Shown: piece after piece, positions 1-64,000 of the stretch
Numbering within the stretch: position 1 is the stretch's first letter
Layout: the number at the start of each line of letters is the position of its first letter
From: Hydrocarboniclastica marina
Lineage (GTDB): Bacteria > Pseudomonadota > Gammaproteobacteria > Pseudomonadales > Oleiphilaceae
Direction of reading: 5' to 3'
DNA length: 64,000 bases
Assembly: GCF_004851605.1 (NCBI RefSeq)
Contig: NZ_CP031093.1
Coordinates: 3,906,692 to 3,970,691 of the forward strand
Notes under the pieces: generated by a model
Database searches by the model: none
What the model saw: the letters and a program-made list of their open reading frames with translations, nothing else
Told to the model about the DNA's origin: nothing
Made by a program: the position numbers and the translations under genes

Positions 1-633
1 TATAGCGCCGCCCAGCTCCCAGAGGGCATGCAGCAGGGCCACCTGGCCATCGTTGCTTATAACCCAGCCAAGCATGGCCATACTCAGACCAAAAACCACT
101 ATTCCCCAGCCATCATCAATCGCGACGATGCCCAGGATAACTTTAGCCCGCAGCCCGGTATCGCCGCTCTCGCGCACGGTCTCTGACACGGCAGCGGGGT
201 CGGTAGCAACTGAAATCGCCGCGAGCGCGACGGCAACCACGAGCGGGAAACCCAGCAGACTCAAACCACCCCCGACTACCAGCCCGCCGCCGATAATCAC
301 GAAGAGAGACGTAATCAGAATGAGAGGGCCGGTGTCGCGCAGGCGGTCAACCGTCAGCTCGCTGCCCAGCAGGAACGCCACCATAACCAGCGCAAGCTGT
401 GTCAGCGGAGCGCTCAGTCCACCCAATATGTCGCCGCTCGCAGCGCCTAACCAGACCTGATGCACCACGGCAATGCCGACGCCGATCAGCATCAGAATGG
501 ATATTCGCGGCACCCGCGTTCGGCGGGCCAGAGTATCAGCGAAAATGCTGAGGGAAAGGATAACCCCCAACAGGACAATATTCAGTGTGGCTTGGGAGGC
601 CTCTGCCAGCCAGCCCTGGAAATGCTCAAGCAT
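1..633 (-). CDS. Cation/proton antiporter, C-terminus cut by window edge
   Basis: Inner-membrane monovalent cation/H+ exchanger of the CPA type (family inference). The 211 visible residues begin at ATG 633 and run off the left edge without a stop. They read as successive hydrophobic helices: residues about 16-32, then a segment containing VAFLLGSELT, then GPLILITSLFVIIGGG. The signature stretch SVATDPAAVSE and the later IVAIDDGWGIVVFG match the ion-binding TDP and DD regions of Na+/H+ or K+/H+ antiporters. An in-frame TGA lies upstream with no other ATG, GTG or TTG between, which supports this start. It diverges from the hydrolase at 863. Ion specificity cannot be told from the fragment. Confidence 0.85.
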   Translation of the reverse strand, partial: MLEHFQGWLAEASQATLNIVLLGVILSLSIFADTLARRTRVPRISILMLIGVGIAVVHQVWLGAASGDILGGLSAPLTQLALVMVAFLLGSELTVDRLRDTGPLILITSLFVIIGGGLVVGGGLSLLGFPLVVAVALAAISVATDPAAVSETVRESGDTGLRAKVILGIVAIDDGWGIVVFGLSMAMLGWVISNDGQVALLHALWELGGAI

Positions 634-862
634 GGGAACTGTCCGGTCGTCGCCTGCGTCAGAGGTTTGGTTGCGGTCGATCCATGGTTCGATCTTTTCA
701 ATGATCGGTATTGATTGGCCCGGTACTGGCTGTTCTGCACTGGCTATTGTTCAGCACTAGCTGCAGGTTATACATTAGTTGCAGCGCCTCCGAAAACCAC
801 GGCGCGATTCTCCGTCCGCTCGCGATGAGCGAAAACAATCTGCGAGCTCGAAGCGGACCATC
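634..862. other. Divergent intergenic region
   Basis: This 229-bp gap separates the divergent antiporter and hydrolase genes and must hold both promoters. No convincing sigma-70 boxes, operator palindrome or terminator could be picked by eye. Confidence 0.5.
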
Positions 863-1777
863 ATGGATCCACAGCACAGTTTTATAAACAGCCCCGATAA
901 TCACCGCATTCCGTTGGTCTCCTGGGCGCCGCAACATCCGTGCGCCGTCATGGTGATTGCCCATGGTATGGCCGAGCATGCGGCCCGCTATCAGGCCCTT
1001 GCGCACTGGCTTAACGAACACGGCGTAGCCGTGGTTGCCATCCAGCACCGCGGTCACGGCCCCAACTGTTCCGACGCAGAGCTTGGCCACTATGCCGACT
1101 ATCAGGGCTGGCAGAAAGTTGTCGACGACCTGGCACAAATAGTGAGTCATGCGCGAAAACAATACCCTGCGCTACCGCTGACTTTGTTCGGACACAGCAT
1201 GGGGTCTTTTATCGCCCAGGCCTTCGCCCAGCAGTACGGTGACCAGATTGATAACCTCATCCTCTGCGCGACCAACCGCATCGACAAGACAAAACTGAGG
1301 GTTTCCCTGGGACTGGTGCGCGCCATCCGGGCAATACGGGGCAAGCGGCACCATAGCCGTCTGATCGATCGTATGACGTTCGGCGCGTTCAACAAGGCCT
1401 TCACGCCCAATCGAACCACCCATGACTGGCTGAGCCGCGATCCGCAACAGGTCGACCGCTACCTGAAAGATCCGCTCTGCGGTTTTTCCTGTACCACCGG
1501 TCTGTGGTCCGACTTCATCGGCGGCATGCTGAAGATCAACCCGGCGATATGGCGCAAGGACCTTCCCGTGCATTTGCTCGCGGGCGACCAGGATCCGGTG
1601 GGAGAAATGGGAAATGGCTTCAGCCGCCACGTGGCTGACCTGCGCGCGGCGGGCGTTTATGTGGCCTCCGAACGGCTTTTTCCGGGTGCGCGACACGAGC
1701 TGGTGAACGAGACCAACGCGGATGAGGTTTGGGCATATATCCTGAACTGCACCCCGGGATCGACAGCCCACGCTTGA
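863..1777 (+). CDS. Alpha/beta hydrolase, monoacylglycerol-lipase type
   Basis: Serine hydrolase of the lysophospholipase/monoacylglycerol lipase group (family inference), about 304 aa. The oxyanion-side motif VIAHGMAEH is near residue 35, the nucleophile elbow GHSMGSF near residue 115, the acid is probably the Asp in LAGDQDPVG, and the catalytic His is in GARHELVNE. Length is normal for the family. ATG 863 is chosen because homologues start shortly before the first beta strand and the 28 codons upstream have no family features. No signal peptide is seen, so it is probably cytoplasmic. The substrate is unknown. It converges on the NlpC/P60 gene. Confidence 0.8.
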   Translation: MDPQHSFINSPDNHRIPLVSWAPQHPCAVMVIAHGMAEHAARYQALAHWLNEHGVAVVAIQHRGHGPNCSDAELGHYADYQGWQKVVDDLAQIVSHARKQYPALPLTLFGHSMGSFIAQAFAQQYGDQIDNLILCATNRIDKTKLRVSLGLVRAIRAIRGKRHHSRLIDRMTFGAFNKAFTPNRTTHDWLSRDPQQVDRYLKDPLCGFSCTTGLWSDFIGGMLKINPAIWRKDLPVHLLAGDQDPVGEMGNGFSRHVADLRAAGVYVASERLFPGARHELVNETNADEVWAYILNCTPGSTAHA

Positions 1778-1832
1778 AATAAATGGCCGTTGCAGAGCCA
1801 GGGTATTCTGGCCGGACCGATTACGATTGAAA

Positions 1833-2411
1833 TCAGCGTACCCGCCGGGCATGCCAGTAATTCTCACGCCAGTAGGGATTCGACAGCTTCGAAAGCATGA
1901 CGCCACGACTACTGGAGGCGTGCAGGAACAGGCCGCGCTCCAGATAAATACCCGAGTGCAGCTTGCCGTAGCCGGTCTGGAAAAATACCAGATCACCCGG
2001 CGCCAGCCGGTCGCGGGCAACGACCTGCCCAACCTGTTTCTGGCCGTCGGTGGTGCGCGGCAAGTCCAGGCCGAAGCGGTGGGCGAAGGTGTTCCAGACA
2101 AAACCTGAGCAATCGACTCCGGCCTTACTCATGCCGCCCAGCCGGTAAGGCGTGCCGGCCCACTCGGAATGTTGGGCGCGCAGTGCCTGAACGGTGCTGT
2201 GTGGATTATCGATGTTCGTCGTCGCATTGACGGCCATGGGCCTGGCCTGGAGCGTATGGCTGGGCGGGACACTGCTGCAGCCCGCCAGCAGCAACACCAG
2301 CAGAGCCGCAAGCACGCTCAGCCCGTTCAACGAGTCCGCACAGTTCCAGGCCGCTGGCGCGGCGCAGGGGTCTGGCTTCCGGTTTGTCGCCTGGGTCTTG
2401 ATTATGCTCAT
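1833..2411 (-). CDS. NlpC/P60 family peptidoglycan endopeptidase lipoprotein
   Basis: Cell-wall cysteine peptidase that would cut stem peptides of peptidoglycan (family knowledge). A lipoprotein signal with lipobox LLAGCSS precedes a linker and then a C-terminal NlpC/P60 domain: catalytic Cys in AGVDCSGFV, His in LHSGIYLE, and a following LHASSSRGV segment. It resembles Spr/MepS in size (about 192 aa). Start 2411 places the ATG a suitable distance before the hydrophobic signal; a longer frame to 2552 exists but adds an unlikely N-terminus. It diverges from the isocitrate dehydrogenase gene across a repeat-rich region. Confidence 0.85.
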   Translation of the reverse strand: MSIIKTQATNRKPDPCAAPAAWNCADSLNGLSVLAALLVLLLAGCSSVPPSHTLQARPMAVNATTNIDNPHSTVQALRAQHSEWAGTPYRLGGMSKAGVDCSGFVWNTFAHRFGLDLPRTTDGQKQVGQVVARDRLAPGDLVFFQTGYGKLHSGIYLERGLFLHASSSRGVMLSKLSNPYWRENYWHARRVR

Positions 2412-2641
2412 GAAGTTGCCCGTGTCAGAACGATGGGGATGGCCCGGGGTGATGTAAAATGGTCGATGGTTTGCAACAGGGGTTTCAGGTACGCCAGTGG
2501 CCAGTCTAGCCCGGTTTGGCGCAATTTTCCCTACCAGACCCTTTATACCCATGGGCGTAAAACGCTAATGTGGGACTGTTATTGCTGGGGGAGCGTCACT
2601 CCTGCAAGGCTGCCAGCCCTGTAGCCTAGTCCCGGCAGGAC

Positions 2642-2733
2642 ATTTTCGGCTGAGCATTTTCGGCTGAACTTTTTCCGCTGAACCCTCCCTGAACTATGGT
2701 TCAGGGAGGGCTCAGGGAAGGGTCAGGGAGAGC
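2642..2733. repeat. Tandem 14-bp and 11-bp repeats flanking a 12-bp hairpin
   Basis: Three units of 14 bp (ATTTTCGGCTGAGC, ATTTTCGGCTGAAC, TTTTTCCGCTGAAC) run from 2642 to 2683. They join a perfect 12-bp inverted repeat (2683-2694 with 2699-2710, loop TATG). Its right arm is part of three 11-bp units starting TCAGGGA at 2701, 2712 and 2723. The array lies between two divergent genes. A transcribed RNA hairpin would be very stable, but there is no T-run to make a simple terminator. Function is unknown. Confidence 0.75.
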
Positions 2734-2827
2734 AAGGTCAGGATGCCAGCTGATCGTCTAATTGAGACCTGCCGCTATCCGGTGTCTGATACACAATTGC
2801 CCGGGAACCGTTTGAAGGGAGAAGCCC

Positions 2828-4576
2828 ATGAGCAACAAAATCCAGGTTGAGTCGCCCCTTGTCATCCTCCACGGCGACGAGATGGCCCAGGTGGCGTTTG
2901 AGCAGATTCTCGACAGATTTGTCGCTGCCCACCTGAACATTAATCTGGTCGAGATCGATCTTTCCGCCGAGCACCGGCTACTGACCAATGGCCGGGCCGT
3001 TTTCGATGCCATTGAGGCACTGATGGAGCACGGCGTGGGCGTCAAAAACGCGGGCATGACCGTCAACCGCGACCAGCTTGATGAGCTGTTGGAGAGGCAT
3101 CCTGAAATCGAGCGGTCGAAGCTGGATCCGCTCGCGACCAAGTCCCCAAATGGTGCGATCCGGAAAGGTATCGGCGGTAATATCACCCGTGAAGATATCT
3201 ATTTCCGCAACCTACGCGTGCGTAAGCCGCACTGGATCGACCGGGATATCGAAGTCGACACCATGGAGAACGGTGGCATCAAGGACAGCTATAACGAGCT
3301 GTCTTCGGCCACCGGCGTGGTCAAGCTGCTGTTCGTGGGCAAAAGCGGCGACCCGTACGAGCTCCACCGCCGCGAAGTAAAGAAGGGCGATCCCTGGCTA
3401 CTGGCGACCAACAATATTGCCGACGTAAAGGAATGGGCCCACCGTTTCTTCCAGCGGGCCATCAATGAAAAACGCGACGTCTACCTGGGCCTGAAGGACA
3501 CCGTCATTGCCGGCTACGACGGCGTGATGCGTGCGGCAATCGAGACCATCTACAAGAACGAGTACCGGGACCAGTTCGAAAAGCTCGGCCTGCAGTACAA
3601 CTACGAGCTGGTGGACGCCCAGGCGGCGCGGATCGTCGCCAACCCGCCGGAGCGCGCCCTCTGGGGCGTGCCGGACAATACGACCGGCCGCAAATTGTAC
3701 AAGCTGCTCAACCAGCTCAAGCGTCACGGCATGCCTGACCGCCGGTCCCACGTGTCCATATCCCGCATGAGTGCGGGCGGCGGCGACCAGTACGGCAGTT
3801 TCAACATGCCGGCCCAGGAAGACGGCATTCTCAAGGTTGTTGTCGACGGCGTGGAAAAGCATGCGCGCTGGGTCAAGCAGGGCGACCCGATACTGCTGAT
3901 GTCCAATGATGCCGAGGCGATCAAGGATTGGGTCAGTCAGGTTTTCCGCGATGCTTCACGCAAGTACAAGGAAGTCTATTTCGGCCTGAAACGCGAATAC
4001 ATGGAGTACGATGACGTCTTCAGCGATGTTATCAATGAAGTACGCGAAGAGCTGGCCAAAGACCACACTCGCGTGCCGTCGTTCATGATCATGCGACCCT
4101 CGCGCCAGCTGATCAAGATGATCACCGATCCGCCGCGTAGTGCGCTCTATCCGTCCCAGAACCTCGACGGTGACATCTTCTCGGACATCTCCGCGGCGCT
4201 GGGCGGCAGCCTCGCCACTGCCAGCTCCATCATCGAGAGCAAGAACGGGACCATGCTGTTCGAGGCGCCCCACGGCACCGCCCACGACCTCTACCTGAAG
4301 TATCTCGAAACTGAAGGTAAGGAAGCGCACTTCAACCCGTCCGCGCTGATTTACGCGTTGGCTAATGCGCTGGAAACCATCGGCGAGCGGGAAAGCAACG
4401 AAGCACTGGTCCGTTACGCGACCAGACTCAAGCTCGCCCTGGAAGATACGGTAGGTGATGGCGTTGTCACCGCTGACCTCAAGGGCAAGACAACCGAGCC
4501 GGAGAGCGAGAAGGTGGTGGACATGCATGGCTTCCTTGATGCTGTAGCCCAGCGCCTGGGCGCCTCTGCGGCGTAA
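2828..4576 (+). CDS. icd: Isocitrate dehydrogenase, long form with duplicated clasp region
   Basis: TCA-cycle enzyme oxidising isocitrate to 2-oxoglutarate. Family residues are present: SPNGAIR near 106, GLKDTVIAGYDG near 221, LDGDIFSD near 446 and EAPHGTAHDLY near 479. At 582 aa it is about 165 residues longer than the eukaryotic-type NADP enzyme. The extra length is an internal repeat: residues 186-223 (KGDPWLL...VYLGLK) match 351-388 (QGDPILL...VYFGLK), and ANPPERALWG at 271 matches TDPPRSALYP at 433. In the coenzyme loop, Asp487 stands where the NADP-dependent enzymes carry Arg, so NAD preference is inferred. AAGGGAG precedes the ATG. The next gene begins 21 bp downstream. Confidence 0.8.
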   Translation: MSNKIQVESPLVILHGDEMAQVAFEQILDRFVAAHLNINLVEIDLSAEHRLLTNGRAVFDAIEALMEHGVGVKNAGMTVNRDQLDELLERHPEIERSKLDPLATKSPNGAIRKGIGGNITREDIYFRNLRVRKPHWIDRDIEVDTMENGGIKDSYNELSSATGVVKLLFVGKSGDPYELHRREVKKGDPWLLATNNIADVKEWAHRFFQRAINEKRDVYLGLKDTVIAGYDGVMRAAIETIYKNEYRDQFEKLGLQYNYELVDAQAARIVANPPERALWGVPDNTTGRKLYKLLNQLKRHGMPDRRSHVSISRMSAGGGDQYGSFNMPAQEDGILKVVVDGVEKHARWVKQGDPILLMSNDAEAIKDWVSQVFRDASRKYKEVYFGLKREYMEYDDVFSDVINEVREELAKDHTRVPSFMIMRPSRQLIKMITDPPRSALYPSQNLDGDIFSDISAALGGSLATASSIIESKNGTMLFEAPHGTAHDLYLKYLETEGKEAHFNPSALIYALANALETIGERESNEALVRYATRLKLALEDTVGDGVVTADLKGKTTEPESEKVVDMHGFLDAVAQRLGASAA

Positions 4577-4597
4577 TTGCGGTTTCGAGGACAGAAG

Positions 4598-5062
4598 ATG
4601 AAGCCGATACTCGTGATCTTGCTGATGAGCCTGTGTGTAGCGGTACAGGCGCTTGAGCCGGGAGACCGTCTGGAGCCCTTCGCCCTTCAGGATCAGTTCG
4701 AAGAAACCGCGCGCCTGAGTGACGCCACGGAACTGGTACTGGTGGCCAGCAGCCGGGCAGCGGCCAGTATTGTCGATGAGGCCATCAAGGCGCAGCCCGA
4801 GGGCTACCTCGAAGCGCGCAATGCGCTATACGTGGCCGATGTGTCCCAAATGCCCGGCTTTATCACGAGCTGGTTCCTGGTGCCGTCCATGCAATCGGCC
4901 AACTACCGGATACTGCTCGATTGGGACAGCGTGGTGGCGCCTGAGCACCTGGGCCAGGACGACTCCGTGCTCTGGCTGGAACTGGACCGCCGCGAGATCC
5001 TCAAGCGGCAAACCTTTACCTCCGCTGAGGATCTGCGGAAAGCACTCGAGCACAACACATGA
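4598..5062 (+). CDS. Exported thioredoxin-fold-like protein of unknown function
   Basis: About 154 aa. It begins with a cleavable-looking signal peptide (hydrophobic ILVILLMSLCVAVQA) followed by EPGDRLEPFALQDQFE, a pattern typical of the N-terminus of thioredoxin-fold proteins. No CxxC redox motif is present. The start at 4598 gives the signal peptide; a GAGGACAGAAG ribosome site lies just before it. The stop overlaps the crtZ start by 4 nt, and icd ends 21 bp upstream, so icd, this gene and crtZ may be co-transcribed. No function is assigned. Confidence 0.65.
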   Translation: MKPILVILLMSLCVAVQALEPGDRLEPFALQDQFEETARLSDATELVLVASSRAAASIVDEAIKAQPEGYLEARNALYVADVSQMPGFITSWFLVPSMQSANYRILLDWDSVVAPEHLGQDDSVLWLELDRREILKRQTFTSAEDLRKALEHNT

Positions 5063-5592
5063 GTATCACGCTGAACGCGCTGGTATTCCTGGTCACACTG
5101 GCCGGTATGGAAGCGTTTGCCTGGTTTGCCCACAAGTACATCATGCACGGCTGGGGCTGGGGCTGGCATCGTTCGCACCACGAGCCAAGGCAGGGCTGGT
5201 TTGAGGCGAACGACCTGTATGCGGTGGTGTTCGCAGGCCTGGCCATTGTGTTGATCGCCCTCGGCACGTCAGGCTGGCATCCCCTGGAATGGATCGGGGC
5301 GGGGATGACCGGCTACGGTTTTCTCTATTTTCTCGCCCACGACGGCCTGGTGCATCGCCGCTGGCCTTTCCATTATGTGCCCCGTCGGGGTTATCTGAAG
5401 CGGTTGTACCAGGCACACCGGCTGCACCACGCCATTAACACCAAGGACGGCTGTGTGTCTTTTGGCTTTCTCTACGTGCCGCCGCCCGAACAGCTGGAAA
5501 AGGACCTTGACAAGGTACGGAGCCAGCGGGCCAAACACAGGGAAGACAGGCACAGGGACAATCGTGAACAGAAGGGCGAACCAGCGGCTTAG
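5059..5592 (+). CDS. crtZ: Beta-carotene hydroxylase
   Basis: Membrane di-iron hydroxylase that adds hydroxyl groups to the beta-ionone rings of beta-carotene, giving zeaxanthin. The histidine clusters of the family are all present: HKYIMH near 25, HRSHHE near 36, HDGLVH near 94 and HRLHHA near 115, between hydrophobic segments. Length 177 aa is typical. It overlaps the preceding gene by 4 nt and faces crtB, 18 bp away. The C-terminus is a charged tail that includes a 15-bp tandem duplication (5533-5562). Its separation from the main crt operon implies independent control. Confidence 0.92.
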   Translation: MSITLNALVFLVTLAGMEAFAWFAHKYIMHGWGWGWHRSHHEPRQGWFEANDLYAVVFAGLAIVLIALGTSGWHPLEWIGAGMTGYGFLYFLAHDGLVHRRWPFHYVPRRGYLKRLYQAHRLHHAINTKDGCVSFGFLYVPPPEQLEKDLDKVRSQRAKHREDRHRDNREQKGEPAA

Positions 5593-5610
5593 GCGTCTGC
5601 CGCTCCAGCA

Positions 5611-6534
5611 TTAGACCCCATTAGGCGGCCGGTTCCAGAGCTCTGGCAAACGGGGCGACGGCTTACGGTAACGGGAGCCAAGCGCGGCCCCTGCGCCCCA
5701 GGCCAGCAAACGAAGCTTGTCCGCCTTACTGGTACTGACCCGCTCATCCCAGGCCGAAGCGCCCCTGCTACGCACCTCCAGCCCTATCTCCCGATAGACC
5801 GCCAGCGCTGTCGCAATCGCCCAGGCCGATCGCAGGGGCAACGCCGAAAGCCCTTCCCGAGCTGACTGATAGTAAGGCTCCGCCAGCGCGATCAGTCGCC
5901 CGGCCAGGCGCGCAAGGGCGGGCCGTCGGTCAGGCTCCGCCAGTGTCTCAGCGCAGAGTCCCTCTTCCCGCAGCCAGGCCGCGGGCAGATAGCAGCGCGC
6001 AATGGCGGCATCCTCGACGATGTCCCGGGCAATATTGGTCAGCTGGAAGGCCATGCCCAGGTCACAGGCACGGTCCAGCGTGGCCTCGTCCCGCGCGCCC
6101 ATGATCCAGGCCATCATCAGCCCGACAACGCCGGCGACGTGATAGCAGTACGTCAGGGTGTCTTCGATCGTGTCGTACTGGTACTCCCCCACGTCCATAG
6201 CGAAACCCTGAAGATGCTCCAGCAGGTAACGTTCAGGGAGCCCGTTCTGCTGCACCACGGCCTGCAGGGCGGCAAACGCCGGCTCGCTCATGGGTTCCCC
6301 GGCGCAGGCCCGATGTGTCATGGCTTCCAGCCTCTGCAGCACGTCGCTGTCGGTGAGGTGTCGCCCCCGACCCAGCTCCTGGCCATCGACCTGATCATCA
6401 CAATGACGACACCAGGTGTAGAGCATCATCACACTGCGCCGAGTGGGCGGATCGAACAGGCGCGCGGCCACGGCAAAACTTTTGGAGCCCGCCTGGATGG
6501 TCTGCTCCGCATGGGTCGCCAGGTGTTCGGTCAT
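5611..6534 (-). CDS. crtB: Phytoene synthase
   Basis: Condenses two geranylgeranyl diphosphates head to head to phytoene. The two aspartate-rich motifs are present: CDDQVDG near residue 45 and NIARDIVEDA near 165. The N-terminal SKSFAVAARLF pattern is typical of squalene/phytoene synthases. Length 307 aa is normal. It is the last gene of the fni-crtX-crtY-crtI-crtB operon and overlaps crtI by 4 nt (ATGA), indicating translational coupling. Confidence 0.95.
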   Translation of the reverse strand: MTEHLATHAEQTIQAGSKSFAVAARLFDPPTRRSVMMLYTWCRHCDDQVDGQELGRGRHLTDSDVLQRLEAMTHRACAGEPMSEPAFAALQAVVQQNGLPERYLLEHLQGFAMDVGEYQYDTIEDTLTYCYHVAGVVGLMMAWIMGARDEATLDRACDLGMAFQLTNIARDIVEDAAIARCYLPAAWLREEGLCAETLAEPDRRPALARLAGRLIALAEPYYQSAREGLSALPLRSAWAIATALAVYREIGLEVRSRGASAWDERVSTSKADKLRLLAWGAGAALGSRYRKPSPRLPELWNRPPNGV

Positions 6535-8042
6535 GCGTTGACCTCCGCCAGCATCAGCCCGGCTGTGGCCTTGGCGGAGCCGATGACCCCGGGGACACCC
6601 GCGCCCGGATGCGTGCCGGCGCCAACGATATAAAGATTGCTGATCTCGCGATCCCGGTTATGGGGCCGGAACCAGGCGCTCTGGGTCAGAATCGGCTCCA
6701 GTGAAAAAGCCGAGCCCAGGTGCGCGTTGAGTTCATCGCGAAAGTCCTCCGGCGTGAAAAAACGGCTGGTCACCAGATCCGCCCGCAGACCGGGAATGTA
6801 GTGCTCCTCCAGATAATCAAGGATACGATCGCGATAACGCGGCCCTTCCACAGACCAGTCGAGGGGCGCATGGCCCAGGTGCGGCACCGGTGCCAGGACG
6901 TAATGGGCACTGCAGCCCGGCGGCGCAAGCGACGGATCGGTTACGCAGGGCGCGTGAAGGTATAGGGAGAAGTCCTCCGACAGGGTGTCCTGGCTGAAGA
7001 TCTCCTGGATCAGCTCGCGGTAGCGGGGGCCGAAACAGACGGTGTGGTGCTGCAGGTTTTCAGGCACGCGCCTGAGCCCGAAGTACAACACGAACAGTGA
7101 CATGCTGAAGCGTTTGCGCCGCAGGGAGCGCGCCTGACGCTGACCCCGGGGATGCTGGCCCATCAATTTGGCATAGGTATGCACCACGTCGGCGTTGGAC
7201 GCCACGGCGTCCAGGGGAAACTGCCGGCCATCCTCCAGCACCACCGCCCGGGCGCGGTCCTGCTGTATGTCGATCCGGGCTACCGGCGCATTGAGTTCAA
7301 CCTTCCCGCCGATGTCCTCGAACAATTTGACCATGCCCTGCACCAGGGCGCCGGTGCCGCCCCGGGGGAACCATACGCCCCACTCGCGCTCCAGCGCGTG
7401 AATCAGCGTGTAGATGGACGACGTGGCAAAAGGGTTGCCGCCCACCAACAGGGAGTGAAATGAGAACACCTGGCGCAGGTGCGGGTCCTGAATAAACCGC
7501 GAAACCATGCTGTAAACGCTGCGCCAGGCCTGCAATCGCATCAGCTGGGGCCCGGCCTGAATCATGTCGCGAAAGGACAGGAACGGCACGGAACCAAGCT
7601 TCAGATAGCCTTCCCTGAACACCGCTTTGGAGTATTCGAGAAAGCGCCGGTAACCGTCCACATCAGCCGGGTTGCGGGCGTGGATCTGCCGATCAAGCTC
7701 GGCCTGATCATTGACGTAATCAAAAGGTGGCGCGTCTTCCCAGCACAGCCGGTAGAACGGCGCCACCGGCAGCAACTCGACATAGTCTGCAATGTTTTTG
7801 CCAGCCAGGCTGAACAGCTCTTCCAGCGAAGACGGGTCGGTAATGACCGTGGGCCCGGCGTCGAACGTAAAGCCCTCATCCTCGTAGACATAGGCCCGCC
7901 CACCGGGCTTGTCGCGCTTTTCCAGGAGGGTGGTCTGGTAGCCACCGGCTTGCAGACGGATGGCCAGGGCCAGCCCACCGAAGCCAGCGCCGATGACTAC
8001 GGCCCGCTTGGCCGCAGGGTTGGGCGATACGGATTGATTCAT
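6531..8042 (-). CDS. crtI: Phytoene desaturase, lycopene-forming
   Basis: FAD enzyme that introduces double bonds into phytoene; four steps give lycopene. The N-terminal dinucleotide-binding motif VVIGAGFGGLALAIRLQAGG is followed by GGRAYVYEDEGFTFDAGPT. The C-terminal flavin-contact motif reads YIVGAGTHPGAGVPGV. At 503 aa it matches bacterial CrtI length. It overlaps crtY upstream and crtB downstream by 4 nt each. The number of desaturation steps is inferred from the presence of crtY and crtZ rather than from sequence. Confidence 0.95.
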   Translation of the reverse strand: MNQSVSPNPAAKRAVVIGAGFGGLALAIRLQAGGYQTTLLEKRDKPGGRAYVYEDEGFTFDAGPTVITDPSSLEELFSLAGKNIADYVELLPVAPFYRLCWEDAPPFDYVNDQAELDRQIHARNPADVDGYRRFLEYSKAVFREGYLKLGSVPFLSFRDMIQAGPQLMRLQAWRSVYSMVSRFIQDPHLRQVFSFHSLLVGGNPFATSSIYTLIHALEREWGVWFPRGGTGALVQGMVKLFEDIGGKVELNAPVARIDIQQDRARAVVLEDGRQFPLDAVASNADVVHTYAKLMGQHPRGQRQARSLRRKRFSMSLFVLYFGLRRVPENLQHHTVCFGPRYRELIQEIFSQDTLSEDFSLYLHAPCVTDPSLAPPGCSAHYVLAPVPHLGHAPLDWSVEGPRYRDRILDYLEEHYIPGLRADLVTSRFFTPEDFRDELNAHLGSAFSLEPILTQSAWFRPHNRDREISNLYIVGAGTHPGAGVPGVIGSAKATAGLMLAEVNA

Positions 8043-9250
8043 GAGCGGGTCCTGGTAGAAGAGAGCGTTGCCAGATGTGTCCGGTGCGACTGGATCCGGT
8101 CCGGCGTCCAGAGCCGGGCGGCGCGTATGGCCTGCCCCAGGGGCACCGGTGGCTTGCCGGTGACAATGCGCAACCTGTCGGCCGGTGTCAGGCGATCAGC
8201 GTAAAAGCGTTTGATCAGCCCCGGGGATAAACCGTAGAAGCGTTGCAGCACCCGCCAGCGCTGGTCCGGTCGACCGGCCAGAAAGAGCATCCGGTTAAGT
8301 AGCCGGAAGAAGCCCTGGCGCGCCCAGGCCTGCTGGGCCTCATTGAAGGTGGCGTTAAACACAGCGGGCGCATCCATCTGCTCAAGCCCGGCAATACGTC
8401 CGGCCAGGCGCACGGCAAAAGGCAGCGAATACCCCGTGGTAGGGTGAAAAAGGCCGGCCCGCAGGCCACTGCGGGGCTGGCCGGCCGCATCCTGCCAGAA
8501 GGCGGTAAAGTCACCTGCCAGAATCAGCGGCAGCACCCCATGCTCTTCCCGAACCATCGTCCGCACCTGCCAGCCGCGCGCGCCGACATAGGCCTGAATC
8601 TGCTGGAGCAGGCGCGCATGGTCCACCCCGGGGCCATCCAGGTAATGCGTATCCTCCACCAGCAGGCGGGTGCTGGAAAACGGCAGCAGATAGACGAAAC
8701 GGTAGCCCTCGCCCTGGGCGACGCTGGCGTCCATCAGGATCGGCTCACTCAAGCCATGGGGCTGCTGCAGCTCGAGTTCCTGGCCCAGAAAGGCCTGGTA
8801 GCCCAAGGCCAGATGCGGGCTGTCACTCGGGCCCCGGCCATCGATCACCGCCCGGGCCTGGAGGGCTTGCCCGTCGGCGAGGCGCACCTGGGTCGGGGTC
8901 AGCTCCGTCACGGTCTGGTTCAACCAGAGATCCGGGCCCATGGCGGCAGTCACCGAGGCCGCGAAATCGTCAGAGAAAATGCTGGCGTAGCCTCCCTCCA
9001 AGGTACGGGCCCGGTCGGGAAAGACGACGCTGTAGCGGTCCCAGTGACAGCCGACCAGCGGCCGGACCCATTCAAGCTGGTGCTCGGTGAGGTCGGCGTC
9101 GTGAAATGACCAGGTGTGGTTGCCGCCGACGCTCGCCGCCTGCTCGATCAAAAGCAGCCGTAATTCGGGCCTCAGCTGTTTGAGCCGCAGGGCGATCAGC
9201 CCATTGGCCAGCCCGCCCCCAACCAGGATCAGATCGTACTGGCGGCCCAT
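8039..9250 (-). CDS. crtY: Lycopene beta-cyclase
   Basis: Cyclises both ends of lycopene to give beta-carotene. The N-terminal dinucleotide fold [16 protein letters not shown] and the following GGNHTWSFH segment are hallmarks of the CrtY family. Length 403 aa is slightly above the Pantoea enzymes. The C-terminus (RIQSHRTHLATLSSTRTRS) is basic and not typical. It overlaps crtX by 22 nt and crtI by 4 nt within the operon. Confidence 0.93.
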   Translation of the reverse strand: MGRQYDLILVGGGLANGLIALRLKQLRPELRLLLIEQAASVGGNHTWSFHDADLTEHQLEWVRPLVGCHWDRYSVVFPDRARTLEGGYASIFSDDFAASVTAAMGPDLWLNQTVTELTPTQVRLADGQALQARAVIDGRGPSDSPHLALGYQAFLGQELELQQPHGLSEPILMDASVAQGEGYRFVYLLPFSSTRLLVEDTHYLDGPGVDHARLLQQIQAYVGARGWQVRTMVREEHGVLPLILAGDFTAFWQDAAGQPRSGLRAGLFHPTTGYSLPFAVRLAGRIAGLEQMDAPAVFNATFNEAQQAWARQGFFRLLNRMLFLAGRPDQRWRVLQRFYGLSPGLIKRFYADRLTPADRLRIVTGKPPVPLGQAIRAARLWTPDRIQSHRTHLATLSSTRTRS

Positions 9251-10530
9251 GGGGCGTGCTCCTGTTTTGACCGGTCAATTCCTGCGACGCGTTCGATAAT
9301 ATCCGCGGCCATGGGCGTGCCGCCGGCGGCCTCCACCTCGGCCCCCAAGGGCTCCAGCCGGGTGCGGAATCCGGGTTCCTCCAGGAGGCGGTTGAGTTTG
9401 GCGCTGATCTGCCGGTAACTGGCGAAGCGCGGCGAGGCCCGTAATCCAACCCCTGCATGGACCACCCGGGCCGCTGCACCGGGATGGTCAAATGCCAGGG
9501 GGAGCGCCAGAACAGGTGTGCGTGCCGCCAGAGCGTCGAGCACGGTATTCAGCCCACCATGGGAAATCACCGCGTCGGCCCGCGCCAGGGCCGCCCGTTG
9601 CGGGGCGAAGTCTGTTACCCAGGTGGCGCCTTCCTGGCGGAGCCGGTCCGCCTGGCGCGCATCGAGGCCGCCGCAATGGGCCAGCAACAGCTGCACGTTG
9701 CGGTCGCGGCATGCGTGAACAATGCGCCGAAACAGACCAAAGCGCTGCCCCAGAAGCGTCCCCAGAGACGCAAACACCAGGGGACGTTTATCGTCCACCG
9801 GCAGGTCGAGCTCGGGCTCCACATGGCTCGGGTGGCGCAGCGGCCCAACGGCGTGAAAGTGCGGCGGCAGGGCCTTGCGCGGGAAGTCGAAGCCGGTGAT
9901 TGTCTGACTGATCTGGGCGTAGGGCGACAGGCACTCGTGCAGGCCTTCACGGGGGGACAGGCCGAAATGCTCAGCCAGTCGCGCGATCGTGCGCCGGTGC
10001 GGTGTCATCATCCAGTCGTACACCTGGGTGCTGCCAGCATAGATCTTCTCGGCCCGCTCACCGGTCTCAAAATCCATGGGCATGACAGGCAGGGGGATGC
10101 CGGGCTCGCGATTGACCGGGAGCGCGCAGGCGATCGATATGTAAGGCAGCCCGACTGCTTCGCCGATCAGCCCGCCAGCCGCTTCCATCTGATCGCACAG
10201 CAGGGCATCGACCTGCAGCTCCCTGAGCTTGCCGGGCACATCTTGGCAGAGCATTTCGGTGTCCCGGCTCATGTTGACAATCAGCCGGTGCAGACCCCAG
10301 GGGCCACCGGGCCGGGCTGCCCGTTGCAGGGTTTTGCTCAGGGAGCCCGTGGGGTGGCTTTTCGCGCCGACTGCGCAGAAGCCGATACGTGCATCTGTGA
10401 GCCAGTTTCCGGCCTCGACCTGATGGATGAACGTCACCCGATGACCACGCTCGACCAGTTCCACGGCCAGCGCCTGCAAGACCCGATAGTGGCTGGGCAG
10501 GGGCGGCGCGATTACCGCGAAATGAGTCAC
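9229..10530 (-). CDS. crtX: Zeaxanthin glucosyltransferase
   Basis: UDP-glucose-dependent glycosyltransferase (GT1 fold) expected to glucosylate zeaxanthin hydroxyls, making the pigment more polar. The N-terminus [16 protein letters not shown] and the donor-binding region near residue 310-340 ([16 protein letters not shown], then [13 protein letters not shown]) fit CrtX. Length 433 aa is typical. Start codon overlaps the fni stop by 4 nt and its end overlaps crtY by 22 nt. The product assignment leans on the complete crt set around it. Confidence 0.9.
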
Positions 10531-11588
10531 CGGGAGTGCCCTGACGAGGGAAACGGCGTTCCGTCATGGTCGATCCGCGCCCGACGCAGCCCGGCCAGAT
10601 CCGCGCTGCCGGTACAGAAACAGGCGACCCGGAGCTGTTGGATCATGACATCGATATGCGCCACCACGGCGGCGGTAGAGTCCATGGCGCTGGGCAACAC
10701 GGCCGCTGCCTGGCCCACCAGGTCAGCGCCCAGGCGTAGGGCCTTGGCGGCATCGACGCCATCGCGGATACCGCCCGAAGCGATCAGGGTTGTGTCGGTC
10801 AAGGCCCGGCGCACCTCGACCAGCGCCTGGGCCGTGGGAATGCCCCAGCCGGCGAAAGCCTCGGCAATACGCCGTGAGGCGTCGGTGTCCGCGCGTTCGG
10901 CCTCTACCTGGGCCCAGCTGGTGCCACCGGCGCCGGCCACATCTACCGCCGCGACCCCGACACTGACCAGTTGCCGGGCGACATCGGCAGAGATGCCAGC
11001 GCCAACTTCCTTGATCACCACCGGCACCTCCAGCACCTGCACCAGCCGTTCGATTGCCTCCAGTACGCCACGCCAATCCCGGTCACCGCCACGCTGTACC
11101 GCTTCCTGTAACGGATTCAGATGAACGATTAGCGCGTCGGCGCCGATCATGTCGACCGCCTGCCGGGGCCAGTCGAGTCCTGGATCGAGGATCTGCCCGG
11201 CGCCGATATTGGCCAATATCGGCACTGAGGGCGCCAGACGACGCAGATCCCGCGTCAGGCCGTGATCGTGACCGGACTGAAGCGCAACCCGCTGGGAACC
11301 GATCGCCAAGGCGATGCCAAGCTCTTCCGCAGCCTCCGCAAGGTGACAATTGATTTTCGCCGCCCGTTGGGCGCCGCCGGTCATGGAGCTGATGAGCAGG
11401 GGTGCCCGCAGTCGTTTCTGGCAGAAAGACAGGCTAAGATCAATCTGGTCCAGGTCCAGCTGGGGCATGGCGCAATGGCTAAACTGAAAGCGCGAGAAGC
11501 CGGTTTCAACCATGGCTTGGCGCCGCTGCGTGTTCAGTACGATATCGAGGTGGTCGTTCTTGCGCTCGACCAGGTCTCCAGAAGTCAT
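10527..11588 (-). CDS. fni: Type 2 isopentenyl-diphosphate delta-isomerase (FMN)
   Basis: Interconverts isopentenyl and dimethylallyl diphosphate, feeding CrtE. The type 2 signature is at the N-terminus (ERKNDHLDI), followed by LISSMTGG and the flavin-barrel segments [11 protein letters not shown] and IASGGIRDG. About 353 aa. The start at 11588 ([10 protein letters not shown]) is chosen because homologues begin a few residues before ERKNDHL; upstream codons overlap the promoter zone. It is the first gene of the crt operon, and having the isomerase between crtE and crtX matches Pantoea-type clusters. Confidence 0.92.
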
Positions 11589-11708
11589 CAGTGGCGTTCC
11601 TTGATAGGGTCCCGACGCGATAACGAACAATCGCTGCTGTAGTATACTGCTGTCAAAAAGCGCATAAAAACAACCACTCAAAGGCGTGGACAAGGAGTTT
11701 CGTCTGCC
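11589..11708. promoter_or_regulatory. Divergent crtE / fni-crtXYIB promoter region
   Basis: The 120-bp gap drives the operon leftward and crtE rightward. On the minus strand a perfect TTGACA (11656-11651) is followed at 17-19 bp only by weak -10 sequences, which suggests activator help. On the plus strand TATACT at 11643-11648 is a possible crtE -10 with a poor -35. The two candidates overlap around the palindrome AGTATACT. AAGGAG at 11692-11697 is the crtE ribosome site. No regulator gene is adjacent. Confidence 0.45.
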
Positions 11709-12647
11709 ATGGCACCACCCTCTCACGTCGACTTTGACGACACCGTGACTGACCCCTGGAGCGAACTGCGCAGGTCTATCGACCAGCGCCTCGCCGAACT
11801 GCTGGCGGCGACAGACGACGACTGCCAGGCCCTTACCCAGGCCATGAGCACCAGCGCGCTGGCGGCCGGCAAGCGTATCCGGCCCATCGTACTGGTTTTA
11901 TCCGCCCGCGGCCTCGACTGCAACTCATCGGCGCTGCTCGATCTGGGCTGTGCGGTGGAGCTCGTACACACCGCTTCGCTGATACTTGATGACCTGCCGT
12001 GCATGGACAACGCCAGTATGCGCCGGGGCGAACCCAGCTTACACCGTCGCGTCGGTGAAGACGTGGCAACGCTTTCGGCGGTCGCACTCCTGGCCCGCGC
12101 TTTTGCGTGTATTGCGTCGGCCCCTGACCTGCCCCCTGCGATTCGCACCCGGATGGTCGGCTATCTGGCCGAAGCCGTCGGTGGGCAGGGCCTGGGCCGG
12201 GGCCAGTACGAGGACCTCCGCGAAAGCAGTCGGGTGCGACCACCCCATGATGTCGCGCTCACCAACCATTTGAAAACGGGCGTCCTGTTCGAGGCCGCGT
12301 TGCGCATGGCCGCCCTGGCTGCAGGGGCAAATGAACAGCAGGAGGCGGCCTTGCGCCACTTCGCCCGTGAACTGGGCCAGGCTTTTCAGCTATTCGACGA
12401 CCTCACCGATGGCTCTACCGGCAACGGCAAGGACGCTGGCCAGGACGCGGGCAAAGCGACGCTGGTGGCACTGCTCGGGGTGGAGGATGCGCGCCAGCGC
12501 CTGGCCCGGCATCTGGCTGAGGCCGAACGGCAACTGGCGACGGTCTACGGCGCTCATCAACCCCTCAGAAAGTTTGTGGCAGCGCTGTTTTTGCACTTCG
12601 ATAATGCGCTGGCCGACCTTGACGGCTCGCGGCTCTCGTCTGGTTAG
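11709..12647 (+). CDS. crtE: Geranylgeranyl diphosphate synthase
   Basis: Trans-prenyltransferase that builds C20 geranylgeranyl diphosphate for CrtB. The first aspartate-rich motif DDLPCMDN is near residue 95 and the second, DDLTDG, near 232; GKRIRP near residue 55 is the usual diphosphate-binding region. Length 312 aa is normal. Start at 11709 follows AAGGAG by 11 nt. It is divergent from fni. Its last codons begin a run of degenerate repeats that extends past the stop. Confidence 0.93.
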
Positions 12648-12795
12648 ACGCTCCTCTGCCTGGCTCCTCTTCTGTCCCGCCTCTCATCTGATTAGCCTCG
12701 TCTTCGCTGTAGTCTTTGCCCCAGCTCGTCTTAGCGCCGTAGGCGACCACAGGCCGGGGCTGGCCCATACCTGTGCCCCGGTCTCGACAGATCTG
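12648..12795. other. crtE 3' gap with degenerate repeats
   Basis: C/T-rich sequence. A 17-mer at the end of crtE (12631-12647, GGCTCTCGTCTGGTTAG) reappears in altered form at 12679-12695 (GCCTCTCATCTGATTAG), with similar CTCCTCT units between. No clear terminator hairpin was found. Confidence 0.5.
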
Positions 12796-12834
12796 TTGAC
12801 TCCCCGTCAAACTATAATGATAATGATTCGCATT
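12796..12834 (+). promoter_or_regulatory. Heme operon promoter with overlapping Fur box
   Basis: TTGACT at 12796-12801 and GATAAT at 12819-12824 are 17 bp apart and make a good sigma-70 promoter. The -10 lies inside an A/T-rich Fur-box-like run at 12814-12834 (ATAATGATAATG followed by ATTCGCATT), close to the GATAAT-repeat consensus of Fur operators. Iron-loaded Fur bound here would block RNA polymerase, so the heme genes should be induced by iron shortage. Confidence 0.82.
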
Positions 12835-12856
12835 AGTATTACAGCCGGAGAGGATC

Positions 12857-14920
12857 ATGTTAAGGAGGGCGTTATCTCGAGGGGCGACGAGCTGTTCTGT
12901 CTGGCTCGCGCTTACCGCAAGCAATCCGGCGCTCGGAGCCGACACAGCGTCTCTCGCCCTGGCCCCCTCAGTCCGGCAGCTGGACCAGATAGTCGTCACT
13001 GGCACCCGCTCGCCCCGCAAAGTCAGCGACACGCCGGTACGTACCGAAGTGGTCCCCGCCGAGGAAATTCACAACACCCATGCCCGTGACGTAAAGGAAG
13101 CCCTCGAGAACGTGCCCGGCGTCCTGCTCCGGGAAATCCACGGCAAAGCCGGCTATGAAGTCTGGATGCAGGGTCTCAATGCCGACCGCGTGCGGGTGCT
13201 GATCGATGGCCAGCCCATGACGGCCACGACCGGCTCTGCCATGGATGTGACCCAGCTGAGCACCGTCGACATCGAACGCATTGAAGTGGTGAAAGGGGCG
13301 GTTTCCGCCCAGTACGGCAGCGCGGCCATGGGCGGCGTGGTAAACATCATTACCCGGCCAGTGTCGCCGGGAATTGCCGGGGAAGTCACTGTCGATGGCG
13401 GCAGCTACGGTGACCAGAACCCGGACGGCGAAGCAGTGGATTTCGCCCGGCGCAACCTCCAGACAAACCTGAGTATGGGCGGTGAAAAGCTGCGCTGGCG
13501 CATCTCGGCGGCCCGTCAGGAAAACGACGGGGTCGATCCCGAGCCCGCCACCTGGGCGCGCCCTGGGGACGCGGTGGAACGCAGTCAACTGGCGACCCGG
13601 CTGGACTGGATGCCAGACCCCCAGCACCGGCTTTCAGCAGAGTTTGGCTACTTCCTCGAAGAGGGCATGTCCCGCTACCTGCTCGAACGCCCTGGCAATA
13701 ATCAGAATGCAGGAAAAGAAGAGACTGCGGAGCGCTGGCGCGGCGTCCTCAATGGCGAACATCGTCCTGGAGCCAGTTCTGGGAATAGTTCAGAGGATAG
13801 CCCCGAGTGGCACTGGAGCCTGCTCCACGAAGATCTGGAGAACACGACCGAGAAATATACCGCGAGCAGTCGCTTCGACCGGCGCGACGCCACCCATACC
13901 CTGTCCCGTGCCTCTGGCTGGACCCAGATTGAACCCCTCGAAGACCACCAGCTCCAGCTCGGCACCGACTTCAATCATGCCAGCCTGGAGCAGCACAAGG
14001 ACGGCGCATCGGAACTTGCTGAGGCCGGCGAGTTCACCCAGAACACCCGCGAACTCTGGCTGCAGGATACCTGGTTCGCCAGCGAAAGCTGGGAATGGAG
14101 CGGGGGCCTGCGCTACCAGCACGATTCCGATTTCGGCGGGCATGTAGCGCCCAAGCTCAACGCCCGCTATGACCTCTACCAGAGCGCCGACCTCAACCTG
14201 TACCTGCGCGGTGGCTGGGGGGCGGGCTATCGCGTACCCAACCTCAAGGAACGGCATTACCGCTTTGACCACAGCCAGTTGGGTTATGTGGTCGAGGGCA
14301 GCACCGCACTGGAGCCGGAGGAATCTGACAGCTATCAGCTGGGCTGGGGCCTGAGCTACCGCAATACAGCCTGGTTCGAGATCAACGCCTTTCGCAATGA
14401 CATTGACCAGCTGGTGCAGACCGAGCTTGACCCTGCCGCCACCGCCGCCCGTAACGATGGCGTACAGGTCTACCGCTACGCCAACACCGACCGCGCCCGC
14501 ACCCAGGGTTTCGAGAGCACGGCTGGCTGGCAGTGGCGGGACGGCTGGAAGCTCTCCCTGGGTTACACCTATATGGACGCTGAAGACCTGGACACCGGGC
14601 AGCCCCTCACGCGCCGCCCCCGGCACCAGGCTAAGTTCGCCGTGGATGGCCTGGCGCCTGTGCCGGGGATGAGCTGGCTGGTGCGCGTTCGCAGCCAGAG
14701 CGACGAGACCGTCGACGCCGACAGCGGCGCAGAGTCGCCGGCGTTTACCACGGTCGACTTCAAGCTCAATCAGGATCTCGGCCGCTCACTCAGGCTGTTC
14801 ACGGGCATCGACAACCTCACCGATACCCAGCGCAACTTCGATGATCCCGACGACTTCAGCCCTGTGTACGGGCGCTATATCTATGCCGGTTTGACGCTGG
14901 GATTCGGCCCGGACCGATAG
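12857..14920 (+). CDS. hmuR: TonB-dependent outer-membrane heme receptor
   Basis: Outer-membrane beta-barrel importer of 687 aa. A signal peptide is followed by the TonB box region DQIVVTGTRSPRKVSD, a plug domain (VRVLIDGQPM, IERIEVVKGAVSAQYGSAAMGGVVNI) and a barrel ending in LTLGFGPDR. The region GAGYRVPNLKERHYRF near residue 455 corresponds to the conserved FRAP/NPNL area of heme and related receptors. Heme as substrate is inferred from the downstream hmuY-S-T-U-V genes. The C-terminus ends in Arg rather than the usual aromatic residue. Confidence 0.88.
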   Translation: MLRRALSRGATSCSVWLALTASNPALGADTASLALAPSVRQLDQIVVTGTRSPRKVSDTPVRTEVVPAEEIHNTHARDVKEALENVPGVLLREIHGKAGYEVWMQGLNADRVRVLIDGQPMTATTGSAMDVTQLSTVDIERIEVVKGAVSAQYGSAAMGGVVNIITRPVSPGIAGEVTVDGGSYGDQNPDGEAVDFARRNLQTNLSMGGEKLRWRISAARQENDGVDPEPATWARPGDAVERSQLATRLDWMPDPQHRLSAEFGYFLEEGMSRYLLERPGNNQNAGKEETAERWRGVLNGEHRPGASSGNSSEDSPEWHWSLLHEDLENTTEKYTASSRFDRRDATHTLSRASGWTQIEPLEDHQLQLGTDFNHASLEQHKDGASELAEAGEFTQNTRELWLQDTWFASESWEWSGGLRYQHDSDFGGHVAPKLNARYDLYQSADLNLYLRGGWGAGYRVPNLKERHYRFDHSQLGYVVEGSTALEPEESDSYQLGWGLSYRNTAWFEINAFRNDIDQLVQTELDPAATAARNDGVQVYRYANTDRARTQGFESTAGWQWRDGWKLSLGYTYMDAEDLDTGQPLTRRPRHQAKFAVDGLAPVPGMSWLVRVRSQSDETVDADSGAESPAFTTVDFKLNQDLGRSLRLFTGIDNLTDTQRNFDDPDDFSPVYGRYIYAGLTLGFGPDR

Positions 14921-14995
14921 CGATTCTCCCCTAAAGCACGCGCTCAAAAATGTCCAAACCAGACCCTCACTGAAACAGAAAACAAGGAAGAAACC

Positions 14996-16168
14996 ATGAA
15001 GAGTAACCGTTCGATTCTTTCCACGGCGATGCTCGCCGTACTGCTGACCGGTTGCGGCAGCGATAGTGACGACAGCGAAGCCATCCCGGAGGCCGTCGAA
15101 CAGCCCCAGGGGGAAGAGCAGCAAACAGACATCAGTACGCGCCAGATTGACGCGAGCGACCACGACAGCGCGGCCTACCTCAACCTCACCAGCGGTGAAG
15201 TACTGGCCCTGACCGAAGCAGAAGCCGCCAGCTCGACTGCATGGCACATGGCCTTCAAGCGCACCAACATCCAGCTGAACAGCGGCGCCTCTGGCCCCGG
15301 CAATGTCGTCGGCGCGGTCGGCGTCAATCAGGACGATTTCTATACCGCCAGTGGCGAGCCGGACAACAACGTCTTCCTCAACGCCACAGCCGAAACCGAG
15401 TTGGAGCACCTGCAGGCCGAAATGGAAAAGCCGGCAGCCTGGACCCGCGACGCTATCGCCAGCTCATTCGCAGACGACTGGTACAGCTACGACATGGCCA
15501 CTGGCAACATGGCGGCGAATGACGCAAATGGCTGGCTGGTCCGCTCTGCCGAAGGCGACAGCTACGCCCGCGTCCGGGTTAGCGAGTTCGATTTCCCCAC
15601 TCGCACCGGCGAGGGCATAAAAAGCTTCGAGCTGGTTTTTGACGTACAGCCGGCCGGCCAGGCCACCTTCACCTCCAGTACTGTTTTCACCGGTACCATC
15701 CCGGCCACCGGCGGCGAAAGCTGCTTCGATTTTGATAGCGGCTCCACGGTCGGCTGCGATACCGAAAGTTGGGATACAAAGCTGGGTTTCAGCGGCCGGG
15801 ACCTCTACCTGCGCAGTAACAGCGGGCCTTCAGGCACGGGTGATGGCGGTGTATTCGGCGCGTTCGCATGGGCCGACCTCAGTACCTTTACCAGCGCAAC
15901 CACGGACGCCAGCGGTGCCAACCTCAGTGCCCGTTATCAGGCCGACACCACTGGCGGCGTATTCACCGATGCGTCGTGGTACGCCTACAACCTGCAAGGC
16001 CAGCACCAGCTTTGGCCCAACTACCGCGTCTACCTGATCGATACCGACAGCACCGATGACGAGTCGCCCGTGTATGCACTCCAGGTCACGGGCTACTACG
16101 CCGACGACAGCACCAGCGGCTTCCCCACCCTGCGCTGGAAAACCGTTGATCTGAAGGAGCCCAACTGA
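14996..16168 (+). CDS. hmuY: HmuY-like heme-binding lipoprotein with two domains
   Basis: Surface or periplasmic lipoprotein of 390 aa; lipobox LLTGCGS. The body looks like two HmuY-type domains in tandem. The first (residues about 50-210) has AYLNLTSGEVLAL, STAWHMAFKRT and DDWYSYD; the second (about 235-388) has CFDFDSGSTV, ESWDTKLGF, ASWYAYN and LRWKTVD. HmuY proteins take heme from host or environmental proteins and pass it to a partner receptor; that role is inferred from family and position. The stop overlaps the hmuS start (TGATG). Single-domain HmuY proteins are about half this length. Confidence 0.78.
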   Translation: MKSNRSILSTAMLAVLLTGCGSDSDDSEAIPEAVEQPQGEEQQTDISTRQIDASDHDSAAYLNLTSGEVLALTEAEAASSTAWHMAFKRTNIQLNSGASGPGNVVGAVGVNQDDFYTASGEPDNNVFLNATAETELEHLQAEMEKPAAWTRDAIASSFADDWYSYDMATGNMAANDANGWLVRSAEGDSYARVRVSEFDFPTRTGEGIKSFELVFDVQPAGQATFTSSTVFTGTIPATGGESCFDFDSGSTVGCDTESWDTKLGFSGRDLYLRSNSGPSGTGDGGVFGAFAWADLSTFTSATTDASGANLSARYQADTTGGVFTDASWYAYNLQGQHQLWPNYRVYLIDTDSTDDESPVYALQVTGYYADDSTSGFPTLRWKTVDLKEPN

Positions 16169-17289
16169 TGCTGCAGATGACCCAGACCACACCAGGCGAA
16201 ACCCATTTCTCGGCACTCTGCGAGCGCTGGGCTGAGCTCCGGCAGGAACAGCCGCAACTGAGAATCCGCAACGCGGCCCAACAGCTTCAGGTCAGCGAAC
16301 TGGAGCTGTTGCTGTGCCGTTCTGCCGAGACAAGGCTTGCCCTGCGCCCGGAGTTCCCCGCGCTGTTACAGGCGATGGAGGCAGTCGGTGAAGTCATGGT
16401 GCTGGCCCGCAACGAAGCCGTCGTGCATGAGGTCACCGGTCAGTTCAAAGACTTCACGACCTCCAGCTCGGGCGCCATGGGATTGGCGCTCGGACAGATC
16501 GACGTGCGCGTGTTCTTTAACCAGTGGCGCTATGGCTTCCGGGTGTTCGAGGAGGTCCGCTCGGGCCTGCGCGAGAGCTTGCAGTTTTTCGACGGGGCCG
16601 GTCAGGCGATCCAGAAAATCTACCGTACCGATAATACCGACGGCGTTATCTGGGCAGCAATGGTGGGACGGTTCATTGATCCCGAGCCCGTAGCGCCGGT
16701 CATCGCGCCTCCGCGCCAGCCAGCGTCGCGCACAGCGCCGGAAAACATCGACGCCGAAAGCCTGCGCGACGGCTGGCTGAACCTGCGCGATGTGCACCAC
16801 TTCAATGCCCTGCTCAAGCGCCACAGCGTGGACCGTTTGACCGCGCTGGAGCTGGTCGGCAACGAGCATGCCCGGCTGTTGCAGGCGTCAGCCACGGTGG
16901 CATCCGACAAAAAAACCACCGCGCCGGAGAGTCTGATGCCGGACCTGCTGTTCCATCGCCTCAGCCAGAGCCACTGCCCGGTCATGGTGTTTGTCGGCAA
17001 TCCCGGCCTCGTCCAGATCTTTACCGGCTCGCTCAACAAGATTGTGCCGATCAAGGACTGGCTCAATGTGCTCGACCCGGGCTTCAACCTGCATGCCAAT
17101 ACCGCGCTGATTCATCAGTGGTGGCGCGTGCGACGTCCCAGCAGCGACGGCATTGTCACCTCTATCGAAGGCTATGACGCCCGGGGCGAGCTGGTCATCA
17201 CACTGTTCGGCGCCCGCAAGCCGGGGCAGCCCGAAAACGCCGACTGGCGCACCGAAATTGAAACCCTGGAGGACGCGCTATGCGGTTGA
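16168..17289 (+). CDS. hmuS: Hemin-degrading/heme-trafficking protein HmuS
   Basis: Cytoplasmic HemS/ChuS/PhuS family protein that accepts heme and delivers or degrades it. The family's internal two-repeat structure is visible: RYGFRVFEEVRSGLRESLQFFD in the first half and a second repeat with PVMVFVGNPGLVQIFTG and HANTALIHQWWRVRRP. Length 373 aa is slightly above the usual 345. The start may be ATG 16168 or 16177; the first couples to hmuY by overlap. Its end overlaps hmuT by 10 nt. Confidence 0.9.
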   Translation: MLQMTQTTPGETHFSALCERWAELRQEQPQLRIRNAAQQLQVSELELLLCRSAETRLALRPEFPALLQAMEAVGEVMVLARNEAVVHEVTGQFKDFTTSSSGAMGLALGQIDVRVFFNQWRYGFRVFEEVRSGLRESLQFFDGAGQAIQKIYRTDNTDGVIWAAMVGRFIDPEPVAPVIAPPRQPASRTAPENIDAESLRDGWLNLRDVHHFNALLKRHSVDRLTALELVGNEHARLLQASATVASDKKTTAPESLMPDLLFHRLSQSHCPVMVFVGNPGLVQIFTGSLNKIVPIKDWLNVLDPGFNLHANTALIHQWWRVRRPSSDGIVTSIEGYDARGELVITLFGARKPGQPENADWRTEIETLEDALCG

Positions 17290-18182
17290 GCCTGCGGTTT
17301 GCCGCCCTGATGACCCTGTCATTCTGGTGGGCCGCACCGCTGGGACTGTTGTTGGCGGCGCCGCTGGCCCATGCGGAGCCACGCCTGGTCAGTGCTGACG
17401 GTGCCGTTACCGAGACCATTGTCGCCCTCGGTGCAGCTTCGCTCCTGGCGGCTGTCGATACCACCAGCCATTACCCGGCGGACGTTATCGGCAACCTGCC
17501 GCGGGTGGGCTACCTGCGCGCCCTGCCCCTCGAAGGTGTGCTTTCCCTCCACCCGACTCACCTGATCACCACGGACGAGGCCGGGCCGGCGCAGACGCTG
17601 GATCGCCTGGTCTCGGCTGGCGTGGAAGTGGTAACGCTACCCGTGGCGCGAACGCCGCAGGCCGCCGTCGACCGCATCCATGCACTGGGTGAACTGTTGG
17701 GACGCAGCGCCCAGGCGCGGTCACTCACCGCGCGGTTTAACGAAGAGCTGGACGCGGTAGTCCGGCTGATGGCGGACAGGCGCGGCGCAAGGGCGTTGGT
17801 CCTACTGGCGGCGGGCGGCCACGGCGTCATGCTTGGCGGTCGGGATACCGCAGCGCACGCGTTGCTAGAGTCCCTGGGACTACAGAATGTCATGGCAGAC
17901 AGCAGCGGCTACAAACCCGCCAGCCGGGAGGCCCTGCTGGCGTCTAAGCCAGATGTCATCGTCATCGCCGAAGCCAGCCCGGGCCAGTTTCGCGCCGAGG
18001 ACTGGCCCGCAATCACCCGGCTGGAAGCCTGGCAAAACGGCCACCGGGTGACGGCCAACGCCATGCTTTTGCTGGGTTTTGGCCCGCGCTTGCCCGAAGC
18101 CATGCGGATTGTGGCCGCGGCCGTGCCGCATCCTGGGAAACTAGTGTCCCGTTCGGGTAAATCGTGGGCCGATGCACACTGA
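17280..18182 (+). CDS. hmuT: Periplasmic heme-binding protein
   Basis: Solute-binding component of the heme ABC importer, 300 aa. The signal peptide ends near LLAAPLAHAEP. The helical-backbone binding-protein pattern follows: RLVSADGAVTETIVALGA, then VGYLRALPLEGVLSLHPTHL and KPDVIVIAE. It overlaps hmuS by 10 nt and hmuU by 11 nt, showing operon coupling. Heme specificity is inferred from context. Confidence 0.9.
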   Translation: MRLSLRFAALMTLSFWWAAPLGLLLAAPLAHAEPRLVSADGAVTETIVALGAASLLAAVDTTSHYPADVIGNLPRVGYLRALPLEGVLSLHPTHLITTDEAGPAQTLDRLVSAGVEVVTLPVARTPQAAVDRIHALGELLGRSAQARSLTARFNEELDAVVRLMADRRGARALVLLAAGGHGVMLGGRDTAAHALLESLGLQNVMADSSGYKPASREALLASKPDVIVIAEASPGQFRAEDWPAITRLEAWQNGHRVTANAMLLLGFGPRLPEAMRIVAAAVPHPGKLVSRSGKSWADAH

Positions 18183-19209
18183 CAGCGTCACGCGCCTACC
18201 CCTGTCCCTGAGCTACGGCGGGCTGGTCATCGCGGTGGCCGCCGTCGCAGTGTTGGCCCTGGCCAACGGTGCCTACCCCATTGGCGCGGCGGAACTGGCC
18301 CAGGCGTTGACCGGCACCCTTACCGAAGACTCAACCGCGCACTTCGTACTCCGCGATGTGCGTCTGCCCCGGCTGCTGCTGGGTCTGCTGACGGGCGCCG
18401 TCCTGGCCGTAGCAGGGGCCCTGTTGCAGGGATTGTTCCGCAACCCGCTGGCGGACCCGGGGCTGATCGGGGTTTCCAGCGGTGCCGCGCTCGGTGCGGT
18501 GGCCGTGATTGTACTCGGCACCACGGGACTGGCCGGCTGGACGACTACGCTGGGTCGCTGGGCATTGCCCCTGGCGGCCTTCGCCGGGGGCATCGTCACT
18601 ACCCTCCTGGCCTGGCGCATCGCCCGGCGCCAGGGCCAGACCAGCGTCGCGCTGCTGCTGCTAGCAGGCATTGCCATCAACGCTGTCGCCGGTGCGGGCA
18701 CCGGGCTACTGACGTTCTACGCCGACGACAGTGCGCTGCGCTCCCTGACTTTCTGGACCATGGGCAGCCTGGCCCACGCGGGCTGGTCTGACCTCTGGGT
18801 AGCGGGACCGTGGATGCTGTTGACGCTCACTGTTGCACCCTTTCTGGCCAGAGCGCTGGACGCATTCCTGCTGGGGGAGGCCGTGGCCGGACATCTGGGC
18901 TTCTCTACAGACTGGGTCAAGCGTGGCGCCATCCTGCTCGTCGCGCTGGGTGTCGGTGCTGCCGTGGCAGTGACCGGGCTTATCGGTTTTGTCGGCCTGG
19001 TGGTGCCCCACCTCATGCGCCAATTGCTGGGTGCTGGCCACCGGTTGCTGCTGCCCGGGTGCGCCCTGGGTGGTGCAGCGCTGCTGGTGGCGGCAGACTG
19101 CCTGGCCCGCGTCATCGTAGCGCCGGCGGAGCTGCCCATCGGCCTGGTGATGGCCTTGCTGGGGGGACCGTTCTTCCTGGTATTACTGCTACGAAACCGC
19201 TTTGTCTGA
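18172..19209 (+). CDS. hmuU: Heme ABC transporter permease
   Basis: Inner-membrane FecCD/BtuC-type permease, 345 aa, with about ten hydrophobic helices. Diagnostic segments include LRDVRLPRLLLGLLTGAVLA near residue 58, GALLQGLFRNPLADPGLIGV near 82, and the ATPase-coupling loop VGLVVPHLMRQLLGAGHR near 272. It overlaps hmuT by 11 nt and is followed after 33 bp by hmuV. Confidence 0.92.
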   Translation: MHTDSVTRLPLSLSYGGLVIAVAAVAVLALANGAYPIGAAELAQALTGTLTEDSTAHFVLRDVRLPRLLLGLLTGAVLAVAGALLQGLFRNPLADPGLIGVSSGAALGAVAVIVLGTTGLAGWTTTLGRWALPLAAFAGGIVTTLLAWRIARRQGQTSVALLLLAGIAINAVAGAGTGLLTFYADDSALRSLTFWTMGSLAHAGWSDLWVAGPWMLLTLTVAPFLARALDAFLLGEAVAGHLGFSTDWVKRGAILLVALGVGAAVAVTGLIGFVGLVVPHLMRQLLGAGHRLLLPGCALGGAALLVAADCLARVIVAPAELPIGLVMALLGGPFFLVLLLRNRFV

Positions 19210-19242
19210 TGCTGAAACTATCCGCTACCCGAGGAGCATACC

Positions 19243-20100
19243 GTGCCGGCCCCTAATCTGGCGCTTACGCAGTTGACGGCCGGAGCTGGCCCGTTGTTGA
19301 GCGTCGCAGGCCTGAGTGTGAGCCTGGGCCGCCGCCGCATTCTTTCCAATATCGACCTAACCGTGGATAACAGCCAGCTTGTCGCCCTGCTCGGGCCAAA
19401 CGGCGCCGGTAAATCGACGCTGGTTCGCGCTCTTGCGGGTGAGGTCAACGCAGACCGTGGTCAGATCCAGCTACAAAACAAGCCTTTGCATAGCTGGCGC
19501 CGCCCAGCCCTTAGCCGTCACCGTGCGGTTATGCCGCAAAAGGTCGACCTGCAGTTCCCCCTGACGACCCGGGAAGTGATCGCGCTGGGCAGACCTCGCG
19601 AAAACGTCCGCCAGCGCGCGCGGGTTATTGATGAGCTACTGGCGTTGCTCGACATTACGTCATTGCAGCAGCGCCTGGTGCCAACCTTATCCGGTGGCGA
19701 GCAACAGCGCGTCCAGCTCGCGCGTGTAATGGCCCAAATCTGGGACCAGCCGGGCCCGCGCCTGCTTCTGCTCGACGAGTGCAGCTCGGCCCTGGATCCC
19801 GCCCACCAGCAGCTGATCTTTCAGAGGCTGAAACAGCTGGCAATGGACGGCGCTGGTTTGCTGGTGGCGGTGCATGACCTCAACCTGGCCGCCCAGTATG
19901 CCGACCGGTTGATACTGATGAATAACGGCCAAGTGTTCGCCGAGGGTGACCCCGGGACCGTGCTGACTGAAGAGAACCTGGCTAGCGTTTACGGCCTCGA
20001 TGCACGGGTCGAGCTATTGCCTGAAGGCTATCCCCTGGTGATTCCGCGCCAGCAGTCCGGCCAAAGGCCGCAATCCGCCCCGTCCCCCAACCTCCTGTAA
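19243..20100 (+). CDS. hmuV: Heme ABC transporter ATPase
   Basis: Cytoplasmic ATPase of the importer, 285 aa. Walker A is GPNGAGKST near residue 48, the signature is LSGGEQQRVQLARV near 150, and Walker B plus catalytic Glu are LLLLDECSSALDP. The annotated start is GTG 19243, preceded by a strong GAGGAG at 19230-19235; no ATG fits as well. It is the last gene of the heme operon. Confidence 0.92.
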   Translation: MPAPNLALTQLTAGAGPLLSVAGLSVSLGRRRILSNIDLTVDNSQLVALLGPNGAGKSTLVRALAGEVNADRGQIQLQNKPLHSWRRPALSRHRAVMPQKVDLQFPLTTREVIALGRPRENVRQRARVIDELLALLDITSLQQRLVPTLSGGEQQRVQLARVMAQIWDQPGPRLLLLDECSSALDPAHQQLIFQRLKQLAMDGAGLLVAVHDLNLAAQYADRLILMNNGQVFAEGDPGTVLTEENLASVYGLDARVELLPEGYPLVIPRQQSGQRPQSAPSPNLL

Positions 20101-20173
20101 AGCCTCCGCTCAAAGCCCGGTTGATCCACCGGGACGCACAGGTTACTGCCGCAGCACACACCGTTTTCAAAAT

Positions 20174-20215
20174 GCCTCGCTCAAAGTGTCTGGTTCAAGG
20201 TGCCTGGTTCAAGGC
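20174..20215. repeat. Three 14-bp tandem units
   Basis: Consecutive 14-mers GCCTCGCTCAAAGT, GTCTGGTTCAAGGT and GCCTGGTTCAAGGC lie downstream of hmuV. A related unit (GCCTCCGCTCAAAGCC) occurs at 20102-20117, directly after the hmuV stop. A small inverted repeat CCCGGT...ACCGGG (20116-20133) lies between but has no T-run. Function is unknown. Confidence 0.7.
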
Positions 20216-20278
20216 TGGCTGGGTTCTTCGCCCCGACCGCGCTACAATCGCTTAGATAGCAACCTACGCAAGGTTTAT

Positions 20279-21517
20279 ATGTCTTCCCCTTCAAGTCGTC
20301 CGCCCCTGGTACCCATGGTTGCCACCGGCATGCTCTGCACTATCGTTCTGGTGGTGTTCGCACGCCTGGCTTACGGACTTGTGCTCCCGGCTATGCGTGA
20401 AGGACTGGGGCTCAGCTATGCGGCGGCGGCCAACCTGGGCACGGTGACCGCGTTGGGCTACCTGATCCTGGTCATGGTGGCGGGGGCGTTTGCGGCACGC
20501 TGGGGTGCGCGGCTCGCCATCATCATCGGGCTCTGCCTGGCCACAACGGGTTTCGTCGGCCTCAGCCTGGTATCGGATTATGTCGCCTTGATGGTGATGA
20601 TGACGCTACTGGGGTTCGGTACCGCATTCGGTTACACACCGCTCATCTCGTTACTCGGCAGTTGGTTTCCTAACCGTCGTGGCGCCGTAATCGGCTTTGC
20701 CAATGGCGGCGTCGGACTGGGGATGCTGATCGCGGGGGCGCTCGTGCCCTACCTTACATCAGGGCAGACGCCCTATGACTGGCGCACCGTCTGGGCATTG
20801 TTTGCCTGCGCCGGCGCGCTGGTGCTGGTTGTGGCGATCATGATGCTGCGCAATCCGCCGGTTCATAATGCCACGAGCGACTCGGCGCAGATACCGCTGC
20901 CCCTGGTGCGCGCCGGCGTCTACAAGAACCCCCATGTGATAACGGTAGGACTGGTTTACGGCGTGGTAGGGGCGACTTACATTGTGCAGTCGCTATTCAT
21001 GTTCAGCTATACCCTGGACTCAGGTATACCGGCGCTGACCGCGGGCCGCCTGGCGTCGATGATGGGCTTGCTCGCGATTTTCGCCGGGCCAGCCTGGGGC
21101 TGGATCTCGGACCACATCGGACGATCCAATTCGCTGGTGCTGAGCATGGGCTTTTCGTTCCTGGGTCAGGTTCTGCCGGTTATCTGGCCGACGCTTCCTG
21201 TGTTTGTAGCGCACTACGTCATTCTCGGGTTGTGCATGTCAGGGTTATTCACCTCGGTGCTTGCCGCGTCGACCGAAACGGTACATCCGCGTCATGCCGC
21301 GGTCGCGGTCAGTTTCGTAACGCTTTTTTTCGCTACCGGTCAGTTGCTGGGGCCTGCTTTGGCCGGGCCGATGATCGAGTGGACGGGTGGTTTCCGCACC
21401 TTGTTCGCCTGTACGAGCCTGCTGATGCTCGGAAGCATTTTTCTCTGCTGGCACACCCGCAAAAGCGCAAGAGGCGGGGCTCCAGCTACCGCCAACCTGG
21501 CTCAAAAAGAGTCGTAA
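20279..21517 (+). CDS. MFS transporter, YbfB/YjiJ type
   Basis: Twelve-helix major facilitator protein of about 412 aa. The N-terminal helix contains CTIVLVVFARLAYGLVLPAM, the pattern of the YbfB/YjiJ family, and the loop 2-3 motif is AARWGARLAI. The start at 20279 (MSSPSSRPPLVP) places a short cytoplasmic tail before helix 1; upstream codons run into the 14-bp repeats. Substrate is unknown. It is read in the same direction as the heme operon but is separated from it by repeats and probably has its own promoter. Confidence 0.8.
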   Translation: MSSPSSRPPLVPMVATGMLCTIVLVVFARLAYGLVLPAMREGLGLSYAAAANLGTVTALGYLILVMVAGAFAARWGARLAIIIGLCLATTGFVGLSLVSDYVALMVMMTLLGFGTAFGYTPLISLLGSWFPNRRGAVIGFANGGVGLGMLIAGALVPYLTSGQTPYDWRTVWALFACAGALVLVVAIMMLRNPPVHNATSDSAQIPLPLVRAGVYKNPHVITVGLVYGVVGATYIVQSLFMFSYTLDSGIPALTAGRLASMMGLLAIFAGPAWGWISDHIGRSNSLVLSMGFSFLGQVLPVIWPTLPVFVAHYVILGLCMSGLFTSVLAASTETVHPRHAAVAVSFVTLFFATGQLLGPALAGPMIEWTGGFRTLFACTSLLMLGSIFLCWHTRKSARGGAPATANLAQKES

Positions 21518-21605
21518 CCTGTCTGCCATCGGCTATTCCGGGTCAATGCGGTATGCTGAACCAGCGGTTCCCGATCCGAACCGCCTCTCATCGGAGGAGA
21601 CACCC

Positions 21606-22064
21606 ATGAAACGCATACTGCTGTTTTTGCTGGCGGCGCCCGTTTTCGCGGTCGAGCCGCTGTCCCCGCAAGACCTGGAGAATCAGGCAATCTCTGGCCC
21701 GGCAGGGACCAGCGCTGCAGCCGGTGAAATGGTCCGGGATAAGCCCGCGCCCGGTAGCGAGGGCGAAACGACGACGCAGTCTGCAGAGGATTCTTTTGCA
21801 GAAGTAATGGCGGAGGCATCGGACATCCTGAGACGGCGCTCCGGGCTGAAGTACGACCTCAGCGTGACGGGTGTTCACTACGCAGGCTCAAGTGACGATC
21901 GCGTTTATGAAAACGGCGCCTTCCAGGTCGATGTACCCGAACGTATCGATCAGGTTTCGCTGGAAAATATCCGGGTACGGGGGAGTGACAGACCGGCCAT
22001 GGGCAACGTGTTCATGCAGAACATTGAAGTCAACAACAGCGAAATGGTTGTTACACCTCGCTAG
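21606..22064 (+). CDS. Small exported protein of unknown function
   Basis: About 152 aa with a clear signal peptide (MKRILLFLLAAPVFAVEP) and a ribosome site GGAGGAGAC just upstream. The mature part starts with an acidic, Ala/Gly-rich region of about 60 residues. The C-terminal half (YDLSVTGVHYAGSSDDRVYE and later GNVFMQNIEVNNSEMV) looks like a short beta-rich domain. Not recognised. It converges on the diguanylate cyclase gene. Confidence 0.6.
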   Translation: MKRILLFLLAAPVFAVEPLSPQDLENQAISGPAGTSAAAGEMVRDKPAPGSEGETTTQSAEDSFAEVMAEASDILRRRSGLKYDLSVTGVHYAGSSDDRVYENGAFQVDVPERIDQVSLENIRVRGSDRPAMGNVFMQNIEVNNSEMVVTPR

Positions 22065-22101
22065 GCGCCGCGCAACCTCCCACCCGGACGTCGAACCGGT
22101 A

Positions 22102-23370
22102 TCACCTCATAGTTGGCGCACCGATGAGTGCGCCGTTATGGGTGCCGAGCAGCCCCGGCGAGGGCGGGCGGCCTTTACTGATTTCGATGCGATTGCGACC
22201 CCGCTCTTTGGCGAGATAGAGCGCCTCGTCGACGAACCGGAGCATATCCTGAACCTCAAGCGTCCGGTCGCTGACATTGCAGAACAAGCCGAAGCTCCCT
22301 GTAACCCTCAGATCCTGGCCACCGCCCACGCTCACTGAAATGTCAGCGATTGCCGCACGGCAGCGCTCTGCCAGCAGCATAGCGCCCGGCACATCCGTCC
22401 CCGGCAACACGATCAAGAACTCCTCACCCCCAAATCGACCGACCTGATCATTCTGTCGCACTGCATCCCGCAGGACGTGCCCGACCTTGACCAGTATCTC
22501 ATCGCCGACCGGGTGGCCCCAGCTATCATTGATCTGTTTGAAGTTATCCAGATCCATCAGCAGCACGGTAAGCGGCACTCCCTGGCGGACGCTGCGGTCC
22601 TGTTCCCGGTTGAGATAGGAAAGAATGCTGCGACGGTTCGCCAGGCCGGTAAGTACATCGGTCAGGCTCAGCAACCGCACTTCGTCTTCGCGCTGGCGCC
22701 AGCGGCGTAGAACATAATAAGCAAGCAGAATGAGGACGACCAGGTGCGGCGCGGTATAGATATACATCAGCGTCATCCACTCCATCGACAACTGTCCATT
22801 GGCGCCCAGGGGGTGCAGGATGATGGGCGCGTACGGGATATAGCCGACCGCCGCTGCGTAGGAGATACCGATCAGTGCAACCAGTGACAGGCCAAGCGCG
22901 GTAAGGATGGCCCCCCGGTTGAAGAAAATGAAACCTACCACGGGGGTGCCGGCTAGCGCCGCGCCAGTCGGCAGCGTCAGAGTACCGATGGTGTAGCTGA
23001 AGTAGCAGAGCGATAAACCGTAATAGACGGCCGCAAGGTACTCATACCAGACACGATCACCGTATGTTCGGCGAAAAATCGGGATCAGCGCGAACAGGAC
23101 AACCGTGAGCGCCACCAGCAGGTGGAAATTATTGATGAGGTGCTCAACGTTGGCGACGTTGACCAGCTGCTCCCGATCATCGCGACCGAGCAGGTAGTGC
23201 GCTGTCCAGGTGTACTGCACGTGGTAGAAAAGCGAAATCCCAAGCAGGAGCAGGGCCTTGCCGCATGAACTCCAGTCGAGGGGGTTGCCTAACTTGCCTG
23301 CCAACGCGCGGATACTGATCATCACATCGATCTCGTATTTTTCTGAATCATATCCCAACGCATGCGACAA
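22102..23370 (-). CDS. Membrane-anchored diguanylate cyclase
   Basis: Makes cyclic di-GMP from GTP. About six hydrophobic helices occupy residues 35-235 (for example HLLVALTVVLFALIPIF and APHLVVLILLAYYVL). A GGDEF domain follows, with LMDLDNFKQINDSWGHPVGD and the active-site loop RFGGEEFLIVL. No inhibitory RxxD or EAL domain is seen. The start could be 23370 or the internal ATG at 23322 (MISIRAL); neither has a strong ribosome site. A perfect inverted repeat lies just upstream. Confidence 0.88.
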   Translation of the reverse strand: MSHALGYDSEKYEIDVMISIRALAGKLGNPLDWSSCGKALLLLGISLFYHVQYTWTAHYLLGRDDREQLVNVANVEHLINNFHLLVALTVVLFALIPIFRRTYGDRVWYEYLAAVYYGLSLCYFSYTIGTLTLPTGAALAGTPVVGFIFFNRGAILTALGLSLVALIGISYAAAVGYIPYAPIILHPLGANGQLSMEWMTLMYIYTAPHLVVLILLAYYVLRRWRQREDEVRLLSLTDVLTGLANRRSILSYLNREQDRSVRQGVPLTVLLMDLDNFKQINDSWGHPVGDEILVKVGHVLRDAVRQNDQVGRFGGEEFLIVLPGTDVPGAMLLAERCRAAIADISVSVGGGQDLRVTGSFGLFCNVSDRTLEVQDMLRFVDEALYLAKERGRNRIEISKGRPPSPGLLGTHNGALIGAPTMR

Positions 23371-23931
23371 ATAATGAGCCGAAGCTCAAAGTTTGAGCGT
23401 GTTTAGCAAAAAACTACCGGCTGTTTCACAACGTTACATCAGGATACATAAGATTACGTAATTTTAATTACTTGATATTCCAACCTTTATTGCCGAAAAA
23501 CGGTGCCCAGGAGCCACCTCTGCCCTTCGTCCAGCTTCTGGCAGTTGCCCTGTTTGCCCCCCTTCGTCCAGATAGCTTCCAAACTAGCAAGCGCCCGCCG
23601 CACCGACCAGTTACCAGCGGTTAAGGGCGGCTAGGGGTTTTTAACGGCTAGCTTCAAACCTGACACGACCGCCGCCGAGGCCACTGGTGATCGCTTTCAG
23701 GGCCCACATCAGAAGGAAGCTACGGCTGACGGAAAACGGCGTGGCGATGCGATGGCGGCGGTGGCGACGACGTATCGACGAAACAGGACGGGGACAATAA
23801 AGAGAAAGATCTTGGCGCGACTTGATCCAGCTCAAGGCACGCAGGGAATTTCGGACTAACCTCGGCAGATCACCTTAACCTGACATCCAGCCGGACTACC
23901 GGCTCACCGCCGCGGCCCGAGGACCTACGCA
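23371..23931. other. 561-bp intergenic region with palindromes and direct repeats
   Basis: Left part is A+T-rich. It contains the perfect palindrome GCTCAAAGTTTGAGC (23384-23398), just before the diguanylate cyclase start, and ATTACGTAAT at 23453-23462. Further right CCCTTCGTCCAG occurs twice (23523-23534 and 23560-23571). A 64-codon minus-strand frame at 23641-23835 has no recognisable features and is not called. No RNA gene was recognised. Confidence 0.5.
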
Positions 23932-24450
23932 ATGCCAACAGAAGCACTCCGGAATCTGATCGACGCAATGGTCAGCTATCTGCAGACCGCCGGCTACTCA
24001 GAGCGGGATGTAGCGCACTACGCCGAGCTTTCCGCCGAGCAGCTGGCAACCCCGGCCGAATCACTGTCGCCCGGCCAATTGCAGCGGCTCTGGCAACTCA
24101 TCCAGTGCCGCCTTTCGCCGTCAGCCAGCTTCAGCGTCCAGGTGCGGCCGATCATCGCCCGGGAACTGGCCACCGGACGCGTCAAGGTCGACAGCGTCGC
24201 ATCCCGACTCAACATGAGTCGTCACACGCTCTACCGCAAACTGAAAGAGGAGGACATGACTTTTCTGGAGCTGCTTGAAGAGGTTCGGCGCGAGCAGGCT
24301 GTCACCTATCTGCGTGAACGTCATCGACCTTTGGTTGAAGTGGCCGAGCTACTGGGATTTTCGGAGCTCAGCGCTTTCAGCCGTGCCTTCAAGCGCTGGA
24401 CCGGCATATCACCCGCGGTGTTCCGTGTCGCGGCCTGCGCTACCCCCTGA
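23932..24450 (+). CDS. Short AraC-family DNA-binding protein
   Basis: Transcription regulator of 172 aa. The C-terminal 100 residues hold both AraC helix-turn-helix units (VDSVASRLNMSRHTLYRKL and VAELLGFSELSAFSRAFKRW). The first about 60 residues (YLQTAGYSERDVAHYAEL, LSPGQLQRLWQL) resemble the beginning of the large N-terminal ligand domain of OruR/ArgR-type AraC proteins, but the roughly 130-150 residues that normally follow are missing. It may act without ligand or be a derived remnant. It converges on the acyl carrier protein gene. Confidence 0.75.
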   Translation: MPTEALRNLIDAMVSYLQTAGYSERDVAHYAELSAEQLATPAESLSPGQLQRLWQLIQCRLSPSASFSVQVRPIIARELATGRVKVDSVASRLNMSRHTLYRKLKEEDMTFLELLEEVRREQAVTYLRERHRPLVEVAELLGFSELSAFSRAFKRWTGISPAVFRVAACATP

Positions 24451-24465
24451 CACAGGCTCTGATCC

Positions 24466-24708
24466 TCAGCTGGCGGCGATCGCGCCCTGCAGGTACCGTC
24501 GCACGTCATCAACCGTAACCAGCTCCTCGGCCTGTTCGTCGGGGATGGTTATCTCAAACACTTCCTCCAGCGCCATCGTTAGTTCCACCACGTCGAGGGA
24601 ATCCGCCCCCAGGTCCTCCACCAACTTTGCCTCGCCCGTAACCTGGTCGGGCTTGACGTTAAGCTGTTCTACTACAATCGCGCGGATTTTCCGCTCAATG
24701 TCACTCAT
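24466..24708 (-). CDS. Acyl carrier protein, dedicated copy
   Basis: An 80-aa carrier protein that holds growing acyl chains on a phosphopantetheine arm. The attachment site is the Ser in [11 protein letters not shown] near residue 36, with the usual acidic helices around it. It overlaps fabB by 4 nt (ATGA), so it belongs to the fabA-fabB-acp operon. The housekeeping acpP normally sits with fabD-fabG-fabF, so this is probably an additional ACP. Confidence 0.88.
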
Positions 24709-25928
24709 GGCGATAGCTGCTCCGACTGCTGAAACACAAGGCTGGCGTTGGTGCCGCCGAACCCGAAACTGTTACTCATGACCAGCGGTAACGGTGCCTC
24801 CCGCCGTTGGCGAACAACCGGGTAGCCCTCTGCGTCCGGGTCCAGGTTGTCGATGTTGGCCGACGGCGTGATGAAACCCTGCTGCTGCATCAAGAGGCAG
24901 TAGATGGCTTCGTGCACGCCCGCCGCCCCAAGAGCGTGACCGCTGAGAGGTTTGGTCGAACTGAGTGGCGGCATGCGGTCACCGAAGACCTCGCGCATGG
25001 CCTTGAGCTCGACGATGTCGCCGCCTGGGGTGCTGGTGCCGTGGGTGTTGACATAGGACACCGGCCCTTCGACGCCGGCCAGCGCCTGTTGCATACAACG
25101 GGTTGCACCCTCACCGCTGGGCGCGACCATGTCGGCCCCGTCTGAGGTGGCGCCGAAGCCGACAATTTCCGCGAGAATGTTGGCGCCCCGGGCAAGGGCG
25201 TGGTCCAGCGCTTCGACGACGACAACGCCGCCACCACCGGAGATGACAAAGCCGTCCCGGTCCTGATCATAGGTTCGCGAAGCCACCTGGGGTTTGTCGT
25301 TGTAGCGCGTTGACAGCGCACCCATGGCGTCAAACAGCAGGCTCAGGGTCCAGTGGATATCCTCACCACCGCCTGCAAAGACTATGTCCTGCCGGCCCCA
25401 CGCGACCAGGTCCCGGGCGTGGCCTATGCAATGGGCACTGGTGGCGCAGGCAGAAGTCATCCCGTAGTTCACGCCCGTTATGCCGAAGGCCGTGGCCAGG
25501 GACGCATTGATCGCACTGCCCATGGTGCGCGGTACCCGGTAAGGGCCGACGCGTTTGATGCCCCGACTACGCTGGGTATCAATCGCATCTATCAGTTCCC
25601 CGGTGGAGGCGCCACCGGAACCCATCACGATGCCCGTAGCGTGCTTGCGGATATCCGCCTCGGTCAGGTCCGCCTGCTTGATCGCTTCCTGCATGGCCAG
25701 GTAGGTGTAGGCCGAGGCCGGACACATGAACCGCAGCAGCTTGCGGGGAATAAGCGCCGGCAGATCCAGACTGATCTGGCCGCTGACATGGCTACGCAAC
25801 CCGGCCTCGGCGTGTTCCTGGCTGAAGCCTATACCCGAGCGACTGTGGCGCAGCGACTCGGTCACCTGGCTCTGGTTGTGGCCGAGACTCGAGACGATGC
25901 CCATCCCTGTAATCACAACGCGGCGCAT
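24705..25928 (-). CDS. fabB: 3-oxoacyl-ACP synthase I
   Basis: Condensing enzyme that elongates cis-unsaturated acyl-ACPs. It starts [16 protein letters not shown]. The active-site Cys is in [12 protein letters not shown] near residue 163, and the two catalytic His are in [11 protein letters not shown] and [10 protein letters not shown]. At 407 aa it matches FabB rather than the longer FabF. ATG 25928 overlaps the fabA stop, so the two are coupled. A longer frame to 26186 is only read-through of fabA. Confidence 0.93.
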
Positions 25929-26434
25929 CAGAACCCCTCGGTAGACGTGAACAGGCCTACGCGAAGGTTTTTGGCGGTGTAGATCTCGCGGCCGTCGACG
26001 GAAAGCGTCCCATCGGCGATGCCCAGGACCAGCTTCTGCCGCATGATCCGCTTGATATCCAGACGGTAGGTGACGCGCTCGTTCTGGGGCAGCACCTGCC
26101 CGGAAAAGCGCACTTCCCCCGCGCCCAGTGCACGGCCTTTGCCCTCCGCACCGCTCCAGGCCAGATAGAAGCCCAGCAACTGCCATAGCGCGTCCAGCCC
26201 GAGGCAGCCCGGCATGACCGGGTCGTCCTGGAAGTGACAGCGGAAAAACCAGAGGTCCGGGTTGATGTCGAGTTCCGCTTCCAGGCTTCCGTGTCCGTAC
26301 TTGCCATCGCCCGCCGCGATTCGGGTGATCCGGTCCATCATCAGCATTTCATTGTTCGGCAGGCGGATATCACCGGGAAAGAGCCGGCCCTCGCCACAGG
26401 CAATGAGGTCTGACTTGTCGTAGTGATCGGGCAT
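25928..26434 (-). CDS. fabA: 3-hydroxydecanoyl-ACP dehydratase/isomerase
   Basis: Dehydrates 3-hydroxydecanoyl-ACP and isomerises trans-2- to cis-3-decenoyl-ACP, the branch point to unsaturated fatty acids. The active-site regions are [20 protein letters not shown] (His) and [12 protein letters not shown] (Asp). The start at 26434 gives 168 aa, close to the usual 171-172; starts at 26518 or 26563 would add a Pro/Ser/Gln-rich extension. It is the first gene of the fabA-fabB-acp operon. Confidence 0.92.
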
Positions 26435-26663
26435 CGCACGGCTTTCAGCAGGCGCGGTCGGTTCATTCCGGGACGCTGGAACTTGTTTTTGGGACGCTGG
26501 CGTATCGTGCTGAAGCATGGTGAACTCGCTTTGAATGCGACCGGAGGTCGGGTAAGAGGTCAACAGTAGCCCACCAGGGCGGGCTTACCGTTGACCGACG
26601 GTTGGAGAAATTTGACTGCCCGCGGGCTTGTGCAAGTTGGCTGCAGGGATGACTAGCGCGGGA

Positions 26664-27869
26664 TCAGCCCGGCCGGCCATCCGCGCGTGGGCTGGCAAGA
26701 ACCTTGAAATATCGCACCGCAAAGATGCCGTAGGCGATAATCCAGAGCACCGTGCTCAGGTGGACACCGCCGGCCCAGGGCAGTATTTCCAATGCGGTGA
26801 GCACCCGTATCAGCGCCGCGGCCTGGATCAGCACGAACGCCAGTACCATGCCGCCGGGAAGTACCATCGGCCGACCGCTGTGGCCCAGTGAGACCCGCGC
26901 GATCACGCCCAGTATCAAGCTGCCGATGGCGCCGGTACCGGCAGCATGGGCCCAGGCGGTGGCCGGCCAGTCGAGCAGCTTGACGCCTGCGAGCAGCGCC
27001 AGCGCCACGGGCACCCAAAGAATCGACAGGTGCAGTATCCAGAGCAGAGGCTCCTGCCGCGCCAGCCAGCCTTTCCAGCCAGCGAGCCGCACCAGCGTCA
27101 GCAGTGCCCCGATCGCCGCCAGCACGCCAGCAACCAGCACGAGCTCAAGCACCACCGCGACAAGCAGCGCCACCATCGTGGCCAGCACCAGTTTGTCGAG
27201 GCGCGGCCGGATCTGAACCGCGTCCGCGTCACCGCCGCGCTGCCGCAACCAGCTAATAGTGAACGCCGGCGTAATGCGCCCGCCGACGATGCTTATCAGG
27301 GCCAGGCTCATGACCAGCGCGCCGTGAATAAAGACCTGTTCCAGCCTGATGACAAAACCGACCTGCATGACCCAGAGCAACCCCAGCACGACCAGCAGCA
27401 TCAGTTGCCGATGCTGGCGCGCATGCCACACCCGCCAGCCTGCGTCGAGCATGACGAGGGGCAGGAACGCCAGGTTCACGCCATGCACCAGCCAGTCCGG
27501 CAGATCCGCGCCCAGGAGCAGTAACAGCCGCCCGCCCAGCCACACCAACCACAGCATTAGCAGCCGGATACCGTGCGTACGCTCGGTTTGCGTCCAGACG
27601 CAGACCGCGGTCAGCAGGAACCCGGCGATCGCCGCCGAGAGAAATCCGAAAATCATCTCGTGCTGATGCCAGAAGACGCCCGGCAAAGCCAGTGGCAGGG
27701 AAAACGCGCCCGTCACGACACCGACCCAGAGCGGCACCACCACCAGCGCCACAACCGCGAGCGACATAAAAAAGATGCGGAACGGATAGGCAAAAAGTTG
27801 CCAGAACGAGGCCTGGCCCGCTGGCTTGGAATCGGACCGAACTGCGTCCTGTTTCGGTTGGGTTGACAT
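26664..27869 (-). CDS. nnrS: NnrS-family heme/copper membrane protein
   Basis: Polytopic inner-membrane protein of 401 aa with about twelve hydrophobic helices. NnrS proteins are linked to nitric-oxide stress and denitrification. The N-terminal FRIFFMSLAVVALVVVPLW and the FWHQHEMIFGFLSAAIAGFL motif near residue 66, with conserved His, are family hallmarks; further His/Arg occur in GGRITPAF and WAHAAGTGAIG. Control by NO is suggested by an NsrR-like site about 80 bp upstream and by the NO genes further right. Confidence 0.88.
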   Translation of the reverse strand: MSTQPKQDAVRSDSKPAGQASFWQLFAYPFRIFFMSLAVVALVVVPLWVGVVTGAFSLPLALPGVFWHQHEMIFGFLSAAIAGFLLTAVCVWTQTERTHGIRLLMLWLVWLGGRLLLLLGADLPDWLVHGVNLAFLPLVMLDAGWRVWHARQHRQLMLLVVLGLLWVMQVGFVIRLEQVFIHGALVMSLALISIVGGRITPAFTISWLRQRGGDADAVQIRPRLDKLVLATMVALLVAVVLELVLVAGVLAAIGALLTLVRLAGWKGWLARQEPLLWILHLSILWVPVALALLAGVKLLDWPATAWAHAAGTGAIGSLILGVIARVSLGHSGRPMVLPGGMVLAFVLIQAAALIRVLTALEILPWAGGVHLSTVLWIIAYGIFAVRYFKVLASPRADGRPG

Positions 27870-27947
27870 AGAATTGCTCCGGCGCCTTGCTGATCACTTG
27901 TTATTGCATCTGTACCGCATCGTTACCAGACCAAGTCTAGGCTTTTT

Positions 27948-27970
27948 AAGCTGCATCTGGAATACTTGTT
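27948..27970. promoter_or_regulatory. NsrR-like operator upstream of nnrS
   Basis: On the plus strand the half-sites read AAGCTGCATCT, one base, then GAATACTTGTT. Counted against the 11-1-11 consensus as I recall it (AAGATGCATTT-N-AAATGCATCTT), 16 of 22 positions match. On the minus strand it begins AACAAGTAT, identical to the start of the candidate site before ytfE-norZ. Confidence 0.6.
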
Positions 27971-28084
27971 TAGAGGTATAGTCTTCCTACGGGCGCCCCG
28001 TTATTGTTCACACCTGTTTGCCGAGCCAGTGGCCACCTGTAGCCTGATGCCCGGACGGCTTTCGATTCAAAGTGGAGGACCCTG

Positions 28085-28459
28085 ATGGAGTGGTACCCCC
28101 TGCTCAAAGCAACGCACATGGGCGCGGCCTATCTGACGACCTTTCTGTTCGTTTTGCGGCTTTGCCTCGACGCCCTCGGCAGACCCGGCTGGCGGACGAC
28201 GCCGCTACGCTGGATTCCCCACGTCAACGATACGCTTCTGCTGGCTGCAGCAATCAGCCTGCTGTTCGTCACAGGCTGGATGCCCTTTGTCCACCACTGG
28301 CTCACCGCGAAAATCCTGCTTCTGGTCGGCTATGTGGTCGCCGGTAAAATCGCCCTCAAACCCCGGTATGGCCTACAGGTGCGGTTGATCGCAAGTGTCA
28401 TGGCGCTGGTCCAGCTGATGCTGATCTTCACCCTTGCAATCAATAAACCCCTGTTCTGA
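28085..28459 (+). CDS. SirB2-family membrane protein
   Basis: Inner-membrane protein of 124 aa with four hydrophobic helices and the SirB2-family pattern YPLLKATHMGAAYLTTFLF at the N-terminus, RWIPHVNDTLLLAAA in the middle and a WLTAKILLLVGYVV segment. Biochemical function is unknown; family members often lie near respiratory genes. A GTGGAGGACC ribosome site precedes the ATG. It stands alone between nnrS (divergent) and hemN. Confidence 0.8.
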   Translation: MEWYPLLKATHMGAAYLTTFLFVLRLCLDALGRPGWRTTPLRWIPHVNDTLLLAAAISLLFVTGWMPFVHHWLTAKILLLVGYVVAGKIALKPRYGLQVRLIASVMALVQLMLIFTLAINKPLF

Positions 28460-28746
28460 TTGAGGTGCCTTCCGAGCCGAGCGGCCCCAAATCCGCAGCG
28501 CGGTCCCAAAGATGGCCTGAAGCGGAGCTGCGCCCGGAAGTATCTCTCCCGAAAGAGGTAGGCCCGCTACGCCCCCTGGGGAAGGGCCAGGAGAATTGAC
28601 AAATGTTAGGCTTGTTCCATCATTGGATCGCGCGCGTCGGGGCGTTAGCTTGGGCGTACTTACCCCACGGGATGCAAAACCAGCCCAGGGATAAAGCCCG
28701 ACCATCCACGTTGCCGTTTTGGCCTTATGACTCTTGGGTAGGATGA
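28460..28746. other. Intergenic region before hemN
   Basis: 287 bp with G/C-rich text. It contains CCTTCCGAGCC (28469-28479), the same 11-mer that forms the left arm of a hairpin before nsrR. TTGACA at 28597-28602 could be a -35 for hemN, but no good -10 was seen. No Fnr-type box (TTGAT-N4-ATCAA) was found. Confidence 0.4.
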
Positions 28747-30168
28747 ATGACCACAGACCGCTCTGACACCATTGACCACGCCGCCCAGGAACAGGGTTTT
28801 GTCTGGGATGAAGCTCTGATTCGCCGTTACGACCTGACGGGGCCGCGCTACACGTCTTATCCGACGGCCATAGAGTTCAGACCCGACTACGGTGTCGAGG
28901 ACTTCAGGGCCGCAGCGATCGCCAGCCAGGACTCCGGTCGCGACCTGTCGCTTTATACCCATCTGCCGTTCTGCGCACACCTCTGCTATTTCTGCGCCTG
29001 TAACAAGGTCATCACCAAGAAGCGCGACAAGGCGATGCCCTATGTCGAGCGGGTGCTGAAGGAGGCCGCACTGCAGGCACCGCTGTTCGGCGCCGATCGC
29101 CCGGTTCGCCAGTTGCACTGGGGCGGCGGTACGCCTACGTTCCTGCCGGACGACGTCATGCGCCTGCTGATGCAGGGCTATGGTGAGCTTTTTAACCTGC
29201 AGGATGACGATGAGCGCGACTACAGTGTCGAGATCGACCCGCGCGAGGTGGGCGACAACACGCTCTCGTCGCTGTGGTCATTGGGTTTCAACCGGATCAG
29301 TCTCGGCGTCCAGGACCTGAACCCGCAGGTGCAGAAAGCCGTCAATCGCATCCAGCCGCAGGCGATGACCGAACGGGTCATGACAGAAGCGCGCCGGTTG
29401 GGTTTTCGCTCCATCAACCTCGATCTGATCTACGGCCTGCCCTACCAGACGCCCGAAACGTTTGCGGCGACCCTTGAGCACGTCATCGAGATGTCGCCGG
29501 ACCGGCTGTCCATTTTCAGCTATGCCCACCTGCCGGAACGTTTCTACCCGCAGACCCGCATCGCAGGCGACACGCTGCCCTCGCCGGCCGATAAACTGGT
29601 CATCCTGCAGAGCACCATCCGGCGCCTGCTTGAAGAAGGTTATGTCTATATTGGCATGGATCACTTCGCCAAACCCGACGACAGCCTCGCCGTAGCCCAG
29701 CGCGAAGGGCGCCTGCACCGGAATTTCCAGGGATATACCACCCACAGTGATTGTGACCTGGTATCCCTCGGGGTTTCAGCCATTGGTCAGACGGATGAGG
29801 CGTATTTCCAGAACCTGCATAGCCTGCCCGAGTACGAGGCGCGCATTGATGCGGGGGAACTTGCGATCAACAAAGGGCTGAAACTGACCCGGGACGACCG
29901 TCTGCGCCGTTGGACCATCGGCCAGCTGATCTGCCAGTTCCGGCTGGACCGGGAGCACTTCCGGCAGCGGTGGGGAGACAACCTGGACAGCTATTTCAGC
30001 GACGAACTCAGCCGGCTGAAACCCATGATCAACGACGGGCTGATCACGGACGAGGCGGGGGTCCTTACCGTACAGCCCCAGGGACGCCTGCTAATCCGGG
30101 CCATCTGTCAGGTCTTTGACCGCTACCGGCAGTTTGACCCCAAGCAGCGTTTTTCCAGAATTATCTGA
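28747..30168 (+). CDS. hemN: Oxygen-independent coproporphyrinogen III oxidase
   Basis: Radical-SAM enzyme of heme synthesis under low oxygen. The N-terminal GPRYTSYPTAIEF and the cluster-binding CxxxCxxC (LCYFCACNK, preceded by Cys in LPFCAHLCYF near residue 77) are HemN-specific, as is HWGGGTPTFL near 123. Length 473 aa is normal. It ends 7 bp from the narL stop (convergent). Its position among nitrate/NO genes is common in denitrifiers. Confidence 0.95.
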   Translation: MTTDRSDTIDHAAQEQGFVWDEALIRRYDLTGPRYTSYPTAIEFRPDYGVEDFRAAAIASQDSGRDLSLYTHLPFCAHLCYFCACNKVITKKRDKAMPYVERVLKEAALQAPLFGADRPVRQLHWGGGTPTFLPDDVMRLLMQGYGELFNLQDDDERDYSVEIDPREVGDNTLSSLWSLGFNRISLGVQDLNPQVQKAVNRIQPQAMTERVMTEARRLGFRSINLDLIYGLPYQTPETFAATLEHVIEMSPDRLSIFSYAHLPERFYPQTRIAGDTLPSPADKLVILQSTIRRLLEEGYVYIGMDHFAKPDDSLAVAQREGRLHRNFQGYTTHSDCDLVSLGVSAIGQTDEAYFQNLHSLPEYEARIDAGELAINKGLKLTRDDRLRRWTIGQLICQFRLDREHFRQRWGDNLDSYFSDELSRLKPMINDGLITDEAGVLTVQPQGRLLIRAICQVFDRYRQFDPKQRFSRII

Positions 30169-30175
30169 ACCCCGC

Positions 30176-30835
30176 TTATCGGCTGATCCCTTCAGCCACC
30201 GCCCAAACCGCCGCCTCAACCCGCGAGCGCAGGTTGAGTTTCTTCAGCAGGTGTTTGACGTGGACCTTGACGGTCCCGTCGCTGATGTCCAGGCGCCGAC
30301 CGATCATCTTGTTGGACAGGCCTTCTGCAATCAGCGCCAGGATATCCCGCTCCCGCGGGGTAAGACTGGCGCCGTCGGCCTTGGGCAGCTCGGGTTTCTG
30401 AGTGCGCAGGGCCTGGGCGAGCAGTGTGGTGAGCCGGCCGCTGATAACCATCTTGCCCACAGCGGCCTCGTGCAGCCGGGCCAGCATATCCTCGGGCTCC
30501 ATGTCCTTGAGCAGGTAACCGTCCGCGCCCGCCCGCAGGGCAGCGACCACATCGTCTTCGTTGTCGGAGACCGTGAAGATGACGATGCGTGAACTGATGG
30601 ACTCCTGGCGCAAGAGGCCCAGCGCCTCAATGCCGCCGATTTCCGGCATGTTCAGGTCCAGCAGGATCAGGTCCGGGTCCAGTTCTGCCGCGAGTTTAAC
30701 CCCATCCCGGGCATTGCTGGCTTCGCCGACCACGACCATGTCGTCTTCCATATCGATGAGCTGGCGCACCCCCTGCCGCAGCAGCGGGTGATCATCTATC
30801 AGCAGAATGCTGGCCTTGGATTCATCGTCGGGCAT
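30176..30835 (-). CDS. narL: Nitrate response regulator NarL
   Basis: Two-component regulator of 219 aa. Receiver domain: acidic pair in [11 protein letters not shown], phospho-acceptor Asp in [13 protein letters not shown] near residue 60, and the switch Lys in [12 protein letters not shown]. LuxR/NarL-type helix-turn-helix: [21 protein letters not shown] and [12 protein letters not shown] near the C-terminus. It is transcribed after narX with a 64-bp gap, so the pair probably forms one operon. Confidence 0.93.
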
Positions 30836-30899
30836 GTTTCACCTCTTGGTCATCGGCTTGAATAGCCGTCGTCTGAAATCTTAATCAGGACAAAGCGGA

Positions 30900-32762
30900 T
30901 CAGGCTGACACCTGCGTGGCGATCAGGTTGCGGTTGACCGGCAGGAACGAAAGGGTGACAGCGACGCCGCCGCCCTCACGGTTGCCGACACTGATCTCCC
31001 CGCCCAAGGTGCGCGCCCGATCCTGCATGATAATAAGCCCGTAATGCTGGGGTGGCTGATCGCCTTCGGGCAGACCACGGCCGTTATCGGCGATCTGAAT
31101 CCAGACACGGGGCGAACGGAACTGAACCGAAACCTCTACGCTGTCGGCTTCCGAATGCTTCACCGCATTGGAAAGCGCTTCGCGCACAATCTGCAGCACG
31201 TGTATTTCTTCATTCGCCGTGAGCAATTGCGGCGGCAGGTCAAATACCAGGCTGACCGGCCTGGGAAAGCGCTCGCCAAACTCTGCCACCGTCTCGCGCA
31301 ATGCACTGCCCAGGTCCGGGGTGTCCAGTTTCAGCCGGAAGGTTGTCAGCAATTCGCGTAACTGGCGGTAAGCACTGTTCAGCCCGGTGCTCAGTTCGTC
31401 CAGGACTTCAGCACGGGGTACGTTGCCGGGATCTTTCTGTTCCAGCTTGCGCAGCCGCGCCACCTGGATCTTGAGATAAGACAGGGACTGGGCCAGCGAA
31501 TCATGCAGCTCGCGGGCGATAACAGCACGCTCTTCAGCCAGGGTCAGGCGCTGCTGCTCGGTGATCTGGCGCTGCAGGAAGACGGCCGTTGCCAGTTGGT
31601 CGCTGAGTGTTTCCAGCAAACGGCGGGAAGTGTCCGGCAGGGTCTGGTCCCTGGGATACCAGACCTCCAGCGTGCCCAGCAGGTGGCTAGCAGTCCGGAT
31701 AGGCAACAGCAGCCGCTTGCCATCAGCATCTTTGTTCGGCAGGGCCTCAAAAGCCTGTGGCGTGATCAGGCAGGCGTTGCAGCTATGGTCACGGCAGTAG
31801 AACGGCCGGTCTTTGCTCGCGGTGGTCACGACTTCGACGGGTTCCGGTGCGTTGCGATCGTGCAGGTACAGTTTGATCGGGCCAATACCGAGGAGATCTT
31901 CCATCTGCTGCAGCAGAGGCACCGACGCTTCGCAGAGGTCGCCGTTACTGTACAGCGAACGGCTGGCGCCGTGGAGAAGCTCCAGCACAGAGTGACTCCG
32001 TGCCAGTTCCCGGGTTTTCTGTTCGACCCGGTTCTCCAGCCCCTGGTAACTGGCCTCTAGCGCTTCTGTCATCTGGTCGAGGGCCTGGCCCAATTTGTTG
32101 AGCTCATCGGTTCCCGTAAGGCCTGAGTTCTGGCTGAAGTCGCCCTTTGCGACCGCCCGCGCTACCCCCAGAAGCCGCCTGAGCGGCCGCACGATATTAT
32201 TGCGGATATCGTAGAGCATGAGCGCGATCGCCAACACCGTGAAAACGAGGCTGACGCCCTGCACCAGATTCATCAGCTGGATGCGGGACTCTGTGCGCTC
32301 CTCCAGCAACGCAACCAGCGACTCCAGCTCAACAGTAAGGTCCGCCACCGCCGCATTGACGGCTTCGGGATCGAGCCCCTGGGCCGGACGTGCAAGCATG
32401 GGCCGGATATCCGTTCGCCAGGCCGTGACGATCGTTGCGTATTGCCGCGCGGTCGGATGCTCGAGGCTATCCGGTATCATCGCCAACAGCTCATTGTGTG
32501 CGAGGCGCTGGTCAAACTGGTCCAGTGCTGCAATACGTGCAGCTTGATTATCAACGCCTGATTCGCTGCGGGCCTGGTGCCACTGCGCCAGCGAGAAATA
32601 GAGTTGCTTGCGCAGGGAGCCCGCCATATTGATCGCAGTTGCGCTGCCTTCAATGCTCTGGGACACCGTAAAAGAAAGGCCGATATTGACCAGGGCGACC
32701 AGACTGATCGCGGCCAGCATCAGGCCCATGCGACGGATCAGAGAGTCCTGTAGAAAAAACAT
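30900..32762 (-). CDS. narX: Nitrate/nitrite sensor kinase NarX
   Basis: Membrane histidine kinase of 620 aa. TM1 is near residues 10-30. The periplasmic helix carries the nitrate P-box pattern AINMAGSLRKQLYF near residue 43. TM2 (GVSLVFTVLAIALML) is near 170-190, then a HAMP region. A cysteine cluster, CRDHSCNACL near 325, is typical of NarX/NarQ. The phospho-accepting His is in ARELHDSLAQSL near 418 and the ATP-binding N-box in REALSNAVKHSEAD. Start 32762 is the first ATG before TM1. Confidence 0.92.
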   Translation of the reverse strand: MFFLQDSLIRRMGLMLAAISLVALVNIGLSFTVSQSIEGSATAINMAGSLRKQLYFSLAQWHQARSESGVDNQAARIAALDQFDQRLAHNELLAMIPDSLEHPTARQYATIVTAWRTDIRPMLARPAQGLDPEAVNAAVADLTVELESLVALLEERTESRIQLMNLVQGVSLVFTVLAIALMLYDIRNNIVRPLRRLLGVARAVAKGDFSQNSGLTGTDELNKLGQALDQMTEALEASYQGLENRVEQKTRELARSHSVLELLHGASRSLYSNGDLCEASVPLLQQMEDLLGIGPIKLYLHDRNAPEPVEVVTTASKDRPFYCRDHSCNACLITPQAFEALPNKDADGKRLLLPIRTASHLLGTLEVWYPRDQTLPDTSRRLLETLSDQLATAVFLQRQITEQQRLTLAEERAVIARELHDSLAQSLSYLKIQVARLRKLEQKDPGNVPRAEVLDELSTGLNSAYRQLRELLTTFRLKLDTPDLGSALRETVAEFGERFPRPVSLVFDLPPQLLTANEEIHVLQIVREALSNAVKHSEADSVEVSVQFRSPRVWIQIADNGRGLPEGDQPPQHYGLIIMQDRARTLGGEISVGNREGGGVAVTLSFLPVNRNLIATQVSA

Positions 32763-32919
32763 AGTAGGGTTCCGGCTCCTCGCGCGCCATTGGCGCAGTA
32801 TCAGCAGAGATTGATGGTAGCAGTTAAGCGGCGACGGCGAGTACCTCAGTCAGTTTCTGGGCAATACGGTGATTAATCCGGTGCCAGACCCGCTGCTCAA
32901 AAACCAGCCGACCGCCATC

Positions 32920-32963
32920 TAACTAGCCGCCAACTACCCGCCAACAAGCCACCAACTACCCCT
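32920..32963. repeat. Four degenerate 11-bp tandem units
   Basis: Units TAACTAGCCGC, CAACTACCCGC, CAACAAGCCAC and CAACTACCCCT follow one another between narX and the narK-like gene. The last unit supplies the NarL-type heptamer TACCCCT. Confidence 0.65.
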
Positions 32964-32991
32964 CCTGGGATACGACTACCACCTTGGTGGT
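32957..32991. promoter_or_regulatory. Candidate NarL site and palindrome before narK-like gene
   Basis: TACCCCT at 32957-32963 matches the NarL heptamer TACYYMT. After two bases, TGGGATA (5 of 7 against AKRRGTA) gives a 7-2-7 arrangement. A perfect palindrome ACCACCTTGGTGGT follows at 32978-32991. Nitrate control of the 33039 gene and of narXL by NarL is inferred. Confidence 0.5.
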
Positions 32992-33038
32992 CTCCCACCA
33001 CAGGTTCGTTGACCTGAACGGCTCCACCGGGGAAAACT

Positions 33039-33737
33039 GTGTCTCCTGACATTATCTGGGCAAACCGCATGAAAGCCGATCAGCCTCTCAACGGAGCAGG
33101 CGTGCCGAGCCCGCTGCTCGTGGTGCTGCCGCTGTCGACCGTCGCGTTGTTTACCGCTTCCGCCAGCTGGACCCTGTTCGCCATGCTGAGTGACCAGCTG
33201 GATCCGACGCTGGCACTCTACGAGTACCCTTTCGCCCTGCTACTGGCGATCCCTGTGTTGCTGGGCTCCGTTGCCGCCGTGGCCATGGGCGGACTGGCAC
33301 GCAGGCTTGGCGGCCGCAGGGTTATCGCCGGCTGCTTAGCCGGTCTCGTGGTCGCGCTGGTTGCGGTACTTCAGGCAGGACAGCCCCCTGGGCTCATCCT
33401 GACCGGCATCGGCTTTTCCCTCGCCGGCGGCCTGTTCGGCGCTGGCTTGCAGTATGTGGCCAGCCACAGCCCGCGACGGCGGCTGGGGCTGAGTCTGACC
33501 TGCTACACGAGCGGCATGCTGGGTGTTCTGTTTACCTATCTGGTCGTGCCACTGGTGCAGTCCGCCTACGAACGCCAGCTTGCGCCGGTGGCGCACATCG
33601 CCATTACCCTGCTGGCGCTGGTGCTGCTGCTGGTGCTGACAAAATCGGAAGTTCTGACCAAGTCAGAGACGCTGCGCAACTCTGCCTGCGCTGCCGCCGG
33701 GAAGCCTCTTCAGGATCACCGCACGGCAAAGCTGTGA
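33039..33737 (+). CDS. Half-length NarK-like MFS protein
   Basis: 232 aa with about six hydrophobic helices, half of a normal 12-helix major facilitator. The loop AMGGLARRLGGRRVIAG resembles the loop 2-3 signature, and the sequence has a transporter-like pattern throughout. The GTG at 33039 follows GGGGAAA; an ATG at 33069 is an alternative. The 3' end has an 18-bp duplication (33633-33668) encoding VLTKSE twice. NarK affinity is suggested by position next to narXL and a NarL-like site. It may be a truncated nitrate/nitrite transporter or a separate small family. Confidence 0.6.
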   Translation: MSPDIIWANRMKADQPLNGAGVPSPLLVVLPLSTVALFTASASWTLFAMLSDQLDPTLALYEYPFALLLAIPVLLGSVAAVAMGGLARRLGGRRVIAGCLAGLVVALVAVLQAGQPPGLILTGIGFSLAGGLFGAGLQYVASHSPRRRLGLSLTCYTSGMLGVLFTYLVVPLVQSAYERQLAPVAHIAITLLALVLLLVLTKSEVLTKSETLRNSACAAAGKPLQDHRTAKL

Positions 33738-33774
33738 CGGGCCACGTCCATAGCCGATGCTGCGTTGCAAATCC

Positions 33775-33829
33775 TTGACGAAAATCGGTTCTACCCCCTC
33801 TCATCCGTCGATCTACCCCCAACGGGGGA
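33775..33829. promoter_or_regulatory. Candidate Anr/Fnr-like and NarL-like sites before dnr-type gene
   Basis: TTGAC-GAAA-ATCGG at 33775-33788 matches 7 of 10 positions of the Fnr/Anr consensus TTGAT-N4-ATCAA. TACCCCC-AA-CGGGGGA at 33814-33829 resembles a 7-2-7 NarL site. Anr plus NarL control of dnr is known in Pseudomonas aeruginosa. Here it is only a candidate by eye. Confidence 0.4.
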
Positions 33830-33968
33830 GCGCGACGCGGCAGTTCGGGCCGTACCATAAGCATAGAAGCTGAATGACAGCCGGTTAGCCGTTAAGCCGG
33901 GACGAAGCCCGTCCCGGCGTGCTGCCCGGCCAAGGCCTTCCTTGCCGCACAACTTTAAGGGGAACGCG

Positions 33969-34715
33969 ATGAACGTATCGCACGTAGTGAGCTCCACCGC
34001 CGCGCACCTGATGACCGACGCGCTGACGCACGACCTGATCGACTCCAGCCTGGAGATGATCCGCGGACACGCGTTGTTCAATACCTTCGAGGCGGAGGAC
34101 TTCGACCGTATCAGCCAGCAGATGCGTCGCGTGAGCCTGAGCAACCACGAGCTGCTGTACCGCCAGGACAGCGATGCGCAACACTTCTACTTCGTGCTGT
34201 CTGGTCGGCTGCGTCTCTACCGCCTCGACTTCTCCGGCTTCGAACGTACTCTGGACAGCCTTAACCCGGGCGATTGCTTCGCCGAAGTCATGATCTACGC
34301 CAAGCCGGCCCGCTACGCCTGCTATGCCGAGTCGCTCAAGCGCAGCGAAGTGCTGATGATCCCGATCCAGGCCTACCGGGAAATTATCCGGCGCCGCCCG
34401 GACTACGCCGAGAACGCCCTGGCGCACTTTGCCGCCCGCGCGGTGTCACGCTTTCACGACCTGGAGATCATGACGGTCCAGAATGCCCGGGACCGGCTGG
34501 TGCGTTACCTGCTGGATCTCCTGCCAGACGGCGTCAAGCTCAATGGGGAAGTGGAGCTGCCTCTGCCCAAATGCCTGGTGGCCTCCCGCCTGGCCATGCA
34601 ACCGGAGACCTTCTCACGCCTGCTGAACGACCTGAAAGGCAGTGGCCTGGTGCGCGTCAACCGCAATAAGCTGGTTATCCCCGATCCGGGTCGCCTGATG
34701 CAATTGAGTCGCTAG
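33969..34715 (+). CDS. Crp/Fnr-family regulator, Dnr-like
   Basis: Transcription activator of 248 aa. A cyclic-nucleotide-like sensor fold (LLYRQDSDAQHFYFVLSGRLRLYRLD, LNPGDCFAEVMIYA) is followed by a C-terminal Crp helix-turn-helix (LVASRLAMQPETFSRLLNDL). The N-terminal cysteines that bind the Fe-S cluster in Fnr are absent, as in Dnr/NnrR regulators that sense NO through heme. AAGGGGAAC precedes ATG 33969. Its likely targets are the NO and nitrate genes around it. Confidence 0.8.
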   Translation: MNVSHVVSSTAAHLMTDALTHDLIDSSLEMIRGHALFNTFEAEDFDRISQQMRRVSLSNHELLYRQDSDAQHFYFVLSGRLRLYRLDFSGFERTLDSLNPGDCFAEVMIYAKPARYACYAESLKRSEVLMIPIQAYREIIRRRPDYAENALAHFAARAVSRFHDLEIMTVQNARDRLVRYLLDLLPDGVKLNGEVELPLPKCLVASRLAMQPETFSRLLNDLKGSGLVRVNRNKLVIPDPGRLMQLSR

Positions 34716-34760
34716 AGCAGAGGTTTACTGGGCAGAGGTTTACGAGGCAGTGTTTGACCG
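34716..34760. repeat. Three 15-bp tandem units after the dnr-like stop
   Basis: AGCAGAGGTTTACTG, GGCAGAGGTTTACGA and the more diverged GGCAGTGTTTGACCG follow directly after the stop codon. No terminator hairpin is built from them. Confidence 0.7.
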
Positions 34761-34829
34761 CAAGGACACCTGTTACCGGTGCAACTACTGCCCTGAGCAG
34801 GCCGCGGACTTCTCGAGCTTTCTACCGGT

Positions 34830-35840
34830 TCAGCCGCCGGTCATATTCATAAAACGCAGCACCTGCACATCCCCATCACGGCTGAAGTGATGGCGCTCGG
34901 GTTTGAGATCCATGGCAGCAATAATGGCCGCCTGCACCCTGGCGTCATCGGCCGGGTGTGACCTCAGCACCCGCAGCATGTCCACCGAATGTTCATTGCC
35001 CAGACAAAGCAGCAACCTGCCCTCAACGGTGACGCGCACGCGGTTGCAGCTCGCGCAGAAGTTGTGGGAATGGGGAGAGATAAAACCGACCTTGATCTGA
35101 CTGTCCGGCATGCGGTAGTAACGCGCCGGGCCGCCGCTATCGGCAGTTGATGGCACCAGTTCGTGCCGCTGCCCGATAATGCGCCTAACCTCTTCGCTGC
35201 TGCAGAAGCTTTCGCCGCGGTCGTGCTCTGTAATGACCCCTAGCGGCATCTCCTCGATAAAGCTGATATCAACCTGCTTGTCCCGGGCGAAGGCGACAAG
35301 TTCGGGTATCTCATCGTCATTCCGGCCCTTCATGACTACGGTATTCAGTTTGATACCGCGGAATCCGGCTGCGCGAGCCGCGTCAATACCTTCAAGCACA
35401 CGGCTCAGCTCCCCGGTACGGGTGATGCGCCGGAAACGCGCCGGATCAAGGGAGTCCAGGCTGATATTGAGCCGGTGTAGCCCTGCCGCCCGCAGCGGCT
35501 CAGCGAACTTGTCCAAGCGACTGCCGTTGGTGGTCATCGCGAAGTCCGCCAGCCCTAACGACCCTATCTCTTCCACCAGTTCCAGGATGTTCCTCCGGAC
35601 CAGCGGCTCGCCGCCGGTCAGGCGGATCTTGCGGGTGCCGAGCGCTACAAAGTTGCGCGCCAAGCGGGCGATCTCCTCCAGCGTCATGATCTGTTCGCGG
35701 GGCAGGAAGCTCATGTCTTCGGTCATGCAATACACGCAGCGGAAGTCACAACGGTCGGTAACAGACAGGCGCACGTAGTCGACCGTACGGCCAAAGCGGT
35801 CACGCAGGGGGGTGTCAGGGCGGGGTTGTGGAATGCGCAT
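34830..35840 (-). CDS. moaA: GTP 3',8-cyclase
   Basis: Radical-SAM enzyme of the first step of molybdenum cofactor synthesis. The SAM cluster motif is [12 protein letters not shown] near residue 30. The second, C-terminal cluster lies in [13 protein letters not shown] with a further Cys in LLLCLGNE. It ends in a Gly-Gly tail (MNMTGG), as required in MoaA. Start 35840 ([14 protein letters not shown]) matches family N-termini; codons upstream extend into the norZ terminator zone. Molybdenum cofactor is needed for nitrate reductase, which is not in this window. Confidence 0.95.
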
Positions 35841-35908
35841 GCCCGGATTGTGGCAGGATCCGACCAAATGTTCGAGGTACGGCTGGGCGAACGGCACGCT
35901 GATGGCCC

Positions 35909-35943
35909 AAAAAAAACCGGAGATGAGTTTCCTCATCCCCGGT
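35909..35943 (-). terminator. Rho-independent terminator after norZ
   Basis: Read on the minus strand, an 11-bp stem (CCGGGGATGAG / CTCATCTCCGG, one mismatch) with a GAAA loop is followed by eight T. It would end the ytfE-norZ transcript before moaA. Confidence 0.88.
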
Positions 35944-35945
35944 CT

Positions 35946-36005
35946 GTTACTGCTTTGTTTACTGCTTCGTTTACTGCTTTGTTTACTGCTTTGTTTACTG
36001 CTTAG
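35946..36005. repeat. Five 12-bp tandem units between norZ and its terminator
   Basis: The unit TTTACTGCTTTG is repeated five times (units end at 35957, 35969, 35981, 35993 and 36005), with changes only in the first, second and last copies. It lies in the 3' untranslated part of the norZ transcript. Copy number may vary between strains. Confidence 0.9.
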
Positions 36006-36043
36006 CTTATTACTTGCTGAGGTTGCCCCCCAGCTTTTCAGCG

Positions 36044-38338
36044 TTACGCTACTTTGGTTGCAACCTGAGCGGGTTCGTCCTGCTCATTGGCTGAGAGACC
36101 GCCGTCGCGTGAGAACACGCCCTTGCAGATCTGCCAGGCTACGGCCAGGGCGCCGACGATGAAGACTACGTCGCCGAAGGTGCGCACCCAGCGCAGGGTC
36201 TGCAGGATGTCGCTCTGCATGAAGGCTTCGCTACGGGCGTACCACAGACCTTCACTGGCGCTGGCAAAGAACTGGATGAAACCGACCGGCAGGAGACTGG
36301 TGAACAGCATCAGTACCAGACCCGCGTTGAGCCACCAGAACGCCACTTTCATCAGCTTCTCATCAAACACCAGCTTGGGCTTGATGTAGCGCAGGATCAG
36401 CAGGCAGAAGCCCAGTGCCAGGAAGCCATACACCCCGAACAAAGCTGCGTGCGCGTGGGTCGGCGTGGTGTTCAGGCCCTGGATGTAGTACAGCGCGATG
36501 GGCGGGTTGATCATGAAGCCCAGTACGCCCGCACCCAGCATGTTCCAGAAGGCAACCGCGACGAAGAACATCAGCGGCCAGCGGATGTTTTCCATCCAGG
36601 ACGCACGGTTTTTCAGGCTCCAGTTTTCCCAGGCTTCGTAGCCCAGTACTACCAGCGGTACTACTTCCAGTGCGCTGAAGGCTGCGCCAACGGCCATGAC
36701 CGGAGTGGTGGTGCCTGAGAAGTACAGGTGGTGGAACGTCCCCGGTACACCGCCGAGCATGAACAGCGAGGCTGACGCCAGGCTGGCAGAGGTCGCGATA
36801 GTCCGTGAGACCAGGCCCATACTGCAGAAGATGAACGCCAGTGCAGTGGTGGCAAAGACTTCGAAGAACCCTTCTACCCACAGATGCACGATCCACCAGC
36901 GCCAGTATTCCATTACAGAGATGTGGGTACGCTCGCCGTAGAAGAAGCCGGCACCGTAGAACAGGCCGATGGCGATAACCGAAGCCGTCAGCAGAGCCAG
37001 TAGATGGCGATCACCGGGCTGACGCAGGGCGGGCACCATGCCACGCAGCATCAGGACCAGCCAGAAGACGATGCCAACAAACTTGCCGATCTGCCAGAGG
37101 CGACCCAGGTCAACGAACTCGTATCCCTGATGGCCGAGCCAGAAGCTCAGGTGCTCAGGCATGACCTGCGCAATAGCCAGGTAGTTGCCGATAAAGGAAC
37201 CCACACAGACCACAACCAGCGCCCAGAACAGGATATCTACGCCCAGCTTCTGGTACTTGGGGTCTTTGCCGCCGTTGATGATCGGCGCCAGGAACAGGCC
37301 AGCGGCGAGGAAGCCGGTCGCGATCCAGAACATGGCTGCCTGAATGTGCCAGGTGCGTGCCAGTGAGTATGGGATCCACTGGGACAGCTCGAAGCCATAG
37401 AAGCCCTGGCCTTCAACCGTGTAGTGCGCGGTCAGACCGCCGATCATGACCTGGAAAACGAACAGGCCGACGACCAGTACCAGGTATTTGCCGAGTGAAC
37501 GCTGTGACGGTGTCAGGGCGACGGTTGAGATCGGGTCTTTGGCCGGTGCGGCAGGGTCGGACTCATCGTGCTTGCGCAGGAAGCTCCAGGCCCAGACCAG
37601 CCCGCCAACACCGGCGATCAGCAGGATCACGCTGATGATTGACCACATGATGTTTTCAGCGGTGGGCACGTTGTCAATCAACGGCTCATGCGGCCAGTTA
37701 TTGGTATAGGTAGCGGATTTACCCGGTCTTTCGGTGGAAGCCGCCCACGCAGTCCAGAAGAAGAACTGGGTCAGTTTCTCGCGACGCTCGGCGCTTGGCA
37801 GGGTGTTTTCCTTCATCGCGTAGTTTTCGCGAGTCGGTTGCAGCTCCAGATCATTACCGAACAGCCGGGCGTAGTATTCTGCGGTCTGCGCCATAGCCTC
37901 TGCGCGCATAGCGGAAACGGTCAGGGTTCCGGTCGCAGCGTCGTAAGTATTGGTGCGGTAGGCTTCTTTCAGCTCGTATTCGACCGCGTTCTGTTGCCGG
38001 CCGTTGAGCTCGGCGAAGGGCAGGCCGTATGTCTCCATTGAGGCCAGTTCCATCCAGGTGACCAGTTCCCGGTGCAGCCAATCGGCCGTCCAGTCCGGTG
38101 CCTGGTAGGCGCCGTGGCCCCAGATGGAACCCAGTTGCATCCCGCCTACCGATTGCCAGGCTGTCTGCCCGTCGAGAATAGTCTCTTCGGTCATGAGCTG
38201 GCGCCCGTCTTCAGTCACCACGTAATCAGGGATAGGTGGCGCTTCCCGGTAGACTTCGAATCCGAAGTACCCCAGGAGCGTAAAGGTAATACCGAGAATG
38301 GCAATGAGTATCAGCCAGAGACGGCGGTAGTTAGCCAT
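36044..38338 (-). CDS. norZ: Quinol-dependent nitric oxide reductase
   Basis: Single-subunit membrane enzyme of 764 aa that reduces 2 NO to N2O with electrons from quinol. The N-terminal extension (first TM near residue 8-28 plus a roughly 200-residue periplasmic domain) corresponds to the fused NorC-like part of qNOR. The catalytic NorB part has the heme and non-heme iron ligands: His in [25 protein letters not shown] and [10 protein letters not shown], and a late heme His in [13 protein letters not shown]. Start 38338 follows AAGGAG. It overlaps the ytfE-like gene by 8 nt. Confidence 0.93.
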
Positions 38339-38876
38339 GGTGTGCTTCTCCTTGGGAACCTTCGACACGGGCGAATAGCACCCCGTTCTCCAGCTCAATG
38401 TGGTCAAACAGATCAGTCTTCAGTTCGCCGAGCCCCTGGTATAACGCTGTCCAGGTTCTGCAGGCCCCTTCAGGCAGGGTCAGGTTGCGGGTCAGTCGGT
38501 CAATCTCCGCCAGGGCGGCGGTCTGGCGGTCGTGCTCACCGCGCATCACCTCTACCGGGTGGTAGGCCATGCCGATGACGCCCCGCACAATCATGGGAAA
38601 GAGGATGGTTTCCTCTTTGTGCATGTGGGCTTCAAGGTCTTCCTGAATAGATTCGAGCACCGCGGAAAGGCCAGCCGGCGCATGGGGGTTATTGCCGTGT
38701 ACGCGCTCCACTCGCTGAGCGAGACGCACCAGTTCGGGCAGCTGCTCACGGTGGCTGTCGTGGTAACGCGAGAGGATGTGTTCCACCAAAGCTTCGAACG
38801 TGCTTGTGCGCCAGCGATCCAGGTCGAGTTCCGCTGACGGGGCGGGCTGTTTGTCAGGTTTTTTCAAGGGTGTCAT
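38331..38876 (-). CDS. YtfE/Ric-type hemerythrin protein lacking the N-terminal domain
   Basis: Di-iron protein of 181 aa related to YtfE, which repairs Fe-S clusters after NO damage. The hemerythrin-like His/Glu ligands are in ILSRYHDSHREQLPEL, LEAHMHKEETILFPM, MRGEHDRQ and LFDHIELENGVLF. E. coli YtfE is about 220 aa. Here the N-terminal ScdA_N domain with its Cys pair is missing and replaced by a short Pro/Lys-rich leader. It is first in an operon with norZ. A GGAGAGAC ribosome site precedes the ATG. Confidence 0.88.
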   Translation of the reverse strand: MTPLKKPDKQPAPSAELDLDRWRTSTFEALVEHILSRYHDSHREQLPELVRLAQRVERVHGNNPHAPAGLSAVLESIQEDLEAHMHKEETILFPMIVRGVIGMAYHPVEVMRGEHDRQTAALAEIDRLTRNLTLPEGACRTWTALYQGLGELKTDLFDHIELENGVLFARVEGSQGEAHHG

Positions 38877-38933
38877 GCCGTGTCTCTCCTTCCAGCAGCG
38901 CGGCTTGAGGTTTCTGTAGCTCCGCTTTTTATT

Positions 38934-38956
38934 AACATATATTTTTCATACTTGTT
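38934..38956. promoter_or_regulatory. NsrR-like operator upstream of ytfE-norZ
   Basis: On the minus strand it starts AACAAGTATG and ends ATATATGTT, 23 bp in all, and shares AACAAGTAT with the nnrS site. It overlaps a possible promoter, TTGAAC with TTAATA 18 bp later. About 14 of 22 positions fit the recalled NsrR consensus. NO-relieved repression of ytfE-norZ is inferred. Confidence 0.55.
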
Positions 38957-39145
38957 CAACGTTTTTTAATCTTGTTCCTGCTGTAAAGGCGAACGGCCAG
39001 GAAAAAGCTGTTGCGGTTAGGCTTGTTTATTCTAAGAGGGAAGGCTGCCCTAGTCTTTACCCCCAGAGAGGTACACCTCGTGGAACCCGGCCCCAGCAGC
39101 GCGCGAAAGCGGCACTTGCGCCAGGACCTCGGCTGGGCTAACCTA

Positions 39146-39168
39146 AACATGCATTTTATTTATTGCTT
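39146..39168. promoter_or_regulatory. NsrR-like operator upstream of small membrane gene
   Basis: AACATGCATTT matches the left NsrR half-site at 10 of 11 positions. The right half (ATTTATTGCTT) is weak. It ends 14 bp before the ATG at 39183, where a bound repressor could block transcription or initiation. Confidence 0.5.
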
Positions 39169-39182
39169 ATGGGGAAGGGTCT

Positions 39183-39398
39183 ATGGAAAAGCTGCTGACT
39201 TGGTCCAACATCGCATTCTTCGGATTCATTGCCGGGCTGCTTGCCAGCCTCGTCATGGCCTATCCCTTGGCCGATTCGCTGAGTATGTCCGTCCAGGTGG
39301 CCGCTCATATAAGCACCATGCTTTTCGCGATCGGCATTAAGGTGTCCTACATTGCACGCCTGGCCTCGCTTAAAGCGCTGGGACGTCCCATAATCTAG
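39183..39398 (+). CDS. Small two-helix membrane protein, NO-locus associated
   Basis: 71 aa with two hydrophobic helices (NIAFFGFIAGLLASLVMAY and VAAHISTMLFAIGIKVSYIA) and a basic tail. The ribosome site GGGGAAGG precedes the ATG. It lies between ytfE-norZ and nsrR and directly behind an NsrR-like half-site, so a role in NO or low-oxygen respiration is likely but not shown. The family has no function I can name. One His and one Met lie in the second helix. Confidence 0.7.
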   Translation: MEKLLTWSNIAFFGFIAGLLASLVMAYPLADSLSMSVQVAAHISTMLFAIGIKVSYIARLASLKALGRPII

Positions 39399-39422
39399 TG
39401 CCCCGTGCGGCTAATTCGCGTA

Positions 39423-39457
39423 CCTTCCGAGCCCCGAAAAAGCCGAGGCTCGGAAGG
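39423..39457. terminator. Stem-loop between small membrane gene and nsrR
   Basis: A perfect 11-bp stem (CCTTCCGAGCC / GGCTCGGAAGG) with a 13-nt loop lies 24 bp after the 39398 stop. No T-run follows, so it may be an RNA-stabilising hairpin or a weak terminator. Confidence 0.5.
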
Positions 39458-39579
39458 GCGAGCGGAAGGTAAGAGAATCAACCGCTCGAGCACCGGCCCC
39501 AGCGAACCATAATGTCGTTTTAAAAGTGTCGGTTTAGGCAGGCATAGCGCCTGCAAGCGCCTTTATCGTGGAGTTCTGC

Positions 39580-40017
39580 ATGCATATCACGCGGTACACA
39601 GACTATTCCCTGCGGGTGCTGATCTATCTGGCGGTACATGGGGAACGCCTGGCGACTATCCAGGAAATCGCTGACAGCTACGAGATCTCCAAGAACCACC
39701 TGATGAAGGTTGTGCACCAACTCAATCTGAAGGGTTACATCGAGAGTGTCCGGGGCAAGAATGGCGGGCTTCGGCTGCATCGCCGGCCCGAAGATATAAC
39801 CATCGGCGTGCTGATACGGGAGACCGAGCCAGATCTGGCGCTAGTCGAGTGCTTCTCGTCCCATAACCGGTGCAAGATCACGCCGGTGTGTGACCTCAAG
39901 AACATCTTCTCCGAGGCGCTCCAGGCCTTCATGGATACGCTCGACAGTTACACCCTTGCCGACATGCTGCCTGACCGGCACAAACCACAACTGCTGCGCC
40001 TTTTACAGATCGCCTGA
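39580..40017 (+). CDS. nsrR: Nitric-oxide-sensing repressor NsrR
   Basis: Rrf2-family Fe-S transcription repressor of 145 aa. The N-terminus MHITRYTDYSLRVLIYLA matches NsrR, followed by a winged helix (IQEIADSYEISKNHLMKVVHQL) and GGLRLHRRPEDI. The three cluster Cys are in ECFSSHNRCKITPVCDLK near residues 87-100, with the NsrR-type spacing rather than that of IscR. NO destroys the cluster and relieves repression (family knowledge). Likely targets are nnrS, ytfE-norZ and the small membrane gene. Confidence 0.93.
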   Translation: MHITRYTDYSLRVLIYLAVHGERLATIQEIADSYEISKNHLMKVVHQLNLKGYIESVRGKNGGLRLHRRPEDITIGVLIRETEPDLALVECFSSHNRCKITPVCDLKNIFSEALQAFMDTLDSYTLADMLPDRHKPQLLRLLQIA

Positions 40018-40023
40018 CGGGGC

Positions 40024-40599
40024 TCAGGGGTGTTCGCGCAGCAGCTGTGCCAGGTAGCGGGCGGCGGCGACGAACACCGGCTCTTCAAAATACGCCTCGG
40101 GTGGGAAACCGCCCGGCGGGTAGGCGGTTGCGCCGGTAAAGAACTTGCCGCCAGCCCGGACCAGACCATAATCCAGCATGAGGTTGTCGGCTAAGCCGAA
40201 TGCCTCAATGTCTGCACCATTCGCGCAGACCGTCGAGTGCCGCGAAACCCGCTCGTTATAGGGCGTCGCGCAGACCGAAAACCCTACTGTCGGCTTATCC
40301 CGCCCGATCATATACCCCAGTTCGTAGATTGTGCCGGCGTCTGCGCTGGGTCCCCGGAACGGTGTGAGGTTAGCGATCAGGCCATCGGCCTTGTCCATGA
40401 GTTCGCGGTTGGCGTCGTAGATCAACTGGGCAGGCTCACGCGCGCCGGCCAGGTCGAGCGCGTTGTCGAACGGCGATACGCCCTCAAGCCCGACATCTCC
40501 GAGTATGCGTTTTTTACGCTCATCAAGGGATGCGCGAACCGACTCGGGAAAGAACACTTCGGGGCCGGCGAGATAGACGCGGGGCAGGCGTTTCGTCAT
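40024..40599 (-). CDS. Nucleoside 2-deoxyribosyltransferase family protein
   Basis: 191 aa. The fold motifs are VYLAGPEVFFPES at the N-terminus, DGLIANLTPFRGPSADAGT near residue 92 and the catalytic-Glu region TIYELGYMIG. Members exchange bases on deoxyribonucleosides or hydrolyse modified nucleotides; which one applies is unclear. It converges on nsrR with a 6-bp gap and diverges from the patatin gene. Confidence 0.82.
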   Translation of the reverse strand: MTKRLPRVYLAGPEVFFPESVRASLDERKKRILGDVGLEGVSPFDNALDLAGAREPAQLIYDANRELMDKADGLIANLTPFRGPSADAGTIYELGYMIGRDKPTVGFSVCATPYNERVSRHSTVCANGADIEAFGLADNLMLDYGLVRAGGKFFTGATAYPPGGFPPEAYFEEPVFVAAARYLAQLLREHP

Positions 40600-40702
40600 G
40601 GCTACTATGCTCCAGTATTCTGTCCTTTATACAATTACGACCTTTGATTGACGGGCTCAATCCACTCCCATTGGCGCGCCTATCTACGTTATCCTCAACC
40701 CC

Positions 40703-42178
40703 ATGAGAATCAAAGCCAGGCACCAGAAAGAACTGCGCGCTCAGCTTGAGAACGCTGAGACCTACTCGCAATGGTATACCGCTGCGGAACAACTCGATGA
40801 AGCCGAGGGGCTGCTCGACTGGCGGACTGAAGCGGGCACCGACCTGCTCCATGAGAGCCTCCTGCGCGAACACATCAACAACATGCATCGCCAGCGCATG
40901 CGCGGCGATACCCGGGCCCTGGCCCGGGTGCTGCAGGAAAGCCTCTACCGCCACCTCGGCGAACTATCCAATCCCGAGCTTTACAGCGTCGCCCGCACCG
41001 GCACCAAATACCTGGTGACGGAGTTCCTGGACGAGGTCGAGCAGTCGATGCGCTTCGTCTGCGACCATGACCTGCCTGGTGTTTCCCTCGAGGAAAAACT
41101 CAACCTCTTCCGTAACGCCGAGCAGGTATACGGCCGCCCTGCCCTGATGCTCAGCGGTGGTGCCGCTTTCGGTATCTACCACCTGGGCGTGACGCGGGCG
41201 CTCTGGCAGGCGGACCTGCTGCCCCGGGTTATCGCCGGCTCCAGCATGGGTGCCATCGTCGCGGGCGGCATTTGCAGTCGCAATGAGGCAGAGCTCAAGG
41301 AATTCTTCACCAACCCCGCCAGCATTCATCTCGACGCCTTCGAATGGCTGGGCCTGGGCGAAGCCCTGGCAAGGCGCCATGTCATGGACCCGGAGCAGTT
41401 GCACGAGCATATCCGCGCCAACATTGGCAGCCTGAGCTTTCGCGAAGCCTTCCAGCACAGCGGCCGCATGCTCAACATATCGGTTTCGCCGACACGGACC
41501 CGCCAGAAGCCGCGGCTGCTTAACGAGCTGGCCTCGCCGGAGGTGCTCATAGACTACGCCGTGCTGGCCTCCTGCGCGGTCCCGGCCATTTATCCGTCAG
41601 TTACGCTCCAGGCCCGGGACCGCGAAGCCGGCGCCGGTGCCCAGGTGCCCTATATGCCCACAGAACGCTGGCTGGACGGCAGTGTCCATGGGGACCTGCC
41701 ACTCATGCGCATGGCGCGTCTGCACAACGTCAACAAAACCATTGTCAGCCAGGCCAACCCCCACGTGGTCCCCTTTATCAGCCACCCGCACCAGCGGGGT
41801 GTCAGGGCATCGGTTAAACAGGCGGCGGTCTCTTTCATGCGCGGCCATCTCGCCACCACGCTCAAGCTCACCCCCCGGGATGGGGTCGGCAAATACATGC
41901 GGCCTTATCTGGAACAGGCCCATGCCATGGCGAGCCAGACCTACCTCGGCGATATCAATATTCATTTCCCGGTGCGGCCGGCACTCTACCCCAGGGTCCT
42001 CTCGAATCCGGACCGGGCCGACCTCGCAATGTTTATCCGTCTGGGCGAGCAGGCGACCTGGCCACGCCTGGCGATGATCCGCGACCAGACCCGGATTAAC
42101 CGTGTATTCAACGAATCCATCGCCAAGCTGAAGAAGCTGGCCGGGGGCGAACGCGTGCGAGGCAAGGCGCGGGCCTGA
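40703..42178 (+). CDS. Patatin-like phospholipase with DUF3336 N-terminus
   Basis: Lipid acyl hydrolase of 491 aa. The N-terminal about 140 residues (LENAETYSQWYTAAEQLDE) are the helical DUF3336-type region found in yeast TGL lipases and their bacterial relatives. The patatin core has the oxyanion loop LMLSGGAAFGIYHLGV near 150, the nucleophile GSSMGAIVAG near 176 and the DG dyad Asp in RWLDGSVHGDLPL. Substrate may be triacylglycerol or phospholipid. No signal peptide was seen. Confidence 0.87.
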   Translation: MRIKARHQKELRAQLENAETYSQWYTAAEQLDEAEGLLDWRTEAGTDLLHESLLREHINNMHRQRMRGDTRALARVLQESLYRHLGELSNPELYSVARTGTKYLVTEFLDEVEQSMRFVCDHDLPGVSLEEKLNLFRNAEQVYGRPALMLSGGAAFGIYHLGVTRALWQADLLPRVIAGSSMGAIVAGGICSRNEAELKEFFTNPASIHLDAFEWLGLGEALARRHVMDPEQLHEHIRANIGSLSFREAFQHSGRMLNISVSPTRTRQKPRLLNELASPEVLIDYAVLASCAVPAIYPSVTLQARDREAGAGAQVPYMPTERWLDGSVHGDLPLMRMARLHNVNKTIVSQANPHVVPFISHPHQRGVRASVKQAAVSFMRGHLATTLKLTPRDGVGKYMRPYLEQAHAMASQTYLGDINIHFPVRPALYPRVLSNPDRADLAMFIRLGEQATWPRLAMIRDQTRINRVFNESIAKLKKLAGGERVRGKARA

Positions 42179-42248
42179 GCGTTGACACCTGACCTCGCGG
42201 CGCAGCGAAGCAAAGCACAGCACAGCATGAGGAAAGGAGGACTGAACT

Positions 42249-42929
42249 ATGGCAACCCAGGGAACAATGGCTCAACGGACCATGAGCGACGGCACCCGTA
42301 TCGGGGTCTATCACGTCCAGCCCAAAGGCGAACGCCGCGGCGGACTGGTACTGATCCAGGAGATTTTCGGCGTCACCGAACACATCCGGGAACAGTGCGA
42401 CAGCCTTGCCGATGAGGGCTACGAAGTGCTGGCGCCTGCCCTGTTCGACCGGGAAGCGCCAGGCCTTGAGGCCAGCTACAGCGACGAGGACATCAAAAGG
42501 TCGAAAAAGCTGGCCATGGAGGAGCACCCGTTTGATCAGTCCATTGCGGACGCCCAGACCTGTATCGATGAACTGAAGCAGAAAGGCCCGGTGTTCATTA
42601 CCGGCTACTGCTACGGCGGCTCAGTCACCTGGGCCGCAGCCTGTCGTTGTGATGGCCTGTCTGCGGCTTCGTCCTACTACGGCTCCCTGATCCCCAAGCT
42701 GGTCGACGAAGCACCCCGCTGCCCGATCATCCTCCACTTCGGCAAACAGGACCCGACCATACCCCTGGAAGGGGTTGAGAAGGTCCAGGGGCGCCATCCT
42801 GATGTGCCCGTCTATCTCTACGATGCCGGCCATGGGTTCAGCTCCGACCGCCGGGCCAACTACCACCGGGAAAGCTCGGAACTCGCACGCAAGCGGACAC
42901 TGGAGTTTTTCCGGGAGCACGGCGGCTGA
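42249..42929 (+). CDS. Dienelactone hydrolase family protein
   Basis: Alpha/beta hydrolase of 226 aa. The nucleophile is Cys in GYCYGGSVTW near residue 119, as in dienelactone hydrolases, and the catalytic His is in DAGHGFSSD; an acidic residue is probably in FGKQDPTIP. The N-terminal VLIQEIFGV matches the family. AGGAAAGGAGG lies just upstream. It has no aromatic-degradation neighbours, so the true substrate is unknown. Confidence 0.88.
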   Translation: MATQGTMAQRTMSDGTRIGVYHVQPKGERRGGLVLIQEIFGVTEHIREQCDSLADEGYEVLAPALFDREAPGLEASYSDEDIKRSKKLAMEEHPFDQSIADAQTCIDELKQKGPVFITGYCYGGSVTWAAACRCDGLSAASSYYGSLIPKLVDEAPRCPIILHFGKQDPTIPLEGVEKVQGRHPDVPVYLYDAGHGFSSDRRANYHRESSELARKRTLEFFREHGG

Positions 42930-43110
42930 AGCGGCTTGGAACAACGCGAGTGGCATCGCCACGGGCTCTCCGATTATTCATGGAGCAATGCTTGTTTCCC
43001 GTGCGTTTGTGTTCCTATGATGGTCGCAAGCACACTTGCCTATATCCGCCACCCAGGTGCGCGCGCGACCGCAACAGCAAGGCGCATCTGCCCCAGCAAA
43101 GGAACTGCTT

Positions 43111-43341
43111 ATGAAAGAGCTCAAAGCCAGACTGATTACGCCGCTTCTGATCGCCAGCCTCTCGCTATCCGGGGCCCTGCTCGCCGGATGCGGTGACGAA
43201 CAGGCCGGCGGTGACGAGGGGTTTGATGCAGACGAGGTACCGGCGGCGCCCCGCGGCGACCCCAGCAGCGCCAGCCCGGCAGACTCTGAGGAGGAGGAGC
43301 CCGACTCGCCTTCGTTACTGGACGAGACCCAAGGTCAGTAA
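43111..43341 (+). CDS. Small acidic lipoprotein
   Basis: 76 aa. Lipoprotein signal with lipobox LLAGCGD, followed by about 50 residues that are almost only Asp, Glu, Gly, Pro and Ser, so disordered and strongly acidic. Start 43111 has AAAGGAAC at a suitable distance. It is convergent with the cytochrome gene. No function is known. Confidence 0.65.
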   Translation: MKELKARLITPLLIASLSLSGALLAGCGDEQAGGDEGFDADEVPAAPRGDPSSASPADSEEEEPDSPSLLDETQGQ

Positions 43342-43357
43342 AAAAGCACGTCTTGCT

Positions 43358-43807
43358 TCAAGGCCAGGGGTAGTCCGGTACGGATTTCCCCGCCTTCCGC
43401 ATCTCAACAACAACCTCACGGCGCAAGGCAACCACGTCTTTGACCGGTTTGGCGCGCAAGACGTTGACTTCATCAGGCGTGAAGGCCTGAACGGCGGCGT
43501 CGGGCTCCCCCCAACGCCTGGCGACATAGTTCACCACCCCTGAAATCTCCGCATCACTCAGGCTAGCAGAGCCAATCCCCGGCACATGCATCAGGTAGAG
43601 GCGCCCCTTCTCGGTCGCCAGGAACCCATCAATGAACCCGGGGAACGGGGGAATACCGCCGTCAGGCACGCCCATTCCGTTCTGGCCGTGACAGCCGGCA
43701 CAGCGCAACTGGTAGTTGACCGCAGGCGACAGCTGCTCGCCCGCCTGCAGGGAGCCAACAGTGCCGCACGCAAGGATCACTGCCAGAGCAATAGGCGGGG
43801 TATTCAT
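43358..43807 (-). CDS. Periplasmic monoheme cytochrome c
   Basis: 149 aa. A signal peptide (about 22 residues) is followed by the heme attachment site CAGCH and NGMGVPDGG. A possible axial Met lies in LMHVPGIGSASLS. It is the last gene of the amine dehydrogenase cluster, 52 bp after the second cytochrome, and probably carries electrons from the dehydrogenase toward the respiratory chain. Confidence 0.85.
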   Translation of the reverse strand: MNTPPIALAVILACGTVGSLQAGEQLSPAVNYQLRCAGCHGQNGMGVPDGGIPPFPGFIDGFLATEKGRLYLMHVPGIGSASLSDAEISGVVNYVARRWGEPDAAVQAFTPDEVNVLRAKPVKDVVALRREVVVEMRKAGKSVPDYPWP

Positions 43808-43859
43808 GGCTTACCTCGTCTGGTCCGTTTCATGGTCTTGCACTGGAAATGCTTACCGC

Positions 43860-44330
43860 TCACAGCGCGGTCGGGCGTAGCGCGCGCAGTTGCCGGTGCG
43901 AGCGCGCTACCGACAGGGTCTTCTCCACCTCGCCTGGTGATACTGCCCGGTCAACACCGCTGAGTTTCAGCACGTATTCGGTGAGGGACGCTATTTCATC
44001 AATAGTCAGTTGGCTCTGCGGTGGCATCACCAGGCCGCTGTATACCTGCCCCTGCGACTGGAGCCGGCCGCTCAGGCCGTGCCTGACAACGCCCGCGAGA
44101 TAACCTGCCGCGTCTTGACCCAGGCCCTGCCACAACGCCGGATAAGCCAGCGGTGGCGCCAGCCCCGGCGTGCCCTGGGCCTCTGTCCCGTGGCACGCCG
44201 CGCAGTGTTCCCCGAACAGTGCTTCGCTTGCGTGGGCAGTCTTGCCCAGCCCCAGCAGCGGGATGCTCGCCAGCAATAAAGCCGGCAGCAGGCGGCCGAG
44301 GCCCCTAGGCCTTTTCAGCCCGTCACGCAT
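43860..44330 (-). CDS. Periplasmic monoheme cytochrome c
   Basis: About 156 aa. A signal peptide ending near KTAHASEA is followed by the heme site CAACH and the axial Met in SGLVMPPQSQLT. Start 44330 overlaps the small-subunit gene by 8 nt; the frame further upstream is only antisense-like read-through. As amicyanin is not encoded here, it is a candidate electron acceptor for the amine dehydrogenase. Confidence 0.85.
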   Translation of the reverse strand: MRDGLKRPRGLGRLLPALLLASIPLLGLGKTAHASEALFGEHCAACHGTEAQGTPGLAPPLAYPALWQGLGQDAAGYLAGVVRHGLSGRLQSQGQVYSGLVMPPQSQLTIDEIASLTEYVLKLSGVDRAVSPGEVEKTLSVARSHRQLRALRPTAL

Positions 44331-44868
44331 CGGCCATACCGACCACAACCGAGACCGTGCAGTGGTAGCCCTTGTTGGTGTTGGCCATGCACCAGTTAAT
44401 GTCGTTATGCAGGCCCATGCGGTAACCGGGACGTTCGCGCTCGCTGCGGAAACAGAAAGTGGCGCTGGCCACCTGGGCCCGGCCGCAGCAATCGTTGTAC
44501 GACACCAGGTAGTCCTTGCCGTCATTGGGATTACGACAGGTGCCCACCCAGGCAACCTTGGACGCCTCTGAGCCCGGCGGGCAGGATGTCAGCGTGCCGC
44601 CCGAGGTGCTGCAGAGGTTGCCGTCCAGCGCGCAGTGGCGCCAGTACTCGCAGCTGTTCTCGTCGTCGCTGTCACCCGCGGTGGCGGCCAGGGCCAGCCC
44701 GCCCAGTGAGCGGTCGAACGGAAGCAATGGCAGAGCCATGGTCCCGACCATGGCCATACCCGCCTTGGCCAGGAACGACCGGCGTCCATGGCGCTGCGCC
44801 GTCTGGCGCACACCGGCTTCAGCAGTTTTATCAATAGCATTGAAAAGACGGTCAAATAACTTGGACAT
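44323..44868 (-). CDS. TTQ amine dehydrogenase small (beta) subunit
   Basis: Periplasmic catalytic subunit (MauA/AauA family), 181 aa. A Tat signal (GRRSFLAKAG) is followed by the disulfide-rich core CEYWRHCALDGNLCSTSGG. The two Trp that become tryptophan tryptophylquinone are in KVAWVGTC and NDINWCMAN. Many Cys (NDCCGRA, YHCTVS) match the disulfides of the family. It oxidises primary amines to aldehydes and ammonia. Aromatic versus methylamine preference cannot be decided, so no symbol is given. Confidence 0.92.
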   Translation of the reverse strand: MSKLFDRLFNAIDKTAEAGVRQTAQRHGRRSFLAKAGMAMVGTMALPLLPFDRSLGGLALAATAGDSDDENSCEYWRHCALDGNLCSTSGGTLTSCPPGSEASKVAWVGTCRNPNDGKDYLVSYNDCCGRAQVASATFCFRSERERPGYRMGLHNDINWCMANTNKGYHCTVSVVVGMADA

Positions 44869-44913
44869 AAGGTCGACTCCACTCTGACAGTTGGTTTTGG
44901 CGCTCAGGGATAT

Positions 44914-45507
44914 TCAGGAAAAAGCACTGTTACGGCTGGCAAAGTCCTGCACCGAGGCATACCCGGTCTCCACCGCGGTGAACAGGCTCTCCAACTGCTC
45001 GCGGCTGTTGACCAGGCCCTTTGCCTTGACCACGCCCTCGTTGTCGAGGAGTACCGCAAACGGCAGGCGCGACACGCGATAGGTCACCCCCAGTTGCTCC
45101 GAGATCACATAGGGAAAGGACGCCAGGTCGGCGGCGACGATGAACTCACGGTGACGGGCCTCGTCCCCGTCGCTCGCCAGGACCACGTCCAGCTGTGCCT
45201 CACTCTCACGCAGAGAGCGCAGCACCGGCAGCAGCTTCTTACAGATCGGGCAGGTCGGCGAGAGGAAGAAAATCAGCATATTCCTGCTCGAGGCCGCACC
45301 GATCTGTACCGGCCGGCCGGTCAGGGTGGGGAGGTTGAAGGCCGGCGAGACATCGCCCAGTTTCGGCCCGCTGTCATTGACCATGGCGCCGATGGGCGAG
45401 ATCCGCTCGAAAAGGATGCCGATCTGGCGGGCCATGGCGAACACCACCACGATCAGCCCCAGTACCAGCAGGCTCAATACGCATACTGCAAATGTCAGGA
45501 GGGTCAT
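44914..45507 (-). CDS. mauD: MauD-like thiol-disulfide protein
   Basis: 197 aa with an N-terminal membrane anchor (VCVLSLLVLGLIVVVFAMA) and a thioredoxin-like domain with SPTCPICKKLLP (CxxC). In known mau/aau clusters this gene is required to form the many disulfides of the small subunit. It sits between mauE and the small-subunit gene, the usual order. Confidence 0.9.
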   Translation of the reverse strand: MTLLTFAVCVLSLLVLGLIVVVFAMARQIGILFERISPIGAMVNDSGPKLGDVSPAFNLPTLTGRPVQIGAASSRNMLIFFLSPTCPICKKLLPVLRSLRESEAQLDVVLASDGDEARHREFIVAADLASFPYVISEQLGVTYRVSRLPFAVLLDNEGVVKAKGLVNSREQLESLFTAVETGYASVQDFASRNSAFS

Positions 45508-45528
45508 AAGGTCTACTTCTTCGTCAGG

Positions 45529-46077
45529 TTAAAGGGGCTTGCTGGCGTTGCGATGCAACAGCAGCGGATTCAGGTTGGTGATGATCTGTTCGGCGATCAG
45601 GTAGAGGCTCCAGGCCAGCAACCCGGCGGTTATCGCGAGGGCCACCGCGGTGGGCGGAGTTGCGGAAAGCTCGCCAAACATCGCCAGCACAGCCACGGCC
45701 ATCAGCAGCAGGTTGCGAGCCACCAGCGACCAGGCCAGCCGCTGCGGCGCGCCGCCACAGCCACACTCGATCTGCTCCCGGCCGCGCAGCAGGCTGATGG
45801 CGATGACCAGGGCGTAAAAGCCCAGCAGGCCAGTCGCACCGAGGGCGCCCCAGAACACCAGTGGCGGGAAAACCAGCAACGCAACCACACCCAGCTCCAG
45901 GGCAATCAGGCCGCGACTGACTGTGCCCAGCAGGACTTCAGGCACCAGCCGATAGTCCGCCACCAGACCATAGAACCGGCCGTAGTCCCCGGCCTTGTGC
46001 CAGGCGGCGCGCAGGAACAGGAGTACCTGGAAAACGACGGCGGTCAGGGCCGCCAGCTGCAGGAGTGAGGGTTCCAT
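45529..46077 (-). CDS. mauE: MauE-like membrane protein
   Basis: 182 aa with four hydrophobic helices (for example TAVVFQVLLFLRAAWHKA, LIALELGVVALLVF). A Cys pair, QIECGCGG, lies in a loop. MauE works with MauD in maturing the small subunit. It follows the large-subunit gene by 3 bp and precedes mauD by 21 bp. Confidence 0.88.
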   Translation of the reverse strand: MEPSLLQLAALTAVVFQVLLFLRAAWHKAGDYGRFYGLVADYRLVPEVLLGTVSRGLIALELGVVALLVFPPLVFWGALGATGLLGFYALVIAISLLRGREQIECGCGGAPQRLAWSLVARNLLLMAVAVLAMFGELSATPPTAVALAITAGLLAWSLYLIAEQIITNLNPLLLHRNASKPL

Positions 46078-46080
46078 GGC

Positions 46081-47223
46081 TTAACCACCCGCTATGGCAT
46101 AGACGGTCCAGTCGCCAGCGCCTTCCAATGTCGCTGTGGGCTTGGCGGCAAAGCGGGCTTCAGGGGCAATCTCATAGCGGACCACCTCGCTCTCCTCACT
46201 CATGCCGAACAGCACGGGTTCTTCACCCGGTGTGACGGCAATGGAGGCCAGGTGGCCAACGGCCGAGCGGTAAAGCACCTCCTGCGCGTCCATATCGACC
46301 GCCCAGAGCTCTTCCGCGCCATTCTTGTGAGAGCCTTCCTCCGCGTCCGGGTGCATCAGCACGAACATCACATCGTGACTGGCGTTGTACGCCATGACGT
46401 CCACCCCGCCCGGGGCCCAGTCGCCTTCGATGCCCTCGGTCAGCGAGAATTTATCAACCAGTCTGGGCGTGCCGGCATCCGAGATGCGGTAGAGGTTGCC
46501 TTTGAAGGAGGGGAATACCAGATCTTTGCCGACCCGTTCCGGCATGATGAACAGCGCGTCCTCGTCCGGGTCAAACAGCTTCTTGCTGCGCACCGGCGCG
46601 GAGAACTCACCATCGGCCTCAAAATCATAGGCGGCCATGGTGCCGTCACCACACAGGGTGGAGAAGCGCTGGCTGTCCAGGGCCGGATAGATACCGAAGC
46701 AGCCCGGCGTCGGCACCTCGGCGATCACCTCCCCGGCTTTGGTGTCGACGATGGTTACGGACGTTGCCGGCGTGGCGTTCTGGATGAACGCATAGCGGTC
46801 ATCTGCGGACAGCTGGAGCACCGCGTTGGATGGCGCCACCTGGGACATCTTGTCGGGGATGATCACCTCGCTCTTGAGCGTCAGGGTGTCCACATCGAAG
46901 ATCTGCAATACGGCTTCGGTCGGGCCGTAAGTGATGCGCTTGGCGTACGCCGATATGGTGTACGCGGTTTTGCGATCACGGCTCAGGGCCATCTGGGCGA
47001 CCAGCCCCATGCTCAGGTTACCCTTGTGCGCGAGATCTTCGACCGCCAGCACATTGAGCCGGCTTGCGCCCTGCCAGCTCTGGTCGAGCAGAAACAGATT
47101 GGCCCCGGGCTCGATGCTTTCCTCGACGGTGAGCACCTCCGGCTCAAAGTCATCGTCGGCCTGAGCGCCGCCGACCGCCAGCACACCCAGAACGGCACCC
47201 AACGTAATACCCAATACACGCAT
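46081..47223 (-). CDS. TTQ amine dehydrogenase large (alpha) subunit
   Basis: Periplasmic seven-bladed beta-propeller of about 380 aa (MauB/AauB family). The signal peptide ends near GGAQADDD. Blade-like repeats include KTAYTISAYAKRITYGPTE, LQLSADDRYAFIQN and VMFVLMHPDAEEGSHKNGAEE, the last being a strong family signature. Start 47223 follows GGAGAGAAGG closely. It is the first gene of the B-E-D-A order, behind a sigma-54 type promoter. Confidence 0.92.
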   Translation of the reverse strand: MRVLGITLGAVLGVLAVGGAQADDDFEPEVLTVEESIEPGANLFLLDQSWQGASRLNVLAVEDLAHKGNLSMGLVAQMALSRDRKTAYTISAYAKRITYGPTEAVLQIFDVDTLTLKSEVIIPDKMSQVAPSNAVLQLSADDRYAFIQNATPATSVTIVDTKAGEVIAEVPTPGCFGIYPALDSQRFSTLCGDGTMAAYDFEADGEFSAPVRSKKLFDPDEDALFIMPERVGKDLVFPSFKGNLYRISDAGTPRLVDKFSLTEGIEGDWAPGGVDVMAYNASHDVMFVLMHPDAEEGSHKNGAEELWAVDMDAQEVLYRSAVGHLASIAVTPGEEPVLFGMSEESEVVRYEIAPEARFAAKPTATLEGAGDWTVYAIAGG

Positions 47224-47291
47224 ATGCCTTCTCTCCATTAGGAACGACGAAAGACGGCCGCCACAGCGGACGTCCCGTTGAGGGAGGTTTT

Positions 47292-47306
47292 GCATAAGCT
47301 GTGCCA
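47292..47306 (-). promoter_or_regulatory. Sigma-54 promoter candidate before the amine dehydrogenase operon
   Basis: On the minus strand TGGCACAGCTTATGC matches TGGCACG-N4-TTGC with two mismatches and keeps the invariant GG and GC 10 bp apart. It lies about 70 bp before the large-subunit ATG. No sigma-54 activator gene is seen in this window. The rest of the 305-bp gap (47224-47528) shows no other clear signal. Confidence 0.65.
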
Positions 47307-47528
47307 CGCGCCGAAAGAGGCTTATTCAGCCAGCTCTAGCGGGATGCTCCTTTTTTTTGTGCGCTCAAACGGATCTCAACGAGTGAGGATTGCCCTAAAG
47401 GGAGGCGCGGCCAGTTCAGCTTGAGCGAAATGGGAGGGGTGATGCGCACGGGACGGGTCGGAGCAATTAACGCCGGAAGGCGGGTTGGATAACCCCCGGC
47501 GGAGCCAGGGGCCAAGAGAATGCGGTGC

Positions 47529-47915
47529 TTAAGCCTGGGCCTTCTTCGCCGTCACCTGAATCTCGATTTTCATATCATCATTGAGCAACCGGGCTTCAAA
47601 TACGGTTGCCGCAGGCCGGACATCCCCCAGCCACTTGGCGAACACCGGCCAACAGGGCTCGAAGTCGTCCCGGTTAGGCAGAATGTAGGTGACCCGCACA
47701 ATGTCACTGACATTGCTACCGGCTTCCGCCAGGGCCTTCTCGATATTGACGAAGCACTGGTTCGCCTGTTCCGCCACACTGTCGCTGATGGACATGGTGT
47801 CGTAGTCGAAACCGGTTGTGCCGGAAACGAAGACGTAGTCCCCATCAGCCACGGCCCGTGAATAACCGATCTTCGCCTCAAATTCCGATCCGCTGGAAAT
47901 CAACTTTCTGCTCAA
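47529..47915 (-). CDS. RidA-family imine/enamine deaminase
   Basis: 128 aa, trimeric RidA/YjgF fold (family knowledge). The motif region RVTYILPNRDDFEPCW and the ending RPAATVFEARLLNDDMKIEIQ match, although the usual catalytic Arg segment reads RPAATVF. RidA proteins hydrolyse reactive imines, which fits next to an amine-oxidising enzyme. It is read toward the amine dehydrogenase operon and diverges from the LuxR-type gene. Confidence 0.85.
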   Translation of the reverse strand: MSRKLISSGSEFEAKIGYSRAVADGDYVFVSGTTGFDYDTMSISDSVAEQANQCFVNIEKALAEAGSNVSDIVRVTYILPNRDDFEPCWPVFAKWLGDVRPAATVFEARLLNDDMKIEIQVTAKKAQA

Positions 47916-48049
47916 TGGTTCTCTCCTGTCTGGTGAGTCTGATGGTTCTCGGGGCCGTTCGCTGCCTGCTGATGTGAACGTCCGGCCTCCACCCTGTAAA
48001 AGCGCTGCATTATTTCGCGCTTTGGCAGCGATGGCTACAGCATTCAGAT

Positions 48050-48075
48050 ACCCCCATGAGGGCGTTACCCGGGTA
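48050..48075. promoter_or_regulatory. Candidate operator between ridA and luxR-type gene
   Basis: TACCCCCATGAGGG (48050-48063) is a partial inverted repeat, and TACCCGGGTA (48066-48075) is a perfect 10-bp palindrome. They lie about 80 bp before the LuxR-type start in a divergent gap, a place suited to autoregulation and control of ridA. Confidence 0.45.
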
Positions 48076-48153
48076 TAGGCTTTTTTCGGTGAATACCGCT
48101 AGACTTGTGTCAAAAAGCTACAGAGAAACCTGCGGCGTATTAGGTAACTGTTT

Positions 48154-49263
48154 ATGGCCGAAGCCTCCCTGCTGGACCTGATTGATACGTTCAACGCGGC
48201 GCCATTTCAGAAGGGCGGCTGGCAGCAAGCCCTCGCTGACCTGGCCAGTTCCACCCAGTCCCGCGCGGCGCAGCTGATTGGTTTCAGCGAGGGCAGCGAG
48301 CCCTTCTTCGACTGCGTCACCGGCGTGGACCCCGAGTGGCTGCACCTGTTCCAAACCGCCGGCGGAGGCCTGCCGCAGATTAATCCGCGGCTCGGCGCCG
48401 GCCTTGAGGCGCCACTCCTGCAGACGCTCACCGACGAGTCAATTGTCGACCGCGCCCAAAGGTCCCGGCATGCGTTCTACAACGAGGTGCTGCCGTTGAG
48501 CCATACCGCTCACTTTTGCGGCACCAATTTGATCCGGGAAACCGACATGATGGTGGGCCTGGCGGTGCTACGCCAGGCCCACGAAGGTGAAATCACAGAG
48601 CCCCAGCACCGGCTGTTCAGTTCAGTTGCGCCGCACGTCAGAACCGCCTTCCGTACCCAGTTACTGCTGCAGGACCATGGTGTTACGCTGCTGACCGGCT
48701 CCCTTGAAGCGTTGGCGCTGAGCGCCTTTATCTGTGACCACGAGGGACGTGTCCAGAGTCTGACGCCATCCGCAGAAATGCTGGTGAGTGGGATCGGCCC
48801 CCTGCAACTACAGGCTGGTCGTCTCCGGACCCGATATGGCGGTGCACAACAGCCCCTGAGCGAAGCTATCCATGAGGTTGCGAGCCAGCGCGGCGCAAAC
48901 CAGCGCTCGACCTCCCGCCACCTGGTCGTGCGCGAAGCCAGCGGCCTCCCGCTGGCTATCGACATTGTTCAGGTGCCAACGCTGGATTGCCCGCTGGACT
49001 TTCGGCCCAGGGCCCTCGTACTGGTGCGTAAGCACAAACACAGCCGCGAGACCACGCGGCAATTGCTGACAGCCGCCTTCGGCATGACCGAATCCGAAGC
49101 AGCCGTCGCCCTGCTGCTGGCCGACGGCTTCCATCCCGAGACTATCGCCGAGCGACGCCAGGTCTCCAGTGGCACCGTGCGAATGCAGCTGAAAAGCCTC
49201 TATGCCAAGTGCGATGTACATAGCCAGATCGAGTTGGTGGCGCGGCTGCGGCCGTTGCTTTGA
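48154..49263 (+). CDS. LuxR-type transcription regulator
   Basis: 369 aa. A GerE/LuxR helix-turn-helix is at the C-terminus (MTESEAAVALLLADGFHPETIA, then VSSGTVRMQLKSLYAKC). The N-terminal 290 residues have no receiver or autoinducer-binding signature; there may be a PAS-like middle part (ALSAFICDHEGRVQSLTPSAE). It has the same size and layout as the gene at 54244, suggesting paralogues. Divergence from ridA makes the amine cluster a possible target; the surface-protein genes to its right are another. Confidence 0.8.
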   Translation: MAEASLLDLIDTFNAAPFQKGGWQQALADLASSTQSRAAQLIGFSEGSEPFFDCVTGVDPEWLHLFQTAGGGLPQINPRLGAGLEAPLLQTLTDESIVDRAQRSRHAFYNEVLPLSHTAHFCGTNLIRETDMMVGLAVLRQAHEGEITEPQHRLFSSVAPHVRTAFRTQLLLQDHGVTLLTGSLEALALSAFICDHEGRVQSLTPSAEMLVSGIGPLQLQAGRLRTRYGGAQQPLSEAIHEVASQRGANQRSTSRHLVVREASGLPLAIDIVQVPTLDCPLDFRPRALVLVRKHKHSRETTRQLLTAAFGMTESEAAVALLLADGFHPETIAERRQVSSGTVRMQLKSLYAKCDVHSQIELVARLRPLL

Positions 49264-49340
49264 GGTCGGGTGCTGGCACGACATGTGTCTGAGCCAGACC
49301 CGCAAGAGGACCAAGAGCAGAGACCCGCGCGCCGGCGGGC

Positions 49341-50252
49341 CTAGAAGTTCCAGTAGGCGACCAGGTTATTGGCCAGGCTCGTGAAGGTGACTTCGGGCAC
49401 CAGCTCATTGTCGCCTTCGAGTTTATCCAGCGACACATAGGTGCCTTCGAACACATAGTTGACGGAGAACGACGCCGAGAACTGCCAGCCTGCGCCCGCC
49501 ACCAAGGTCGCGTTCACACTCTCGGATACACTGTCGGTCAGCGTGCCGTCGAGCAGGGTATTGGTCACGCGTCTGAAGACAGGCGTGCCGACGAGAACGC
49601 TGCCAAACAGGCGCAGGCCCTCCTGCTCAAGGTTGAAGTAGTTGTCATAGCCGTAGCCCACGGCCACATTAACCGTCACAGAATCTTCCGAAATCGTGCC
49701 CTGGTTGGCGTCCGGGTCCAACCGCATCTCTTCCTGCTGCTCCGCTGGTAACTCGCCGAACACCGCTTCATTGAATAGCTCGGTGCCCGGCGTGCTGCGA
49801 AAAGCATTACGCGAAAACGAGTACTGGCTGTAGTTGAGCCCCGCAGTCAGATAATGGCCGCCGCCCAACTGACGAAAACCGAAGACGTTCGATTCCTTAC
49901 GCGTCATGGCCATCTCATTGGTCTGGATGCTGCCTGCGCCGGGCCAGTTCCATTCTTCCTCGGCCTTATCGCCGTAGAGCGACGCCAATGTCGTAATTGC
50001 AAAGCCCCAGTCATGGCTTATTGAGGTGTAAACGCCCGTGCGAAGAACCGGAACGGAGCTCGAGTACTCGGTTTTCAGCTCGCGGCCATAGAAATCCGGC
50101 AAACGTTCTTCGTACGTCATGCTATCGATACCCAGCCCCAGGTAACTGAACGACAGGCGCTGGGCGTCGTGCCCGGGGCCTTCCTCCGCCTGCGCGTACT
50201 GAACAAGTAACAAAGCAAAAGCCGAAGAAATCAAAATAGTGTTGGGTTTCAC
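49341..50252 (-). CDS. Predicted outer-membrane beta-barrel protein
   Basis: About 303 aa. GTG 50252 is chosen as start: it follows GGAG and yields a clean signal peptide (KPNTILISSAFALLLVQYAQAEE); the ATG at 50294 only adds polar residues. The mature part alternates polar and hydrophobic residues and ends in AYWNF, a terminal Phe typical of outer-membrane barrels. Specific family not recognised. It follows the large lipoprotein gene on the same strand after 75 bp. Confidence 0.7.
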   Translation of the reverse strand: MKPNTILISSAFALLLVQYAQAEEGPGHDAQRLSFSYLGLGIDSMTYEERLPDFYGRELKTEYSSSVPVLRTGVYTSISHDWGFAITTLASLYGDKAEEEWNWPGAGSIQTNEMAMTRKESNVFGFRQLGGGHYLTAGLNYSQYSFSRNAFRSTPGTELFNEAVFGELPAEQQEEMRLDPDANQGTISEDSVTVNVAVGYGYDNYFNLEQEGLRLFGSVLVGTPVFRRVTNTLLDGTLTDSVSESVNATLVAGAGWQFSASFSVNYVFEGTYVSLDKLEGDNELVPEVTFTSLANNLVAYWNF

Positions 50253-50327
50253 AGCAAGGACTCCGAAGGGGGAGACATCGGCTGTGCCCTCCATTGAGCA
50301 CAGCCGATAGCCAGGGTCTTGTGTAGG

Positions 50328-52511
50328 TCACTCCACCCGGCTGAGCGAGACCGAGTCACCGGCTGACTGCAGCACCAGCTGGCCGTCCGTTACTGTGGCA
50401 GACAGGATCGGATCGTCGGTGTCATGCAGATTGCATTCGGTAGTTGTTGTGATCGGCGCGACACTGATCGCGCTGGTGCTTTGGTCCCACTGATAACTGC
50501 CGTGGTCGATACCGAGACAGCCCTCCTCACCGACTCCGCTGTGCCCGAGCAGATAACGACCATCCGGGAAGAAAGTGATCACGGCATCTACCGCATCGGA
50601 TCCGTCAACGGTGTCATACCAGGTGCCGATCAGGCTGTTTTCCGGGTCTGTCACAACGCGCACTAGTCCTACTGTTTCTTCGTCAGCCTCATCGGTGTAC
50701 TCAGCCGTTCGTCCTGTAGCGTCGATATCGAACAGTCCCAACCCGCCGCTGGAAAACCCCCAGGTTCCGTTGCTGTCGATGCTTACGCTTGCTTCGAATT
50801 CGTCAGTTTCGTGGTCCCAGATATAGCTACCCCACTCAGCGCCCGATTCCCCGTCGCTGACCGCTTCGCCGGCGATGAGCATGGCGAACTGACCGTTGGG
50901 CAGGAAGGTCACGGCATGCAATGGGTCGTTGCCGCCGGTGCCAAAGTACCAGGTACCCTCAATGTCGAGATCAGGGACTTTCGCGGACCATTGTTCAAAG
51001 ATGACCCTGGCCAGCGTTTCATTACGCGACTGAAGGAAGAGTGACTCGTTCAACAGGCTTATACCGCTGTTTTCCGTGCGTCCGTTGTACATCAGGTCAA
51101 GGTCAGGCGTGTGGCGGTAGGTCAGGAGGAACTCTTCATAATTGTCGCCGTCTGTAGGCTGGATACGCACGTGAACCAGCTCTGAGTCCGGGTCGTCAAA
51201 AGCGACAACGTCAGCCACAGGCTCGCCTTTCCAGGTGTGATGAACAATTCCATCTGTGTTCTTGAAAACTCCCCTGTTCAGTTCGATGTCCTGCCCGGCC
51301 ACGCTGTATATGTCCGAGCCGTTTACTTCAAACCTGTCGGTCGTGAAGTGCGCCTCGACCACCTCAGCGGCTGAGTCGTCATCAAAAACAAAGTGGTAGT
51401 CCGCAGTGCCGTCGACGGCGAAGCTCTCGGGTGCCTTGAGTTCTGTCCTGGAATCGGTCCAGACCAGCGCGCCGCTGTCGCTCACCGCAAGAGACGTCAC
51501 AACGGTTTCCCCGTCTACCTGGTTTCTGTCGACATAGACCAGGCTATAGGCACCGTCGTCGGTCATCAGTTGCGTCGTCAGTTTGCCGTCGGGACTGATC
51601 TCGTAGCCAGTGACACAGACCTCGTCATGGAGGGGATCAACGTCGTTGACGAGATGGAACGGCTGCGACTGAACGCAGACCTGATTGTCGGCGGTGAAGC
51701 GCATGAAGCCCTGTGTCAGGTTGCCGTCGTCACCCAGGTTGAACCAGGTCCATTGGGGAACTGAAAGTAGCATGTCCTGCGTATAGGCCAGTCGGGTCGA
51801 TGGGCCGTTTGCGATGGAGCCGTCTGTTTCATAGGCCAGGTTGATATCGTCGGCATTGGTGCCCGCAGCGACCAGTTCGTCAATCCGGCTCGAAACGGCC
51901 GGAAGCGAGCTTCGAATGGTCGCTGCTGATGTTTCCTTGATCAGCTCGGAGACAATGTAACGGGCTGCGGCATGGGCTTTTTTGGCCTGACTCTCGTTGG
52001 AAGCCTTCGCGGCGATGTAGTCGCCACGCACCAGGGACGGATCGACCCCGAGCTCCGCCGCGATCTGATCCAGCGAGACGCCTGTCAGGTTGGCCAGATG
52101 CGTGAAGGGTGTGATCACGGCGGAACCGCCCTCCGAGCTCAGTACGAAGTCCGCTTTGATGACGCCGCTATCCAGGTCCACCGTACTGCCCGCAACCGCC
52201 TTGGCTGCCAGATCGGTCGATCTGTAGTCTTCCGGCACCACGAAATTGCCGCGCGTGTCGGTCTCGCCCAGCAGTGGCTCGCCCGCGTCTATTGCTCCGT
52301 TGCCGTTCTGATCGGCGTAAACCTCCGCGCCGGCCAGGTAGCCGTCGATGACCTTGACCATACCGACCAGCTTGACGCCGCCGTCGCCTCCGTCTGATCC
52401 ACCTGAAACACTATCGTCGTCACTGTCCCCGCCTCCGCCGCTGCACGCGACCAGAGTGGAAGAAATGGCGAACATCAATGCCGCTTGTCTGAACTTGAGT
52501 TTGAGGTCCAT
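50328..52511 (-). CDS. Large lipoprotein with duplicated C-terminal beta domain
   Basis: 727 aa. Lipobox TLVACSG followed by a Gly/Asp/Ser linker. A first domain (residues about 50-190) contains an EF-hand-like Ca-binding loop (DQNGNGAIDAGE) and ITPFTHLANLTG. Two related domains lie near the C-terminus: IEGTWYFGTGGNDPLHAVTF...GSYIWDHETD and IGTWYDTVDGSDAVDAVITF...GSYQWDQSTS. Surface-exposed or periplasmic; function unknown. It shares layout with the lipoprotein at 55617. Confidence 0.72.
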   Translation of the reverse strand: MDLKLKFRQAALMFAISSTLVACSGGGGDSDDDSVSGGSDGGDGGVKLVGMVKVIDGYLAGAEVYADQNGNGAIDAGEPLLGETDTRGNFVVPEDYRSTDLAAKAVAGSTVDLDSGVIKADFVLSSEGGSAVITPFTHLANLTGVSLDQIAAELGVDPSLVRGDYIAAKASNESQAKKAHAAARYIVSELIKETSAATIRSSLPAVSSRIDELVAAGTNADDINLAYETDGSIANGPSTRLAYTQDMLLSVPQWTWFNLGDDGNLTQGFMRFTADNQVCVQSQPFHLVNDVDPLHDEVCVTGYEISPDGKLTTQLMTDDGAYSLVYVDRNQVDGETVVTSLAVSDSGALVWTDSRTELKAPESFAVDGTADYHFVFDDDSAAEVVEAHFTTDRFEVNGSDIYSVAGQDIELNRGVFKNTDGIVHHTWKGEPVADVVAFDDPDSELVHVRIQPTDGDNYEEFLLTYRHTPDLDLMYNGRTENSGISLLNESLFLQSRNETLARVIFEQWSAKVPDLDIEGTWYFGTGGNDPLHAVTFLPNGQFAMLIAGEAVSDGESGAEWGSYIWDHETDEFEASVSIDSNGTWGFSSGGLGLFDIDATGRTAEYTDEADEETVGLVRVVTDPENSLIGTWYDTVDGSDAVDAVITFFPDGRYLLGHSGVGEEGCLGIDHGSYQWDQSTSAISVAPITTTTECNLHDTDDPILSATVTDGQLVLQSAGDSVSLSRVE

Positions 52512-52598
52512 GCTCCGTGCTCCTTGGTGCTTTGCTAAACGGTTGCTGAGTAACTCCCTGCCTGGTTTGGCGGGTCGATGCCGCCCAGCGGGCTTTGG

Positions 52599-53759
52599 CT
52601 ATAATCTGACACCCAACTGAAGAGCGGCGCCGTAGGTGTCGTTGCTTCCGTAGGCCGCGCCGATATCCAGGTTGATGACGTTGAACGGCGAGAGACCGAT
52701 GCCCGCGGTGATCACATCCTCGTCTGTGCCTTTCACGTCATGGCGAAAGCCGACCCGCAGCTGAGCCCAGCGCCAGGCGTCCAGCTCGGCGCCCAGTCGC
52801 AGGTACTGGGTATCGCCGATGACGCCAAAACCCTCGCGCGCGGTCAGATCGACGCTGCTGTCGACTGCTACCCACCCGTTGGCCCAGCCGCCGCCGGCAA
52901 CAACAACCGGGCGCTGCTCGTAGGCATCTCCCCGCGCACTGTCGACACTGACGGGTATCAGGTTCTCGATGTGGGCGGCCGCCCGAAGGCCGTTCTCGAA
53001 CGCTTTGAACGCGCCCAGGTCCAGGTTGAAGGCTGTCTTGTCGGTGGCGAACTCATCGGCGTCGATATCGTCCTCCTCGAAGTTCTTCGCCGAGGCGGCG
53101 TAGTCAAACAGGTCGATACGTTGCAGTTTGGGCGTAGCACCAAACGCGACAGCACCCACTTTCGGCACGTCAAAGGTGCGCCCCAGGGCAACACCTACGC
53201 TGGTGACCGCAACGGCGTTAACCACGACTTGGGATTCCAGCCCGTCAAGTTCGCTATTGCCGGTACTCACGGCGTCACTCAGGTACGCGGCATCCCGGTC
53301 GTCGTAGAAGAGGCTGCCGCCCACCCTGACGTGGCTGCCCGCCACCAGCGTCGCGGAAGCATGGCGGTTCGGAATGCCCAGATTGAGGCTCAAACCTATT
53401 TGCGCCGCCATGGCCTTGCGATCCAGGTCCTGCAGCGACCCGACGATGTCGTCCACATCCGCCTGGGTGGCGACGTCGTTTTCAATAGCCTCTTCCAGCT
53501 CGTCCAGGTCTTTCGAAACGCCATCGACCGAGTCGATCAGCTCATGCTTGTCCGACGCCAGTGCGCCGACATTGAGGTTCACGCCGAAGTCGTCCGATTC
53601 GTCATGCCGGTTGGTAAGTGCGGGGTTGGACCCCGCGTCCAGATAGCTACCATTCAGCGCGGTAAAACCGCGCCCCATCTGACGCGCATCCAGCAGGTCT
53701 GCCCCCGCGCCGGACGCAGCAACCAAGCTGATCGCGCCCATCAAGACTCGTTTTGTCAT
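52599..53759 (-). CDS. TraF-type outer-membrane protein (TraF_2-like)
   Basis: 386 aa. The signal peptide ends at GAGADLLDARQMGRGFTA. This N-terminus and the barrel-like, strand-rich remainder (GLRAAAHIENLIPV, YLRLGAELDAWRWAQLRVGF, VINLDIGAAYG) match proteins labelled conjugal transfer TraF. A coiled-coil-like acidic stretch lies near residues 80-115. The C-terminus ends LQLGVRL. No conjugation genes are nearby, so the transfer label should not be taken as function. It may be the first gene of this minus-strand surface-protein group. Confidence 0.7.
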   Translation of the reverse strand: MTKRVLMGAISLVAASGAGADLLDARQMGRGFTALNGSYLDAGSNPALTNRHDESDDFGVNLNVGALASDKHELIDSVDGVSKDLDELEEAIENDVATQADVDDIVGSLQDLDRKAMAAQIGLSLNLGIPNRHASATLVAGSHVRVGGSLFYDDRDAAYLSDAVSTGNSELDGLESQVVVNAVAVTSVGVALGRTFDVPKVGAVAFGATPKLQRIDLFDYAASAKNFEEDDIDADEFATDKTAFNLDLGAFKAFENGLRAAAHIENLIPVSVDSARGDAYEQRPVVVAGGGWANGWVAVDSSVDLTAREGFGVIGDTQYLRLGAELDAWRWAQLRVGFRHDVKGTDEDVITAGIGLSPFNVINLDIGAAYGSNDTYGAALQLGVRL

Positions 53760-54243
53760 ATCGTCTGCTCCTCAAAATGAAACCCCGCCTGATACAGCGG
53801 TGACGAGGCCTCACGCCCCAGCGATGAATGCACGCGATAGCCCACGCCACTCCAGATAAAGTCTAGGGACGTGGTGGCATCGCCAAATCATCAAAATTGA
53901 GGAAGACAGGGAATTTTTTGACGGTGAGTCCGGGGTAACCGATGACTTTTCAGCGGTTATGCGGGATAAGATTTTGCAACCGGGCTGATTTGCTAGCTTG
54001 CCAGATTGGGTGCCTGGCGGCAGGTGGCAGGTGGCATCCAGTAGTCAGCAGTAGTCAGATCGGGCAACAAACCATTCGTTAGCGTAATTAGTGCCTAAAA
54101 AAACGATTGACGATCAACCCTGAAAGATTAGATAAAGGTATTTCTGTCACAGCGTTAATGTTAAGCAGCTTCTGATCAGCTCGGAGACTGCCGGAAGCAA
54201 ACGCGCTCTTAATTCTTCCTGGGTTGTTTCGGGGCGTCCGGAG
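53760..54243. other. 484-bp intergenic region with short repeats and promoter candidate
   Basis: Contains GGCAGGT twice in tandem near 54019-54032 and CAGTAGTCAG twice in tandem (54039-54058). TTGACG at 54107-54112 and AGATAA at 54130-54135, 17 bp apart, make a plausible sigma-70 promoter for the LuxR-type gene at 54244. No RNA gene was recognised. Confidence 0.5.
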
Positions 54244-55428
54244 ATGCACAAGCGTACGGAAATCGCGCAATCCTTTGGCGACAACCTCATCAGTGGGCTC
54301 TACACCGCGGCCACTGACCCCTCGCTCTGGCCACAGACTTTGGCGACGGTTGTTGAGGCCACGGGCTCGGTGGGCGTGAACGTCATGGTGAAGCGTGTTG
54401 ACGACCGCGAACCGCAAGCGATCTTTCACTTCGGGCTGGATCTGGCCTCCGAAAAGCGCTACCTGGACTATTACCATCAGATAGACACGCCACTACGTCA
54501 CCTGCTCAATAGCTCACCCGGCCTCTGTCAGGGCTGCCACACCCAGATCTCTGAAGCGGAGGTCGCCGCCGATGAGTACTACCAGGATTTTTACATCCCT
54601 GATGGGCTTCGCTACTGCGCTGGCGGCTATCAACTCGTCAATGGCCAACTTTTTGTCTTGGCGGCTCACCGGGCCACGACCACCACCTGTTTCGACGGAC
54701 CCTCTCTGGCGCTCCTGCAACAGATACTGGTTCACCTGCCCCACGTGTTCTATCTCCAGAACCTCTTCAACCGACAGCAGGACCAGATTGCCTGGCTCAG
54801 CGCCACCCTCGACAAACTGCCTCAACCCGTTATGGTCACGGACTGCCAGGGGCGCATCCGCTACATGAATAGCGCCTGTGACAGCCTGAAGCAGCAGGTT
54901 CCCTCTCTGGTCGTGCGGGCCGGGAAAATCGGGAGCACGGACACCGCATGTCACACCCAGTTGCAGCGACTCATCCGCGCCGCCTGCGGGAAGTCCTCCG
55001 ATACGCCCCCGGCTTTTCTCTCATTGAACAACGCGTCCGGCCTGCCGGGGCTGGAGATAACTGTCACACCCCTGAGACCCGAGCAGACTGTTGTGCCCAG
55101 AGAGGGCGACAGCCTTGCCATGCTGCTATTCAGGTCGCCGTTTGTCGCGCCGTCCAGTGATCGGTTGAGCACACGGCCGTACGGGCTGACGCCGGCCGAG
55201 CTGCGTCTCGCCAGCGCGCTGATTGAGGGTGCTTCCCCCGAGAGTTACGCCGACGCCCGCGAACTCATGACCTCGACCGTCAGAAGCCAGATACGCAGCA
55301 TCCTGGCGAAGACGGGCACCCGCAATATTGTCGGCGCCGTGTCGCTGCTATCCGGGCTGCAGATTCCTCATGAGACGACGGAGGGAAAAACGCGCCCAAA
55401 ACCTATGTCCCGTCCCCAGCGGCACTGA
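54244..55428 (+). CDS. LuxR-type transcription regulator
   Basis: 394 aa. The C-terminal helix-turn-helix is recognisable but divergent (LTPAELRLASALIEGASPESYA, then TSTVRSQIRSILAKTGTRN). The middle has a PAS-like segment (DKLPQPVMVTDCQGRIRYMNSA). A Cys-containing stretch (SSPGLCQGCHTQ) lies near residue 97. Same architecture as the gene at 48154. The divergent TraF-type gene and the lipoprotein 188 bp downstream are likely targets by position. Confidence 0.78.
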   Translation: MHKRTEIAQSFGDNLISGLYTAATDPSLWPQTLATVVEATGSVGVNVMVKRVDDREPQAIFHFGLDLASEKRYLDYYHQIDTPLRHLLNSSPGLCQGCHTQISEAEVAADEYYQDFYIPDGLRYCAGGYQLVNGQLFVLAAHRATTTTCFDGPSLALLQQILVHLPHVFYLQNLFNRQQDQIAWLSATLDKLPQPVMVTDCQGRIRYMNSACDSLKQQVPSLVVRAGKIGSTDTACHTQLQRLIRAACGKSSDTPPAFLSLNNASGLPGLEITVTPLRPEQTVVPREGDSLAMLLFRSPFVAPSSDRLSTRPYGLTPAELRLASALIEGASPESYADARELMTSTVRSQIRSILAKTGTRNIVGAVSLLSGLQIPHETTEGKTRPKPMSRPQRH

Positions 55429-55616
55429 CTGCGATCCCCGTCAAACTCCCGGCTGTCCGGCAGCCAGGCTCCTTCCGCTCTGTCCTACCGCAATACGAGT
55501 TACATAACTTTACATACAAATCAACCGCTTATCCCATATAGGAGATGCGCGATACGCGTCGCCTGCTATATTAATTTTTAGTAATTCCAATCAGACACAT
55601 CGCAACCGAGGTAGAT

Positions 55617-57596
55617 ATGCAGAGTAAGCGGTATTGGTCCCTGTTTTTAATGGCGTTATTGGCTTTGATGCTGGCGGGTTGTGGCGGTAGTTCGTCATCC
55701 AGCGACGACGATTCGGATACCCCCGCGGAAAGCGGCACCGAGGTATCCGGCACAGCTTCGGCAGCGCCCAACCAAGTGGCGCTGCTGGAACAGAAGAACC
55801 TGTTCGAAGTGGCCCTGGAGTTCGTGGTGCCGCCTCTGGCCGCGGCCATGACCGGACTTGAGCCTATCCAGGGCGCCAGCGTGGAGCTGATCCGAGTCGA
55901 TAACGAAGGAAACCAGATCGGCGAAGTCATCGCGACGACCACCACCAGCGTGACCGGCCACTACACGCTGCGTCTTCCCGCTGATGTCAATCTGGCCGGT
56001 GACCTGGTCGTGCGCATCGGCAGCAAGCCCGGCGCCCAACTGCGGGCCCAGGTGGTCAGCCGCAGCGTCAACATCACGCCGGTATCGGAATACGTGCTGA
56101 AGAAGTTCATCGAACGCGGCACCGATCTCAACAGCCTGTCCCCGGACACTGTCGTCTCCATCTCCGGCAAAGTGGAAGAGTTCGACATCGCGGCCCTGGG
56201 CGGCGAGAACATCGACGCACTGCTTGCCCGTCTGGAAGCCGACGCCGGCGATTACGTTAATAGCCAGATCGACCTGGCCGTGTCGGAGCCTGCCGATGGC
56301 GCATCCCTTGACGGTGTGTACTACAGCACCAACATGACCCTGGTGCTCGGCGATACCGACGATGGTTCCCCCGGGACTTTCGAGACCCAGGTGTTTAAAG
56401 ATATTTTCGCGCTGGACGCCCAGGGCGCCGGCGTTATCGACCTCACCATCACCGGCGGTGTCACCCTGTTCGCCCAGATGCGGGGCTCTGACAATAACAG
56501 CGGCACCGTGTACAAGGGCGTAGACATCGGCGACGGTGAAAGCGAAAACCTTGAGGCTGCCTACACGGACAACAACGTCGTCACCATCCAGGCGCCTTTT
56601 CACGAGGAAGTTGAACCCGAAAACAACACCGGCTTCCGCGCGCCGGCGACTGACTTCCGCCTGCAACCCGTCCCCGGCATGGGCCTGATGTTCTCGGCGC
56701 CATCCGAAGTACTGGTGCGCTACGCCCTGACCGACACTGATGCAGTCGACGCCAACAATAAACTGGGCGAAGAGCTCAAGCGCGGCATCGAAGCCTTTAT
56801 CCGCACCCCGACGGCTGCCACCAACGCCGACCTGACCGGCGCATTCGGCCGCGTTTACCTGAGCACTACCGTAAGTGACGGCGGCCAGATCGAGGCAGAA
56901 GCCGAAGCGAGCACCATTACCTTCGACGGCGCCGGCCACTTCACCAATGCCGCGTCGCCCCGGTACCGGTTCACCCGTGCCAACAATGCTTCAGTACAAC
57001 TCGTCACTGAACAGGCTAACAGCGGCTCCGCTTCGTACACCCTGGCCAGCGACGGCACAATCTCCTTCGGTGGCGATCCGACGGCGTATATAGATGAGAG
57101 CTTCAGCTTCGTAGCCGTAGCCAACCTGGACGAAGCCACCAATAACCTGGGGACCACCCTCCTGCTGAAAAAGCCCGCGACCACCCCTGAAGTATCCGGC
57201 AAGCAATACCGCATCATGTCCGCAGGCCTGGGACTGGGCCTCGGCCAAGCTGGCAATATCTCACTCATCGGCAGCCGCTTTAATTCTGAGCTGACCATGG
57301 GCACGGTGACCGCAGGCGAAACCGAAGTCACGCGTGACCTGAGCATCTCGGTGGTAACCAAGACCTCGCTGGAAGGACAGATCAACCTGACCCAGCTCAA
57401 AACTTCGCAGGCCGCTGACGTGACTGTGGGCAGCCATGGTGAAACCACAATTGTTGTGGTCGATGGTGAGCGGACTACTACCTATGAAGGCTTCTTCAAC
57501 GCTGAAGGCAGCCTGGGCGTGTTTATGGTTCGGGTTAACGAGGGGGAGAATGATGCTAATCAGTTGGGGTTGGCGGTTTTGATTGAGAAGATTTGA
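55617..57596 (+). CDS. Large lipoprotein of unknown function
   Basis: 659 aa. Lipobox LMLAGCGG followed by a Ser/Asp linker. A carboxypeptidase-regulatory-like beta domain follows (ASVELIRVDNEGNQIGEVIATTTTS broken by turns, TGHYTLRLPADVN), then NITPVSEYVLKKFIERG, which parallels the ITPFTHL segment of the 50328 lipoprotein. The C-terminal half is beta-rich. Its own promoter must lie in the 188-bp gap after the LuxR-type gene. A good terminator follows. Confidence 0.72.
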   Translation: MQSKRYWSLFLMALLALMLAGCGGSSSSSDDDSDTPAESGTEVSGTASAAPNQVALLEQKNLFEVALEFVVPPLAAAMTGLEPIQGASVELIRVDNEGNQIGEVIATTTTSVTGHYTLRLPADVNLAGDLVVRIGSKPGAQLRAQVVSRSVNITPVSEYVLKKFIERGTDLNSLSPDTVVSISGKVEEFDIAALGGENIDALLARLEADAGDYVNSQIDLAVSEPADGASLDGVYYSTNMTLVLGDTDDGSPGTFETQVFKDIFALDAQGAGVIDLTITGGVTLFAQMRGSDNNSGTVYKGVDIGDGESENLEAAYTDNNVVTIQAPFHEEVEPENNTGFRAPATDFRLQPVPGMGLMFSAPSEVLVRYALTDTDAVDANNKLGEELKRGIEAFIRTPTAATNADLTGAFGRVYLSTTVSDGGQIEAEAEASTITFDGAGHFTNAASPRYRFTRANNASVQLVTEQANSGSASYTLASDGTISFGGDPTAYIDESFSFVAVANLDEATNNLGTTLLLKKPATTPEVSGKQYRIMSAGLGLGLGQAGNISLIGSRFNSELTMGTVTAGETEVTRDLSISVVTKTSLEGQINLTQLKTSQAADVTVGSHGETTIVVVDGERTTTYEGFFNAEGSLGVFMVRVNEGENDANQLGLAVLIEKI

Positions 57597-57662
57597 GGGT
57601 TAGCCGAATTACGGGAACAGTTGCGGCGGGGTTCTACCTGTAGTGGCTTTGCCTTCAAGATT

Positions 57663-57686
57663 CGCCGGCTTTTGCCGGCTTTTTTA
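57663..57686 (+). terminator. Rho-independent terminator after lipoprotein gene
   Basis: GCCGGC stem, TTTT loop, GCCGGC stem (57664-57679), then a run of T. It closes the lipoprotein transcript 67 bp after its stop and marks the edge of the A+T-rich segment. Confidence 0.9.
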
Positions 57687-57815
57687 TTTCTTCAGCGCCG
57701 GTCTGCTAGGTGGGATCTGACGAGACGCTCAACTTCGGACCCATATCACAGCAACAGTTTAATTACATGGATTTCATAAAACCCTCCGACTAAGCTTCGT
57801 TTATTCCCGTGTTGC

Positions 57816-59555
57816 ATGTCCCTGCATAGCACCGAGGAACATAGGCTTGGGAGCGCCTTCCAAGCGTGGGCAGGCTTCGAAAGAGGAGTTTCTATCAAAG
57901 CTGTCGAGGTTACTATCCACAATTTCCGATCAATCTGTGACGCGACGATATCATTAGCCGACTACGGCATTCTTGTAGGTGTTAATAACGCCGGCAAGAC
58001 GACGGTGATAGATGCAATTCGGGCTTTTTACGGTAAAGGCGTAAAATTCGAAAAATCTCGAGATTTCCCCTATAAAGGGGCAGAGGATGCGGAAGCTTGG
58101 GTTGAGATTGAGTTTCGACCGTCTGCAGAAGAATTAGTTACTCTAAAGGACGAGTATCGGTCCGGCAATCAGACCTTTCGAGTCAGAAATTACCTGTGTT
58201 CAGATCAGAAAGATAAAGAAGGCAAAGAACGGTCCGGGCCTTATGCCTATTTAGATGGAACATTGTCTGATGAACGGTTCTATGGTTTTAAGAATGTAGG
58301 GCAGGGAAAATTTGGCGAAATCATCTATATCCCCGCGGTTTCGAAAATTGATGAACACACTAAGCTGACGGGTCCTTCAGCACTTCGAGAGCTCGTGAAC
58401 TCTGTTCTCTCCAAAGTCATGGCGCAATCAGGCGCCTACCAAACTCTAAGCGAATCGTTTGCACAATTCGAAGGCGCGATTAAAACTGAAGCCACTACTG
58501 ATGGGCATTCCCTTCAAAGCATAGAAACCGATATTTCGAAAGAATTAAAAGATTGGGGCGCAGGGTTCAAATTCAATATCAAACCAGTTGGCATAGACGA
58601 CATTATTAAAGGCCTCGTTAATCATGAGATCCTTGATGAGTCGCTGGATAGAACACAGCCAATCTCGGCATATGGGCAAGGATTTCAGCGGAGCGTTATC
58701 TATACTCTTATTCGGGTGGCCGCAAAATACAGCGCTAAAATTAAGTTACCGAAGAAGAAAGAGTTCGCCCCTGAACTGACATGGATACTGTTTGAGGAAC
58801 CTGAGGCATTTCTGCACCCAACTCAAGTAAGCTCTTTGAATTCTGATTTGCGAGCGCTAGCTGAAAGCTCAGTGTCTCAGGTCCTTCTTTCTACCCACAA
58901 TCCCCAGTTTGCTACCCATAGTATTCGGGACATTACTGCAATTTGCCGGTTGCAGCGCGAATCCTGTCGCACAAAGAGTTATCAGATATCCAACCAAGAA
59001 CTGGATGCGGTTCTTGCAGTTAACCAACATGATGCTCAGTCATGGGCTGCCTCTGGCATGCAGATTGATGCCGATGATCTACTGATCGATATGGAAGCTG
59101 TTAAATATGCCTTGTGGCTGGACCAGAAACGAAGCGCAGCTTTTTTTTCTGAGAAGGTGCTCTTGGTAGAAGGGCCGACCGAAAGCGCGCTCCTTTCTTA
59201 CATGTTCGACCAAGGGCTGCTACCGATCTGCAAAGATGTTTTTATCTTGGATACCATAGGGAAGTACAACATCCACAGATTCATGCGTCTCTTCCATGCA
59301 TTTGGGATTAGGCACTATGTCCTCTACGACTCGGATGATGGAAGGCACGCTCCGGTAGACGCGACGATTCAAAAAGCATCCAATCCATTCACCGGAGGGA
59401 TCGATACATTTCCTAAAGACTTGGAAAGTTATATTGGTATTGCGCCCGCTGCCCGGTCACACCGAAAGCCACAACACGTTATGCTTCAGGTAGCCACGAG
59501 TGATGTCGACCTTACGCCCCTGGCGTCGAAAATTAGCATACTAATTTCTCAATGA
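57816..59555 (+). CDS. OLD-family ATP-dependent nuclease
   Basis: 579 aa. N-terminal ABC-type ATPase: Walker A GVNNAGKTT near residue 55 and Walker B LTWILFEEPEAFLHP near 325, with SQVLLSTHNPQFATH after it. C-terminal TOPRIM nuclease domain: VLLVEGPTESALL and YVLYDSDDG. OLD proteins are phage-exclusion and defence nucleases; GajA of Gabija has the same layout but has a helicase partner, which is absent here. Lower GC than neighbours suggests transfer. The first about 28 residues precede the conserved start (VEVTIHNFRSI) and could be over-annotated, but no later start codon fits. Confidence 0.85.
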   Translation: MSLHSTEEHRLGSAFQAWAGFERGVSIKAVEVTIHNFRSICDATISLADYGILVGVNNAGKTTVIDAIRAFYGKGVKFEKSRDFPYKGAEDAEAWVEIEFRPSAEELVTLKDEYRSGNQTFRVRNYLCSDQKDKEGKERSGPYAYLDGTLSDERFYGFKNVGQGKFGEIIYIPAVSKIDEHTKLTGPSALRELVNSVLSKVMAQSGAYQTLSESFAQFEGAIKTEATTDGHSLQSIETDISKELKDWGAGFKFNIKPVGIDDIIKGLVNHEILDESLDRTQPISAYGQGFQRSVIYTLIRVAAKYSAKIKLPKKKEFAPELTWILFEEPEAFLHPTQVSSLNSDLRALAESSVSQVLLSTHNPQFATHSIRDITAICRLQRESCRTKSYQISNQELDAVLAVNQHDAQSWAASGMQIDADDLLIDMEAVKYALWLDQKRSAAFFSEKVLLVEGPTESALLSYMFDQGLLPICKDVFILDTIGKYNIHRFMRLFHAFGIRHYVLYDSDDGRHAPVDATIQKASNPFTGGIDTFPKDLESYIGIAPAARSHRKPQHVMLQVATSDVDLTPLASKISILISQ

Positions 59556-59761
59556 TAGGGAAACCCAAACCGAGACAGATTTTTTAGCGCATTGAACAGC
59601 GCCCCCTCAACGTCCGGCTATCTCGATGCGGACAACCTCACGTCGACGAGATCGAATGGGTGACGGTATGGATGCCTCCTTCAGCAATTCAAATTTAGCG
59701 GATACTACGCCGTGTACTGTACCTTAGAGGATCGCATCCGCTTCGGGGAGTCTTTCCTGTC

Positions 59762-60046
59762 ATGGAAAATCTGCGGGGGCAATTAACAAGTACAGAGCTC
59801 GCTTGGGAGCGCGCTTTCGGCATTGCCCCGCTAATTAACACAGTCTTCTCCGGGTACGACGCAGCGCGTCTCGGCGGCTCATCCACAGGGTCCTGCTCTC
59901 TTGCAACACGAGGTACTACGGTGGTACAGAGGGGGCATGACTACATCTTTAATAGTGCTCGGTACCAGGTTAAAGGGAATCGGCCTACCTTTGATGAGGT
60001 TAAGCTGTCACCGGCTCATCTGCGCCTTGGCAGACAATTGGTGTAA
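59762..60046 (+). pseudogene. Probable nuclease remnant or small unknown protein
   Basis: 94 codons. The segment YIFNSARYQVKGNRP looks like the catalytic strand of a restriction-type nuclease, with QVK as the Q-x-K of PD-(D/E)XK enzymes. The frame ends soon after, where such enzymes would continue. The frame may be a 5' fragment of a decayed gene; a GGGGAG lies 11 nt before the ATG. Assignment is an inference from a single motif. Confidence 0.35.
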
Positions 60047-60147
60047 GCAGGCACTAGCAGGACGAGCAGCTCATTGAAGATCTAGAAAGCGTCTTCAAAA
60101 GTACCGGTAGGTACATGGCCAGAGAACCGTGAAACTAAGGAAACTTT

Positions 60148-60750
60148 TTGAGATTAGCAAAAACGACATTCCTATTAGCCCTACTTCTAGTCGTGACTGG
60201 ATGCAGCGTAAACAAAGTAAGTAGAGTCGCTTTGCCCAACTCATACGTTGTCTCGGCGGGTGAATCGGCTGCCGATATGCCGAAGGTGGGCCTGGTCGTG
60301 GACGAAGCACTATCGTCGGTTGTAGCGCGAGCTATCCAGCAGCAGAGCGCTCTAAAATACGATTTTGAGTTTGCTCTAGGTCGCGACATCGGTAGGACTC
60401 TACCGCAGTATTTAAATTCATTTACGAAAGTTCAGCATGTCAGGAGCGTCGATCAGGGAGGGGAGTATGATTGGTTGATCGTACCGACGTTGTCGAACGA
60501 TTTTTTCATCAACATCCGCCAAAGTGCGGGCCCCACCTATGATCTGGAGATAGTACTCGATGTTTTAATACTGAAAGCGCAGCGCTACGTCGACCGCGTA
60601 ATCGTGAAGGAGCGTCGGCGTATAGAGATATCAGCATTCGAAAACCAAGACGACGAGAGAACTGCTCTAATGCAAACCATTTATGAAGACCAGATAGCAT
60701 CTCTCTACGAGTCTCTGAGACAAGAGCTCCTTATAGTATTCAACAAGTAA
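60148..60750 (+). CDS. Lipoprotein of unknown function, TTG start
   Basis: 200 aa. A TTG at 60148 follows TAAGGAAAC and gives a clean lipoprotein signal with lipobox VVTGCSV. The mature part is an alpha/beta pattern with a C-terminal helix of mixed charge. Base composition is A+T-rich like the OLD gene. Not recognised. The next gene lies 119 bp downstream. Confidence 0.65.
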   Translation: MRLAKTTFLLALLLVVTGCSVNKVSRVALPNSYVVSAGESAADMPKVGLVVDEALSSVVARAIQQQSALKYDFEFALGRDIGRTLPQYLNSFTKVQHVRSVDQGGEYDWLIVPTLSNDFFINIRQSAGPTYDLEIVLDVLILKAQRYVDRVIVKERRRIEISAFENQDDERTALMQTIYEDQIASLYESLRQELLIVFNK

Positions 60751-60869
60751 ACCCATTGGGAAATTTAACTTCGTTGTCACTGCAGCTGCTTCCCAAAGCT
60801 CGGCCCCTGGCTTTTAAAGAGATTTTTTTAAATACTCCTTAAAAACAGAAAATTAAGTTAGGTCAATTT

Positions 60870-61229
60870 ATGACAAAAGTTATGCGTTTTTGGCTGCCTG
60901 TTACGACGTTAATATTTGGCTCACTCATCGGCTCTGGGGCAATATGGAGCTGGAAGAGCTCTCAAATAGAACAAACAAAACTGCAGATTCAGTCGGTGAA
61001 AACCTCCGTGGAGCTTAGAGAAAGAATGATGACCCTGTTGATAGAGATTTCTGCCTTCCAGGGCGATCCGGGAAAAAGGCGAAGCCACTTCATCGAATAC
61101 GAAGCTAAAATTGAACATTACAACGCGCTAGAGCTTCATCTGGCGAATATCGAGCACCGGAATCCTGAGCCTGTCGATTTTATAGGGCAGCTCCCCAAGC
61201 CAGTCAAAAACTTCAGAATCGAGGACTAG
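60870..61229 (+). CDS. Small membrane-anchored protein of unknown function
   Basis: 119 aa. One N-terminal helix (WLPVTTLIFGSLIGSGAIW) is followed by a probable coiled-coil or amphipathic helix (SQIEQTKLQIQSVKTSVELRE broken after 20) and a polar tail. Ribosome site is weak (AAGTTAGG). Base composition matches the A+T-rich island. Not recognised. Confidence 0.5.
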   Translation: MTKVMRFWLPVTTLIFGSLIGSGAIWSWKSSQIEQTKLQIQSVKTSVELRERMMTLLIEISAFQGDPGKRRSHFIEYEAKIEHYNALELHLANIEHRNPEPVDFIGQLPKPVKNFRIED

Positions 61230-61610
61230 CCAACCAAAACTGGGCAGCTATGGGCGGGTCCCAGGGGCCAACGTGGACACCCACCTCAACATTAAACTAG
61301 CTTGATGCAGACGGCCTCGGGGGAGAGACGAGCTTGCAGGGGTGTCCATCTCATCACTCACTTCAATCTCGGTTCTTCAATCTCGGGCGCCGGGTGTTCG
61401 AGCATACGGGTAAAAATCCGATAGTACTGCGCCGTCGCCTTGAGCAATTACTCCATGACCCACCGCCAGGGCGCAAGCGTCATGGCCAGACTTTCAAGCT
61501 CACCCCGCAGGACCCGGCCACGTCCTTCAGCTTTTCAGATATGGACGGCAGCCCCCCTTGGAACTGCCTTTAGTTACCCCAGCAGCGCGTTCAATCATCC
61601 CACTGCAGGG
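61230..61610. other. 381-bp intergenic region
   Basis: A 14-bp unit CTTCAATCTCGG+TT/GC occurs twice in tandem (61361-61388). On the minus strand, fragments such as LKATAQYYRIFTRMLEHPAPE read without a full frame and could be a decayed gene, but no family was recognised. An 80-codon plus-strand frame at 61334-61573 lacks support. Confidence 0.4.
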
Positions 61611-63650
61611 TTATTCGCACGAGGACGCGGTAAAGGCGTCCGCCCCGAATATCTCTGTGTACAGATTGCAGTAACGACTTTCCGAATGGAATCCAGATTC
61701 AGCCTGTACGCGAGCTTTCAGGCTTTCCATAGTGTTGTTGTTTGCGATCATGCGAGTGCCTTGGTCTTCTTGGGTATCAAAGACCATGAGACGCTCTGCT
61801 GCTGTATCGGTTGTCCAATTCGTCCAGAGCGGTAAATCTGAACCAACACCTTGCGCAGGTGAGCCGGTGATCGCCAGGTTCGCCCAATAGGAAGACATGG
61901 TTTCCGCCAGATAGGTACGCCCAGGTTTGTTCTTGGACGTGAACAACGCGAAGCTCAAGCTGGGCACAACAGCGAGGTCTGGATTATTCATGGTGGAGCC
62001 GATTTCCAGTCCGTGTGCTGCTCCGAGGACTTTTGCCATATCAAGCACGACGAGGTTGGGTTCTTCGTCCCAATCATAACGATAGACATATACATCATCC
62101 TGGTTCTGCGCAAGGGCGTCCGCAAGTTCGTACATGCTGGTGATGCCCCATGCTTCCGAGTAATACTTGCCAGCAAGCTGATAGTCACTTGAGTTCTGAA
62201 TCAAGGGAATCGTATCCGCAACTTCGGTGGTGTAGTCTTCACGTGATAACAGGAAGAGTTTGTACTCGTCTCGGTTCGTACCAAGAATCACCGGCATTTT
62301 ATGGTATTGGCCCGAGCTGAATGTCGTTTTCACATCTGACATTGGAATCACGGTGCCGTCCTGCACGATGGTTGGCATATCGATAAACGCGCCCAATTTC
62401 GTCTCATAGAGCGAGTACAGCGATTGTGGAGACATGCCTTTGAGATAGTCAGCGAGCACCGTTTGGGGCATCGTCTCTTGCAGATAAACAGCGTCTGCGC
62501 GATTGGCGGCCAGGCCGTCACGCTGCAGTGCGGAAACCAGTATCTCTGACGAACTTGAGGGATACCCAGGTTCTACGTCGTCGGCAAGGTTCTCCGCCAC
62601 GGCACGGGTTTGCCAAATACTATGATCGGTAATCCAGCCGAGGGCGGCGCTCTGGATCGCCGCTTTGTGGAAGAGTCCCTCAGTAAGTGGTGATGCCAGC
62701 ATTGCCAGCGTCGCCGACGCACCGGCGGACTCACCGAATACCATGACGTTATCCGGGTTCCCGCCGAAGTTGGCGATATGACGATTCACCCATTTCAAGG
62801 CATTCACTTGATCCAGTGTGCCGTAATTGCCTGAGCGGGTTTCAGCTGTGGTGCCAGCGTCGTGCATTTGGGGCAAAGAGAACCAACCCAGTGGCCCCAT
62901 GCGGTAGTTGAAATTCACGACCACGACGCCATAGGTTTCAGCCAGGTATTTGCCTGTATAGGTACTGCTTTCCCCGAGCGAGTTGCCGCCGCCATAAATC
63001 CATAACATCACCGGCAGGTTATCGGCAGAGGTGGCGTTGGCAGGCTTCCAGATATTGAGGTACAAGCAATCTTCGCTACCGATCATTTCACCGTAAAGCG
63101 ACGTCGGCGCTCCGTTCAATTTGTCGCCCAGCTGGATACACATATCCCCCGGCGCAACCGCAATGATACCGTCCGTGGAGTCAGCAACCGGCAAAGGTTC
63201 TTTCCACCGCCGTTCGCCTACGGGGGCTTGCGCCGCACGGATTCCCTGATAAGTGACTACGCCATTATCCTCATGATACCCATAAAAGGTACCTTGAGCG
63301 GTCTGTACTGCGGTGGATGTATCCAAGGTAAAATCAACACCGGATACAGTGCTGTTATCAGTGGATTTGAATATGCGGCGGCCTGATTGTCCGGTGAACC
63401 CGGGCGGCGCGTCTATTTCGACGTAGTAGCTGCCTGCCGTTAACCCAAAGGCGTACTCACCTTTACTGTTTGTTGTTGTCGTGAGTGAATCTTCGTAATT
63501 GCTCACCGTGACTGCAACGCCCGACTGGGGCACGCCATCGACAGTTACGACCCCCTCGACCTTACAACCCAATAACAGGGAAGCAAATACTGCGGTTACG
63601 ACTATTCGTAGCGCTTGCTTATTCATGATTCTAAAGCCCGAAATCTTCAT
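61611..63650 (-). CDS. Type B carboxylesterase lipoprotein with N-terminal regulatory-like domain
   Basis: 679 aa. Start 63650 has AGGAGAATAAC just upstream; the signal contains a lipobox LLLGCKV. Residues about 35-115 form a carboxypeptidase-regulatory-like beta domain (GVAVTVSNYEDSLTTTTNSKG, split). The esterase core follows: oxyanion region LWIYGGGNSLG, nucleophile FGESAGASAT, Glu in GTNRDEYKLF and His in LGAAHGLEIG. Likely anchored at the cell surface or outer membrane. Substrate unknown. Read after the TetR-type gene. Confidence 0.87.
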   Translation of the reverse strand: MKISGFRIMNKQALRIVVTAVFASLLLGCKVEGVVTVDGVPQSGVAVTVSNYEDSLTTTTNSKGEYAFGLTAGSYYVEIDAPPGFTGQSGRRIFKSTDNSTVSGVDFTLDTSTAVQTAQGTFYGYHEDNGVVTYQGIRAAQAPVGERRWKEPLPVADSTDGIIAVAPGDMCIQLGDKLNGAPTSLYGEMIGSEDCLYLNIWKPANATSADNLPVMLWIYGGGNSLGESSTYTGKYLAETYGVVVVNFNYRMGPLGWFSLPQMHDAGTTAETRSGNYGTLDQVNALKWVNRHIANFGGNPDNVMVFGESAGASATLAMLASPLTEGLFHKAAIQSAALGWITDHSIWQTRAVAENLADDVEPGYPSSSSEILVSALQRDGLAANRADAVYLQETMPQTVLADYLKGMSPQSLYSLYETKLGAFIDMPTIVQDGTVIPMSDVKTTFSSGQYHKMPVILGTNRDEYKLFLLSREDYTTEVADTIPLIQNSSDYQLAGKYYSEAWGITSMYELADALAQNQDDVYVYRYDWDEEPNLVVLDMAKVLGAAHGLEIGSTMNNPDLAVVPSLSFALFTSKNKPGRTYLAETMSSYWANLAITGSPAQGVGSDLPLWTNWTTDTAAERLMVFDTQEDQGTRMIANNNTMESLKARVQAESGFHSESRYCNLYTEIFGADAFTASSCE

Positions 63651-63699
63651 TGTTATTCTCCTGTTCATTATTATTTATAACCACTTCCTGGCACTGCAT

Positions 63700-64000
63700 T
63701 TACTTATCCTGAACCAAAATGGACCTGATACCTGAAAATACAAAAGCCGTTGCCTGACTGTAGGCTTCGGCGAAATCGGTATTCAGCTCTTCGTTGGCAT
63801 CGTAATTCGGGTACAAGGCGTCGACCCGAAAGTCATCAGAAAAGACGCTGAAATAGGTCGCCAGGCAAAAGTGCCAATGATGCGATAACTGCGCCGGTGA
63901 TACGTCTGGGTAAATTTGCTTGATACGGGCTAAAAACAGCTGCGATATAGGGTTATAAAATGAGGCGACCATCGACAGGACGGGCGTTTTCTGTCGCATC
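63700..64000 (-). CDS. TetR-type regulator, C-terminal part cut by window edge
   Basis: About 100 residues continue to the right edge without a start. The helices resemble a TetR ligand domain (SPAQLSHHWHFCLATYFSVF, split by one residue here; EAYSQATAFVFSGIRSIL). The DNA-binding domain would lie outside the window. It is 50 bp upstream of the esterase on the same strand and may regulate it. Family assignment is tentative. Confidence 0.5.
   Translation of the reverse strand, partial: MRQKTPVLSMVASFYNPISQLFLARIKQIYPDVSPAQLSHHWHFCLATYFSVFSDDFRVDALYPNYDANEELNTDFAEAYSQATAFVFSGIRSILVQDK

Follow-up and report, generated by a model that had tools for sequence, protein, structure and literature searches.

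A ClIDH-type isocitrate dehydrogenase with a duplicated small domain and a probable pseudo-dimeric active site

The gene and its product

The window, a stretch of 64,000 nucleotides of Hydrocarboniclastica marina DNA, contains a single open reading frame for a 582-residue isocitrate dehydrogenase (IDH), the parts of which are listed in Table 1. The product matches the Pfam family PF00180 (Iso_dh; E 3.8e-21). A sequence search of the PDB returns the type II IDH 2uxq as the top match (166 bits), aligned in two stretches (residues 4–272 and 440–577) that leave 167 residues between them unmatched. Among the PDB matches listed (60 of 66), no close relative carries this extra segment.

Table 1. Parts of the window IDH and mapped residues. 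R112 and R121 correspond to human IDH1 Arg100 and Arg109, and D449 and D453 to Asp275 and Asp279.
Feature	Position in window	Strand	Basis
ClIDH-type NAD-dependent IDH, 582 aa	2828–4576	+	PF00180; same type as ClIDH
Large domain, N-terminal part, residues 1–125, with R112 and R121	2828–3202	+	type II profile; residues 81/81
Copy 1, small domain plus clasp, residues 126–280 (putative partner's half)	3203–3667	+	profile comparisons
K223 and T225, equivalents of partner residues Lys212' and Thr214'	3494–3502	+	type II alignment; 81/81
D263, equivalent of partner residue Asp252'	3614–3616	+	type II alignment; 81/81
Linker, predicted helix, residues 281–305, aligned to the type III inter-copy linker	3668–3742	+	model and alignment
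Copy 2, small domain plus clasp, residues 306–444 (putatively the chain's own half)	3743–4159	+	profiles; copy 2 model
R313 and Y322, equivalents of Arg132 and Tyr139 (T145 and K152 in copy 1)	3764–3793	+	alignment
Large domain, C-terminal part, residues 445–582, with metal ligands D449 and D453	4160–4573	+	type II profile; 81/81
Coenzyme switch, D487-L488	4286–4291	+	alignment; PMC4420465

The enzyme type, its NAD specificity, and the extra segment are already known from ClIDH of Congregibacter litoralis KT71, described as a type II, NAD-specific, homohexameric IDH of 580 residues with Asp487/Leu488 at the coenzyme switch (PMC4420465). In that study, activity with NADP was undetectable, the D487R/L488H substitution conferred NADP use, and gel filtration and ultracentrifugation gave a homohexamer with no dimer seen. 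The extra segment of ClIDH comprises 163 residues (Asn272–Met314 plus Gly319–Trp438), was termed by its authors an insertion in the small domain, and on removal left an inactive monomer; the 38 putative relatives reported in the same paper all have the Asp (PMC4420465). The window IDH resembles ClIDH in length, in the identity and numbering of the switch residues, in the placement of the extra segment, and in its first residues, MSNKI, with which the printed ClIDH primer also starts. Two traits of a ClIDH-type enzyme are thus found in it, Asp-Leu for Arg-His at the switch and approximately 163 extra residues in the small domain, where the PDB type II match breaks at 272/440. A third, 67–89% identity to ClIDH, belongs to the definition as well, and the likeness here is drawn from the published description of that enzyme. 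Identity between the window IDH and the best 80 of its 193 confirmed relatives ranges from 74 to 84%.

An earlier note on this DNA had read the motif HGTAHDL, with Asp487, as the mark of an NAD-preferring enzyme. The motif is present, Asp-Leu occupies the switch in 81 of 81 sequences (the window IDH and the best 80 of 193 relatives), and Arg-His, which the window IDH lacks, occupies it in all 20 NADP-type type II enzymes compared. NAD preference is further supported by homology to ClIDH, with its Asp487/Leu488 pair and the effect of D487R/L488H, and by the same analogy the window IDH is probably both NAD-using and hexameric. PtIDH1 of Phaeodactylum is likewise a type II NAD enzyme, but it is described as a homodimer with one clasp, one small domain, and a C-terminal EF-hand (PMC7460673). 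The novelty here lies in what the extra segment is and in the mechanism implied by it. The words "duplicat" and "repeat" are absent from the main text of the ClIDH paper, and a partial literature search found no published statement that the extra segment is a copied domain.

An internal duplication of the small domain

The extra segment arises from a duplication of the small domain plus clasp that is real and well beyond chance. The earlier note had proposed an internal repeat from short matching stretches, all of which are present: KGDP from K186 and QGDP from Q351, W203/W368, VYLGLK at 218–223 and VYFGLK at 383–388, and ANPPERALWG at 271–280 opposite TDPPRSALYP at 433–442. Residues 186–223 and 351–388 align without gaps with 15 of 38 positions identical. 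The proposal was borne out by self-alignment, profile–profile comparison, and a double match to a type II model. In Smith-Waterman alignment of residues 126–280 with 281–444 of this single sequence, the score is 139, against 29.5 ± 4.9 (maximum 57) for 2000 shuffles, a difference of 22 standard deviations. Profiles of copy 1 (104–278) and copy 2 (279–444) match each other with E 4.9e-15, a probability of 98.4%, and 30% identity over 127 columns; when either copy is compared with the N-terminal or the C-terminal part of the protein, the four E values lie between 0.0026 and 0.76. The type II model NF006156 hits the gene twice, over profile positions 2–258 and then 135–400, so that positions 135–258 are used twice, and the same double match occurs in the relatives from two genomes of the family (G011 and G021). 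The repeat is longer than the earlier note saw, with copies at approximately 126–280 and 306–444 separated by a linker at 281–305.

Predicted structures give a less sharp picture. The full AlphaFold2 model, built on an alignment of 49 of the 81 family sequences, has a mean pLDDT of 71 and a pTM of 0.53, with several active-site segments below 50, and is not a confident three-dimensional model of the window IDH. The order of strands and helices nevertheless repeats, from E155 to H262 and again from E325 to H424. A Foldseek search with this model places the monomeric type III IDH first (1itw, E 6.2e-27, 702 columns), and six type III chains precede the first type II chain (2.8e-24), with TM-scores over the query of only 0.33–0.44 among the 50 rows listed. 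With VIA-align, all 50 rows listed are type II, at Z 25–27.5 and rmsd 16–18. Copy 2 modeled by itself (52 of the 81 sequences; mean pLDDT 54.5) aligns at Z 5 to 7 with approximately residues 128–258 of human IDH1, where its small domain and clasp lie, in agreement with the duplicate fold suspected earlier. Its matches, used as support only in view of the low pLDDT, are IDH or isopropylmalate dehydrogenase chains in all 50 Foldseek rows listed and in 49 of the 50 VIA-align rows listed, the remaining one being a V-ATPase chain.

Active-site residues are divided between the two copies

In human IDH1, a prime on a residue name denotes the other subunit. The type II active site is composed of Arg132 and Tyr139 from the chain's own small domain together with Lys212, Thr214, and Asp252 from the partner subunit. 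The last three are written as Lys212', Thr214', and Asp252' in PMC12200840, and PMC4263744 assigns an important role in binding and catalysis to Arg132, Tyr139, and Lys212.

Alignment of the window IDH to 20 type II enzymes, together with copy-to-copy alignment, divides these five residues between the copies. The partner residues are intact in copy 1, where Lys212 and Thr214 correspond to K223 and T225 and Asp252 to D263; in copy 2 the equivalents are K388, E390, and, from the copy-to-copy alignment, S425. The chain's own residues are intact in copy 2, where Arg132 and Tyr139 correspond to R313 and Y322, and are replaced in copy 1 by T145 and K152. The equivalents of the metal ligands Asp275 and Asp279 in the alignment to type II enzymes are D449 and D453. 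Each mapped residue is invariant in 81 of 81 distinct sequences (the window IDH and the best 80 of 193 relatives). All of 15 further genome rows agree with the residue pattern; 13 of them are distinct, and 4 of those equal relatives already listed, so that they add 9.

Four of the five residues that a second site would require are therefore lost, and the fifth, the Lys of copy 2 (K388), is retained in 81 of 81 of the same sequences, so that decay of the putative second site appears incomplete. The loss of Asp252 in copy 2 is the weakest of these assignments, as the direct type II alignment is gapped there and places a Pro, and an invariant Asp (D434) lies near the gapped position. As to the weight of Tyr139, IDH1 carrying Y139D still catalyzes the mutant reaction according to PMC12200840, so that catalysis in this context does not strictly require the Tyr.

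A probable pseudo-dimer within one chain

The observed duplication, the division of active-site residues, and their conservation suggest, at a probability that we put at roughly 0.75, that each chain of this ClIDH-type NAD-dependent IDH, derived by in-frame duplication, forms a pseudo-dimer whose single active site is complete in itself, as in monomeric type III IDH. In the proposed mechanism, the duplication would have placed another small domain with its clasp after the first one, ahead of the C-terminal half of what was otherwise a type II-like IDH. Copy 1 would then supply K223, T225, and D263 in-chain, in place of Lys212, Thr214, and Asp252 of the partner subunit, and copy 2 would lead back into the large domain and bring R313 and Y322 next to D449 and D453, the metal ligands. 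The residues of the second site would have decayed, T145 and K152 marking this in copy 1 and E390 and probably S425 in copy 2. Because there is a single large domain, there would be a single active site, and Asp487-Leu488 would exclude the 2'-phosphate of NADP. That both copies fold onto one site within one chain is what we infer from the sequence.

The mechanism would offer a structural reason for the published requirement of ClIDH for its 163-residue segment. The segment deleted from that enzyme is essentially copy 2, and on the assumption of the same numbering, ClIDH without it would be inactive because R313 and Y322 are lost. The pseudo-dimer leaves the ClIDH hexamer unexplained. The earlier note had envisaged that two clasp-like units form an altered interface between the subunits of a dimer or oligomer. 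The residue pattern lends this idea a more specific form, in which the second unit would stand in for the partner subunit and complete the active site; the oligomer-interface part fares less well, for ClIDH is hexameric, yet a role of the two clasps in making the hexamer would be conjecture.

The alternative that survives best, though we consider it unlikely, has the same domains swapped between chains, with copy 1 completing the site of a neighbor inside the hexamer and an isolated chain being inactive. It would accommodate both the ClIDH homohexamer without a detectable dimer and the inactive monomer obtained without the extra segment (PMC4420465), and residues are shared between subunits in ordinary type II enzymes (PMC12200840). 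Sequence alone does not reveal whether the site is completed by the same chain or by another, but nothing in it points to swapping, and an AbIDH2 mutant made monomeric is reported to have stayed active (PMC5979607), which indicates that in-chain completion is feasible for type III-like chains.

Less probable still than swapping is the view of the discoverers of ClIDH, in which the extra segment is an oligomerization insert in the small domain and its likeness to copy 1 would be incidental to catalysis. This is the published reading, and the segment is required for both hexamer and activity (PMC4420465); against it, the segment repeats the small domain, and the five active-site residues are divided over both copies without exception in the 81 sequences (window plus best 80 of 193). 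The last possibility, a plain NADP-dependent type II dimer in which the tandem duplication is of no consequence or stems from misassembly, is in line with the type II large domain but can be dismissed almost entirely in light of full-length relatives in at least 80 contigs and in 10 genomes beside that of the window, the Asp-Leu switch in 81 of 81 sequences (window plus best 80 of 193), and the published kinetics of ClIDH (PMC4420465). Assembly error as such is ruled out by the full-length relatives in other genomes.

Affinity to type II and type III enzymes

The large domain of the window IDH is of type II. Its N-terminal part (1–125) matches a type II profile with E 8.4e-21 and a type III profile with 0.017, and its C-terminal part (445–582) with 2e-14 and 0.066, respectively. 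Both the large domain and copy 1 resemble the homodimeric NADP-dependent type II enzymes (human IDH1; NF006156), and residues 1–271 are 31% identical to the lead sequence of the type II profile. Those enzymes differ in having one small domain, the Arg-His switch, and an active site shared by two subunits, and the window IDH scores below the curated whole-protein cut-off of NF006156 (234.6 bits vs 335).

Monomeric IDH reportedly arose by domain duplication, as the title of a 2002 paper by Yasutake is said to state. In SCOP, residues 150–404 of Azotobacter IDH are treated as an insert (PMC544345). Type III enzymes (Azotobacter vinelandii 1itw; PF03971) have two small-domain copies in one chain and in the same order as the window IDH; they differ in length, at approximately 740 vs 582 residues, and in the large domain, neither half of which shows significant likeness to type III in the window IDH. 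All 43 type III sequences have the matching Lys in copy 1, and all 43 have the Tyr in copy 2, an arrangement also found in the window IDH. The window IDH narrowly misses the curated cut-off of PF03971 (24.8 bits vs 25), three relatives score 26.5, 25.0, and 16.2 bits, and four type II and two type I proteins give no match to this model.

By BLAST, 171 of 1296 pairs between the family and type III enzymes reach E 1e-3, compared with 0 of 320 between type II and type III; the best value for the window IDH itself against type III is only 0.005, and that of the best type II pair is 0.003. In a whole-genome search, the window IDH matches frames in three genomes (G028, G046, and G032) with E 4.4e-6, 1.7e-5, and 9.6e-4, which are called type III from their length (approximately 750 residues) and matched range. 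A type III model lists 81 of 81 family sequences (window plus best 80 of 193), 18 of them at E 1e-3 or better and with a median of 17.8 bits, along with 6 of 20 type II (2.5 bits) and 0 of 11 type I sequences. A broader type III model again lists 81 of 81 (same set; 8 at 1e-3; 16.6 bits), with 8 of 20 type II (3.9 bits) and 0 of 11 type I. Of the new type III loci, 27 of 30 passed the motif filter and 43 sequences were used in the broader comparison; L114, where the longest reading frame exceeded the matched frame, and the partial loci L126–L128 were left out. Of the type I loci, 11 of 15 passed, the window genome's own being among those dropped.

The likeness to type III sits in copy 2, which matches type III copy 2 with E 2.6e-6 and 6.6e-6 (7.4e-6 without the linker). 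Copy 1, like the large domain, resembles type II; against type III copy 1 it gives non-significant values of 0.048 and 0.059, and residues 281–330, compared by themselves, do not significantly resemble type III.

Shared or independent duplication

Type II and type III IDHs have been described as independently evolved (PMC8287583 and PMC10380307). If ClIDH-type and type III enzymes stem from one small-domain duplication, the former would represent a surviving stage on the way from dimeric type II to monomeric type III enzymes. We regard this as possible but somewhat doubtful. Maximum-likelihood trees of five small-domain sets group copy 2 with type III copy 2 (support 80 and 74) and so lean, on these sequences, toward a shared duplication. 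Independent origins are not rejected by the AU test (p 0.33 with 5000 replicates, a number below the program's recommendation, and 0.39 with 10000). In the second tree, the independent topology has the largest single RELL weight, 0.41 vs 0.29 and 0.30 for two near-identical shared trees. Both trees nest type III copy 2 inside copy 2, with support below 41 that is not to be taken at face value, and in both, type III copy 1 joins type II (support 99 and 100) and stays apart from ClIDH-type copy 1. The ClIDH-type copies are closer to each other than to type III. These points, with the lack of significant likeness of copy 1 and of residues 281–330 to type III, slightly lower the odds of a shared duplication. 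Such an event, if true, would show how an obligate dimer can become a self-sufficient chain, and would join two IDH classes that have been called independent.

Distribution and genomic context

Within the window's family, 7 of 37 genomes (its own among them) carry full-length relatives, as do 4 of 21 other genomes of the order. In the class sample, 6 of the other 368 genomes have one at E 1e-60 or better, and in a set of 299 genomes from the phylum, matches are found only in four of the window's own family. They are also found in at least 80 contigs, mainly of Halomonas and Marinobacter (best 80 of 193 confirmed stretches), by search patterns derived from the window IDH and thus directed at close kin. 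At least four of the proteins from the 10 genomes beside that of the window equal listed ones, and in four genomes of the family the proteins are identical over 570 residues to those of Marinobacter loci. Three genomes of the family (G011, G021, and G027) have both a ClIDH-type gene and a monomeric type III IDH; the window genome has no type III match.

A carotenoid cluster (a crtZ-like gene of the fatty-acid-hydroxylase fold, crtB, crtI, and crtY) lies just downstream of the IDH gene at 5059–9250. Homologs of seven neighbors (alpha/beta hydrolase, NlpC/P60, hypothetical, crtZ-like, crtB, crtI, and crtY) were sought by tblastn at 1e-10 in flanks of up to 6 kb around the best 80 of the 193 relatives, with 0 of 80 found for each, and the carotenoid neighborhood is therefore incidental. 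A 161-residue reading frame with a TTG start (4577–5062), which has no Pfam match, begins directly after the IDH stop codon.

The window genome also encodes a type I IDH (L152) with a Lys-Tyr switch, which we read as NADP-like. No match to the IDH kinase AceK was found in this genome, though a type I IDH with an NADP-like motif is present. Matches to the isocitrate lyase family are found there as well, the best of them in a frame of 532 residues.
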